A stretch of DNA of 64,000 bases from Amphirosellinia nigrospora (taxonomy: Eukaryota > Ascomycota > Sordariomycetes > Xylariales > Xylariaceae). The notes under the pieces were generated by a model, which was not told the origin of the DNA, searched no databases, and saw only the letters and a list, made by a program, of their open reading frames with translations. A program made the position numbers and the translations under genes. Below, in pieces: positions 1 to 64,000 of this stretch (its first letter is position 1; each line of letters opens with the position of its first letter). The stretch lies in contig SCHM01000005.1 of the NCBI GenBank assembly GCA_004123355.1, forward strand, positions 1,054,001-1,118,000. The letters are read 5' to 3'.

Positions 1-3000
1 GTGCCCTCGGAGAACCGGGTGCGGAAGATGCGGTTGGCGTTTTGGAACATGCCATCTTTGAGTGAGACGACGATGAACTGGGAGCCCTTAAAGCGCGTCT
101 TGATGAGGCGGCCGATATTTTGCGTGTGCGACAGATCCAGAGCGGCATCGACCTCGTCAAGAATATACATGGGAGCTGGCTTGAATTGCAAAAGAGCCAT
201 GATGAGAGAAAGGGCAACAAGGGATCTACAAGGTCAATGTTAGCACGCGAGTACATGAAAGTTGATAGACAAACGCAAGGAATGAAAAGGACTAACCGTT
301 GACCACCGCTCAATTCCGTCAAGCTCTGCTTCCATACCTTACCCAAGCAGACCTTGACTTCGAGACCCTCGTTGATCGTCTTGCCTTCGGGCGGATCGAG
401 TTTAGCAAAGCTACCTCCGGGCAGCAGCTCAGAGAAGATCTGGCCGAAATCGCCGTTGACCTTCTTCCACGTCTGCAGAAGGGCCTTCTTCTTGTAATCG
501 TCGAGACTAACGATCGTCTCCTCAATCTTGCGCTTATCGCGGATGACCGTCTTCATCATTGTCTTGAGACTGACCTCTTTCTTCTCGACGCTATCGATCA
601 TGTTCATGACCTTGGGATTGATCTTCTTCTTCATGCCTTGGAACCGCTCCGTTAGGTTCTTTAGAGTCGCCTTGCACTCTGTTATATTCTGCGATTTGAA
701 GTCGTAAGGCGTGCCGGCGCGACCAAACTTGTCCTGCTCGTCCGCTATCCACTCATGTTCTTGCTCCATATGCGCGACAGCCTGTACAGCATTCTGCTGC
801 TCTTTGTTAAACTTCTCGACCTGATGGCCCAACTTCTGCATTTCTAAGCTCTCTTCGGCGATGCGAGCATTCTTTGACCGAGTTGCGTCTTCCAGGGCAC
901 GCAATTCATCATCAAATCCAGTAAGCTTGGCGCGCTCGTCATCAAGCTCTGCTTGGGCAACGTCGTGAGTTTCTTGTAGTTTGGCCTGCTTCTTCGCAAG
1001 GTCTTCGATCTCTTCTTGCTGCGCTTTGATGGCTAACTCAACCTCTAGAAGTTGCTCTCTTGCAGCAGCAAGATCAGAGGAAACCTGTTCAGAGTCTAAT
1101 AATGCATTCTGCAATTCCTTTTGCAGGGTCTTGAGAGTTACGGAATTTTTGGTCAGCTTATCTCTTAGCTTGTCAAGGTTTGCTTGAAGCTCAACGAGCT
1201 TCGAGTCTTTGTTATTCTCAAAATCCTTCATGTCCTTCTCTATACGTTTTACATCGGCACTGGCCTCGGCTTGTCTTTTCTTCGCTTCAGCGCTGTTTGT
1301 TTTCAATTGACTGATGTTGCTTTTCATGTTCTCAACCTCCTGAATAATAGAAGACGACGAGTTGCCGCTGATCTGCTCTTCCGCTAGTTTGATTTCGTGG
1401 GTTTTGAGATCAAGTTCCTGCTTAATCTTACGAGCTTGATCAAGCTTGGACTTCTCACGTGCTATCTGAGCTTGGAGTTCGTGCAGAGAAGCCTCGGCTT
1501 CTTTCAGCTGGCGATTGACATCGTTTAGCTTTTGAAGAGTAACAAGCACACCGCTCGAGTTAGGGGAGCTGCCGCCCGACAAAGTACCCGAAGGGTCGTA
1601 TGCGTCACCTTCGAGTGTTATACTCCTCATCCGGACGCTTGGATCGAATGTGACCCTTTTAGCTGTCTCGGCGTCATGGCAGACAAGAGTATTACCAAAA
1701 ACGTATTCCATGGCAGCAGAAACTTCCTCCTCATACCCGACAAGCGATAGTGCGAGGTCGACTTTCCCTGGCGCAAGCCTTTGTGCTGTTGCAATGGTCT
1801 GGGCAGAGGCTTTAAATGCTGCAATCTTGTTTAATGGAATAATAGTGACTCGTTTTCGTAACTTGCCCCCTTGAAGCAGCTGGGTACCGGTCACCTCACT
1901 GTCGACAACAACATTGTAAAGGCGCCCACCAGCACAAATCTCGAGAGCCGTACCTGCTTCAGTATGGTCCTTGTCTAAAGTGAAGAGCTGGGCAACTAGA
2001 CCTTTCACTTTGGAGCGGTCAAAGTTAGGTGTCGGATCAGCGTAGCTAAAATCGATATTGGCGACCTTGCGTTTGAGAGCATCGGCTTCTTGCCGAAGGC
2101 CTCTAATGGATTGCTGCAATGACGATTGCTTTTTGTACGTTTCTTCCTCTTGCCCGGGCTCGAAGCCCAGTTTGCCGAGCTGCGCCTCGAGTTTCTGCGA
2201 TTGTGACCGCAACCCTTCCAACTCGGTCAGGAGACCAGCATTCTGTTCCTTTGCCTTCTTAGCCCGCGGCTCCTCTTCTTTAATACGCTGTTCTAAGTGT
2301 GCAATTTTCACTTTCGCCTGTTCTTGCTCGGTGGCAGCGGTAGCAGCGCGATTCCTTGCGTCCTGCAGTTGACCTTGGTATCCGCTTTCTTGGCCCTCCT
2401 TGGATGCAACACCAGTTTGTAGTGTCTGGAGTAATTCTTCCTTGGACTCTGCTTCTTGGGCTTGTTTCTCATTCTCCTCTTTCGCTGTGTCGTATTTGGC
2501 CTTGATCTTTTCATAGGCTTTTGTCTTCTCCTGGAGAGCTGCTTCCAATTCTGTGACGTTCTTTTGTACAGAGACCTTACGCTCTTCTTCCTCTCCCTTG
2601 CTAGACTTTTTGAGGTCCACCACAGTGGCTAAGCGAACCAACTCATTTGCATGTTTTTTCACACTATCTTCCAGTGCTTGAGCCTTGCCGCCCTTTTTCA
2701 GCTCCTTGTCGCGCTCTGCCCTGACTCTCTTGACATCCTGTTCGAGGTGAGATATCTCGCTCTTCAGCCTACTAGCTGATTCTTCGAGGTCTTTCTGTCG
2801 TTGTCTCTTTTTTTCGAGATCTGTCTCGGATTGTTCTAACCGTTCCTGGTACCTTACATAGTCATGGGCCACTACCACTCGTGTTAACCTCTCAAGGTCG
2901 TTCTGTGTCTGTTGAAAATCTAGGAATGCGCGCTTTTCGGTCCGTAACTTCTCGAGCTTGGGCTCGATCTCCTCGCGTAGTAACTCGGTTATTTCTTGTA

Positions 3001-3736
3001 GCTTCATTTCCTTCTTCGCCATAGTCTTTAATGCCTTGTCCCTCCGATCCTCAAACATCCTGGTGCCTGCAGCTTCTTCAATCATGGCGAGTATCTCGAC
3101 AGACTTCATATTTAGGACCTTTGTGATCTTGCCCTGCATGATCAAGAAATTGGGGTTGTTGATATTGAGTTGTACGGATTGGAACAGGTTCTGTACGGTC
3201 TGCTGTTGTGCGCGATGTCCGTTGATTAGGTATTTCGACGTACCGCCTAGGACGATCTGTCTGGTGACGCTGATGGTGGCATATTCTTCGAATCCGATGG
3301 GGATTTCTCCTTATCTTTGTTATCGAAGACGATGGTGACGCTCGCTTTCGTAACACCTGCCTGACCGCGCTTGTATATCAAATCCTGTCCGGCGTGCTTG
3401 TCAGCCTCATAATGCGCCTGGGAGCTTCCACACTAGTTGTTCGTACCTGTAAGTTTTGCGCCCGCACAGTTGACATGTTTGTGATGCCCAGCACAAAGCA
3501 AATGGAATCTAGAATGTTGGATTTGCCACTGCCATTGAGGCCGGTAATGGAGTTGAAGCTCTCGTCCCTGTGCGACATCAGCACCCACAATGCGCAGGTG
3601 GGTTGGACCTTGTTTACTCACCATCCTGAGATGACGGTCCTCACCGCATATGATTTGAACCCCTTTGGCTGGTTAGAGTGACATTTCTGGAATTATCAAG
3701 AGCACTTACGTCTATGATAACTTCTATGACCCTCAT
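1..3736 (-). CDS. SMC2: Condensin subunit SMC2 (3' end cut by the window edge)
   Basis: Core ATPase of condensin, which compacts mitotic chromosomes in the nucleus with SMC4. Five exons read on the minus strand: 3736-3710, 3662-3622, 3567-3447, 3384-297 and 225-1; introns of 47, 54, 62 and 71 bp have GT/AG ends. The N-terminus ([15 protein letters not shown]) carries the Walker A motif GLNGSGKSN. Two long coiled coils flank a hinge ([10 protein letters not shown], then [10 protein letters not shown]). The ABC signature LSGGQRS is split by the last intron, and Walker B ([11 protein letters not shown]) follows. About 1167 codons are visible against roughly 1180 in the family, so only the extreme C-terminus lies outside. 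The frame breaks once, at a G4 run (3299-3302 on plus), between [11 protein letters not shown] and [10 protein letters not shown]; one added base restores the rest, so a sequence error is likelier than a pseudogene. The family identification is firm. Confidence 0.96.
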
Positions 3737-4911
3737 GCTGGAGATTGCGACTGTTCGCAGTCGCCCAAAGCCGGTTGTTTGGTGATGTTGGGTTTGGTTG
3801 GTGCCCGTTGCTACGCGTCCCTCAGGTTCCGAAAGTCAACAAAACAATCTCTAGATGGGGGGGTGCCAGGGGGTTCCCACAAGCCACAAATGCCCCTCAT
3901 TTATTCTTCAACAAGCCACATGCACACCTAGGTACCTAGGTACTGGCATTCAGCCCACCAACCCACTTGAGATTGGAAGTGACTCAGGCGCAGCCTGGCC
4001 CCACTTATGCTGCCTATATAAATCTCCCTCCCCCTCAACCTTTCCATTCTCCTTTCCTCTCTTTTCTTCTTTAGCTCTCTTTGCCTTTTGGCTTAGATCA
4101 AGTGTAGTATCTGTTCTTTTCAGTTTAATCTCTGAAACGGTCCCATGTGGACCATTCGTGATTATTCTAATTTTTATCATTGGGGTTGCATCCTCTGTGC
4201 TTGCGCATGATCGCCTTCACTGTGTCCCTGGTATTACACTGCCTCCAGGCGACGCGAACTGCCTTTCATTGCTGCCGTTGGCGGGTCCAACGCTGTGAAG
4301 AAGGGAATATAGCATCCTATTGTGCTGTTGGGATGGTTGTACTTGAATATTCATAGTTTATATTCAACGGGAGGGATGTTGTACATGGTTGTTATAATTA
4401 CATGTTATCTTCCGAGAGACGTTACTTCACTTCGCAAGATCCCAACACGTTGCGTCAGCATTGGATGCGTACTTGTAAACCAAATGGGTACTGATAACTG
4501 ATAACTTCTGTAGTTGTAATAGAAGTTGATACACGAAACCGAAGATACGGGCTTTGTGCTGACAGCTTCGCCATACAAATTTGATAAGGTTCATGCGGTG
4601 GGCCTTGAGTAGTAGCAGCCCACGCGACAATCTCCGGTCATTCCTGAGTAACGTCATCCTTAACCACGTGCATCCCCGGCAGCCTCAAACGTTTTGCGAT
4701 GAGCACTGTACCATAGGCTTCTGATTTTCGGATCTTTTTACACCCCCAGTCATATCAAAACCGGGGAGATAAAAGCAGGAAGAAGGAGGAGAGATTACAG
4801 GCCCAAGCTGCGCACCCACCAACACTCTTAACACCAACACCTCTTGACCGTACACCCAGAGCTCGCCACCCGTTTGCCTAGCACCACCTCACCTGTGAAA
4901 CTGAGCACACC
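3737..4911. other. Divergent intergenic region between SMC2 and the CUE1-like gene
   Basis: No supported gene. It holds a perfect 16-bp palindrome (3926-3941) and a TATA-like TATATAAAT at about 4015, followed by a long pyrimidine tract (4022-4085) of the kind seen at fungal transcription starts. An open frame that ends at 4298 includes a hydrophobic stretch (FVIILIFIIGVASSVLA) resembling a signal peptide, but it has no fitting start codon. A small unannotated secreted-peptide transcript is possible but not shown. Confidence 0.5.
3926..3941. repeat. 16-bp palindrome containing TACCTAGGTA
   Basis: ACCTAGGTACCTAGGT equals its own reverse complement. Its core TACCTAGGTA (3933-3942) recurs perfectly at 8414, 24205, 32375, 51429 and 53016, always outside coding sequence. 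Whether it is a protein-binding site or a short mobile repeat cannot be told from the sequence. Confidence 0.85.
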
Positions 4912-5742
4912 ATGGCGGACGAACAGGTCTCGTTCACCTCGCTAGTCCTTATCGTGGTATTGGGTGGGCTTGTGATCCGATACTTGTTCTTCCCGTCATC
5001 CACAGCAGGCACAGACGCCCAGCGTGGCCGCGATGCCGCCGCCAACTCGAGAGCGCGAGAGGCCGCCGTCGAACGGATACAGCAGATGTTCCCGCAAATC
5101 GACCGGCGCACCATCTTATGGGAGTTGCAGCGTAACGGGGGAAACATGGCGGCGACAACAGAGCGCATACTAGCCGGGCGCATAGATACTGTAAGCCCCG
5201 TGTGCTATTTTCTCCCTTCCCTCGAGTTATCCCTTAGTGGCTGGACACCATCGGGCATGGCTTAACATGGCGAAGTGAGGCTATGGAAAGCTTGGAAGAT
5301 CGGTAACAGCACACTTGGTGGCTTTCTCATGCTTTTATAGCCCGCTACCCTGCTTCGTTTGCCTTCTTTGTGATGAGGTCCAACTAACGCGATGCCCTCA
5401 CAGCCTCCAGTAACATTTCAACCGCCGCCACCACCGAGGTCCATAACTCCCTCAGCCAGGTCACAAGCCGCCAAAGTCCCCTTGCGTCCTGTCGAGCCAG
5501 ACCTAATCACACGATACAAGCTTCAAGATAAAATCAACAACGACAGTGGTAGCAGCAGTTCGGTCGTGGGGTCTGAGCCTGCAGCATCAGGGACCAAGAC
5601 GAAGGCGTGGAGCTCCAACCGTGACGAACGCCAAACGGCCCTCCAACGCAGACGCGACGAGATGATACTGGCTGCGCGGCGGAAGATGGAGGCGAAGATC
5701 GCCGCCGAGAAGGCTGCTGCTTCTGGAAGTGGTAGCACATGA
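4912..5742 (+). CDS. CUE1: CUE-domain ER membrane protein, Cue1-like
   Basis: Likely the fungal Cue1 homologue, which anchors and activates the ubiquitin-conjugating enzyme Ubc7 at the ER membrane for ER-associated degradation. Two exons (4912-5190 and 5404-5742) are joined across a 213-bp intron (GTAAGC...CACAG), giving 205 aa; yeast Cue1 has 203. Residues 8-25 form one membrane segment (FTSLVLIVVLGGLVIRYLFF). A CUE domain follows at about 45-92, with the typical MFPQ motif (VERIQQMFPQIDRRTILWEL) and an ATTERIL end. A proline-rich linker leads to a basic helical C-terminus (RRRDEMILAARRKMEAKIAA) where Cue1 has its Ubc7-binding region. No frame break. The start follows a purine-rich leader and precedes the only membrane segment. 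The Cue1 name is inferred from domain order and length. Confidence 0.85.
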
Positions 5743-6236
5743 AGTTTTTATATACGTACTTAGTAACGTACCTCATCGAATATTGGTCATTTTTGGTGGA
5801 CCGAGAGATAATATACAGTCCAAATTACTCTACGTGCTCTGGCACAACATTCTTGCATGCCCCTATTCCGCAGTGGCGTGTGTGAATACTTTCGATGCCA
5901 GACATCAAGTCCGCATTGTGTCGAAGGTTTAGATCGACAAGTCTAGATTTATCTTGCTAAAAGCTATGCCCCGACCTTAGACGTTAACTGGGTAGAATGT
6001 AAGTGTACACCATAAGAGTGCTTTCTCTAATGTAGTGCCAGCTACCTACTTATCATCAAGAAATGTCTTTGCAGAGGACCCTATGCACCCAAGCCTTAGA
6101 TATCTATATGCATTCATAACCCAAAGAGATTGTTCTCGTGTACTCTTTTCAAACCATGTCTCATGAACTGCTAGCCAATACAATGGCCAACATCTCTATC
6201 AAGTATCCTTTTAATCTAGTCAAATCCAATAGGGCA
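5743..6236. other. Convergent 3' spacer
   Basis: This spacer lies between two convergent genes. Short open frames here show no domain or coding character; I see nothing else in it. Confidence 0.5.
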
Positions 6237-7167
6237 TTAAATCGGCTTCAACTTTGCATCAACCATAGTCAGCCCCTGCCCGATCCCTTCTTGGATGCCG
6301 TATGTGACACCTTCGACAGTCCAGCTGGCCAGGCTACTCATGGCCTTCCCGACACGCCCGTCCTTCATGGCGCAAATCTTGGCGCTAAGGACGACGCTGT
6401 GTTTTCCGACGGCCGTGGCGATGACGAAACCCCTGGACGCAAGCTGTTGGGAGATGTTGTGCTTTCGTTCGTAGTGGGCACCCACGCGGACTACGACCGT
6501 GGCGTATGACAGCACCAGATGTGTTATCACGACGAAGATGGCTACTAGACTTGCAACACATCGCTGCAGTAGTGTGCGGTTCTCAGGAGGAGGCCTCCAG
6601 GCAGTCGCTTGGCTGTTCCTACCATCAGCGAGGTTCGTGTCTGCAATAGACGGCGGGAGGGCCTCCCGAAGTGTGGCGGCCTCCTGGTTGCTTAAGTCGC
6701 TCGGAAGAGCCATTAGCATGTAGACTAGGCCATCGATGTAGGATTTACGGGAGAAGTTTAGGTCTCCCTTCTCGACGTATGCGACGCGCTGCATATTCAT
6801 ACCTACAAGGGAATGTTAGTATGTCTTACGCCATCACCTTCTATAGCAACGCAAAGACCCTACCTTGCTCGGCATACCTCCACCGGATGCTCGAAGCCAC
6901 CGGTAACCCCTCATTATGTTGCGTTGCGACTTGCATCTCGGCATCAACGACCGATTCGGAGTTGACGGCCGTCTTATACACCTCGGCGATTTGGTCCTCC
7001 TGGCGACTCGTCACCACCAGCTCCTCGGTGCCTTGGCCCGTCAATCGACGTCGTAAGGATATGATGGAGAGGCGGTCGGACTGGCGCAGGGATTGGAAGG
7101 CCGATATGCCGGACCTGACCGAAGCAGGGAGTATATCAAAGGCCATGGGGACATCACCCTGGTCCAT
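6237..7167 (-). CDS. Conserved fungal protein of unknown function with one membrane segment
   Basis: Not recognised by name. Exons 7167-6864 and 6802-6237 are separated by a 61-bp intron (GTAGGG...TTGTAG), splicing to 289 aa with no frame break. The first ~100 residues are hydrophilic and helical. The exon junction reads RWRYAEQG-MNMQRVAYVE, and conserved-looking segments (FSRKSYIDGLVYMLMALP) follow. One membrane segment lies at about 183-206 (CVASLVAIFVVITHLVLSYA). The ~80 residues after it include VGKHSVVLSAKICAMKDGRVGKA. The start at 7167 is the first ATG that opens the coding-like frame. The layout suggests a membrane-anchored protein with a large N-terminal soluble part; no catalytic motif is visible. 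Confidence 0.7.
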
Positions 7168-8854
7168 CTCGTAAGTAAGGTTTTCGCTTCGGCACAAGGA
7201 AACCCCGCCGAGCATAGCACGCCTGCTGTATGCCCAGGAACAAAAAAAAGGTGCCAGCACCCACTGGTGTGCTAGTCCCCTACCGGCACCAGAAACAAGC
7301 CGCCCGGGAGAGGTTACTGGCTCCGGGAACGAGGTCTGTCGAGGCCCAAGGTAGAAATGCTGAGGTCCGTCGGGCCAAACTATTTCACTTCGAGCAGTAG
7401 GCACAGGAGTACCTGACTCGGTACCTAAGTAGGTAAGGTAAGATGTAATAGAGATATGCCAATGCTGCAATTCTTCTATCAGGTATGCGTCTTATATTGG
7501 TGAATAAGATCCGGTCTCTGGCCCCGACAACAGAGGAGAGAGAAGATTGAGAAATCCCAGTGACTGCGCCTTTTGAAATCTTCTCGGTTGGATAGACTCG
7601 ATTCCTGTCGAAGCGATATGGGCTTTCGGATGCGATGATTGTTGGGTTGTAATGATTCCTGACTAGCTACTCTCTTCAGATGTCGTAACGGGAAACGCAC
7701 CACGAGTCACAAACGATCGAAAAACAACTGGGGAAATCAAACCGCGTGATGGGAATGTCGAGCTGAATTTTTTTAGAGATGATGTATAAATGAGAGAGGC
7801 ACGTATCGATCTATCTCTATATCTCTCTCTCCTTTTCTCTTTCTATCTATATACTTTTTCCCTCCCGGCCCAAGGTTAGGGTCGGGATCAAGGGTCTAAT
7901 CCAACTAAGCCGCGGGTCCAGGCCCGAAGCTCTCCACCCGCCCTTTACCGGTTCAAAGGTCAGTCGGTAGTGAATGGGAAGAGCGGAGTGGGTTGCTGCT
8001 AAAATCACATGCAAAATTCACTGTGATGTGATATCCCTCCCCTGGCTGATTCTTTCTATGATGAGCGAAAGGAGGAAGATAGACAAGAGGGCGAAAGCAC
8101 CAGCATTCGACAACCGGAATTGCAAGATAAATAGAAATTAAAAAATAAAATAAAATAAAATAATAGATAATTAGAAAAAGAACCCCCAAAAAACTGAGAT
8201 CAGGAACATCCGTTCCCGAATTACGCACGACAACTCGTAATCCTACCTTCCGACAACGCCGCCGCCGCAGGAGCACCGTGTACCACCAACCGTGCCGTAC
8301 AACGCCAGGCAAGTATGTACAGTAAGTATTCGCATTCGCATATGACTGAGGCTGAATCTTAACCCTGCGAACCGTACTGGTATGAATGGCGGGGTTAGGT
8401 ACCCTACCTCAGGTACCTAGGTATTCAATAGGATAGCCCACTATCTGTCGCAAAGTTTAAGCCAGTTCAATGAGAATATTTCGTGGTTAATGGGGCCTAC
8501 TTTGTATGTACAAAGGATCCAATCAGACGGCTTAGCTAGACAGGTGGCGGACATCTGTGGACTTCGAACCCACTTTCAGAGCCAAGGTCTAATAGGCCCA
8601 ATTATTGTACATATAGGTACCTGGTATTTGGAGATAAGTGAATGGCTCGAGCTTTTTTTATATTTTTTAATAGTGGTCTAGCGCCGTTGGAAAAAAAGTT
8701 CGACTCTTATCACGCCGCGCTCTTCGTTATCGTGTGCCGCTACAGCACATACATTGTATAATTTCTCTTCCCTCTCCCAGTCCGCAACCCTTCACTTCGT
8801 CCCGGCTGCCAGCAAAAACACAGCCAGCCTCGATTTTCTGCCTGCCTGCCAGTC
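7168..8854. other. Intergenic region with low-complexity tracts
   Basis: This shared upstream region separates the divergent minus-strand gene and the DEAD-box gene. It contains a CT-rich tract (about 7805-7860), an AAAAT pentamer microsatellite (8141-8161), and a TACCTAGGTA palindrome (8414-8423) in a GGTACC-rich stretch. A minus-strand open frame here with apparent membrane segments (7953-8312) comes from the AT-rich microsatellite and is not a gene. Confidence 0.6.
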
Positions 8855-10928
8855 ATGTTCAAGGCTTCTATACAGCGGCAAGTCCGCTTGGGCAATGTTG
8901 CTCGCCAGTTCTCGACTGTCTCTTTGGTGCGAACCGCTGGTTCCAGGCACCTCCCCGCCCTGCGCCAGATAGCTTCACAGCCAGCATTGTGGCGTCTCGC
9001 CCCAACACATGCTGTATCCCGTCTATACTCGGCCGAATCAGCTGCTGCCCAATCAGAGCGGAAAGGGGAGTTTGCTGCCGTGGAATCGGCCCCCGTCTCA
9101 CGGTTCAGCGAACTATCCCGGCTCGGTGTCAACCCGAACCTCGTCGAGGCTCTGACCAAGGGCATGGGCTACGACGCCATGACTGAGGTGCAAGCTATGA
9201 GCATCAATTCTGCGCTGAAGGGACCGACATGTGAGCCAACCCAACCCAACCCTCTTCGTTGCTTGTTTCACCCTAACTAATCACTTTCATAGGGTCGCTC
9301 AAGCCAAGACTGGCACAGGAAAGACGCTAGCTTTCTTGGTCCCTCTATTCCAGCGCGTGTTGATGGATCAACCTGAACTAGCCGACCGCTTTAACAGACG
9401 TCGCTCTTCCTCGGAAGACATCCGCGCCATTATTCTATCACCTACTCGTGAGCTTGCTGAACAAATCGGTGTCGAAGCCCGCAAGCTGGCCAAGAATACC
9501 GGCATTGTTGTCCAGACCGCTGTAGGAGGCACGCGAAAGCGGGAAGCTCTCGCCCAGATGTGGCGACAGGGCTGTGATATTCTTGTCGCTACGCCCGGAA
9601 GATTAAATGATCTACTCACAGATCCGGATGCCCGAGTGGCAGCCCCCAAGCTACAGGCTTTTGTACTCGATGAAGCGGATCGCATGCTGGATGTTGGCTT
9701 TTCCGAAGAGATGCGGAATTCAAAATCACTACCTGATCCAAGAACAGTGGAACGACAAACTCTTCTTTTCTCCGCCACCATACCCCGAGATGTCGTTCAC
9801 CTGGCTAAGAGCATGGTCCGCCCTGATAACTTTGAATTTGTACAAACAATCAAGGCAGACGACGTAGCAACGCACGAGCGTGTTCCTCAACACCTTGTCA
9901 CCGTCCGAGGCATGGAGAACGTATACCCTACAATCTTCGAGATTGCACAAAAGGCCATAAAGGCGAAAGAGTCTGATCTCCCCTTTAAAGCCATCATCTT
10001 CTTTGCAAGCACCGCTGGTGTTCAATTCGCCTACCAAACCTTCGTCAAGACCTCGCTATTCTCACGTCGCTCTGGACTGCCTTCATTTGAGATCCACTCG
10101 AAGTTGACACAAGCCGCACGCACAAGAAGTGCCGACTACTTCCGCCAGTCCAGGTCTGCCGTTCTGTTCTCGTCCGATGTTACGGCGCGAGGAATGGACT
10201 TCCCCAATGTGACAGACGTCATTCAGGTTGGCCTTCCTCCTGACAGGGATCAATATATTCATCGGGTGGGCCGTACAGGTCGTGCCGGAAACTCTGGCAA
10301 AGGCTGGTTGATTCTCTGTGAACATGAGATAGCAGAAGCACGAAGTCGTCTTCCAGGCCTGCCCATCAAGCCCAACACATCGCTTGAAGCCGCACAGCAC
10401 GTGTTAGGGAGTTCCTCGACATCTGAGGGCATTAACCATATTTTCAGTGAACTAGGTGAGGCATACGGACGGGCGCGCAAGTCTGACTTCCGCGCTATGT
10501 ATCTCGCGTCCCTCGGCCAAAAATTTGGCAGATACCATCGGATCGAAGATCACTTGCTCGCGATGAACAAGTGGTGCACAGAGGGCTTGGGCTGGGCCGA
10601 GACTCCTGCCATAGCCCCTAAACTTGCCCAACAGCGCGGTTTATCACGTGTGCCTGGTATTCGAATCGGTTACGATGAAGACGAGGAAGAACCATATACT
10701 AGACGTGAGCCTGGCAATAACTTTGGTTCACAATCCAATTTCGGCCGTGATAACAACAGAGGTTTTGGTGATCGCCATAACGACAATGGTTTCGGTCGGC
10801 GCGATAACAATAGAGGCTCCGATCGGCGCGATAACAACAGAGGCTTCGGCCGCCGTAATAGTTTTGAGGACAATTTTTCATCGCGCTCTGGTGGTGGATC
10901 GCAACACAGCCGCCAGGCCAGCTTCTAA
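8855..10928 (+). CDS. MSS116: Mitochondrial DEAD-box ATP-dependent RNA helicase, Mss116-like
   Basis: RNA helicase/chaperone expected to act in mitochondria on intron splicing and translation, by analogy with Mss116 and CYT-19. Two exons, 8855-9230 and 9293-10928, flank a 62-bp intron. The N-terminus is rich in R, S and A without acids, as in a mitochondrial presequence. The DEAD motifs occur in order: I AKTGTGKT, Ia PTRELAEQ, Ib TPGR, II DEAD, III SAT, V ARGMD and VI HRVGRTGR. The C-terminal tail is low-complexity, with repeated RRDNNRGFGRR units suited to RNA binding. The exons only join in frame if one base is restored near 9219-9223, turning KGPT into the family motif KGTD-MVAQ; this gives 670 aa. 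Mitochondrial location and the Mss116 name are inferences, the helicase family is certain. Confidence 0.92.
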
Positions 10929-12914
10929 ACGAGGCAGCTGTTCTAAGCTCAACATTTACGAAGCGTTTGGCTCTCTACCATGGCGTGAACAAACTTGCAT
11001 TCACACAAGCTCACGTTATCATACTGTAGATATAATAGGCCCTGAGATCATGTACGACACCAAAGATCCGGATAACAATCATTTATAATGAGGCGTTAAT
11101 GGAGTTAAGGATTTCGCCTTTGAACGAGGTACAAGCGGGCGATCGGGGCATTGGGTTGCGTTCTAACACAACGCAAGGTATGAGCGATTGATTGCCGAAA
11201 TCTCTACTTCATTATGTGTATGATACGAGGGAGGTGGATGTTGTATAAACAACTAAAAGGCGGTCATTCAGGGAACGACGCGTTAATCATGAAGTAAAAC
11301 TATTCAAAAGTTCACGCACGTATCGATGTGATGAATACCTCTCTGCTGAAACCTCCTCTTGTCCCTTGAGTGAATGCGTGTATTGCTAAGCAATAGCTAC
11401 TAAGGCCTTCATCGCTAAGGAACAATTCCTCCTGACTAATTCGCACCAACTTCAAGCTCGAAAGAGTTGGAACGTAAACTCTTGTTTGGGACCTCGGTAC
11501 GGGCCACTCATTGAACAGCTCGGGCCTCCCGCACACAATCGCACCTGGATACATATCAACACTATCACCAACTTCTTGTGCCCCAAGTGGGAAATTGAGT
11601 GGATGATTTGATTTCGCATTCGTTTTCTGTGGTGTCAGTAAGGCGATCGCAAGTAGTCTGCTTTGGGCTCGGGACGGGTTTGCAACGTTTGAGAGTTACA
11701 AGAATCGAATCGGAATCGGACGGTATGTTATGCGTATTTGAGTCACGTTATTCACGGATAGTAGGGGAATCTTGATTGGTATTCTCGCCGGGGAGGCTTT
11801 TCATGTAAAACTTCAATGATCGGCATTTTTTTGGTGGTGTTATTTAGGCTTGTGAGGAGGAAGAGGGTATGTGAGAAAAAGAAAGGCTTAGAAGTGTCTG
11901 TTACACAAATCTAGCTCGACAGACTCAGGATACGAGGCTGACGAGTCGCACGAATCTCACGAGTCTCGGAGTCTACGCCGAGGCACCGAGACAGGTCAGG
12001 CTCCGGAAGCACACGTCTGCGGAGGTCCGCGAGACTATGGGAGTGAATATGAGACTGCTGGGATATAAAAGCGTAGAATCTTCCAGCCTGGTAATGTGGA
12101 AAAGATAGATCTTCGTGACGCCTTTGGCACCATAGTTGTTTATTGGCTAAATTGATAGCATTCCAGGCCCTCTACTTGAGCTCTTGTTACACCAAGAGGC
12201 GAATAAGCAATAGATAACGCAGGCAATAAACAGTAAACAGTTTGGAATAATCATTGTAATAATCATTACATGATATAGTGTCGCGTATAAGTGGATACAT
12301 ATACCGTTAATACTCCGAGAGTATTAACGGCGTGGTTTTTATTCCGTGAGATATAGGCACACAGACGTAGACAAAAAGACTCCCTGTATGTACCTAAGTC
12401 GGATGATAGATATCGGGTATGGTTGCCCCTCATGCAACAACACTTGTCAATAAAGTCCATACTCTCAGGCGTGATTCTAGGCTAGGGGGCGTGTAATAGA
12501 CCGGGAGGTGGATGCGCGACTTGAAAGCGCTGTCGATAGTCCTGACGCGGGTTGCGGCCCTATGCCGAAGATTGATCCTATATCGACTTTTTGACCTCGT
12601 GGCTGAAGGAGCAGAGTGTCGCTAGGGCTCAGATAGAGGGCTTGGAATTGTTTCAAATTGAGTAGCAAGCAACTATGGTGCCAAAGGGGCCATATAGATC
12701 TTAGTTTCCTATTCTCCAGGAGGGAGGATTCCATGCCCTTTTATGCTCAGAATCCTCCTCTCCTTTCCTACAGCTTCGCGGACCTCCGCCATCCTAAAGA
12801 GAGACCTGTGTAGCCAGAGAGCCGAGTGAATCGGTTCTAGAGTTCAGCTTCAGTGTCTGCTTGAGACTCACAATAACTTCGTACGACTGCCTCAGCCTCG
12901 TAGGGTAGTATTTA
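10929..12914. other. Gene-poor spacer
   Basis: No convincing gene. Short open frames on both strands lack recognisable domains. A perfect 12-bp hairpin lies at 12304-12330, and a CGAGTC-rich segment with repeated ACGAGTC and CTCACGAGTC words lies at about 11935-11985. Confidence 0.5.
12304..12330. repeat. Perfect 12-bp inverted repeat (hairpin, 3-nt loop)
   Basis: CCGTTAATACTC, the loop CGA, then GAGTATTAACGG: all 12 positions pair. It sits far from any recognised gene end, so it is not an obvious terminator. It may be a remnant of a small palindromic element. Confidence 0.85.
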
Positions 12915-12959
12915 GTGAAATACGTGTGGGATCCATGTGGCATTGTATTGCGCACTCAG

Positions 12960-13160
12960 CCAGATCCGTGTGACACAGAGCGGAGCGACTTTGACGATGA
13001 AGAACCCCCGAAATCCGGACTAGGTACCCACGGATCGAACTTCACAGACGTTATGAAAGCTCTTGAGCCCATGAAAGCGTCAGATAAAGGGCTAGTCGTT
13101 CAGATCAACGGTGATCAGCTGGTTCTTTGTACCCCTGTGTTAGCGACGGTTTTAGTTCCA
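12960..13160 (+). pseudogene. Fragment of a CACTA/Plavaka-like transposase (upstream part)
   Basis: In an open plus-strand frame starting at 12915, the peptide includes LGTHGSNFTDVMKALEPM and LVVQINGDQLVLCTPVLA. As I recall the family, this resembles the segment just upstream of the GDMPQQQ motif in ascomycete proteins related to Plavaka/CACTA DDE transposases. After about 13160 the match stops: the expected FIGDMPQQQ does not follow here but occurs on the opposite strand at about 13850. The piece is therefore detached and rearranged. Family assignment is from memory of the motif, not from a search. Confidence 0.45.
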
Positions 13161-13299
13161 ATGATCGAAGATTCGAAGGCCCAAAGCGTTCCGAACCAAA
13201 ATAAGGGACAATTCGATGCATGTCAAGCAAGAGGAACCGCTCGAAATCTCCCAGGGTAGTCAAGGACCCATGCAGTTACATCATGATTAGTGTCATGAA

Positions 13300-14045
13300 C
13301 CTACCCATGTATAGCAAGCACACGCTTCCGCCCGCAAGAAGTCGAAACCTGAAAAGGAGACTGGATAGCTGCCCAACCTGGCGGAAAGGGCATCTTGCGA
13401 AGGGCTCGGGCATACTCAACCATGTCTGAGGTTTCATGGCCTGACATATATTAGCGTTGCCCACAAGACACTGGGTGATCCAAACCTGATCGATAAGCAA
13501 TTGATGAAGCATTTTCGTAATGCTACTAAACTCCAAGTGTGGCGAGTTACTTGGGCGTGTTATGATAACATCAAGTGCTATGGCGATCTTAAACACTGCC
13601 GGGGGTTGTAGGGAGATGCCGAGCTCTGCGGATAAATTTTTCTTTGTAGCTTTGGTAGTTATCAACTCATCCAAAGCCCGCCTCTGACGAAGGGTCTTAG
13701 AATGACCTCGCGTATAGCCAACGATGTCGAAATCAAGGTTACCACGTCCAGACGACGAGATATCACAACCTCGACATCCTTTGTTAGCAGTAACGCCAAG
13801 CATCCCGGCGTTAAGCTGCTGTTGAGGCATATCGCCAATGAACGGCAACACATTGTTGTTTGTAGATATCTCAATCCATTCGCAGCAGGGGACAGCCGTA
13901 GTGCTTTCAGCGTACCAACGAGGTCGTCACACCTGTCCTTTATAGCGTCTTCGATCTTCTGAACCGAGATTTTTGCAGTGAACAAAAGCATTTGAAAAAC
14001 TTTGCGCCAAGGTTGAAAACGAGGGCAGATTATATAGTTGGGCAA
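13300..14045 (-). pseudogene. Decayed CACTA/Plavaka-like DDE transposase fragment
   Basis: Read on the minus strand from 14045, the peptide includes LPFIGDMPQQQLNAGM, a GCRGC cysteine pair, SSGRGNLDFDIVGY, PPAVFKIAIALDVIITRPS, HLEFSSITKMLHQLLID and, in another frame at about 13340-13410, EYARALRKMPFPPGWAAIQS. This order (GDMPQQQ, CRxC, GRGNLDFD, ALDxIxTRP, HxExS, then PFPPGW) matches a transposase-derived family common in ascomycetes. At least two frame changes (near 13860 and 13450) are needed, and no terminal repeats or complete catalytic core are visible. It is a relic; whether mutation or consensus errors broke it cannot be separated here. Confidence 0.55.
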
Positions 14046-16060
14046 GTGCGCGCTGTTGGTTTGGATATTATGTTTGAGGTTCGTGCCGATCGCATGAAAT
14101 CTGTGCTTTGTTGCCTTTCCGTTTATGCAGTCAGAAGGGCCGCCCGTATCAATGTTGCGTATCGGGTAGTAGTAGTAACTAGAACTTAAATCTCGTAAGT
14201 CATCTTTACTGGCTCAGTGGTGGAAAGTAATGCCGGTCCCAGAGGTAGGACTTGGTAATATTTTCCTTGTGTTGCTTGGTGGGATGAAGAATTGACTATC
14301 ATGTCATCAACAACTCCAGGTTAGTTGTTTCAGTTACGGCCTGAGCGATACTAACTGGGTCGTTATGGGCATAAACGCCGAGATTGTGAAATGTGAAGGC
14401 GCTATCCCTAGACGTTCATCCCCTGTGTACTGTGAACTTCTATGCTTCTTGCTCTTACTTATAGAACGCTATCTTACGATAACCCGCGACCGCTTTTGAT
14501 TCGCAGATAACTCCGGAAGTCAAGACTCTTCATATCGTGTTGACCAAGTCTTGACTTCCCTATAGATACCAACCCGTCGTCATCTAGTCCTGATTAAGGA
14601 CGTGCGGTGCACTCAAAGGGGCTCTTTAAGTACCCAGCGAGCAGCTTTGGGCAACTATCATTTATTTACTGTCGGATTCAGATGTCAAGGACGCGCAGGG
14701 TAAAGTTGGTCCATTTCCGTCAAGTACCCAGCTTTGCCCTATAGAAATTGCGGCGGGCTGAACTATACTCGAGACACATATCCTAAACGTTCTAAGACTG
14801 CCAAGCTTCGAGTAATTGATAGATCTTTCACAACAGACGTCGTGATAACTTGCAGTGTTTGTTGCCATTGCAAGCGGATATAGTATGCTTTTAGCAGAAA
14901 ACAAACATTGATGCTTGTGGATGCCGATAGTAATAGAAAGATGCAGTGATTATCTTTCCTTATACTCACCTTGGCGCATTTCCCCTTCGGCCGCGTGCGT
15001 TGTTGGGTGGTTGGGTTGCTTTGGCCTGAACACTATGGTGGCATGGCGAGCTATTTAGGTTTGATAGAGAGAACAATGGGTGGGTAGGCTAAGTAGTCGT
15101 TTGCCCTCAAACTCATGAAAAGTTTTCATAATTGGATGCTTCCTTGACAAACGCTTCGCAGGTGGCCGTGTTTTGTTTGAGGTCGTATTGATTTACATGA
15201 CTGTTTCTATATAGCAAACAGTTTTGTCCTCAACCCTCTTTGTAATGCGGGCCGCATATAACCTTGCCGCTTCCAGAGAAGGACAAATAAAATACACTAT
15301 CCTACATAACAGGCGATGAGTCCATGGAACTTGACCCAAGTTTATAGAGGATACGGCTTCATTTTGCATACAAATGTTGTGTTCTTGGCGTGGAAGCCGC
15401 TGGGACTGGAGGCTTTGGCATCCGAAACGAGTTCCCTAGGCGACATTGACGTGACCTTACCCTACGAAACTTAGACATGATTGTTGATTAAGTTCATTTT
15501 CGCATAGTCGCCATGATTGGAATAATTAAAGTGAAAATACAAGTCATAGACCCGAGACAATGCTTAGCACTTTTTATTGCTTTCTCTCTAGTCCTGATCA
15601 CTGCTATAAATCAACAGGGCACCAGTGACGACATAAACTGGGTCAGGTATATGACATCATTGCTACGAGAATATACGCCGTTCATAGGCTAACAAGATAT
15701 TGTATTTCTTTTCTTTTCTGAAGTTCGTTCTAACAAAACGCAGGCCCTCATAAATTCCTTGTTGTTCCTCATATCTTCCTTTCTCATCTTCCGCGGACTG
15801 ACCGATGCGATCGCGACTGGCTCGCTTAAAGGTTGTCGATGAAGTCAACATCGTTGCCGTCGTTCAGCCAGAGCCGAGTCCAAAGTCGAGATCGAAACCG
15901 AGCTGTCTCTAGTGCTCAATTCGCCGTTCAAGCCGACGCGATGATCATCACGAGGCGCCAGTAATCTTCCGATTCCTTGACCTAGAAACTCGAGGCAGCA
16001 TCCGGCTCAGAGTAATGGAACATCACCGATGGACCAGCCGTGGAAGAGCACGGTGCTCAT
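14046..16060. other. Gene-poor spacer
   Basis: No supported gene. It contains a 13-bp inverted repeat at 14515-14559. A minus-strand open frame at about 15663-15851 could belong to the 3' end of the zinc-finger gene or be chance. I see nothing else. Confidence 0.45.
14515..14559. repeat. 13-bp perfect inverted repeat with 19-bp spacer
   Basis: GGAAGTCAAGACT (14515-14527) is matched by AGTCTTGACTTCC (14547-14559). The core CAAGAC...GTCTTG is exact. It could be a dimeric operator-like site or a relic of a small inverted-repeat element; no adjacent gene start is identified. Confidence 0.8.
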
Positions 16061-16842
16061 TCAGACATCTGCTGAGGAAACGTACGGGCCGACATCTTCC
16101 GCACCCTTGTACGGGCAAGGGGCGTACCATTGTGTTCCCTGGTGAGCGACAATGTTGAGGCCAGACATAGTTTGGTGCTCAACAGGAGTGAAAGCGGTCA
16201 CTTGTGTGTGGTGCTTCGGTTGGATCTCGGCCGCGGGCTGGGCTCGACTTCGCCTTGCGGCCAATGCTGGGGCTCTGGCTGCTCTACAGTCTCCTGTCCT
16301 TGCTTATGGGTTGTTCGAAGATGCTGCTTCAGATGCTCGGGACGAAGGCCTTGATACTTTGTACACACAGGACAGGAATATTTTCGGTCCGGGCTTGTTT
16401 TCTCTTTCACGTGACGGTTCAAGGAATCGAGGCGAGTGTATCGGGCACCACATAGGCATCCGTATGGGGGATGGCGTTCCTGTTGCCCATGTCTTCGTAG
16501 TTCGGCTTCGTTCATACAAGGGGTAAAGCACATGCAGCAGCCACTGTCCCGCTCCGACCAATCGCAGTCAGCCAAATGGGAAAAAAAAAATCCCTTACCG
16601 CTGCCCATGGCCCCCAATGCGGCCATGAGAAACAGCAGTTGGCTGATTATCATTATCACCCATCCCATTTGCGAATGGCGTATCATTGCGGCTGAGCTGC
16701 AGCTCAGGCCCCGGTATTGCGTTGTACCCAGTCATGGTGTGCGAACTTGGGGTTTTGCACGGTGACGAATAGGCGGTTGTCATTGGTCAAAGAGTCCACA
16801 AGAGATGAGAGCTTGTTGAGTGGTTGAGGAGGGTAACTCCAT
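16061..16842 (-). CDS. C2H2-type zinc-finger protein
   Basis: Probable nuclear DNA-binding protein. Certain coding sequence runs from an ATG at 16783 to 16599, then, after a 55-bp intron (GTAAGG...GGACAG), from 16543 to 16198. Three fingers or finger-like modules follow the junction: CCMCFTPC...RRHGQQERH, CLCGARYTRLDSLNRH, and CPVCTKYQGLRPEHLKQHLR. A Gln/Pro-rich tail follows. Upstream, an open frame from 16842 (MELPSSTTQQALISCGLFDQ) ends in a TGA overlapping the 16783 ATG. Downstream, coding-like sequence continues in another frame to 16061 (AFTPVEHQTMSGLNIVAHQG). One restored base at each place gives a 242-aa protein, matching the error type elsewhere in the window. Target genes are unknown. 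Confidence 0.65.
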
Positions 16843-16929
16843 ACTCTTGTGCTTGCGTAGCTAGGGAAAAAATGAGTTAGAATGTGGTACATGGTGATAC
16901 TTTCACCTTACTGAGAGGGTAGTAGGGTG

Positions 16930-16997
16930 TAGGGTGAATAGGGCGGTAGGGTGAATAGGGCGGTAGGGTGAATAGGGTGGTAGGGTGAATAGGGTGG
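16930..16997. repeat. Minisatellite: four 17-bp units, telomere-like
   Basis: Four head-to-tail copies of TAGGGTGAATAGGGYGG (16930-16946, 16947-16963, 16964-16980, 16981-16997) differ only at one C/T position. Each unit contains TAGGG twice, as in the fungal telomere repeat TTAGGG. A partial copy precedes the array. It lies about 90 bp upstream of the zinc-finger gene's first ATG, so it could provide binding sites for a telomere-repeat-type factor, or be a neutral slippage array. Confidence 0.9.
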
Positions 16998-18334
16998 AGG
17001 ACATGCAGGTTATGTTGGACCTACCTCATCAGAACCATCGGCCACCTTCAAACTTTTGCCCCTAATCTTGAGCACCATTAAGTGTTATTGGGCTGTAAAT
17101 GTGTTCGGGCGTAGCACTTGCTTGTGTCGCTGCGCCAGCGGAACATGCTGTGACCTCGCGATACTCTGGCTTTTGAAGGCCAGTCCCATGTTTGAGATTA
17201 TTGTATGTCACCTCTTTCGAGTGTTATGTGTAAGGATCATTCGTTCTATCGTCGTAACCTAGTGGGGGAAAGGATGCTGCGGCCTCGTCAATTCCCCAGT
17301 GGGATTGGCAGTTGCATTGTCGTGTCTGCAGGCATCCGAGGAGGTACATATCATCGCCCTAAAGGGGGGAACTGAACTGTTAACACAATTCGATCTACCG
17401 CATCCCGCGTATTACGCAACAAGACAATGTCAACTGTATTCCGAAAATGGATCATCATCTACTACGAGGTTCGAACCAGCGCGACGTAACGATCCATCCG
17501 TGGGCAAAGAGGTGGAAAGGCGTAAAGGACACACTCACTTGATAAACTCACTTGGTTCATCCGATTAAGGCTGAGCTCAAACTATCTGATTTCACTCTTC
17601 TTCTCAGCAAGCTTCTAAGTAAATCTAAATATAGCGGAAATAGTACTAAAATTATATAAAAAACAGATAAAAACACGACCCGTAGACTCGCCAGCTCTAG
17701 AGCTGTTCAAAGTGAAGTCTGCCACGGCAAAGGTGTTCGCCAAACTTTTCAACAAGTTGGAATCTCGCGATATCACGCTATTAGACAACAATTCTGAGGC
17801 TATTTTAAACATCAACACTGGATTGCACGACCACCCGAGTGGGCATTGACGACGGGATTCTACCTCGGAGAATTAGGAGGAAAGACGGAACTAGTTAAAG
17901 AGCTGGCTCGGCAGTTAGAATACAATTCAAAAAGAGGAAACAATGAAAGAGAACTGCCACGGGTGAATAAAGATGTGTCAGCTTAACAATTAAAATATGA
18001 AAATGTCATGGAAGATTACCCCGTAAAGAGAATATAAGAGTTTAAGATTGTGAACTGTGAGGTTTATAATCTGGTGGATGGCTTACTTGTAGCTAATTGG
18101 TCTAAAAAAAGGCCTTTTACATTTTGTAGGGGTTCTCTGCCTAAATTTTCTCCATGCTAATTTTTGTATGGGCGCCGATTCCTTTCCCCCTTTCTACTAT
18201 GACCTACATGATGACATGTGTCCCTCTCCTCAAACATGACCTGGTGGTATCAAAAAAGCAGATTCTAGTTTGGCTCCATAAACGCCTTCCAATGCATATG
18301 ATAGAGCGAAATAAGCGAGCGCGCCTCAGCCAAA
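16998..18334. other. Spacer without recognised gene
   Basis: Contains a plus-strand open frame (17299-17568) and a coding-like stretch near 17700-17810 (VFAKLFNKLESRDITLLDNN) that I cannot assign. AT-rich toward 17900-18150. No RNA gene or repeat seen. Confidence 0.4.
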
Positions 18335-19542
18335 TCAGCCCCTTCCCTGGAGCATCATATTAGCATCCCATAGCAGTATTCGCTCGTCCCACCCAGCCGT
18401 TGCAACCCAACCGCCACACCAAAAAGACACCAGTCGACTCCGGTCACGAACTCCGTATGTCTATTCATGATCCCGAGCTGTAGGCCCGGCTTTACGGGAG
18501 AGCTCTGGTCGGGGCCATGGTGGAGCCGTCTGTCCATAGTCGGACTGTCATGTCATAACTGGCGCTGAGCAAGAGATGTCGGCGGCGTGAGGACTCCAGG
18601 CGAGCCTTCGCACGGCGTATTCGTGACCCATCATGATGGACGCGGGCCCCCCTGTCGGGTTTCTGATATCGAAGGTCCTTATTACCCGGTCCACACCCCC
18701 TGTTGCTATAACTGTGTCCCTATACTTGTTCCAGTCATGGGTCAATATCTCGGCTGGCATGGAGGGAGGTGAGATACCCGGGGGCATCGGCACTGTTGGG
18801 GCTGATGGACCGGTATCTTGGCGGTAAGGTGGTATTGAGCGTTAACAGGCGTGCGAAGGTCGAATATACGGAGGTGCGAATCGGTCGAAACGGCCGAGAT
18901 GATATTTGGGTTCGAGGGACAGTACGAAGTGCTATAGGTACAATTACCGACTGGGAGCGTCCTGAGAGACTCTTTCCTGGCCGGCGACCACTATGAAGTA
19001 GTTTGCATTAGCTTTACAACGAAGTATACACATCACGACAACGAGCGGAGAAAAGATGCCCGTACAATTTTTACGGTCCCGTCCCACGAACTCGAGGCAA
19101 AGGTGTCTTTAGTAACGGGACTCCAAGCGACAGCATAGGCCTCCCGCTTGTGCTCGTGGAAGTTCATGACAGGGAACTCGTTGACATTCACGTCGTAGAG
19201 CTTAATGGACCCATCGCCGCAAGCGGCCAGTAGCTGGTTCTCGTTAATCTCGGACCAGGCGAGGTCATACTGGGCATCGTTGGTGTCGAAGCTGCGACGG
19301 CGGGGTTAGCAATGCTATGCTACGATGGGCGTGTGCCGCCGTACACGCGAGGACAAACGCGTCGCATACGTCTTTTCTACTTGGATACCCTGGGGTCCCA
19401 GCCCCAGGCAGAAGAGCCGGCCGTTGCCCACGATGCCATAGTTCGCGGCGGATGCGACAGCGATGCGCGAGTCGTAGTAGGGCGAGTATTTGACGGCGTA
19501 GGGGTTGAAGCCAGCTGTGCGGAATTCTAGCATGGAAGCCAT
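18335..19542 (-). CDS. PEX7: Peroxin 7, WD40 receptor for PTS2 import
   Basis: Cytosolic receptor that carries PTS2-tagged matrix proteins (such as thiolase) to peroxisomes. Exons are 19542-19370, 19291-19066 and 18990-18335, with introns of 78 and 75 bp. The N-terminus (MLEFRTAGFNPYAVKYSPYY) is typical of Pex7. WD repeats follow: AVAWSPVTKDTFASSSWDGT, CPSNPNIISAVSTDSHLRIF, ILTHDWNKYRDTVIATGGVD, RLAWSPHAAD, and last WVATAGWDERILLWD. Four one-base losses in exon 3 (near 18820, 18575, 18497 and 18414) break the frame. Restoring them gives 352 aa, the normal length, with every WD repeat intact. No change falls in a splice site or start codon, so I read this as a functional gene with sequence errors. 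Confidence 0.9.
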
Positions 19543-20360
19543 TGTTTTATGCTTTCTCTGTGCGCCGGCTGAGGGTCTATCAGACCATGTCTATGGCTGG
19601 GGATACACCTCACATTCAAGGAGCTGAGTTGAGGTGACTATTTTTTTTTAAGGAAGTCAATTACATGCGCAGTAGGATGGGAGCTGCTATGCCGGTGATC
19701 GAGGCACGAACGTGGGGCCTCGGCTATCGCTGTCACCCAGGTCTGATTTCGACACATGAGTTTTCACTATCTACACATGAAACTAGCCGTTTTAAGCAAC
19801 AGAATGGCCACACTACCTACTCTTCGAGTTAGTCCTATGGCTTTATATTAGATACTATATAGATTTTAATACTTTAATACAGTATTAAATATAACTATTA
19901 TAAAATAGTTAAGCAATAATTTTTCTTATTTTTTAAAATATTTATATAAATATCTACGGTCGAAAATAACGTTATTTGTATGTTAATGTGGGCCTGCACT
20001 TCGTCGGGGCCTGGCAATCTAATATGATTGATTGGCCTATCGCAGTGTGGTTACCGAATGCGGCTAGTTTCATGTGTAGATAGTGAAAACTCATGTGTCG
20101 AAATCAGACCTGGCTGTCACCTGCTGGAATATTAGGTACCTAGACTGTGGAGGCGGGGGTCACCTCGCCCCCTTATGCCGTTACTGCTATACGCCCTATT
20201 AGTCTTGGTATTGAGCCCTTCCAATTGCGTTATTGGTCACTTAGAAAGCCATCAGATGTCTCTGTCTACCTCTAAGTACTTTATGGAGAAGCTATATAAA
20301 GCTCACACATCCCGTTACAAAGCACCATGAATGACATATTATCTTCAGTTAGCTTATATG
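19543..20360. other. Divergent spacer between PEX7 and the AlkB-like gene
   Basis: Both genes point away from this spacer, and a complete MITE (19738-20112) occupies most of it. The remaining sequence beside the AlkB-like start includes a partial GGTACCTAG motif at about 20133. Confidence 0.6.
19738..20112. mobile_element. MITE with 52-bp terminal inverted repeats and 9-bp target duplication
   Basis: The left end starts CAGGTCTGATTTCGACACAT and its first 52 bases are repeated, perfectly inverted, at the right end (20061-20112). GCTGTCACC flanks it directly on both sides (19729-19737 and 20113-20121). The 375-bp element has an AT-rich interior with no open reading frame, so it is non-autonomous. 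A 9-bp target duplication is characteristic of Mutator-like (MULE) transposases, so a MULE in the genome probably mobilised it. Perfect arms and perfect target copies indicate recent insertion. It lies about 195 bp from the PEX7 start and 250 bp from the AlkB-like start. Confidence 0.93.
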
Positions 20361-21979
20361 ATGGATGCTTTTCTAAGAGGCGCAAAGCGCAAGTCATCCG
20401 ATGCCGTGCAAGAATTGACTCGGGATGACGATGACGACGACACGACTGAGGTGAAGCTCGCCATGCTTGCCTCTTTATTTCCGGGCATGTCCCAGGAGAT
20501 ACACTTTGATACTCTTCTAACAAATGATGGATCCGTTGACCAGTCCGCTTCCTCTCTACGCGATGGCCAGAAACAACTGAAGAAGCCTCACAATCCCACC
20601 ACCGTAGGGTCTCAGACGTCGCTAAGGTCCTTCACGTCTAAGACTTCCGTAAACGAAGGAGCTGGGGTAGCCAAAAAGGCGAAGTTGCTGTCTAAAAAGG
20701 GGGCTACACTTTATCTTTACGATCCGCAAGATGTCGCCGATCATACGCCGTGTACTATTATTCACAACTTTCTCCCCCATGAGGAGGCCAACGAGCTACT
20801 CCGAGAACTGCTAGAAGAATCGAAGACTTTTGAGAAAGCTACCTTTAAGCTCTTCGACAATATTGTGCAAAGTCCACATACATCCAGTTTTACCTAGCGA
20901 CCGAGGCCGAAGTGAACATGCAGAAGCATGAGTATTACTATTACGGGGACGTTTGGCGGTAAGTTCAATACTTTGTAACCCCAATTATGAACTAAGTATT
21001 TCAGACTATGCCGAAAGTATAATATTATGTTTTCATCACCTTCTAGGCTCTGATCTAAGCTATAGATGTATCTACTAACTTGCAGCAGGATGTCCGAAGA
21101 ATCACACCTCAACTTCTTCGGGTGAGGCCTAAAGTACAAGAAGCGGTAAATACAGAGATACAAACCCGCACCAAGACTCACTATCCCGGGGGCAAAAAGT
21201 TGAGATACCAATGCCCCGATGAATGGATACCAAATGCAGCCTTTGTGAATTGCTATAATGGACCTCAAGAATCCGTGGGCTACCACAGTGATCATCTTAC
21301 ATACCTTGGCCCCAGAGCCGTCATTGGCTCGTTATCCCTAGGTGTGGCACGGGAGTTCCGTGTTCGTCGTATAGTCCCCAAAGACGCCGATAATAACCTC
21401 ATAGAGGATCCCGACGCGCAGGGACAGATCTCTATTCACTTGCCACACAACTCCCTACTAGTTATGCATGCCGAGATGCAAGAGGAGTGGAAACATAGCA
21501 TTACGCCTGCCCAAGCTATCGATCCTCACCCCGTAGCTGGTAATCGCCGGATTAACGTCACTTACCGATCATATAAATCAAACTTTCATCCCAAATTCAC
21601 GCCACGATGCAAATGCAACCTCCCTGCCATCCTCAGAACCGTACAGCGAAAGAAAGATAGTTGGGGAAAGTACTTCTGGAGTAAGCTCTCTGTTCATTAA
21701 TATCCCAGCTGAAGAGTACTATTCTATCTCTCAGTTTCTTCATTAGGCGGTCTACAACACCTTTCATCAAGCGCTGATCCAAATGTGTGATAGTGTGCCA
21801 TCGTGGTAATGTTCCTGGAAAGGAGAAATGCTCGTTCTTTCCAATGGGCAGACTTCGATGACGATGGAATACCCAGCTGGGATAAAGCACGATATAGGAA
21901 GAGCAGCGCACCGGAAGGTCAGGAACCTATTGTAAACCCGCTAGAGAAACAGCAACCGATAACAACTATAGAGCAATAA
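20361..21979 (+). CDS. AlkB-like Fe(II)/2-oxoglutarate dioxygenase with CUE and GRF zinc-finger domains
   Basis: Predicted oxidative demethylase that repairs alkylated DNA or RNA bases. Exons 20361-20958, 21086-21680 and 21794-21979. The N-terminal part has a CUE-like motif (LAMLASLFPGMSQEIHFDTL) ending in SVDQSASSL. The AlkB core includes the Fe ligands HSD in ESVGYHSDHLTYLGPRAV, the distal His in WKHSITPAQ, and the 2-oxoglutarate-binding RRINVTYR. The C-terminal GRF-type zinc finger runs RCKCNLPAILRT, then KYFWMCHRGN, KCSFFQWADF, bridged by intron 2. Breaks: a T run near 20888 (one T short), a G run at the first donor (20958), and an extra C at 21841. The start at 20361 is the second of two adjacent ATGs. 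The CUE domain suggests a ubiquitin link to the repair. Repair of alkylation damage is inferred from the family. Confidence 0.88.
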
Positions 21980-22094
21980 ATTGAGGCTTCAAGCACGCTA
22001 CTTGCCCTCTGCTGGGGTGACCGATTGGATTGTTATTCCTAGATACATGATTTAACGATACTTTATCCTAGCACCCCGCCATCCGCGCCCTGAT

Positions 22095-23293
22095 CTATGG
22101 CTCAGCATATCCTGGCTTGATGAAGTTATAGCCGTCGAACTGGTTCGGGCTCAAATCCTTGACATCCATGTCATCGAGAACCCGCAGGTTGAAGGCCTTG
22201 TGCTGTTTAGCACTGTCGTACCATTTTCTGCTGGCATCGTCCATCCCAGCAATCTGCTCCTCGGTGAGCTTTACCGCCTCTGAAAACATCGCGACGCCGC
22301 AGGTCTTGCAAAACAATTTGGACGCCGCCTTCTTGCCGAAGAGATATTCTTGGAGGTTTTCCCTCCCTTCGATCACGAACTGCGCGTGGGGCGGGTAGAT
22401 CCACGTAGCACCATACTATATCATTCGTCCGAGTCAGCCATACCAGACATCTTTTTTTTTTGAGAGAGAGAGTATGGGACAATTTTGGGTTATGGGGTTT
22501 GTTTGTACTCACCCTGCTGCAGATGCTGCAGTTGCATTCCAGCAACCCTTTGGTGTCCTTGTTGATAGGCTTCGATTTCAGGGCGACGGTCACAGCACCG
22601 CAATGGCAGCCGCCGGTATAGACTTGGCCGTCCTCGACATCTACTGTCGGTTCGGACCTGTGAATTTAGGGACTTCGTATGTTGAAGGAGGGCTTTCCCG
22701 TCAAAGCTAAATGAAACATATGAGCAAGAAGAACCTAGAAAGAGAATGAAGGTTCATAGTGTCTTACGGTTTGCGATCAAGTTTCCAGACATCGACTTGG
22801 CCATGTTGGAAAGTACGAATCTGAACATTCATCAGTTATCTAAACCCACCATTGCGCTCCGGTGTATGAATTGGTGTCGCCTACATTGAATGCGTTGTCT
22901 GGTAGCTTGTCCTCGCCATCCTTGGGGGGAGTCAGATGCCCGACAGCCATGAGCGAGACTCCACATGTAGGGCAAAACTAGAGACTCTCCATCAGCGCCT
23001 TTCATTCACTACAATTCCACGCCGTCCTATGCTTGCTATGCTGGTTATAATGTGAACGAACCTTGTGAGTAAACTTGTTCGTGTTGAAGGTGTACTCGGT
23101 CAGCGTCGACGGGCTTCCTTGATGAACTTGACATCGCTGGGCTTCGGAAACGCCCAGATGGCCGCCTTCTTGTAGCAGATGCTGCAGTTGCACTCGGTCG
23201 CCTGCTTGATCCGGGCAGAGTGATCTCGTAGACGAACGCGGCGCAGTGGCAGTTGCCACGATAGGTCTTGAGTGGCGCTGTTTGCTCGGCCAT
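22095..23293 (-). CDS. Protein with two tandem GFA (CENP-V/S-glutathione synthase-like) domains
   Basis: GFA domains are zinc-binding folds found in glutathione-dependent formaldehyde-activating proteins; the biological role of most fungal members is unknown. Five exons: 23293-23062, 22977-22885, 22820-22768, 22657-22513 and 22415-22095. Domain 1 has the cysteine triplet sites NCHCAAFVYE, ECNCSICYK and FCPTCGVSL; domain 2 has GCHCGAVTVA, ECNCSICSR and FCKTCGVAMF. The linker reads RTFQHGQVDVWKLDRKP. Two one-base losses in exon 1 (near 23211 and 23110) break the frame; restored, it encodes 281 aa. The matching GCHC...CNCSIC...C(P/K)TCG pattern shows that both copies keep the metal ligands. It ends 116 bp from the convergent AlkB-like gene. 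Its substrate cannot be named. Confidence 0.85.
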
Positions 23294-25140
23294 TCTTCCA
23301 AAAACCGTACAGATGTTAAGAGTGAGGTTGTCCAAAGAGGGGTTTGGGAAGTTGATATTGATATTCACGCGAGAGTGTGAATGGAGCTAGGGTGAATGGA
23401 TATCTTTTGGAGCAAGATAGAACGGCTAATGGGAGACTAGCAGCTCTAAATATACAACGTCGAGTTCATAGCTAAGACAACATTTAAACATAACTCCTAC
23501 GCACAACGCCTCGTTTTGTCTGACCGCTCTTCCTGTAACATCAACTTGTTGGGATCGGTCTTCTCGAGCTGTCCGAGGGCCGCCGCCCGCCATCCATCCA
23601 ATATCATATCCATGCACCGAACCGTCAGCTTCTTAGTTCTACAGACAAGATCCCGCCATATACAAGCACAGTACCCATCCTGGTCCCCGGCACGCTGTTG
23701 TATCGGACCATGTCCAATAATGTCATGGTAACCCTCCCCCCCAAGAGTTCGAGACCTCGACACTTGGCCTTGATTGGGTCCCTCGTTTCTACGCACCGCG
23801 CTATCTTCTATCATCCTATCGAAAGAGGGAAAAAGCTTTGAGCTAATTGGACTATTCCGTATACAGTATATCGAAGCACAGTAGTTGTCAATGGTTACCC
23901 CGCCCAGGGAGTACGCTCTTGGGCTTGGCTTGGCTTGCGCGACGCGGAACTGCGTCAGACCGTGGTGGGGTGGTTCGGTCATTTCGTGTCGCGTTGTCAG
24001 GTGACTGAGTCATAGGCCGAGTTTGACCCCTGGCGAGCTCGGTGTTGTTAGATGTGCGAAGCATGTTTTTGGAGGGGCAGCCGTCCCCTCTCTCTTAATT
24101 AGTTGAGGAGATAGCTACTGGGTAGGTTATGCACGGATTCTGTAATAATTGACAAGTCATGTAGGCTTTGATATTTGTTGATGAGCAAAATCTGTTGAGA
24201 TAACTACCTAGGTAGGTATACTGGTTGAGTTCCGAGGCATCTTCACCTTTCCGATTAGTGATCAGGAAACCCAATGTTGTTGAGAACCGGTCAGTAAAAG
24301 GTTGCCTAAAGGGCAACCTGGTTGATAGCGTGAGCTTCCTCTCTTGGGATTGTGGACTGGCTAACTTGTCATTCTGGTTGTTGATGTTGTGATTTATTCT
24401 TCATTTGAGAGTTTGATTACTTAAACTACAAGTACCTAAGGCTTCATCAGTCTAGCTCTTATCTAGTAGGTAAATGAATCTGAAGCGGCAATAACTTTTC
24501 GTTCCGTGGGTAGGTAGGTATGGTATCCAAGAAATAGCATAACAGATACCAAGAGCTAGCAGAATCCTCAGCTGCATTCCCTCACTGTAGTGTACAATAA
24601 ACTAACCCGACAACGAGATGATTTATAAAACAAGATACGGCCCTAAACACAGTTTAGCTGATTTAGCAAGTTTAGTTGGCTCCATGACAGCAGCGCATTA
24701 GGTAGTGGGAACCCCTGCTTGGAAGCGCTAAGGTAGGGGGACCGCCCGCACCCACTCAGCGGCAACAACCAACCTCTCATTTGCGATCTAGAGCAACAAC
24801 AGCGGGAGGACCTGCACTGGTCTGTTTTTTTGCCCGCATTTTTGACAACTTTTGGCAGCGCCGGCGTCGCGGCATTCGTCACCACACCTAACTTCTCGTC
24901 GCCAACCGCTCTGCCATACTCAATCTCGTGTGTACCAATTCATCACCGCTTTCGAAAAAAAAAAATCCAATGTCCCGCTAAATCTCATCGCTCCGACTTC
25001 GAAGTGAATGCCTACTTGCGCGAGAAACCCAGTATTCTTACCCGTCATCGTCTTCGTCGTTGTCGCGTGGCTGGTTGCGTTCACGAATGACGTTTTCTTT
25101 TAATCACCCAGCAACTTGAGACGAAGACCAGCGCCACGGC
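23294..25140. other. Spacer with one unassigned open frame
   Basis: A minus-strand open frame (23497-23982, 161 aa) contains DMILDGWRAAALGQLEKTDP but no recognisable domain, and its coding status is doubtful. The palindrome TACCTAGGTA occurs at 24205-24214, and GTAGGTAGGTA at about 24510. A pyrimidine-rich stretch and an A9 run (24955-24963) lie upstream of the next gene. No RNA gene seen. Confidence 0.4.
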
Positions 25141-25835
25141 ATGCCGCCCCCGTCTCCTACGCTGACCGGCGCGCGGCGGCGTGCTTTCCTCCCGATCCAT
25201 CCGCGCTATCCTACCCCCATAGCCGAGAGCCCAGGAACTCTTAATGCCCGCGCCTACGTAGGCGCGCAGACGGTGCCCCAGGGATACGGGAACGCGCCCT
25301 TTGGCCCAGACCCTGGGACCGTGGCCGGCATAGTTCTGGGCTCGGTAGCCGGGTTCTTACTCTTCCTCGGACTCGTATACTGGTGTTTAAACCTCGGCCA
25401 GGGGCCGCGGATGAGGGAGGAGGGGTCGGTCGGTGACGGGACGGTATCCGTGGTATCATGGCACTCGCGCCCGCGCGCGACTACTCGTAGGCATCATCGC
25501 CGCACGCCGCGGCGTGAGAAGATTGAGATCCGGCGGAGAGGGTCGCCCCGGTCCATGTGGGGCGCGAGCGCGATGAACAGATTGTCGTTGAGGAGTTTCG
25601 GGAGAGGTCCCTCTCGAGACCGAGGAGCGTGAGCCGGGTCCCGCCGCCACCGGATAGTGTGCTGAGCGATGGAAACGACATGATTGTCGTCGAGGAGGAC
25701 CATCCGCCACCCCGGAGAAGGCAGGATAGCATGAGGAGCCAGCGCACGAGACGAAGTGATGATCGGAGGGGCTCGTATAGAGAAGATATCTACATACGGG
25801 ATGTTAGTCGGCCGAGAAGCAGGTCAAGGGTGTGA
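25141..25835 (+). CDS. Small single-pass membrane protein with Arg/Ser-rich tail
   Basis: Function unknown. The 230-residue product has a short N-terminal region and one membrane segment at about 58-80 (TVAGIVLGSVAGFLLFLGLVYW), preceded by PFGPDPG. A long basic tail follows (RRHHRRTPRREKIEIRRR, then EEFRERSLSRPRSVSRVPPP, and EDIYIRDVSRPRSRSRV at the end). The glycine-rich helix and cytosolic RS-rich tail are seen in many Pezizomycotina proteins of unknown role. The frame breaks once at a C4 run near 25547; the second half is open from there to 25835. Restoring one base gives 231 aa. The start is the first ATG after a noncoding leader. A topology with the tail in the cytoplasm is inferred from the positive charges. 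Confidence 0.7.
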
Positions 25836-26671
25836 TCTATGGGATGAAGAACACGAGATATGGACAAGGAGTTATGTATAAACGGGCGACGACGTATTTG
25901 CGTAGGGGTACAGACGTTATTGGGTCTAATCTACGCCATTTGACGGCGAGGCTAGGGGTATTTATCCCTCTTTTCTTGGGAACGACTTAACAAAGATCAC
26001 GTAGCCGGCATCGGGCTCTGGCATTGTTTCGGCTTTTGGATACGGGATGGTCCGCATGCCTATTGGCGTTGGTCTGTTTCATATATTGGTGAGCTACTTG
26101 GAATATCTAATTGGTACATGTATTACTTTTAGGTGCTTGCTCTGTATCATACGCTTTGGGAGCTTCATTGTCCGAACTACAGTAGGCTAAGAGATATCTG
26201 TCTTCTCGAGCTCGTTATATGAGCTCAGAATGGGATACTACTAGTGCGAAAGAGCCTACTTTTTGCCATCCATCACAAATAATTAGCACGACTAACATAC
26301 TTTAGTAACCTTGGTAGTTTTTGTGTCTTAGTTCCCGCGCATAGCTGGTCTAGTGCTCCCTAAGCACAGGATCGGCGTTATTTCTTTACTTACATGTGAA
26401 GGTGGGGACCGCCTTGTTCATAAGATATTTATGACATCATCAACGACACCAATCCAAGAACACTCTGCCTCGGAAGCACCTTCTTGGATATAGCTCTCAC
26501 GACCTCTTCGCGATTACTCGATACTTCTGATTCCATTCTCCCTATCAATCCTCATTCTATTGCTAACATTGCCATCTCCGGCGCTGTCCCTAACTTCAAT
26601 CCCTCCACATAATCCCCTTACAGACACCATCGTAGCGATATCCCGAATTTCACTCAGCAAATCTCTATACG
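25836..26671. other. Spacer
   Basis: No gene supported. The right third is rich in CTCT/CAAC words typical of a fungal 5' leader for the following gene. Confidence 0.45.
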
Positions 26672-27622
26672 ATGGAGAACCCAAAGAACGACATTTCAGG
26701 TGTCATCCACTCATTAACTGAGGGTACCCGCGAAGAGCAAGAGAAGGCGTTGAACGATTATTTCCTTCCCGATGCTTATTTCGTCCACCCTTTCTGTCGT
26801 GTACCCTCGTTCCCAGCGAAACAGATTCGAGTGCCATTCAGCAACATAGAGTGGACGATCAACTCGCGCTTACTAGTCCTTTTTATCTACCAATGGTATA
26901 AAATTCTAAGCCCTAAGATAACTTTGGAGGTTGATTCTACATGTGAGCCGATTCCCCAAAACCTGACGAAGAAGTCAAATGAATTACTGCTCTTCCTATG
27001 ATTAGTAAATTGAGATGGCGTACACTCGTTGCTAACTTGATTTATCTCAGCATTCGACAAGAAAACGAATTCTCTTTACGCCACTATTCGACAGTATGTA
27101 TTCAGCCGTTATTTACCCCCCGTTGTAAAGCTTTTGCTTCCACACGCTCACACACATTCCTACGTACCCGAAAGCCCCACGTGAGCCAAATAAGTGTTTA
27201 ATTCCTCTACTAATCTGTACAATTTTAGAACATTTACGATCTGGATCGTGCCTTTCTCGCTATGGCAGGCCAACGTTAAGCTTGTGTGCTTGCTAGAGCT
27301 GGCGCATCTGCCGGTTGATAAGAATAAACAGCCGCTAAAACTTGAAAACGGATTCATGGAAAAGAACCGAGACAATAACACCGCCGGCGTGTCGGAGAAG
27401 CGCTATTTCATCCGTGGCCAACAAGATCATTACCAAACCAACGACATGCTCAATTTTATTGCCCCGTTCGGTTCTTACACAATCATTTATATATGTCAGC
27501 TGATTGCGACTCTCCTCTGCGTCGTTGGCACTGCCCTCTTGTGGCCAGTAACATCTGTCTATGAGCGCAATTATGTCCACTCGGCCAAGGGGAGTAACGG
27601 AAACACGGCTAAGAGTCACTAG
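26672..27622 (+). CDS. SigF-like NTF2-like domain membrane protein
   Basis: Matches a fungal family annotated as SigF-like NTF2-like domain proteins, whose role is unknown. Three exons (26672-26942, 27051-27093, 27229-27622) splice cleanly to 235 aa without a frame break. The N-terminus (ISGVIHSLTEGTREEQEKAL, DAYFVHPFCRV) and the core (FIYQWYKILSPKITLEV; TFTIWIVPFSLWQANVKLV) form an NTF2-like fold. A QQDHYQTNDMLNFIAPFG segment precedes one membrane segment near the C-terminus (IIYICQLIATLLCVVGTALLW). The middle exon is only 43 bp. After the TAG stop the same frame stays open for another 56 codons. The family call rests on remembered motifs; membrane location is seen in the sequence. Confidence 0.75.
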
Positions 27623-28789
27623 GGTCATTCCCGCCGCGATCTTGATCTATTGAGCCAACGAGAGCGTGTTTCTAAACCGGTAGTGGAGGGGCCAGATCGT
27701 AAAAAGAAACACGTTGAAGACATAACTCCCGGGAAAACTGAATCGCCGCTACCTAGTGGCAAGAAAATCAAAGGCAACAGAACCCTAAGCGACAGTTGTA
27801 AGTTCAGGAACGTTGTCGGGAGATAGTCCAGCAACAGAACAATAATTCCGGGTCCGTCAAGACATTTGAACTACGTCCCTCCGACCGAGATTCTCTCATA
27901 AGCGCATTTCTCTCATTGAAACGAAGAGTATCACGATCTCCAAGACGCCGTGATGTGAAAGGCGCGTCCATCCCATTGGACTGACGTCGGTCTCGGGCTA
28001 CAACAATTGAGCGTAGTAACTCACCTAGTAGAAATGGCGGTAAAGGGGAGCTCAATTCTACAACAGGGCCGAACGGGTAAAAAGTTGTATGGCATCAGTA
28101 TCCTCGATTATTTTCTGCGGTACATATATTTGTAATGCTTATTACTCTTAACTGTGTTAGCGATAATCACTGGTCAAGCTTTCTAGGCTTTGTATGAGTA
28201 TCGTGGAATTGTATCAGCGGTTTATAACCGGAGTTTAGTTTGAGTAACCGGGAAGCGCGTTGCAACACCTCTTAGGGAAACACAGCATTTGATAATTTAC
28301 AACTTTATAACTTGGCGCATTCGCTCGTGGTTCTCTAACACCATGCAAGCAACCCCTTTCTATTATGTATGACATTATGAGACTTCTTGGCACTGTGCAG
28401 TTATTGTATAATCAATATTTCATTATTCGTTGAATAATACTTACACCACAGGATGCTAACGTCGCATCAATGTCTATCTACCTTAGGAAAGTTGACCGAC
28501 TCTCCAACTGTGTTAGGGACTAGGTTGAGATCAATTCAGGTTGTGAGATAGTTTACCCGTACCCCTTATCCAACATACTCAATAAGAATAATAGTAATCG
28601 ATGAGTTCTATCGATCGTACATCTTGCTGGCTCGTGCATCTCTGAGTGTTGTTCACCTTCTTCATTCTACTACTCCTTCAATCTTATTCTTGGGTCGCCA
28701 TTCCCATCTCCGCCTTTTTCGCAAGGGAAAATCTAGATCTCACGTGTCCGACGATATCGTGTGGCCGTGAAAACATGGGCTCGCGGGAC
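27623..28789. other. Spacer, open in the upstream gene's frame at its start
   Basis: From the stop at 27620-27622 the same frame stays open to about 27825 with charged, coding-like content (KPVVEGPDRKKKHVEDITPG), then closes. Beyond that I see AT-rich sequence without a gene. Confidence 0.4.
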
Positions 28790-29488
28790 TTAGTCCCTAT
28801 CCTCCAGGCGGAAGTCGTCCGCGTCCACGACACGCATGGGCAAGGGGTCTCGGAAGGGATCCTGAGCGGAGTCCAGCGACTCCGGACTCGATGCGCCCTT
28901 CTTTTCTTCTTCTTAGCCTTCTTCTTCTTCGTCTTGCTTTTCGCCCTGCTACGCTCTGGGCTCGGGTCGCGAAACGGATCTCGTTCGCCGGTTGGCGTCG
29001 CTGTTGCTGTTGTTTCTGGCGATGTTGGCCCGGGAGTTGGTGTGAAGATCTTGGCGAGCTTTTTCTTGGCCTTTGCCGTGCTGGTTTTTGCGGATTGGAG
29101 TTGAGCCTCTCCTGCTGCGTGGTGTGTGTCTGGTTCGTGGTCGTTATTGACGTTGGCGGCTTGCTCTCCTCGGGTTTTCTTTGCTCGTTTAGAGTCTCTT
29201 TGGGATTCGCTGTCTCGGAATCGAACGTGAAATGGCCTTGGATGGGACGATTGTGCTGTGGGTGTCGTGATTGGCTCGGAAGCGGATCCGTCGCCTGTTC
29301 TTTTGCCCTGCCTTATCTGCTTCCTGGCTTCTTTTTCTCGTTTATAAGCTCGCTTGCGGGATTCCTATGGCGCTTCAGTCGGTTACGTGCATCGCTATCC
29401 GACTGATAGCATAACTGGACTGCGCGTAGAGGAGAGGAATGGTTTGGGGGTTAGGATAGGGTATTATAGAGATAGCCTTAGACTCACC
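28790..29488 (-). CDS. Basic, low-complexity protein of unknown function (5' end unresolved)
   Basis: Not recognised. A long minus-strand frame lacks an ATG and so is easy to miss. From an acceptor at about 29420 it reads SDSDARNRLKRHRESRKRAY, a Thr/Pro/Ser-rich middle (PTPGPTSPETTATATPTGER), two related motifs (ERDPFRDPSPERS and AQDPFRDPLPMRV), a Lys-rich block (KSKTKKKKAKKKK), and ends DADDFRLEDRD at 28790. One base is missing near 28893 and another near 29365. A 68-bp intron (29487-29420) has a GTGAGT donor; an upstream exon probably includes ADVIRLRRELSVTFTGKVAI near 29530-29660, but its frame could not be joined with certainty. The composition suggests a nuclear or nucleolar, disordered protein; this is an inference. 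Confidence 0.5.
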
Positions 29489-30867
29489 TGGAGAGCATCG
29501 TGTATGTCATGTGCGATCATATATCCATATGGCTCGCGGCGAAATCGTAGACGTAGAGCGAGATACCGGCGCTGGGAATGGAGATCGCAACCTTTCCAGT
29601 AAAAGTCACTGAGAGCTCTCTACGGAGACGTATCACGTCAGCCATCTGACACGAGCTCGAGCATTTCTCATGGCCTATCGGTAAGGCGAGTGGCTTCTGA
29701 AATGCTGCTCTGTTGTTTACCTGTGGATCCGGATGGCAACGCCGATGAAATACTTTCAGTATCCATGTGCGAACCTCAGACACCCCACATCCTGGCTCGG
29801 AGTACTTTCCACGAGCTCCTCCCACGAGTCCTTCAGATACCGCTCATGTTGCTCCGAGTACTTGGGTTTGCGGATGGTGGATCGGGAGTTTGATTGGGGT
29901 TTGCGAGACTCGTGCGTAAACCCGATGGAGTGTGTGTGACGGCCGCAATCCGGCGTGAAGCTCCGTGAGCCTGGACTTGCTCCGCTGTGATAATCTATTT
30001 CGTTCAGCATCGCCGTCAGCTACGGTAGGGAGTTCACTGATAATTATATGATAGCATGGCAGAGACGTTCGGAGGGTTCCAAGCCGTGGAAATGTAGCTT
30101 GCAAGGCAACGTCCTTGTACCATCATTTCTATTTGGGATTAGGCATCTAAGAAATCTATGAACTGGTTGGAGCGGAGGAAGTAGCTATGGTAAACGGGCA
30201 AGCTTAGGGAAGGGATGGGGGATGGAAGGAGTTACAGTTTTTTACATAATGCGTAACAGAAGTCAAGAGAGTAAACATGTTTTTCTATCGAAACAGGAGA
30301 TCTACAATCAAATAAGAATAGCCCCGCCGCTAAGTTGCCGGAACTCGCTTCGTCTTGCGTGTTTCCTCTTTCATATAGCTGTTTCGTAAAATTAGGCAAA
30401 CTTGGAGAAGCTAGAGGCTAAAGCCTTAAAGAAAGTGTTACACCAGTATTATCATATATAGACATTGGATATCAATACGTGTCACAGTAAACATTACTCT
30501 TACGTCTGATAAGAAACCCTTGAGGTAGGTTCAGGAATCTATTGATCAATCTAATTGGGCTTCTGAAAGCTTCAGGTGTCACGCTCTTAGCTATAGTAAA
30601 GTCTAGGTATTTTTTTATTATGACTAGTCCTGCTAGCCCGTTTACTTGCTCGACATCGTGTTAACTTGGCTGTAGAGCCTACCTGGGTGATTAGGAATCG
30701 CTGATGGCTTGAGGCCGTGAAGGGGTTTCCACGATGGTTACAGAACTCTCTGCTTCAAGTCGTGTGTGCTGTATTGGTTGTTATTCAAACACCAACTAAT
30801 TTGAATATACAGTCACAAATATACTGACATATCCTGGTTGGAGTATATTGCCTGCTTGTATGCCACT
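29489..30867. other. Upstream exon candidate and spacer
   Basis: 29517-29825 (minus) contains a plausible upstream exon of the basic protein gene. From 29950 to 30867 I see no gene; the sequence is AT-rich with no clear repeat. Confidence 0.4.
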
Positions 30868-32006
30868 TCAATGTATCAAGTTTGCTATCCTCATTACCTG
30901 TAGCGCACAATCTAGCTGCTTAGCCTCATCTGTTTCCCCAATGTGGGAAACGTGGCACAGCTGAAGAGGAACTGCTCCGACCGTGTCACTCGACACAGTG
31001 TTGTCGTCAAGCCCGACTTGGCCATTGTCTTTTTCGCCACAACGTGCCTCGCAAGGACGCTCACCACAATTGAAGCATTTGCTGCCGTATTTGTTTTTAC
31101 GCTTCTTTTCTGGGCGAGCTGTTTTGTTCTTGCGTTTATAATAACTTGCGCGACTTTTTGCTAGACAATCTGAACAACTCTTTCGATTACTCGCAGTAGA
31201 GCGCTGCCCACATTGAGTGCATATATTCTGGTCTATGCGTTTCTGACGAAATGCGAGACATTTTGCTGCACAAGCTGAACAATAGGTTCGATTACCATCG
31301 GGAGGGCACAGCCCACATCGACCGCATAGATTCTGGTCTATGTATTTCTGACGATATGCGCGTCGTTTTGCTAGACAATCTGAACAACTCTTTCGATTAC
31401 TTTCGGCAGAGCGTTGCCCACATAGAGCGCATAGATTCTGGTTCACGCGTTTCTGACGAAATGCGAGATGTTTTGCTACACAAGCTGAGCAATGGTTTCG
31501 ATTACTCTTGGGAGGGCACAGCCCACATCGAGTGCATAGATTCTGGTCCTACGGATATCCTTCTTTGCGCGCCGTTTTGCTCGACAAGCTGAACAATAGG
31601 TTAGGTTACTCTCAGGAGGGCACTGCTTACAATTAACGCAAATATTTTTATCCCTGAGTTCATAATAATCTCCCCGCGCTTTTGCTAAACAAGCAGAACA
31701 ACAGGCTCGATCTTTTTCGGGAGGGCTTTGCTTACATTGAACGCAAATGTTATTTTTTTTCCACTTAGAATAATAACTTGTGTTCTTTTTTGCTAGACAA
31801 GCTGGACAATAGGTTCGACCCCTTTCGGCGGGTGCAGAACATAGACCGCATATGTTGTTAGATTGGCCCGCCGCTGCTTCGTTAGGCATTGTATGGCCCT
31901 GTACGGTGATTTCGGTACGTTCAGAGCAGCTTGCTGGCTCGGGTTCGACTCCCTTCTCATGTGCTGCTGAGGGAGATGAAACACAGTTGATAGGAGTAAA
32001 GGGCAT
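30868..32006 (-). CDS. Tandem Cys4 zinc-ribbon-like repeat protein
   Basis: Unnamed protein built mostly of seven tandem repeats of about 35 aa (residues ~51-295), each of the form N-[IL]-C-x2-C-x(10-11)-C-x2-C-x-A-K followed by a basic stretch, for example NICVQC...CSACLAK, NLCGRCG...CSACAAK and NICTQCG...CSDCLAK. Each repeat supplies four cysteines in two CxxC pairs, as in a zinc ribbon. A Lys-rich segment and a degenerate eighth unit (KCFNCGERPCEARCGEKD) follow. No intron. One base is missing near 31548; restored, the product has 379 aa. DNA repeats of about 105 bp with high identity (repeats 5 and 7, 4 and 6) show recent internal duplication. Nucleic-acid binding by the charged array is a reasonable inference but is not shown. 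Confidence 0.75.
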
Positions 32007-33915
32007 TTTGGTAAACTAGTGTTGAGGGATCTGTGGTAGCTGGGTTTTTGTTGGTTGTGGGCTGTTACCGTCTTGAGCTCGGGCTTAAATATGAGATTTT
32101 TATGTTAAACTGCCGTTGACCATTGTTTGGCCAAGACAAGGCTATAAGAAAATACGACAACACAATTGATCACGGACAAAAGGTATTGTTGCTAGGTAAT
32201 AAAGGTAGATCTTTAACATAGTATACCTTTTTTGTACGTGCGCATTATTCTGGACGCTCAATCTAAAGGGTTTATATCTCTCTGATTGTTTGAGTACGGT
32301 TTAGACCATCCATCTAGAGCTGAAACCATTACTTGCCAACGGTTGGCCACCAGACTCTCATTTCATCTAATAACTACCTAGGTAACATAGAAAATGATTA
32401 ACTTTGACTTCTGTCTGGAGAGAGAGACACTGAAGTATATTTGCTTTAAACATTACCTACCTAGGCATGGGTGTTTAGTTTAATCAAGTACTTATATACC
32501 TACCTACCTACCTGGTGCGTATGTAAAGTAATGACGGTCTATAGGGAACCTTGTAATTTGGCTGTGGGTTTGCTGCTTACATAATACTTGACATACATAT
32601 ATATGTCTACTACAACAATTATTTCTCCTTGTCTTGTCCTCACGAACGTGGAGTTTCGCCTTCGTCCTGTCAATCCGGGCGGTTCGGTTTAGGTACTTAG
32701 ACGTGGGGGTTTTAGTGGGTAGGTAGGCGGCTAGCCTGACCAAGCTCGGGCTTAGCGTGGTTAGGACCCTGCAACGGTTAAACGAGCCGTGATTTTACTG
32801 ACGGCTGATTTGCTAGAGCTCTTATCAGTGAATCAGATGGTCCCCCAAAGACGTAAAGCCTGAAGCACCAAAGCCCGCCGTTGCTGATCTCTCGTTGGGC
32901 CCTGAACGACCCTCAATTTCTCAAGACTGACACTGCTATCTTCATCATCATCATCTTTTATCAACGGTCAAGATGCTGGGCGTCAAATCTCTCTATTAGG
33001 TGCCCAAGGTCAGTTGCTTGCATTAGCCAATTCACGAGAACCAGCATCATAATTAGCAGATACCCGGCGAACTGCTTGCCTGCTACTTATATGTATATGC
33101 ATGGCAGAAGGGGTCCACTGCCATTGGTAACGTTGAAATGTATGTAGGTGCCGACCTCCAATCCCTACCCTCCTCCGTCTACCTGTTTAGGGGTATGCCT
33201 GTTTCCTGTCCTGTCCTGTAGTAAGATCCCTCGCCTCGGTTGTATCAAGGCAGTAGTATCTGTCTTGCTTATATGCAGCAGCAGCAACAGCGGCAGAAAG
33301 AAGCCGGGCGCATTCTCGACTATACACTTATACTACCTACCTATCGTCATCGTCTATCCATCTCTCATAAGCAAATAGCGTGTCAGCACTGATTTCTCAT
33401 CAGCTTCCAGCCTTACTCTCGGCAACCTGTGCTCCCCCCGCATCATAGGCACCGCACCCACAGCACCCACCATACCTTGGCTATCGCACCGCGCCGCGCC
33501 CGAACACCCGCGCAACATATCGTGTACGACGGCTGAGCACGCATGCCGCGTCGTTGGACTTCCTGGTCTTACCATCGAGTACCGAACTAGCATCGGGATA
33601 CGGCCGCAACTGTTGTCCAGCCCACCATCGAGGGAGTTTTCTGTCGGAAATGGAGCGGATGAATCCCACACTCGACTTTTGCAAGTGAACCCGACGCCTT
33701 TCTATCTAGCGGGGCGTACCCCGACTGCGAGCCTGCTCCGATACACGAAGTGAGCTTGTGTGCGCTGTCTGTGCGAGTGCGAGTCGCACCCGTATATCGC
33801 CTCATTGGTAGTGGACGTCGCCCTCCGTCGCCACACCAGCTGCTATCGCTCTCCTACGAGCTGCCGACGAAGCGCTTCTCAACATTCTTTGCCGGCCGAA
33901 GAGCTAGTCGCAACG
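32007..33915. other. Spacer and probable 5' leader of the Zn2Cys6 gene
   Basis: It contains TACCTAGGTA at 32375-32384 and a TACC tetramer run at about 32497-32513. The right half is pyrimidine-rich and CGCAC-rich, and probably includes the leader of the transcription factor. The factor's frame is open upstream to 33760, so a longer N-terminus cannot be excluded. No separate gene is supported. Confidence 0.45.
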
Positions 33916-36900
33916 ATGGACCTGGATGTCATATCCCCAGATACGTCGACGTCACCGCATCCGCACCCGCACCCTCCGAAGCGCCCTCGTCCCTCATCCC
34001 CGCCTAGCATTAAACACTCGCCCACCTCAGGCTCCGCCGGACCCCTCTCCCCTTCCACCGAACACTTGCATGATGGAACAGGACACGGCGGCGCCAAGTC
34101 TGCCCATGCCCAGAGTAGCAGTAGCTTTCGAAATGTCAGCGCATGTAATCGGTGTCGGTTGCGGAAGAATCGCTGCGACCAGAAGTTGCCCAGTTGCGCG
34201 AGTTGTGAAAAGGCAAGGGTCGCCTGTGTCGGATATGACCCCATAACGAAAAGAGAAATTCCCCGTAGGTCAGTGAAATCGAGACCTGTCCCTAGATCTA
34301 TTCCTAGTAGCTGATCACCCCTAAGCTACGTTTACTACCTTGAGACCCGTGTCGATCAGCTAGAGGCTTTGCTTCGTGCCCAGAACATACAGTTTCCACC
34401 ACCCGAGAATCTGGAGTACTGTTCACGGCCGGGCAATGACGGGGGCCACGCTCGGTCGCCCAATGAAAGTGCCCTCTCAATGCTCTCCGAAGCTGCCGAG
34501 GTCTCTGGTATGCCGCAGCCATTTCCAAATACCGACGATTCCGTGCGGCCCAATAAGATTATGCGAACAGGTGGCGCTACTGGCCCTAGGTATCTCGGGT
34601 CTGCCAATGGTGTCTCTTTTGCGCGCGTTGTATTCGCCGCTGTCCAATCTTCTGTTGGAGATCATCGTTCGACGTCGGATAAGGGGGGGATACGTCCTTA
34701 TAAGTCCGTAATGGGCAATGGAGACGTCGCGGGGGGCACTTCCATGCGTGACTCGTTCTTCGGTCTACATACACGTCCAACTATCAGCCCAGCAGCATTC
34801 CCGGACCAAGATTTGGCCCTAAAACTTGTTGAGTTATATTTTGAGCATGCCAACCCTCAACTACCTGTGCTCTGTAGATTTCATGCAAATGTTTGAGCAA
34901 GCGTACGCAGACGAGGGTAGGATACGAGGTCCCAGGGAGCTCTACACGTTGAACATGGTGTTTGCCATTGGTGGCGGAATTATCATGGACAGCCAGACCA
35001 CCTCGAGGGCCTCGGGAGAAGAAAAGAAACAAGCTCAACCAGAGGAATATCATGCCAGTGCTATCATTCACCTCGAAGCCTGTCTAAACGGCGGCGGGTT
35101 AGAAGAGCTTCAAGCTGTGCTCCTTTTAGCTAGTTTTGCCCTACTACGCCCAGTTCCACCAGGTTTATGGTAAATTCAATTCGGACTTGTTGCATTGGAC
35201 TCTCGACTAACCAGCTATAGGTACATCGTTGGCGTGGCTACAAGACTAGCCGTCGATCTTGGTCTATACTACGAAGATGGGAAAGATGTCGAATTTGACA
35301 TGGGTGAGCGAAAAGGCGGTAGTAGTGTTCCGGACGCGAGTGACAAGTCGCGTGAGGCGGCATTGCGGGAAAGGGGTAGGCGCGAATACATTCGTGACCT
35401 CCGAAGACGACTCTGGTGGTGCACTTATGCTTTTGATAGGATTGTGAGCACCTGCGTCGGACGACCGTTTGGAGTATCTGACCAAGTCATAACTACGGAA
35501 TTTCCATCGATGCTAGAAGATCGATATATTACCCCAGCAGGTATCACCAACCCTCATATGAATGGCGGGCCAACCTATAAAGTCGTTGCTAAGCACTATC
35601 TACGACTTCGGCTGTTGCAATCTGAGATTCTCCAGGTATTGCAATACCAGCAAGCACAGACAGCAAGGTTCAACGGCCAGAACCGGCGGAACGAGTACAT
35701 GCATACTCAGCTACCCTCACCATTTCTCTCCAAGTTTGACTCATTTAGAAGTTGGAGGAAAAACATTGACGAAAGGTTGTACGCATGGAAGAACTCAGCG
35801 CCAACGAAGCAAGACTCTGGGGTAGCATTTTCGCCCGAATTTTTAGAGCTGAATTACTGGCAGGCAATAATCATGCTTTATCGGCAGAGTCTAAGTGTTC
35901 CCGCTATGTTTGAGAGCGAATATCATACTTCCAAGGAGGTGAACAGCCCATCAATCTACTCACAAGAGTTGCAAGAAGATCAGGAAAGAGTCTATCTCAA
36001 GGTCGCTGAGGCAGGGCAAAAGATCCTGCGCCTCTACCGACAATTACATTTACAAGGGCTCGTTAATTATACGTATCTCGCCACACATCACCTGTTCATG
36101 GCAGGAATCTCTTACCTATATGCAATTTGGCATTCGCTCGTTGTTAGGAGTCGCCTTGTAAGTACATCATGTGCCTCAAAAGTGAGATCAAATGTTAATC
36201 AGGATGTAGACTATGGATGAAGTTGACTTCACCATCTTGGCTGCTACATCGGTTTTTAGTGATCTCATTGACAAATGCCCACCTGCGGAGGCATGTCGTG
36301 ATGCGTTTGACCGAACAGCAAAGGCCACCATAAAAATGGCCAACTCCAACGGCGGGTTTGGCCAAGTCTTAAACCGACATACACGAGGATCGAGAGGTAG
36401 TAGCGATAGGATCGACTATCTTACCGCGAGAGAAGCAACGGCCAATCGTCAGAAACTGAGTTCGCATTCACCCATAGACCAATCTAGTTCTCGTTCAGCC
36501 ACAGTATTTGAAGCGTCGTCTCACGAACCATATACTACACATAAACCTCTCGCTCAAATGACAGCTATGCAGTCGGCTACACAAGCGTCCCCTTATCGTC
36601 TGAATGTTTCAAACATCAAATCCGAACATGATGTATATCCTATGACTCGGCCATTGCCCGGCACAACGCTCAATCCCAGTGGCCTCCCTGAGGTTGGCAC
36701 AATGCCGGATAATTCGGCTATCGACCCTATCCTACTACCCTCACAAAGCTCGCAGGTAAACTCACCAGGATCCGCGGCCAGCCTAACGCCAAAATCTGTG
36801 CATCAACAGTATACCCCCAGAATGGTCCAAACTCAAATTTTAATATGCTGAGGACGCCACCGGCCAATTTTGCTCCTGGACCAGTGGCTCTAAATCTGTC

Positions 36901-37105
36901 TGATCTTCAGGGCATGGACTTCCTCCAAAACTTCCAAGACCAATCAGGTGGCGATGGCTTCAACAACCCAGATATGCAGATGGATATGGGTTTTGGCATC
37001 GGTTGGGAGGGCATGCACCACGATTTCAGCGAAGGGCAGCAATTTGATCTTTTTGACGGGTTCTTCTTTGGCGCGCCTCAGAGTGGGAATGGTGGTGGTA
37101 TATAA
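33916..37105 (+). CDS. Zn(II)2Cys6 transcription factor, Ppr1/UaY-like
   Basis: Fungal binuclear zinc-cluster activator. Exons 33916-34268, 34326-35169, 35221-36157 and 36210-37105 have clean GT/AG introns. A Pro/Ser-rich N-terminus precedes the cluster ACNRCRLRKNRCDQKLPSC, continuing CASCEKARVACVGYDP. The linker ITKREIPRSYVYYLETRVDQ, which spans intron 1, followed by a leucine coiled coil resembles yeast Ppr1 and Aspergillus UaY, which control pyrimidine and purine genes. The middle-homology domain (ASFALLRPVPPGLWYIVGVA, RRRLWWCTYAFDRIVSTCVG) is of the Fungal_trans type. The acidic, aromatic C-terminus (GIGWEGMHHDFSEGQQFDLF) may be the activation domain. Breaks: about 34880 (two bases short) and the C5 run at 36814-36818 (one short); restored length is 1010 aa. 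A purine role is inferred only from similarity of the linker. Confidence 0.85.
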
Positions 37106-38106
37106 GATCAGCAGCATCATCCAGATAACACGATACGTCACACTCTGTTATCAAACTTCAACGGGCGTATGTCTATTTTCCTAATACATCCAACAACCTT
37201 TGCATGACGCTAGGGAGCACACTTAAGAGCAAGTTGCAGAGCTCAAATTGGTGCGCTTGTTTATATGGGTGTGCTGAGTGGGTATTTCACGATGAACGTT
37301 GACGAGCCAACGAATCGGACTATGTGTGTTATCGCGTTTGTGTGGCACTTAGTTTTTCATGCTTTACATTTAGTCGCATTTACATAGGCTACGGCGTTAC
37401 GGAACATCAAAAACCTCTAGAGGGTCGGTGAAGAAATCTCGGTCGTACCCAGAGGGGAAGAAGAGGGAATGGGAAAATAGCGTTATGATTCCGTCGATAA
37501 CTCCCAACTTATCTAGAGCTAATCTAGTATAAGGATTTACCTGCTTTCTTTAGGTCAGTAGAATCGTACGTGCTATTGTTGGTTCGTCTCTTCTTTTAAT
37601 TTGGGATAAATTGTGCCTTGACATACTACCTTTACAAACCTTTGCCCCATTTTCAATTATTATGAAGCTGTCAAAGCCACTACGATCTTGTTTTGTTGGT
37701 GCCAGATAAGTAAGAATTGATTCGAAGTAGGAGATTTCTAGTCTAAATACTCAAAAGCGCCGCAATCTCTTGCTTCGCTATTCTTGTTATCTCGGAGGTC
37801 GAGGGTAACTACATAGCTAAAGGCAACGTACAAAAGTTACACTTGGATACACCTAGTTAGAGTCCGAGGCCTAAATCTATACGAACCAATTCTCCCTAAA
37901 CGACCGACTCGAGGGAATAGGCCTTTATGGCCCCTTTGATTCTGTAGAAGATGATTGCAATTTGGTTGCCTTTTAACAAAAGTCCTTGTTGTAAAATACT
38001 ACTAAAAAGTCTAACACTTAGTAATTTTAATCTACTTTTATTGAAGCTAGAGCTTTTCCCTAGAATATTTTGTTCATAATTTTTATTGCCTCCAATTTTT
38101 GCCTTT
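37106..38106. other. Convergent 3' spacer with a dispersed repeat copy
   Basis: No gene. 37900-38060 resembles 39400-39560 (CCTTTATRRCCCCTTTGAYTC shared, then related AT-rich sequence), so it seems to be a diverged copy of an interspersed repeat. Confidence 0.45.
37915..38060. repeat. Diverged interspersed repeat, copy 1
   Basis: Shares with 39412-39560 the motif CCTTTAT..CCCCTTTGA.TC, a following AGAAG-ATTGCAA, then TTGG...CCTT.TAA. The pattern is mostly transition differences, as repeat-induced point mutation would leave, but too short to prove it. Confidence 0.45.
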
Positions 38107-38844
38107 TTAAAACATAAACCACTTGATGAGAAAAGCAGCCTTTAGTAACCATTCGAAAAATCCCCTATTCTCGATTACGAAGCTCTTGACTGACCCTGCG
38201 GCGTAGAGTAACAGGTCTTTACTCCAATCGACGAGTGGCCGTTGCTTTGCCACGAATTCTATAACTGCGTATGTGGCGTCAATTATGAACTCTTTACAAC
38301 GGTTCACGAGTCCGGATACTGACTCGACTGCGTACTCTATCAATGCTGACGTGTACCCTCCCGTCTCGTGCTTTTGGTTCGTCGATTCCTTCCGTTCCTC
38401 TTCTTCTGCCGTCGCGGCTCTGGCTCTCTCAAATTCCTCCTCCCTTCTACGTCGCCTTTCTGCGTTTCGTAGGCAACGCTTGTACTGCCATGGGTTGGCT
38501 CCCATATATCTTACATCATACTCGCAGCGCTCATCACTTGAGAGCAAATCGTACGCTGATCGGATACGGGCGTAGTGCATCTTAGCTTGCGACTGTTCAA
38601 ACTCGCTCGCCCTCTGGAACTTGTCAGGGTGATACATAAGGGCTTTGGCGCGGTACGCTCGCCTGATCTGAGCGTCTGTCGCGTCTAATGTGATACCCAA
38701 GGCCGTGTAGTGGTTCATGGGTGGGGAGCTGCCCAAGTCAGTGAATGCCTCACTGTGCACGGTGAACGATACGGCGAAGATCAGTGTGAGTAAGAAAACG
38801 CCATAGGCGGCGAGCTGAAGGCGTCTAACGATGGGTCGAACCAT
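38107..38844 (-). CDS. Membrane-anchored J-domain (DnaJ-like) protein
   Basis: Hsp40 co-chaperone expected to stimulate an Hsp70 ATPase. A single uninterrupted frame of 245 aa starts at 38844; an in-frame ATG 33 bp upstream is less likely because the hydrophobic anchor directly follows MVRPIVRRLQ. The anchor covers about residues 8-28 (AAYGVFLLTLIFAVSFTV). The J domain runs from about 44 to 109: YTALGITLDATDAQIRRAYR, the invariant HPD in YHPDKF, then YARIRSAYDLLSSDERC. After it come a charged helix (RRRRREEEFERARAATAEEE) and a region of amphipathic helices ending in a hydrophobic stretch (WLLKAAFLIKWFMF). An ER location with the J domain lumenal or cytosolic is possible; the sequence does not decide. 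It has no frame break. Confidence 0.85.
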   Translation of the reverse strand: MVRPIVRRLQLAAYGVFLLTLIFAVSFTVHSEAFTDLGSSPPMNHYTALGITLDATDAQIRRAYRAKALMYHPDKFQRASEFEQSQAKMHYARIRSAYDLLSSDERCEYDVRYMGANPWQYKRCLRNAERRRRREEEFERARAATAEEEERKESTNQKHETGGYTSALIEYAVESVSGLVNRCKEFIIDATYAVIEFVAKQRPLVDWSKDLLLYAAGSVKSFVIENRGFFEWLLKAAFLIKWFMF

Positions 38845-40410
38845 TTTTGCTGTTGAAGAGTGAATCGAGAGAGTCAATCTTACTTTTCGACTTGTTTGGG
38901 CGTTTCTGTTTTTTTCTTGTTGATAGTATGTTTCAAGTGTTGGGTTAGATGGGGAGTATACTCACTGTATTTGTACCTTGATGTTATGAAGGGGGAGGTG
39001 GGTTATGAGGAAGACGAGTAAGGAAGGTCGGGCCCTTGGCCTGGTTTTATGCCTAAGAATCATGAAGAAACATAGTCTTTGTTTTCTGCCAATGATACAT
39101 TCACATGTTCTTAACAAGACAATTGTTGTGCGATTGTTTATCTTACCGTTGTAGTTCGTTAACAAAGGAGCTGTAATATCTGGCTATTACACGTGCTAAG
39201 GAATTAGGTCACGAATCTGAGGCCGAGAAGCTACCTATCATGTATGTTATCATACTAGTACGCCCTTCCGGATGAAGCGTCAGCTATCTAGTTACCCGTA
39301 CATTTCCCGACCTCCATGACAGCCGTACGAAAGCGAAGGGGTAAGGGGGCGCGAAGCAAGGTAATTGGAAGCGAGGCTATTGAGGTATATAGGCAGGAAA
39401 TCCTTACTTCAAGGGAGTGAGGGGACAAGACCTTTATAACCCCTTTGACTCCTAAGAAGATTGCAACGCTTGGAATATCCTTCTAAGCCCTCGAACACAA
39501 GCCGTTGTTACAGACTGCACTCAAGTAACGATAATGTAAATGCTACAGAAGCTTAGCGAAAATTAGAGTTCTTGCAAGTGAATGGCAGAACTAATTTATT
39601 AACTGATTAATCCAATATCAGTGATAAATTCGGATCTATGTCGATTGAGTGGACGTGTCGGTAACCTCGAAACCCCAAAGGTAGATGACCGCAGTGTAAA
39701 GCAGCGATTCTTCAGTCGCGCATCGAAAAGACACACCGATGCCGGCACTACCGGATATGTGCCTATGAACATTTTCAATATCAATTACTCGAGAGAAAGC
39801 GTCAGGTTGAATACACAATTTAAATTGCTACATCTGAAACTGAAGTATGACGTGGGGGCGAAAACGTTGAAGGAATGACTGACGGAGCGCTAGCGGGAGG
39901 GGGGTGCGTTTCCCAAGCTACTTTTATCATGGAACTTTTGGCATCTAAGTAAAAATCTCTAAGCCTCACCTTCGAGGGACATGTTCTCCTAGGCATAGAG
40001 GATTTGGCAGCATTTAATATAGCTGGCTTATCAGTCCTACGATACTGGGATCGCGGAGTCGGCGATAACCTCTACTTTAGCAAAGCTCGCAGCAGACTGC
40101 TCGCAGATGTCGGCGGATTTGAACGGGGTCAGTTTAGGGTTCATTCCCTAGAATCAAAGGCTTTAGATGCGTTCTAGTTCAGTTCTATATTTAACTCTCA
40201 ACCTCAACTAAGTTGCCGATGCAGAAGGATCATGTGGCGAAATCCCCACTCAGCCTCTGTCGATCTTCAACAAGTTGAAACCCGCTCTTCCTACTACCGA
40301 TGAATCCGTAAATGTTGCAATTCTATAATTTCTATCCTACATATTCATTATTGGGAGCCAGCTTTGAGAACTGATGTGGAAACCGCACTACAAAGCTCGA
40401 AGAAGCTAAG
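38845..40410. other. Spacer with a dispersed repeat copy
   Basis: Contains repeat copy 2 (39412-39560). A plus-strand open frame at 39621-39878 has no recognisable domain. AT-rich, possibly decayed mobile-element sequence. No RNA gene seen. Confidence 0.4.
39412..39560. repeat. Diverged interspersed repeat, copy 2
   Basis: Second copy of the repeat described at 37915-38060. A third, weaker relative (TTTTAGAACCCCTTTGTCCC) occurs at about 41669. No terminal structure could be defined. Confidence 0.4.
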
Positions 40411-41304
40411 ATGCTGGCGTCTAGAAGATTCGTACTGCTCCTGGCGGCTTGGAGCTGTACTGCGAAGCCAACCACCAGCCAGGCGCCAGAGACTCGCGCT
40501 CTGGTAGCGACGGAATGCGACCCGGTGGAGATGTATACGTCGGAGGTGGGTGCCCTCTATCTAGTGTCACGAAGCAGCTTCTAACTTGATCTATGTAGTG
40601 GTTTCTCGCTCATACCAAGCCAGAGTTTGAAGCGCCGCTCTACCGCAACGCAATGTTCTACTCTCGCGACATGTCGAGCGCCGCTCGAGCCCTCGCCGCG
40701 AACCAGGGCAAAGTCACAATCTGGGACCTGTGGCCGTGCAAGCTCTACAATCACAGGGACGTCCCTTCGAACCCCATGCGATGCATCCATCACGATGCCG
40801 CGCGGCGGCAGTCCTTCTTCGGGAACATGTCGCTGGCGTTCGCGAAGAAGGCGTACGGGAGCGCCAGCGTGCTGCACAGCTCCCGCCATTACTGGGAACC
40901 CCGAGCGACGGTATCTGGCCCACCATCGAGGAGCCCGAGCTCAAGAGACGCGAGGCCCGGTGGATCGGCTGCGGAAGTTCCGGATGCACCCCGGGTTTCC
41001 GGAACTTGCGAGGAACCTGCTCTCGGCGGCCCAGCGCCTGCGGGCGGAGGCGGCTTGGATGCAGTCTGCCGTTGGCATTGGATGGTTACGTAGCATGCGC
41101 ATCGAAGAAGTCGCCACGGAATGGACGGAGATATTCTGGGAGAGAAATGAACCTGCCAACGAGCCTATCCATGAGAAGAGTGACGAGGAGCTTAAGAGGC
41201 GGGAGCAGAAGCCCCTCATCAACGATAATATTCGTGATAAGGCGGGTACAATGTGTTCGGAATTGGGAGACCTGGGCTTTTTCGACGATGCGGTAATATG
41301 GTAG
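40411..41304 (+). CDS. Predicted secreted protein of unknown function
   Basis: Family not named. Exon 1 (40411-40545) encodes a signal peptide (MLASRRFVLLLAAWSCTA) and a short ectodomain start; exon 2 is 40599-41304 after a 53-bp intron (GTGGGT...TGTAG). Conserved-looking segments are FLAHTKPEFEAPLYRNAMFY, TIWDLWPCKLYNHRDVPSNP, MRCIHHDAARRQSFFGNMSL, then SDGIWPTIEEPELKRRE. The C-terminal half includes TEWTEIFWERNEPANEPIHE. Two one-base losses (near 40900 and 40956) break the frame; restored, the protein has 280 aa. The signal peptide and its cysteines (ECDP, PCKL, RCIH) suggest secretion, perhaps as a cell-surface or effector-like protein, but that is an inference. Confidence 0.65.
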
Positions 41305-42131
41305 AGTACCCTCGATAAGTAGTCGTTTCAATGTGCGCTACTATCACACTATTGATGACAATACGAACATCTCATTTGACAAGGAAATACACATAGAGCT
41401 CAAGTTTAGAGTTGATGATGTGTGGTGAGTAGAAAGAGAAATACCCCTAAACTGAAGTATAAGGTAGACGATGTTTAGAAAAAGATATCCCGTAGTGCAA
41501 CAAACGATAGTAACAAACCAGAGGACAAGCTACAGTAAAATATATTAGGCTGGGAAGCCATGATGCTGTGGTAGTTCTATTCAGCTAGATTCAATTTCGT
41601 CGCTGTCACAATCCTCATAGGAGCCTCTCCTAGGGCTAGATTGTAACCTCTATTGTCGGGTGAAAGTTTTAGAACCCCTTTGTCCCTAAGGCAGCCGCGA
41701 CAAGACATTACTAGCAAACCACGAAGATGGCAATAGTATTGCCGAGCTGGTGTGCCTGACAGTCGCCAGCCTACGAATCGTAAATGGCATAGGAGCTCAA
41801 TTTTCGCATCCTAAAAATATCAGTCCTTGTTGCTTCTATACCGATGGCTCGTCATTTATACAAAGACTAAAGGAGTTTCAATAATGTGATTCAATTCAGA
41901 AGTCTCGGCAAATCACAAGTAGAAGAAAGCGCTATAGCTTCAATGCTAAATTAGGTAGTTATGTATTTTGAGAAAGGAGTCTATAATCTAACTGACAGAT
42001 TAGTTTGGCCCATCCTATGTCTGAAGGAGGTTCGATTCGCTGTTGAAATGCTATATCTATATCTATTCGAATAAGGTGTCTCGTAGGCATTGAGGAATTT
42101 TGTTCGACTATAATGTTGATTTACGTGATGT
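41305..42131. other. Convergent 3' spacer
   Basis: No gene; a weak relative of the interspersed repeat at about 41665-41700. AT-rich toward 42131. Confidence 0.45.
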
Positions 42132-44077
42132 TCATAAGTGACCCCTCCACTTGATCTCAAGCCACCTGAGCGGTAAGTAAAAAACAGCAGTACCGAAGAA
42201 AGCCAGTTCGAAACCAATATCGCCTGTTGTCTTCGCAAACGGCCCAACGAACCAGACCTCATTGATCCCAGGAATGACGAGCCCAAGTGACAATAATGAC
42301 GCTACAAGAGCCGCGAGCCGGCGACGGCAACTTACGGCCCACGTTCCAGATCGAATGGTCGAATGAATCCCAGTCCAGGCGACGGAAAACAACGGCTTCT
42401 TCGATAAGCACGGCGTCAAAGAAACCTGCCCAGTACCCAATGACAGCCAAGAAGTTTTCGAGCGACTCCTCCCATGCGCGGGAGGCGGCGATCGATAGTG
42501 GTATCATTAGAACTGTGACGGCTAGAGTAAAAAGAAACCGTGGCACTTTAGTAAACGGCGGAACTAGCATCTGCAGTTTAGCGCTACCGGGTACACTGCA
42601 ACGCTCGGAGTCAGTTATCGCCTTTGTGAGCGCGTCCACGATGACTTCAGAAGCTACTGGAACGTGACTGTGACCCTAAAAGTGACCGTTGCACTTTCTG
42701 CTAGTCATCATCGCAAGGGTAAATTGCATCTAGGGTTACTTACTTGAGATCCCAATGTTTCCTATGACTGACAGTGCTAAGAGCACCAGGACAAACTTCC
42801 CGAACCCGCCTGCCGGCTCCAACATAGCTGCCATCAGCCCTCCTGTGCCGTATGACTCGTACGCTTCCATCCAACCCGGACAACGGAACGGCGCCGCCCA
42901 TGGCTGCGCCGAGAATTAGGAGAGGCACGGAGGTGTGAATATTCCTAGATATATGTATGTGAAGACCTTTCGCCTATAGTTGAACGTAAGCATAATGCAG
43001 TCATGTCCAGGACTGTAGTAGTGACTTACAAGGGAGCCCTGGATCATGGTAGATGGAGAAATCCGATGCGGTACCACCAAATGTGATAAAATACCCAGCA
43101 ATTAGGCCGCCGTATGATAGACCTGGGACGCCGTAGCGGCCGGACTTCTTGCTGGTTGACAAGATGCTTGCCGCCAACGCCAACAGTAATGGTGATGACG
43201 ATAAGGTTAGGAAGCCATTGCCATCGCTCCCAGATGTGCAGGACCCGGTATCCTAGTAACGACAGTACAAAACTAGCTAGGATAACGATGACTATGCCGA
43301 CTGTGACGCTCACATTTCCTGGATTGATCGCAGCAATTGTCTGCCCGCTACGATGGCGGCAACGATGGAGAAGCCCGTCACAGTCGCGGCATTCAAGACA
43401 AGTAGTATGGTGACAACGTAGAGGCTAATGCAAATCAGACACCAGGACATGGAAATACCTCACGGGGATTGGACCACTCACCCCAAGAGTAACGGGCTTG
43501 AATCATCTGTCTCAGCCCAGTCTTGTAACCCCACAGCCCATGAACGCAGGTGCAGTAGTACAAAGAGCAGAGAAAACAATATCGTGAGGGACGCATCGCG
43601 CAGACTCAGCTGGAAGACAGTAGTCGCAAGTATGCCCGTAGGTAACCTAGACAACAGCATTAGTCGAGTCTGCGGATCAATTCCAGTCTCACGTCAGGCG
43701 GGTGACGCACGGTAAGATGCACAGCAGACCGGTGAAGAAAACCGTGAACAGGTTGTTATACTGCGTGTTCGTACGCTTCTCGACCGGCACTGGCTTGATG
43801 CCATTCTCCTCCACGCCGGCGTCCAGCAGTTTCTGATACCATCGCGGCTGCTCCTCGGCCTCAGGCTTATACACGACACCATCCTCGACGGCGAGCAGGA
43901 CGCGAGGCCGCTAGTGTGCGCGTTCCGATCTTGCTCCGGCACATGGCTCCCGTCCTTCTCGACGTCCCCCGCACTAGCTATGCCGCTATCGCTCTTTCGA
44001 GAGAAAACCATGGCAGAAGATTGGTCGTGGGTTTCCACGGCTGCTTTGGACGGCTGAAGTGAGATCAGATCCCCCAC
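42132..44077 (-). CDS. Purine-cytosine permease (NCS1/FCY family)
   Basis: Plasma-membrane H+ symporter expected to import cytosine and purines. The start at 44077 (MGDLISLQPSKAAVETHDQS) opens a hydrophilic N-terminus; then GIKPVPVEKRTNTQYNNLFT leads to the membrane core. NCS1 landmarks in order are QLSLRDASLTILFSLLFVLL, LRQMIQARYSWG, VTGFSIVAAIVAGQTIAAIN, GIVIVILASFVLSLLGYRVL, LIAGYFITFGGTASDFSIYH, LEPAGGFGKFVLVLLALSVI, ENFLAVIGYWAGFFDAVLIE, and VWFVGPFAKTTGDIGF near the end. At least three short introns are present, such as those at about 43480-43430 and 43022-42960. Four or more frame breaks make exact exon limits uncertain, so I give only the span. The family's order of landmarks is complete, so it is probably functional. 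Confidence 0.82.
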
Positions 44078-47000
44078 CCGCCTCCGAATTTTTTCCTTTC
44101 CTTTTTACGCCAGTCCAGGTATTATCGGGATCGGCCCGGATGGCTAAGACATCGATAGCGGCCTTCTATCGAGCCTGATTGGCGAAAACTGTAAGCTAGA
44201 ACCCCACCTTTACCGTCTTAAGTAAGTCGCTATTTTCTATCTTCTGTCATCCTATATGTGCTCTGTTACGATACTTGTTTTATCTTACCGTAATGTTTTT
44301 TTATCAACTATCCTTCTCCTTTATGGCAAATATTGCAGCGTAGATCAATATGTGAGATGCGACACTGATAGTTGAACGTGGGGTTCGTGGAGGGATTTCC
44401 TTGTCGGGGAAGAAAAAGCCAACTACCGGGTAGGTTTTGCCACCTGCGTCAAAGCGCACCAACTTTTCCAACCTCGATCCCAGAATTCGATGTTGCAATT
44501 TACACGTGTAAATTTTCTACAGATGATCGGCGCATGCCATCTAGCACAATCTAGATATCGATCGGGCGGCAGTTGACAAGTCATTTACATGGCTTGAAAG
44601 CCCCATGCATGTACCGGCTCCTTACCCATGCGTTGCAGCGAACTGCTTTCCTGAAAGGGGGAAGGAGTTCGGCTAATCCTAACAAATAAGGCTACAAAGG
44701 ATTTTTAAAAGAAGGGATCTGCCAGTGAAGCGACAGCAAGGCTGTGAATCCCAGCATGGTAGCAGAATATCTCAAATAATAGCAGGCGGGTATTTTCATG
44801 CCGCGGTGTTCACTACATGGGGGGTTCTGTCTTATACACCTGAACAGATGATACTACATTGATAGGGCAATAAAGGTATTTGCTTGGAGGCGGAGAAATA
44901 GTTCCATAAGATATAATACGTAGCGCTTAGAACTTACTTTTTTGTCCACAGCTGCATATGAGTCTCTTATCAATGCTTACTGAAACTGCTCATTGAGGCT
45001 AAGATGGGTCGCAGTGAGAAGATGGTTCCATCAAGGTCACCCAGTGGCCGGCTATAGTAGATAATAGTACTACTCCCACCTGCGGTATACACTATTTGAC
45101 GCATGGTGTTTAGGTCTGTGTGAATATCCACTTAGATAGCCACCTACTCCTCTGACGTGGCCTTTTCTTCTAAGTGTACAGTTACTCTTTTTTTTTCTTG
45201 CCTTGGTAGGCGATGCCCTGATATAAACTGCCAAAAAATGAGTTTCGTCTTGGCCGCAACGACCACGTCATTACGAAGGTAAGCGTTGGGAAGGATCACG
45301 CGAGGTGGTTGCTGCGTAGTCCCAGGTATCCCCATAATTCAACCGCTTCGACCGTTCGTTCTCCTAATTTGTTCCCTTAATTAACTGGCCCCCTGGCAGT
45401 AACCAGACTTGGAAAGAACCGGGTTCTCCTCACAGATCTGATCTGGCTTGCGTTGGGCTTGCCGGGATGTATTCCTGTCACGCATTAGAGCTCAATGACA
45501 CCCACCTTCTCGAGTCAGTTTATAAGCCAAGCCGGAACCAGACTGCTGGAGAGCTACCTATACGCTAGTCGGTACGTCACTAGATGTTGGACGATGAATG
45601 AGACTTGTATCCCTCTAGGGATTCCGATTTGAAAGTCTTGGACGTTTACCCTGCATCACGATCCATAGCCCACCTGGCATCGACCCTCAGCTGTTTCCAC
45701 TATCAAGTCCTTAATTTTTTTCATACCCCAGACCAAATGAGATTGTAGGGGTTCCCCTAATAAAGTACGAGCTACGATATTAACACCCCTGAGGGTAGCT
45801 TCATCACGTAGTTGGTAAATAGCACCCGATGTGTTCCCACATCCCACCATCGTATGCGACCCCTTTTCGGCGGTCGCGCTATATATGGGCCCTTGTCTGT
45901 CACCGTTACTTATACTGCCAATACCTGTAACCCGTAACCCGTATTCTCTCTTACCGTACGATCTTGCTGAAAAACTTCGTATTCCGGTACTTCCTCATCC
46001 AATCGTCGGACGCATTACGCGTCGCGATAGGACTCTGCTAATAGTCGAGAGGTCAACGTCTTGTAGAAGCTATCAGCCTGTCCCAAGTCTGACTAATTTT
46101 CCAAGTTAGACATTCAAACTTCCAATGGGAGGTAGATGGTTTTACATAACATGGTAGTCTGACTGGGGCGGTAAGATATCGTTGCGTAGGAGTGGGCTGA
46201 CAGGGCGATGGGCTGCGTCCCGCCTACAGCACAGCTCACAGCCACTTACATCACTATACAGGGTAAATGGCAAATAGTGGCAATGCTATTGGTGGTTTCC
46301 AAAAAGCTTGTAAAAGAGAATAGGTATTGTACCGGCACCCAGGCCTCAAGTATAGTAGAAAGACGAGGCCGCGGCTGACAGGTCATCAGCCCACTATACG
46401 CGCGCGCCTGATAGACCAGTCAGAAGATAACTATACCTGATTGCTAGTCGAATGAACAATAAGCCATGGTGAGCTATCGAAATTCTATAGTCTGTATTTT
46501 TAGTTTCTTCGTAGATAGTAAAACGCAGTATGCTTCTGGAAACCCTATTTCTAACCACACCAACCTTGTTTGAACCTATTCTGCGGCTCTCTCCTTTTAA
46601 TTCTCAATTCAATATGACAATTACAATCGAAAGAATGACGTCGGGCAGTCCAGGAATCTATCTCTCTATGTACCAGTGGCTGCATGGATTCGCTCAGCCC
46701 AGTGTCCATCCTAGCTTTCATGAGTAAGATGAACGCCTCCGAAGACTTGCAACTACATCTGATCAGAGGCCGGTATCAATTTATCCGGGTGTGGAATTAC
46801 ATTGCCTCATTATTTGCTGGATGTTTATTAGATAATCATCTTTCCATAAAGTTATCCAAGGTGTTAGATGTGAGCTTCAAATATTGGAACGCTTATTGTT
46901 CACGATCCAAGTGCCGCGATCGTCAAAATTCTCACTTTTCACACAGGCGTTTTGGTTACTGGATTCAGTGGTAGTGCCCACAAATCATCGGAATATTAGG

Positions 47001-50000
47001 CACACGATGGATCACTTTGGGCAGCAATGAAATCAGGCCCGATTAAGCTACTAATTTTGCCATCTTGTGAACCCCCTATACTCTAATTAGCTTTTGTAAT
47101 CAATGATGCACTCAAGATAGGTAAATACCGCCATAAAAAGACTGCTAAAAACGAACCAACATGAACCAGTAAATCCAGTAGGTCGTTGTCAGTCTAGCCC
47201 GCGCAGCACAAATATGGTACCTCTAGCCTCGCCTCAGGGCGCATTTTATTAACATCAAACATCAAACTTTACATTTAAGAGTGACAGCTTTAAGTGACAT
47301 ATTCTGAGTAACTGGCACTCCTAGGATCTATTCCGCCTACTGTTAAAATAATAAAAGGTCCTTAGTTTACGATTAATTATCCTACAAGCTTGCAAAATAA
47401 CGCTGACAGAACAACAATACAAGACGATCCCAACAGCGTCACTTAGCCCCCCGACTTCTGAAATATTCTAACGTGAGCTATATACACGCTATGAGAATGT
47501 TGACCATGAAGATTCATCTCTTAGCTTGTAGTTCGTACGTGAACGAGTCAAGACAGAAATAAACGGTTTCTCTTGCTCGTGATATGACCCAGCAACCAGC
47601 ACGCATTCTCGTTTGGTTCTCATTCGTCGGGGCTTAACCATGTACCAATAGAGGACTATAATTTTGCGGAGAAAATGCGGAGCTTTTTTTTTACCCCTTT
47701 GGCCCTGTGACAAGCCGTCAAGAGGTAGACACCGCTTTTGTTTTTCAAAATGCTACGCTCCCTCGTTGTTTACCGAAACACTATAAGACGGCCCCCTTTC
47801 CAAACTCCCGAGAAACTTCGAACGCAACACATCATCTGGACTAGACTGTATAGTGATGGCAGCAGGTACACGGCGTTGCACCAACAATAATGACCGCGAG
47901 CCATCCTCGCTTCCGACGGTTTTGACCAAACAAGAAGACCGCCAGCCTTAGTGTTTAGTTAGCCGTCTCTCGCGTGCGTTTACTGTTTTGGTCTATCGGT
48001 GTGTCGACGAGGATCTATTGTTCACGAGACATTCCGTGTTCTATTATCACAGGCTCTCGGCGTCGACTTATTGGGTCGTTAGCCCAAATATTGGTAAGTC
48101 TTATTTGTCTAGTCTATAATATCGTCATATCTCAGATCATGTCCTATATGATGACTCTATGCTACGATAGGATGCGTCACGTACCTACCAATGACATTAT
48201 TCCTTTGCTTAGCCATAGACGCATTACTAACTATGAACGAACACAGGTAATCACCGTTCCAACTCGCATCACGTTCATACCACTCTTCCGACGACAGATC
48301 AGATTAGGAGCCTTGCATTAGCGTGGTTTGAAAGATAATCGACTATGAGGGGCGTTGTTTGGATATTATCTCTCTGACACCGACGCGATAATCAGGCCAC
48401 AAACACTACCGGGATAACCTGACAAGAGTTCTCCCTTTCGTTATCTAGACCTATGCTGGGGTCAAATAGGGGGTGCCGATGTGTGTCTGCATAGTGCACA
48501 ACAATTATCAAGGTAGGGAACATGGTTGGTGTTGTTGTTGCGGCACACCGTATTTGTTTACTCATCTTCGGTGTGCTCATGTTGCATCTATAGGCGACCT
48601 ACGAGTGTGATGAAGAAGATCTACGCGTGACCATCTTTTCCTGGGGAGCTTCGGAACGGTTAGGGTCGAGGTCGGAAAAGCAATTCGTTTTGGGTATCCA
48701 CCCTAGACCGAGTTAAGCTTCATGGGCCGTATCTCCCGGCGCAAGCTCCATCGACGGACGTCAGCATAACTGGGTAGAACCATGCCGACCGCACCTGGGG
48801 GGAAAGCAGAACGACTAGCCGGACCCTCACTTCAGTTACGAGGCGGCCGCAGCAGCCATCGTGCAGTAGTCAGCACCCGCCGACTGTCTCGTGAAGCAGC
48901 AAACCGTGTGCTGACGAATGCGAGTGTCCTTTTCGGACGTTCCTTCCCGGTCCTATACACGTTGAGATATAGCTGCGTCGAGTTGCGCCTCAAAAGTCTA
49001 CCCCTCACGCGGCCCAGATAGGCGAATAAGGATGGCCGATGCGCGAGTTGGCAGGGTTGTTATGTTATCGATGTACACTACGTACGGGAAGACGCTGTCT
49101 ATCTGCAAGTTGTGGTGTGATCAATATTTCGCTGGGATCCCGAGAAAAAGGAATCCTGGTTAGGCGACATGGTTGAGATGTATACGATGCGGACGAGAGA
49201 CGCAGGGACTAGCCAAGAGCCAGATCAAGTGCATCAAAGGCGTGGTAGGGTGCCGGGCTATTCAACACCACTAAGGACTGCGTAAGCTTGAAAATGACGA
49301 GAGACGTGATTACAATATGTATCCTTCTCGCGAGTTTACATGCAGATACTTGGTTAGGCTTGTCTTTGCTAATGATCTGATCTATTCAGGGTCTGGGGGC
49401 GATCTGGACACTAGCAAACGCCTCAATGACCGAGCGCAACAGGGGATGATTGGGCGGCCTTGCTTGCAACATGTTTTCATTGGCATCTCGACTGAACTTG
49501 CTGGTTTACAAACTGCTTGTACATATAGTCATTCAATATCTGGTGCCGGCGGCAGACCAACATTACATGTAGCTACCTTCGGACGGGTCTGTGCTGTCCA
49601 TTTTTTCATTCCAGTAGATGCAGATGGGTATGGGTGAGTGATAGTTAGTTTATTCCCATAGCTACATACTTACTCAAGTATGTCATCAAGACCTTGCTGT
49701 TTTGGGATCGACCGTGCTGCGTACTGCATCAGATCTGACCGGTCACAAAGTATTATTCCGATCGCTGCATTAAGCCGTCCACTCTTAGCGGTTGCTGCCT
49801 CGGCTAAACCAGCAAGCTGGGTCAAGGTAGCCTCGGGGATTTGCTTTTCCTCATCGCGAAGTCGGCAATGTGACAAGGGTGGGGCAACGAGCAAAGCATA
49901 GATACTTGACCGATACGTGAGATGTTTAGGATAGCTACACCGGACTCAGTGGACATCTAGCCTCGTAGTATAAGTGATACCCAAAATCCACACACCAAGA

Positions 50001-53000
50001 TGCTGGTCCCGAGACAAGTACTACGGTACATGGCTGCAGCCACAATGATCGGCGGCGGGTAGAGGGTGACCGAACCCACGCAGGGCACGCTTGAAGAAAA
50101 AAATATTTGGAAACACGTACGGGATTTCTTATTAGATGTATAGTAAAGGGCTGACCTCTATCGAATAGTCCTCGCAGCCGGGTACGTGTCTCTCGCTACC
50201 GCGAACCTGCCAACATCTATGGGTCTGTTCAGCCTCTTTCATGTACGCATCTCACCGTTTTAGGAAAGATAACGGTCATGCCCAATCGTACTACTCTGGC
50301 ATGTAGAAATAGATTTGCCCCTGACCGCCAGTCTCGACGAATCGGGGCAGGGTGAGACGTTCCATCTCTGTGTTGTTCAAATGTCTGCCCAAGAGAACGG
50401 CCAAGGAGGTAGCTGTATTGTGATAGCTGTATGCGACACCTACTAGTCACTCTTCGGCGGCCGTGGTGTTGTCAAAACTCGCGCGAAAGTCAACACTGTA
50501 AGCATCTTCCCGGCGCACTGACAGCTCCTTTAGACCAATCATACAAGAAATGGGACGTCAAGATCGAGGGCCTAGGCTGGCCGGTACTAATTCAGTCCAT
50601 GGCGAGGGAAGGGATACATTGTCTGTCCGTAACGTAGAATCGGCCATACACAGTGGTCTATTAGCGATGTGTTGCGATGTGTAGAAACACTGGTTATGTG
50701 TTGGTTTCACCGGTTTACTTGGACTCGCACCGGTAACTAATTCCAGGCGACTGTTTACTCGATTTCGGGTTTTTATTTTGGCGTGGTATCACCCCGGGAG
50801 CCCGGGACGCCTCTAGTGTTATGCTGTGTAGCGCTTATTTGTCCGTGCTGTTGAACGAGAGGGGTAAGGCTCCGGCTAGAACCCGAGAGGTGGGCTTGGT
50901 ATAGGCTGCTGATCTTGTGTAAGCCTACGTAAGAAGCGTTCCTCAATGAGTAAAGATTGAAGGTAGTTCCTGATTTCTTCATTTTTGGAAATGCGCTTCT
51001 GCTATGATTGTGGGAGTACCGAGAGGACCCTAGTCTGAGTTTGACCAGTAGACGAGATTTTTGCTTTTAAGATGGTCTATTTGGTATCCAGCATAGATGC
51101 CTACCGTTAAACTGGAGTAGACTGTGGCTTGGACTTGGGCTTAGCCGTCGAAGCGGTCTGACACCCGTTGACTATGTATACATGCACCACATTAACCTGA
51201 CACTATAGAGATCGGTAAGAGCAGGCGGCCCGACGTGCAGCACGGGAGCAGCGTGCCAAGTCCTCGGGGAGGAGTTGACCAACAAACCGGGCGATATTAT
51301 TTCCCCTTATCTGTATTCTGTCTCGTATAAATTGGCTCTACGTATGCATTTGTCTGACCGGTAAACATGGGCCACTTGGCGGCTATAGGATGACTGTAAG
51401 AGAACTTTTGATACTATGTCAGCTATTATACCTAGGTATCGGAGAATACTGTGAGTATGACTCGGATGTCTCGGCCGTATAGCTTATAGGAGTCGGGGTA
51501 TTTACAGCACGCCGTTCCAAGTATATGGAACCGTATATAGTAGGGATTCGGCTTAACAACTATTTGATTGGCTTGCCGCCAGCAAACCAGTCGGTCGTGT
51601 ATCATGGGCATGCTTTGGTAATCGCTGGATGGGCGGATCCGAACCAGGGACAGATAATCAGCTGACCACCTAACCATTTCCTCACTGAATCAGACTCTGA
51701 CTGCCGTCATAGAAAGAGGATAGAAAGAGTCACGCGCCTGTTGGTTACCTTGATGATAGGATATATCCCTAACTCGTGAACCAGCGGAGCGAATGATGGT
51801 AGTTCAAAAACGCGCTAGTTGGGAAGTTATGCGGAGTGAGGCGAAGTGAGGCGGGCATGATAGCCATTATACTGGTCTAGTGCCCGCCTTCTAACTTATT
51901 CCGTGCATTGGTGTAAGAACTAGGAGCCGGAATTGGTATGGAGGCTGACGATGAGATAGTCCGAGGTTAGTCGCTCAGCGGGACAGGCCGGAGCTGATGC
52001 AACTCTGACCTGCAGGGCCGCGCATCTCACGTATATATAACCAACGGTATTATATCTTCCCATGGAGCATCGAGTGCGCTGAGCAAGGCTGAGCGCTTGG
52101 CTCTCCAACTGACCAACGGACCCTTCGGTGGATTCATACGGGCTCGAGGCATGAATGCGGGCTTGAACGGGCAATATCATGCGTATTGGAGTTCGTCACC
52201 TATCGTCTGGAACGCCCAGGATACCGAGAGCTGTCTGCGGCACAGCTGGCAGGGGTAACGTCTCCCCAGAATAGTCGATTCAGGTAACTTTTAGTAGAGG
52301 GTACATGTATAGGATTCTTCTCTTCGGCTGCGTGCAACTCAAGGTATGATATTCTCTTGCTATAATTAACTAGGCCGGCAGAGCAGGTGTGACACTAATT
52401 GTATAGACCAAGACTATTCCCACCGTATCAGACTAGGATCAGTTCAATCTAAACTGTGGAGGGCTGATACGATGTAATGCCTGTCGCTACCTAGGAAAAT
52501 ACGGAAAATACGTGAGTACTGCGACTTGCATACCCTCAACGGAAATAAACGCGACGATGGCCAGGGGTTACTAATGAACCACGGTGTATGCCGAATTAAA
52601 ACACAGCTCAGCTTGTGCAGGGGTCAAAGAATACGGGGTCGGCTGTGAGTTGGCCGTCACGAGCTGAAGTACTCGCTCAGTTGCGATTGATGCTGAGCTA
52701 TACGTAATATGCTGGTACGATAATGAACACAAGTTCTCGGGTTTGTGTTTGTTGTAGATCACGATACGAATGCGTCTGTAACTGCATGTGGTACGTAATA
52801 TTACTCCATCCCTTAATCAACTTCACTTTGCGTTGCCGTATGATGATGACCAATGCGCCAGAGCAGAACCCTGAGGTTTGTTTGCTGACCGACGTTTGTT
52901 GCGCCTCATCAGCAGACCTCCAACTCCCCCAACTACTGCAGTAACCCTACAAGCTATAAGTCGTAACTCTATTGATAATCGAAAGGTATATAGAGTGAAA

Positions 53001-56000
53001 CCTGTGAGACTTAGCTACCTAGGTAGGTAGTGTCTATAAACTCCAAGTTTCACAGCAAGTTAATATGCTTTGAGAGTATGATGAATCAGATCATTTAATT
53101 CCTAACATAGAGAGACTACCGTAAATTCCCTTTATCTGAGGATTTACGCAGTGATTACAACTGAGACTATATGATCACTGGAGTTAATGAGTGAATTTTG
53201 GTTAGAAAGGTGCCCAATAATAGGAACGTATATGCATATACTCCAAGCTACAAGTTATTCCCAGCGAGCCAATACTTTAAAATCCGACCACTTAGAGTCA
53301 TGGTACTTGACATGGTCGAGTATTGCGACTGCGGGCTGAGTATAAGTATAGTACTTTGGCACGTGGCGGCGTTACCTGCGAGGAGGGTCCCCAACCGCCG
53401 AACATGCATCACGCCGCAGATTTGTGGCTGTTGATTTCTCTAGCTCCTTTTGCTACAATCTGTAAATATGTGTGCCTTGCCAAGCGAATGCTTTTGTGTC
53501 GATGCTGTGAAATTACTAATATCCTAAAACGCTTATAGAGTTTGGGTTCATCCTGTCCTCGTGCTGTTTCTGCAAGATCGCTTATCTGTGCTACTTAAGG
53601 TGCGTTTTAGGAACGGGCTCTGATACCACAATGTGTTTCAATTGGACCCGTGGATGATGTTTCCACCCCAAGGAGTCTCATTATATATTTTGAGTATGGG
53701 GAAGCACCCTTCCCTGTCAGCAATCACCACTGGAGGGCTGACCATGCTTGACATACCACCTTCACCTTGTTGCATATTAGGACAGCCATATAGCCTAATC
53801 CTGGCCGTGCATCAAGACGACTTGCTGGGATCTATGACTGGGGTCACTTCGTAGGAATTGATCTCTCTGGGGTTCCTATCGTGGATCCCGAACAAGAGCC
53901 ATAACACCGTCCATAACACCGTTTCGACCCCGTGATCCCACCCAGCAGAACATCCTTGTCCGAATAAATGCCATGCCCGGTTACACGACCATTAGGCAAG
54001 GATTATTTCTTCATTGTGGCGCCCTTGGATATCATATTCTTGGTCATGTGAGGATGATCAAGCTCGAGCCTGATCTTCTGGCACTCACCGCCTGCACTTT
54101 GCTCAACCCAACGGTGGAGTCTAGTATGACTCCCTTGGGCGCCGGTACCGGTACGGCATGTATGCTGTATGGACAACAAATACGTGTAACGTCTACTGTT
54201 TATTGGCGTTACCGTCGGTTGGCAGGTTGGTTACGCCGCAAATGTGCATTCGTGATTTCATCGGCTGTTTGTAGTGTAATATTTTGAGAATCTCGTGGGA
54301 TCCTGGTGTAGTGTATGGTTGGGGTAAGTAATGCTGGTCCTGCCTAGGGTTATTACCCAAGAAACGAGGCGTGAAGAGTGGAGGACAGTTATTTCCACTA
54401 CTGCACTATTATATAGTTTCAGCTACGGAAAAAAAATTTCTAGCATCATTTTAAAGGCGAGACAGGGGTTTTATGTCCAGATAACCAAGCGCCACAACCG
54501 CCATGCCGAGCTTGCCCCTTTCTCTCAACCTTCGGATCCCTACACCACCACCACGTCTCTGGCGAAGATCAGATTACCTAACAGAGAGTGTTGGAGACGC
54601 TAACCAGGGGAGTAACTGTTAGCGGGGCCCAGGATAGCCATTCGGGAATGTTGCCAGCGTTTGGTGAGACTTGGCTCATTCGATCCAAGTTCCGCACAGT
54701 CGGTTCATCGAGAAGATACGTACCTATTATACATTAGTATAGTAGACCAGGAGTGTGCCTGAAGTACTACTGTACTATGTAGTGACTTATGAGCACTATG
54801 CCACGCTAACGTAGTCGCCTACAGGATCATAGATGCTTAATACCTACGTGATACCTATCTAGGAAATCGATTTTCCAATGTCAAACCCCGGAACCGTTAG
54901 ACAGCGTATGATTGTCTCATAGCACTACTACCTAGTAGTAGTATGGTCCAGACTAGTATATAGTTCTAACAGTATTGACATATTGTTATAACTGACAGCA
55001 GTATAGGTATATGATAACCTATGGAGATATGAGCCTAGATAAAATTGGTTTCGAATTTATGAGCCGTAAAATCCTACCACTTTGAGTAGTACTTCTCTTG
55101 GGCATGTGGGGAAGAGTTGTTGTCGTGTCGTAACTTGTAACGAGATTTCCAGCCTAGGATTCCGAATCTGTGGGATGACACCAACGCGCTGCTAGCTAGT
55201 GCATCCTGGAGCTGCACAACATAGGCCGTAGACTGGCGAAGCATGGAGTTTCAAGATCTGGCTACGGCAATTATAAGCAGGCATCTACTTATACATCGTT
55301 GCCTAATTTTCAAACATCAACTAGTATACATAGTGCGCGAGCACAAATTGAGAATTTGTCCACTATCCGGAGAAAGTCAGATGATCGCGTGTACATGCGC
55401 CCGAGATTACTAATAATAAGTACATTATTAGGTGTCTTCTAGTTTTTCTAGAATAAATTAGATTGGGGTTGAGAACATTCCAATCGACCCACTGCCCCTG
55501 TTGGTCTTTGACCCCATTCGAATCTACTTACGAGAAGATGTGCGCAAGGGCGTGTACCCGGAACCCGGGTATTGGGGGATGCTATGATTCTTTTCGCTGT
55601 GGTATGCCAAAGTCGTCATTGGTATTTCGATAAGGTATAAATGCTAAAGATTTTGTTCGTTCCTTTTCATTTCTCTTTTATACCAATCTACATTTACATA
55701 CAGCAAGGTCTAGACCGTCCATTCTTTTAAAGGACAAGCTTGTCAAGTGACAGTTTCCAGCTCTTTCAGCCCTAGCTCGTCTTATCCTCACCGGGGCTCG
55801 CCTGGCTTATGAAAATCGTACCTGAACGGTGGTACCCGGCAAGCATCCGGCACTCCACCCAGTGCCATGCTTACACTATACTAAGCAGGGCGGCCCTGGC
55901 AAGCATGGCAGGCTAGAGGTTAGAGGCCTCATAGTTTCACCATCAAAATGACCGAAAGCAGTAGTTTGTAAAACCGTCGACTTCGAAAAAAAACTAAAAT

Positions 56001-59000
56001 ACGTACTCACTACGTCAGCAATATGTCTCGCTCTTGACTACTCCTTTATTGTAAATCTTGGGACCACTGGCAAAGCAATGGACATACTACTAGCCAGACT
56101 CCATTTCAACCATCCGACCCCCCCTCCTTTGACACACCTCTCGCCCACTTGCCGGTGGTTCCTGGCCGGATGTGATCCGCGACCGCCGGTAAGTGGCGCG
56201 TGCCCCTAGCACTGGTTGTACCTATATCTTGGAAGGCTTTGACGTTCGCAATTTGCCACCACGCTTGGGGATATTCTAGAAACACTAAACAGTATTGCCC
56301 AGAATATTGTTGGGCTAAGGAAAAGGAGATGGAACAAAGAGTGCCTAAAGTATTTTGAAGTGGAGTTACAATGTGGTGTACTCAATACGGAGTAATAGTG
56401 CGGAAGACGATAGCCGCTGGGATGCGAGTGGGCAATCCTGTTTCCAGCCTTGAATCCCATTGGCAAAGTGTAGTGCCAACCCTGGACGTGTAATGGGATG
56501 TTAGATAGAAGAAGCAGTGGTTTGCGAGATCCTATCGTACGTGATACTGTATGTATAATAAGTCTAGCAATCGAAACATTCCACCGTCGGCGCTTATTCG
56601 ACTGGGCTACGTAACATCGCATTAGGACTCTGGAGCCGTAGCTAGTAGTCGGAAGAGATCAAACGGCGTTTGCTGTCGCATCTCACGCTCACGCAGCGTA
56701 CATCGACCCTTGACCCGATCTGTAGCACTAGTGACTAAACACGTCGTGTTGTAGTCGGGAATTGCAGCGAACAGAACAACTACATCTGTCACATGTTCAA
56801 GATGGTGATAACGGCGCTTGCAAGAAAAAAAATATATAGTCTCACCGGTCGGGGAAGGGTGGGTGGGCTGTCTTGCGAGGCTCTCGTCTCGCTGTAAGAT
56901 GATCACTGCATGGGCGGGTGTCTCGGATCGTGAAGCCGACGTCGTGATTGTGAAACAACAAACGCAGGACTGTAAGCTCGACACGCACGTTTGGGGCCTC
57001 TCCGCGGTCGGGAATACACTAGATAGGCCAATCTAATAATAATCATCATCACCATTACCATCACTACACTACAGCCTACCATCCATGCTCCATCCGATAT
57101 CACGAAAACAATGCCACAACCCACCGACCGGGGCGGGTGACCCGCTGGGCTCCCACTCGCTGGCTGAGTAAAGAGGGTGTTAACCGGAAATCTCCCATCC
57201 CGCCGCAGCGGGCAGCAGCTGAATAATGGCGATGGGGAGGAGAGAAGACATGTGCCGATGCGCGGTGAGCGAAGCACGACTGGGTTCAGCGAGTAGGTTT
57301 CCGTCGTCTCGCCCGTTCATCATCGAGCTGACGACGGCACGGGCGACGATGAAGATCCGATGCGATGGGTTGAGCGTTTGCGGCAGCACAACATACTTAC
57401 AACATGTCACATCTCATCTCGACAGTGCCCAATGCCCTACCTGCGCCCATGCCCTGCCCTGCCCTGCCCGGCCCTGCAGCGACGACGGGCTATCGTCGGA
57501 AACAGGCGACCGCACGAGGCTTGGCGATGCTTTTCTGCACAAACTGCGTCATGGTGGACTGCCGTCCCAGCGCTCCGGGACTGTTAAGCCCAACTCGCGC
57601 CCATATCCATATCGCGCCGACCCCAACCCCAGGCGGCCCAATCCCCTGCTGTCGTCTAGCCCTCTCGTGCCGGGCTCTCCGGCGTCTTTGTCACGGCCGT
57701 GATGGGCATCAGGCTCGGCTGTAGTTGTCGTTCGAGCCTTGTCAAGCATGCATGTAGGCATGGTTCTGGCACAGCTGGCGAACGAGCGCAACGCGGCACG
57801 GCCAAGGGATAGGTTGATCTGCTTCGTCGCCCATCAGTAGTGCGCATAATCCTTCTCACCGCTCCTGACCGCCGTCTTCCAATTGACTGACGTTCAGATG
57901 AGACTAGGCACTTCTAGGGACACTCCGGTCGGCGCGTCCCCACTAGCCAGCTTCGTTTCCGCGCGCTGCCAATAAGGGAGGCAGGCTTCTCGCATGACCG
58001 GCTGACATTCGTGAGCTTGGCCCGAGCAGGCAAGGTGCTGGGGCCATTTTTTCATTTTTTTTCTTTTAATTTTTTTATTAATCCTTTTTTCTTCTTCCTC
58101 CCGTCTGGTCGGGCGTCTTCCGTTTGATGATTTCTAACTGCGCTAGGTACTGTACTATACTGATAATCTCCCACGCCGCTGTCATTACGGACCCACGCTC
58201 GTCCATTGCCGGGAATGGTCTCCAAAAGATACGCCAGTACCGTGCCCTCTCTCTCTACCTTGTCTCTGTCGTCCTACCCCCTGGTCCCCGTTCCAGTCCT
58301 AGTCCCAGTCCCAGGCGTCGGACGAATTTATCTTGTACTCGCTCGTACACATATACCTGCATACCTACATGCTTCCATGCATCCTCATAGGGCTTGACCA
58401 GAGGGACTTGATGGGACGCCAGCACCCATCCACGTCGATGTACGTGTACATGCCTACCCTCGTCATGATGACCATGCCGGCCCTAAGGTTCCACTTGCTA
58501 GTACACTGGGCTCCATGATGCTTCACGGTAGTGTAGTCTGGTCCCATGAAGTTGGGACTTAGACGTCTCCATATGTACTTTCTTTTCAGCATCACCGGTT
58601 ACACCTAGCATGGTTGGGGGATCATCTATCGTACTCCCACTTAGGCTTTGATCCCGCTTGGATGGCGCCTGTCACCGCCGCCTGGTCAAATATTAAATAA
58701 CCTTAATATCCGTAGCCTTCCCGCCATGTGTGAGCCATGCCTACTGTCGGTTTGCGTTGCCATTATAACTCTCACCTCCATCTACTTGAGCTATCACTCC
58801 GGTGACTTTCCTTATGCCAAGCTAGCACTGTTCCGATCTCTGGTTGTCTCCATCTTACCTCATCTTACGTGCCTTAGACGCCTGCTCATCCCAGGCGCAG
58901 AGACATTTGCTCACTCAAACCTGGTCTTTCTCTGGTTCTCACTCAGCGCCTCCTAGTATAATAGCTGCTGGGGTACTGGCTATCCGTTCAAACTAGCATC

Positions 59001-59145
59001 CTCGGATTTCTCTCCAGATAACCAGACATCACGACCCCTCTATCTCAACACCAGATCTTCGTTTACTTCTATAGCCTCTACGCATCACCTCTTATCCGTG
59101 GGCTCTTATAATTAGCGGACGACTATCGGCGTCCAGATTTTCGTG
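44078..59145. other. 15-kb region with no recognisable gene
   Basis: Open frames are short (mostly under 120 codons), scattered over both strands and without known domains, in contrast to the dense gene blocks on either side. TACCTAGGTA palindromes occur at 51429 and 53016; a 12-bp tandem duplication of CCATAACACCGT lies near 53900, and a CCCTG run at 57453-57475. One coding-like minus-strand exon is listed separately (49674-49950). A second candidate at 47857-48105 (MAAGTRRCTNNN, then VYRCVDEDLLFTRHSVFYYH before a GTAAGT donor) is weaker. It may be decayed repeat or gene sequence; I cannot assign it. Confidence 0.45.
49674..49950 (-). CDS. Isolated coding-like exon, unassigned
   Basis: Minus-strand frame reading SYPKHLTYRSSIYALLVAPP, SHCRLRDEEKQIPEATLTQL, AATAKSGRLNAAIGIILCDR and DLMQYAARSIPKQQGLDDIL, directly followed by a strong donor (GTAAGTATG, from 49673 down). 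Composition and phase-2 donor look like a real exon. No matching exon could be found on either side and I do not recognise the family, so this may be a gene fragment. Confidence 0.35.
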
Positions 59146-61061
59146 ATGGGACTTAATCCGTTTGCGAGGACGTCTAGTCCCTCTCTAAGTGGTGACCATG
59201 CGTCACTACCACCTTTCCAAGACGACAGATGCTCGTACTAGGTACGTGCTTTGACTGAAGTTAAAGAACGCCATAGACTAACACGGGTTCCACTAGCAAT
59301 CTGCCGAATTTGTGAACCTATTGCTTTCATGGAATCTTCCCCTACGTGTATTTCATGATACAAGATTTCCATGTCACTGAAGATCCCAGTAGAATCTCAT
59401 TCTACGCCGGCTTGGTCACCTCCGCGTTCACTTTTGCCGAGTTCTCGACTGGCCTTCTATGGGGACGGTTGAGCGACAAGATTGGAAGAAAACCAGTCAT
59501 CTTGACGGGCTTGATTGGCACTGCATTGAGTGTTCTTGTTTTTGGTTTCGCTCCTAATCTCACGGTGGCCCTTATCGCCCGAGCCATTGGCGGGCTTCTG
59601 AACGGGTACGTCTCAAACCATTGTGGCATGAGATTCGATGCTAACCATCATGTAGGAACATGGGAGTATTGCAAAGCACAATATCAGAACTCATCACTGT
59701 TAAGGAGCATCAACGTGGGTCCAGAGTCAAGTTACAAAACTAGGAAATGCTGTTACTGAACGAATCCCAGCTCGCGCTTACACCGTATTGCCCGTGGTAT
59801 GGTGCCTCGGATCGATCATCGGACCTATGATTGGAGGCGCACTCGCACGACCATGCATCAGCTATCCAAACATATTCGCTCCAGGGACGGTATGGGACCG
59901 ATATCCGTATCTGCTTCCGAATCTTTTCAGCGCCTTTATCGTACTTGTTGGGGTAATCAACGGCTTCTTATTCCTTGAGGAGACCCATGCTCAAAAGAAG
60001 ATGGAACGGGATCGTGGGTTGGAGTTAGGCGATTGGATCACATCCAAACTCACAGGCTTCCGAAAGTGTACCGAACCGCGGGATGAAGAAATCGAAGCTA
60101 CCGGATCGCGAGGATGAGATGAGACCCCTCATTGACCACGATGAGCAGCTACCAACATATCGCACGAACGAGAACACACCAGCTAGCTCACCCCGCCTCC
60201 GATCCGCATCAGCGCCAGCGATTACTCGAGACTCGCTGGATCTCACCCAATCAAGTGACCACATGGGCGTGGGTTTCTCAAAGACGTTTACCCGACCAGT
60301 GATTATGAACATCATCTCTTTTGGTATCCTAGCCTTGTGAGTAGTCAGCACGTTGTAGCATACCTGCTCTAGCTAACCCAAAATGTAGCCACACGATGAC
60401 GTTCGATCAACTATTGCCCGTGTTCCTGGCGACAGCACCACCCACGAACCACATGGAAACGTCTCTTCCTCTTAAATTCGTGGACGGATTCAACCTCGAT
60501 TCGAAGACCGTAGGCATCATCCTCAGCATTCAGGGAGCATACCAGCTGCTCATCAACACGTTCGTGGTTCCGAAGGTTCTTTCACGCTTTGGGCCCTGGC
60601 ATCATTCCGTTTCATCGTTGTCGCCTATTTCCTGCTTTACTTGGTCACCCCATACCTTGTTCTCTTACCTCCAGCGTACCGTATGGTCGGCTTGGCCGTA
60701 CTGTTAGCATGGAAGTGCGCTTTCGCCGCCATCATTTATCCAAGCAACGCAATCCTCACGGCGGACTCGGCGCCTAGTAAGCTAGTGCTCGGCACCATTA
60801 ATGGCGTCGCTGCTTCGTCGGCTAGCCTCTGCCGCGCTTTTGGACCCATCATCTCTGGCATTCTCTACGCCGTCGGCCTCCAGTCCGGATACTCTGGCTT
60901 GGCATGGTGGTTCACTGCCCTCGTCGCCATCGGCGGCTTTAGTCGGCTTCGGATCCCGGATCCTTCCAACCGGTCACCCTCGCAGGACGAGAACCTCATC
61001 TCACGATCGCGATGTGGAGATTGCTGAGCAGCGTCGCGCTTCCTCTCTACGCTTGGCATGA
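59146..61061 (+). CDS. Major facilitator superfamily transporter
   Basis: Twelve-TM type transporter of the fungal branch near yeast YCR023C and plant ZIF proteins; substrate unknown. Exons 59146-59241, 59297-59605, 59656-59714, 59771-60336 and 60389-61061 join by short GT/AG introns (about 50-56 bp). Motifs: ICRICEPIAFM in TM1, the MFS signature GRLSDKIGRKPVILTG after TM2, ALIARAIGGLLNGNMGV in TM4, VLPVVWCLGSIIGPMIGGAL in TM5, a long cytosolic loop (MRPLIDHDEQLPTYRTNENT), and SNAILTADSAPSKLVLGTIN in the C-half. Frame changes near 59214, 59334, 60102, 60597 and 60994 break it; the sum is consistent with about 570 codons. Position beside RIB7 gives no functional hint. Confidence 0.85.
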
Positions 61062-61921
61062 CGGCAACAGATTCTGCTCTCTTGATGGGAAACGCACGGA
61101 TCCATTTTATTTTAGTGGTATTTCCAAGGATTCTCCGGGCGTTCATAGACGTGGGTCTTTATCTTTCGGCGCATTCTCGATCTTATTATTCCGCTACCGG
61201 CTTGCTTGCGGTTCTATTGTTTTAACTACGTAGCCACGACTTCGTCTCTTTCTACTTTGATTATTCGGAGCGCGGCCAGAATTCCTCTTCCCCGATACCC
61301 TTCTGCGTTCAGGGCCTGCCTTTTGTTTTAGGTCCTCCAACCCTGAAATGAACGGGTTTTGGTTATGAGGTCGTACATGCATAGACTGGCTGGGCAACTG
61401 AGCAGCATGATTATCTATATCCTTTATTACGGTTTCAATTGCGATTTCGGCATATGCATGGACATATTATAGAGCCAACAGGGGCACACACGGGCAACAC
61501 AAAGGGTTTTTCATCTTCCCTTTTTTTTTCGCATACAGCACCGAGAATATTGGATGCAAGGACTGGACAGGCTGAGGACGCCTAGGTTAAGGAGAAACTT
61601 CGGAACGGAAATAGTAAAGTACAGGTTTTAATATTTCTTCTCTTGGGTTATTACGAACCGGCGTTGAACAATATTGGCATCCACGATGGCTACTACCTTA
61701 GTTAGGTATCCTTGAGCTTACGGATGGAAGGGCGCAACTACGATTACACTTTGATTTTCCCTATTATTTAGCATGTCTCTAGATTCGACTTTTAGATACG
61801 AAGAATGTGAAAAAGTCGGTTACCCCATCATCCTATCTTAGACATGACACTACCGGCACCCAACCCAGTGGCAACTGAGACATACATCGCCCTGATCTGA
61901 CCGGTATAACACATTGATATT
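61062..61921. other. Convergent 3' spacer
   Basis: No gene supported between the convergent MFS and RIB7 genes. Only short frames; nothing else noted. Confidence 0.5.
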
Positions 61922-62823
61922 CTAGGCCCGCATACATCTACGCGCATTACGCCTTATTCTCCCGCATAATACGATGTCTTCACCGAGCGGCAACCACATG
62001 GTGTCAGACAGTCTTGCTACCGGCGTATCAGCACCGAGTATGCGCGGAGGACTCACGGTAACACCCCCTGTCCAAGCCACATTGGAGCAATTGTGATGAT
62101 GACACTATCCACTAAATCCGCGTTCTCCCCTAGCAACGAGTTGATGACCTGGGCGCCTCCCTCGACCATGATGCTACGAAGACCTTCCTGCCGCACAGCC
62201 GATAGAATGACACGCCAATCGAGGCGATGAGTACTGCTATCTCCATCCCGATGGCCGTTCAATACGATGAACTTCCCTCCAACGGCTTCTAATATGCCCC
62301 TTTTGTGTGCCGATGGCTCCTTTTCCAGAGTCACGATATAGGGCGCCAGCCCCTTGCCTTCGCGCGCTAGTCGCATGACCTTGCTCTGAGCGGTGAAATC
62401 CCAGCGCAGGCGCGGATCGACGATGATAGGCCGTGGCTGATGAGGTGTGATTCCGTTCCCGGTGCTCCCTTCACCCTCACGACCGACACCGGCCGAGTCA
62501 GGCGCGACATCAGCCAACCGAGAGTTCAGACCCGGATCGTCCGCCATGGCAGTTCCGACGCCAACGCAGATGGCGTCGTGCCGGCTGCGAAGGTAGTGCG
62601 TCATGGCCTTGGACTGAGGCCCGCTTAGCGCGGTGCGGATCCCAGGCCCTAGTGCCAGCGCAGAGTCAAGCGAGGTGGCGAAAGTGAGTGTTGTAAAGGG
62701 GAGCACGGACGGTAATGGCGGTGAATCTACGCCCTCCGGATGCGAGGAAAATTGGGGAGGCGGCAAGTGAGGTTCCAAACGGTCACGGTCGGCTGCAGGA
62801 AAATTGAGCGGTGCCTCGGCCAT
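61922..62823 (-). CDS. RIB7: 2,5-diamino-6-ribosylamino-4(3H)-pyrimidinone 5'-phosphate reductase
   Basis: Riboflavin-pathway enzyme that reduces the ribose side chain of the GTP-derived pyrimidine with NADPH. The start at 62823 (MAEAPLNF) precedes the domain; the frame is open upstream to 62979 but that part looks like leader. The reductase core shows FTTLTFATSLDSALALGPGI, SKAMTHYLRSRHDAICVGVG and TAMADDPGLNSRL, then RPIIVDPRLRWDF and the motif LRSIMVEGGAQVINSLL of the NADPH-binding end. The C-terminus (PRILGADTPVARLSDTMWLP) is in another frame after a one-base loss at a C5 run (62064-62068 on plus); restored, the enzyme has 300 aa. No intron is visible. The family call is firm; riboflavin synthesis is essential in most fungi without uptake. 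Confidence 0.9.
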
Positions 62824-64000
62824 TCTGGATTTGGGTGAAACACCAAACGGCCGTTTGTTTCGCTCTCTGATTATACGGGCCGCGGGGGTTGGGGTGAGGT
62901 TGTATTCTGACTTGAACAAGAGCTGGGAATCGGCAGGGCCACTTGCATTATGTGGATTCGCCTCCTCAACGTGCTGCAAGTCTTAGAGTTTCAGTAGTGC
63001 CTGCGGTAAAGCCACCGGTTTTCAAGAGATGCGGTATACCGGCCGAAAAAAACATTGATTCAGATGTGGTCATGATCTCTCAGTGGGTCTCTAAATCACC
63101 AGCACTTAAACTACCTACCTAGCCCGCCAGCACAATTACTACGTTAGGCACGGTTATGTCAACAATTAACCCAGATGACTATCGAGGTATCTTTCTTTTT
63201 TTCCTACATAGAAGAGAACTTGGCCAAATAGGAAAATAGCTTCCCAGATACCTTGAATGTTCATCTTGCTCAAAAGTCTGGGCAATCTGGACACATAACT
63301 TGGTACGATTTCTCATCTCTTTCAGACCCCGGCTTGCTTAGATAAGGTATAGATGGCACTATTCTATCCCACACCACACAGACTACAATAATAATATTCG
63401 AGAACAAGTTTGCCAAGGCCGCCCTCTATTCCCTGATTTTGACCTCTTTCTCTTGCTTCTGTCACACCGGCACAACCACGCACTGCGACCTAATAGCCAT
63501 TCATCATAACCACCCGCCGTAGAAGACGGAAGAGGCCCCGTCCTCACCCGAAGCCATATGGCTTTTTCATCGTGACTTGTTCTTTACTCAGCTACGCTAC
63601 ACAATGCACCGACTGGGCGCCTTGGCAATCGGATATTCACCCAGGATCTAATAATAATTCGCTCCACGAGTCCCATCAGCTTCGTACCCAACCCAAGAGT
63701 GGCGATTGAAGGGTAGCGAGAAGGACAGACAACAAGTATGTTCATAGGTGTCCTCGTAGCCCCAGAGAGCATCGCGGTGGGCCTTACGTCAGATCATATA
63801 CATCGAGGTATAGATACATGGGCGCCGTGACAAGAGACGGAAAAGAAGCCTGCATCGAACATGGCTCAAAGCGGGACAGCAGATGAGAGAATCGTACGTT
63901 CGCTGCCTCGGACGTACGGTTCGGTCCTGTGGTCTTGCATACAATAAACCACACAAAGTCCGAATCTGGATGAGTAGTTGGGATGGCAGCATTCATACAG
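62824..64000. other. Upstream region of RIB7 to the window end
   Basis: An upstream in-frame extension of RIB7 reaches 62979. A partial motif (CTACCTACCTAG) lies at about 63112. Beyond this I see no gene: the remaining frames are short and without domains. Confidence 0.45.

Follow-up and report, generated by a model that had tools for sequence, protein, structure and literature searches.

A tandem array of unnamed Cys4 modules in Amphirosellinia nigrospora, a probable nucleic-acid binder, in a gene that is now frame-broken or wrongly assembled

The window analysed here (the whole stretch of 64,000 nucleotides) carries, on its minus strand, a locus that opens with an ATG at 32006 and continues, after a leader of 50 aa, with a series of modules of approximately 35 aa (Table 1). 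Their consensus is N-[IL]-C-x2-C-x10/11-C-x2-C-x-A-K plus a basic tail, the middle spacing being x11 in six of the seven units and x10 in unit 1, and most units have basic residues after the fourth Cys. A motif scan confirmed the seven C-x2-C-x(10-11)-C-x2-C units of about 35 aa that the initial annotation had described, with all ligand cysteines in place (28/28), as well as its degenerate eighth unit (KCFNCGERPCEARC) and the two ends of its range, where an ATG (32006) and a stop (30868) were found. The first-Cys codons of units 1 to 7 lie on the minus strand at 31850, 31745, 31640, 31536, 31431, 31326 and 31221, respectively, and the context of the ATG at 32006 is TTTACCAAAATGCC, which we take to be favourable by fungal usage. 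Scanning the whole window in six frames with the pattern C..C.{9,13}C..C yielded nine matches, of which two are not array units, namely a Zn2Cys6 motif at 34144 and a hit at 3476 whose first CxxC is interrupted by a stop codon; since the other seven fall in the array, a chance motif was rejected as its source. The GC content at wobble positions is 0.31-0.33 in the units (31126-31850), which is low compared with the rest of the same gene (0.46-0.48 in the leader and the C-terminus) and with five other ORFs of the window (0.47-0.61).

Table 1. Features of the Cys4-module locus, in window coordinates.
Feature	Position	Strand	Basis or description
Open frame 1	31479..32006	-	176 aa from the ATG, stop excluded: leader of 50 aa, units 1-3, ~24 out-of-register residues
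Unit 1, C-x2-C-x10-C-x2-C	31752..31856	-	Motif scan and translation
Unit 2, x11 spacing	31647..31751	-	
Unit 3, Cys core and first part of tail	31557..31646	-	
Unit 3 tail, likeliest seat of the net one-nucleotide frame discrepancy	31549..31565	-	Anchor spacing 104 vs 105; tail comparison
Open frame 2	30868..31548	-	Stop-terminated frame of 226 sense codons with units 4-7, the degenerate eighth and the C-terminus
Unit 4, A-type of duplicated AB block	31438..31542	-	
Unit 5, B-type	31333..31437	-	
Unit 6, A-type	31228..31332	-	
Unit 7, B-type core, tail unlike unit 5 tail	31123..31227	-	
Degenerate unit 8, Cys core only, C-x2-C-x5-C-x3-C, KCFNCGERPCEARC	31039..31080	-	Sequence and translation

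The divergent neighbour of the array gene is a Zn2Cys6 transcription factor on the plus strand (33754-36220), split into several ORFs, with Zn_clus in 33754-34311 and Fungal_trans in 35174-36217. Further away, the ORFs with recognisable domains include a DEAD/Helicase_C protein (9219-10928, +), a 2OG-Fe(II) oxygenase (21059-21700, +), a DnaJ protein (38107-38961, -) and a RibD_C protein (62053-62982, -). There is also a tandem repeat of TAGGGTGGTAGGGTGAA at 16923-16997 (4.5 copies, 94% matches), G-rich and telomere-like in look, yet internal to the window.

The initial annotation had taken the locus for one protein with seven units, and this was not borne out. Its DNA unit of about 105 bp fits five of the six anchor-to-anchor steps between units 1 and 7 (105, 105, 104, 105, 105 and 105 nt), but the step from unit 3 to unit 4 measures 104 nt, so that units 4-7 are read in a different frame from units 1-3. 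Upstream, the frame runs for 176 aa from the ATG before it meets a stop at 31476-31478, and the downstream frame, with units 4-7 and the degenerate eighth, is open from 31548 to the stop at 30868, its first ATG being found only within its last ten residues. As assembled, therefore, the ATG at 32006 opens a three-module protein of 176 aa, units 4-7 stand in a frame of 226 codons without a usable ATG, and the locus does not have the single continuous reading frame expected of a working seven-module protein. Having missed this break, the earlier claim of such a protein is weakened.

Regarding the history of the array, Tandem Repeats Finder reported a period of 105 (4.6 copies, 75% matches, 31147-31623) and another of 210 (2.1 copies, 84% matches, 31147-31596). 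Compared pairwise without gaps, units 2-7 share 57-86% of their nucleotides over 105 nt and 65-88% when only the first 75 nt are taken, and unit 1 shares 30-40% with the other units over 105 nt; the values for units 1 and 3 are underestimates, because aligning unit 1 takes a gap of one codon and the break falls within unit 3. Block 4-5 and block 6-7 are copies of a duplicated two-unit block, with 24 differences in the 180 nt compared (a comparison that omits the final 30 nt of units 5 and 7, which have diverged), and the 210-nt period of Tandem Repeats Finder reflects this block; over full units, the identity is 0.86 for the pair of units 4 and 6 and 0.74 for that of units 5 and 7. Thus, the statement that the units are very alike, and their duplication hence recent, was not confirmed, close likeness being confined to the cores of these two blocks, whereas the expansion of a Cys4 module by duplication is supported by the two-unit block and the invariant Cys columns. 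Over 75 nt of units 2-7, 27 of 50 columns at codon positions 1 and 2 vary, and none of the eight Cys columns does (hypergeometric P of about 0.0009, calculated post hoc on units that were anchored on their cysteines).

Has the encoded protein been under constraint? Between the blocks, pN/pS in the coding frame is 1.03 (5.5 synonymous and 18.5 nonsynonymous differences), a composite of dissimilar pairs, with 1 synonymous and 10 nonsynonymous differences between units 4 and 6 over 75 nt, and 4 and 5, respectively, between units 5 and 7. Besides, 11 of the 15 pairwise comparisons among units 2-7 give a dN/dS above 1 (no significance test applied), a pattern that fits diversification, relaxed constraint or noise. 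Three stop-containing frames give lower values of pN/pS (0.44, 0.45 and 0.67) than the array frame, so this ratio favours no frame. When 24 neutral changes were simulated 20,000 times per block, 37% of the blocks stayed free of stops and 6% kept all eight cysteines, both together occurring in 2.5% and 2.4% for the two blocks; from the rarity of such intact blocks, it can be deduced, as modest evidence, that the reading frame was probably constrained while the blocks diverged. On the opposite strand, a frame of 130 codons (31200-31592, +) is open across the whole of units 4-6 and extends into units 3 and 7. Antisense coding was rejected, since this frame lacks units 1-2 and, of the plus-strand frames in the block test, the one least interrupted by stops (0 and 1) has a pN/pS of 1.15, and the open antisense frame is taken as a by-product of the repeat. 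Repeat-induced point mutation (RIP) was rejected as well: TpA/ApT is 0.83 in the array (0.88 in the window) and (CpA+TpG)/(ApC+GpT) is 1.27 (1.12), and for both indices the array values point away from RIP.

One serious reading, to which we give a chance well short of even, puts the break between units 3 and 4 down to faulty assembly or to a rare allele, the normal gene then encoding seven working modules in a single protein of about 380 aa, an explanation that overlaps with the preferred one as to what the modules do. It would account for a frame that stays open for 226 codons past the break and keeps all 16 ligand cysteines of units 4-7, and for blocks that have diverged without acquiring a new stop or losing a ligand Cys; against it, the unit 3 tail around the break has diverged from the tails of units 4-6, which suggests a real history there. 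An intron joining both frames, with a spliced protein of fewer complete modules as the result, seems unlikely to us. Short introns are usual in such fungi, and many GT/GC...AG pairs restore an open frame of more than 200 codons, such as that at 31505-31453 (53 nt, GTAATC...CGTCAG) or those with a GTAAGC donor at 31630, which are 146 and 155 nt long and whose acceptors lie 120 and 129 nt from a branch-like motif. These candidates (45 to <260 nt long, with a GT or GC donor lying above 31470 and an acceptor lying below 31605, and leaving an open frame of >200 codons) were judged, unscored, by their length, donor, branch motif and effect on the modules. That so many of them keep the frame is due to the region being open, none has any of the searched branch-like motifs less than 56 nt from the acceptor, those of up to 80 nt have none at all, and both the 53-nt and the GTAAGC candidates slice through modules. 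Furthermore, strings similar to GTAATCG...CGTCAG occur also in units 5 and 6, where excising 53 nt would break the frame. Splicing thus seems to us less likely than either a single-base change in the tail of unit 3 or a mistake in the assembly. Programmed frameshifting was rejected by eye only, no slippery site being recognised at the junction.

In terms of structure, the modules had been called zinc-ribbon-like, a term that appears doubtful. In the best of five AlphaFold2 models of two units (pLDDT 84.1), the helices span residues 20-35 and 55-69, each beginning just after the third Cys, with no strand of three residues and a single bridge pair (residues 38 and 45) in the second unit. The predicted fold, resting on this one good model of the five, is a knuckle plus a helix; the model of four units was poor, and no fold match was found in the PDB.

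Relatives of the array were sought in its own genome, as the sole eukaryotic collection, and in prokaryotic and viral collections. DNA and protein searches of the own genome (11 contigs, 48.1 Mb) found this locus only, although the counts are lower bounds, and a repeated element was rejected because 29500-33800 matches itself alone there. Contig 10 of this genome holds at least three 5.8S rRNA genes with equal scores, and the ITS region has a xylarialean look. A degenerate pattern matched 23 times in the genome (control, 5), five times in the array and 18 elsewhere, and none of these 18 showed an in-frame CxxC at module distance upstream, judging from their translations. Pattern matches in viral contigs (7 and 23) and genome contigs (89) included none confirmed as a relative, and tblastn against phages (one record, E 9) and plasmids (two records, E 7 and 8) gave nothing convincing; Rfam returned no match over 30000-33500. 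The absence of a named family, as initially stated, stands for Pfam-A (ORFs and single units), for NCBIfam, PHROGs and PADLOC (ORFs only) and for the PDB. No convincing model for the array ORFs was found in Pfam, NCBIfam, PHROGs or PADLOC, with best E-values of 0.031 for NCBIfam, 0.17 for PHROGs and 0.043 (DpdJ) for PADLOC. In Pfam, where the HMMER filters discard most matches above an E of about 0.1, the ORFs matched DZR, DZR_2 and zf-UBR alone at E up to 10 (zf-UBR with E 2.7, 8.6 bits against 25.2), and none of Zn2Cys6, GATA, C2H2 or the other zinc fingers of Pfam reached its gathering score in them. Single units matched 16 families weakly, DZR_2 having the lowest E (0.0053), and also the TRIM66 B-box (E 0.13) and one C2H2 model (E 0.53). 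None of the papers retrieved on this subject describes such an array in its title or the opening of its abstract.

The nearest resemblance is to the zinc finger of ribosomal protein eL37, of which the modules could be captured and amplified paralogues, an origin that we hold very improbable. The PDB list for the unit profile is headed by eL37 (E 0.013), with the same C-x2-C-x11-C-x2-C spacing, and so is that for the four-unit ORF (E 0.056), in which 13 of the 14 matches listed are eL37; in addition, when all non-Cys columns are shuffled, the score on the eL37 of the own genome is equalled by only 3 of 300 profiles. Nonetheless, this eL37 reaches just 9.4 bits (E 9.8) against the unit profile, 35 of 300 profiles do as well when the shuffling is restricted to the stretches between cysteines, and the alignments place three additional residues directly after the fourth Cys in eL37. 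Pfam Ribosomal_L37e matched one of the seven units (E 0.13), below the family cut-off, even if six of the seven have the C-x2-C-x11-C-x2-C spacing. The origin from eL37 was consequently rejected, not proved wrong, shuffled profiles being equally good (35/300 and 3/300). It is also quite improbable that the product is a cysteine-rich metal buffer or store and not a nucleic-acid binder. Four Cys per about 35 aa, repeated, and the lack of a recognised DNA-binding family would suit it, but strictly spaced CxxC pairs, a predicted helix and a basic tail appear to exceed what a metallothionein-like chain needs.

With its regularly spaced modules and their retained cysteines, a duplicated block and a frame discrepancy, the locus is best read as an array of unnamed Cys4 modules, a probable nucleic-acid binder, now frame-broken or wrongly assembled. 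The full reading, in which our confidence is evenly balanced, is that of a frame-broken gene of tandem-duplicated Cys4 modules, putatively binding zinc and nucleic acid. Accepting it, a fungal gene, for which no second copy was found, would have been built by tandem duplication of a metal-binding module of about 35 aa, in which a CxxC knuckle is followed by a loop, by another CxxC where the helix starts and by a basic helix or tail. Each module would bind one zinc ion, and the serial basic helices might provide avidity for DNA or RNA, by analogy with other multi-finger proteins. With the one-nucleotide break between units 3 and 4, a three-module protein of 176 aa would be made from the ATG and units 4-7 would persist as a relic without translation; this would not hold if the break is due to faulty assembly or belongs to an allele of this strain. 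The array gene may be decaying and of narrow distribution. A bolder and rather unlikely possibility is a family of fungal proteins, not yet described, with several Cys4 modules each, which grows by duplication of two-unit blocks while the residues between the fixed cysteines diversify, every unit thereby coming to read its own nucleic-acid or protein target; the break would be an individual allele, and the number and content of units would vary between strains. Should intact alleles exist, the gene would be a natural scaffold in which very short zinc modules follow one another and diverge unit by unit, and a means to study the origin of finger arrays; a break that is real and fixed would make it an ordinary instance of how repeat genes arise and decay.

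Among known zinc-binding folds, the treble clef comprises a knuckle, a hairpin and a helix carrying the second ligand pair. The array model resembles treble-clef-type fingers in its knuckle ligands and in the two ligands at the helix start, and differs from them in having no beta hairpin and no fold match. DZR and DZR_2 (PF12773, PF18912) are likewise CxxC modules, and DZR_2 matches three of the seven single units (best E 0.0053), whereas the ORF scores miss the gathering score (10.7 and 8.2 vs 27 bits for DZR_2, 12.2 vs 27.3 bits for DZR) and the array model, unlike a double zinc ribbon, places a helix at the second CxxC. With eL37 (PF01907), the array shares C-x2-C-x11-C-x2-C, a CG past the first pair, and CSxC with an AK..R..Y stretch after the second, but eL37 is a single finger with the extra residues mentioned above, and the similarity is no better than the stricter of the two column-shuffle controls. 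The zinc membrane proteins of Lactococcus lactis with CX2CX10CX2C (PMC4628341) have the spacing of unit 1; they are bacterial and membrane-bound, and the likeness is one of described spacing only. Finally, in the WD repeats of Podospora HNWD (PMC2873952), an example of amplified and diversifying repeat units in fungal proteins, tandem units of one gene also duplicate and diverge, although Pfam reports no NACHT/STAND or WD domain in either array ORF.
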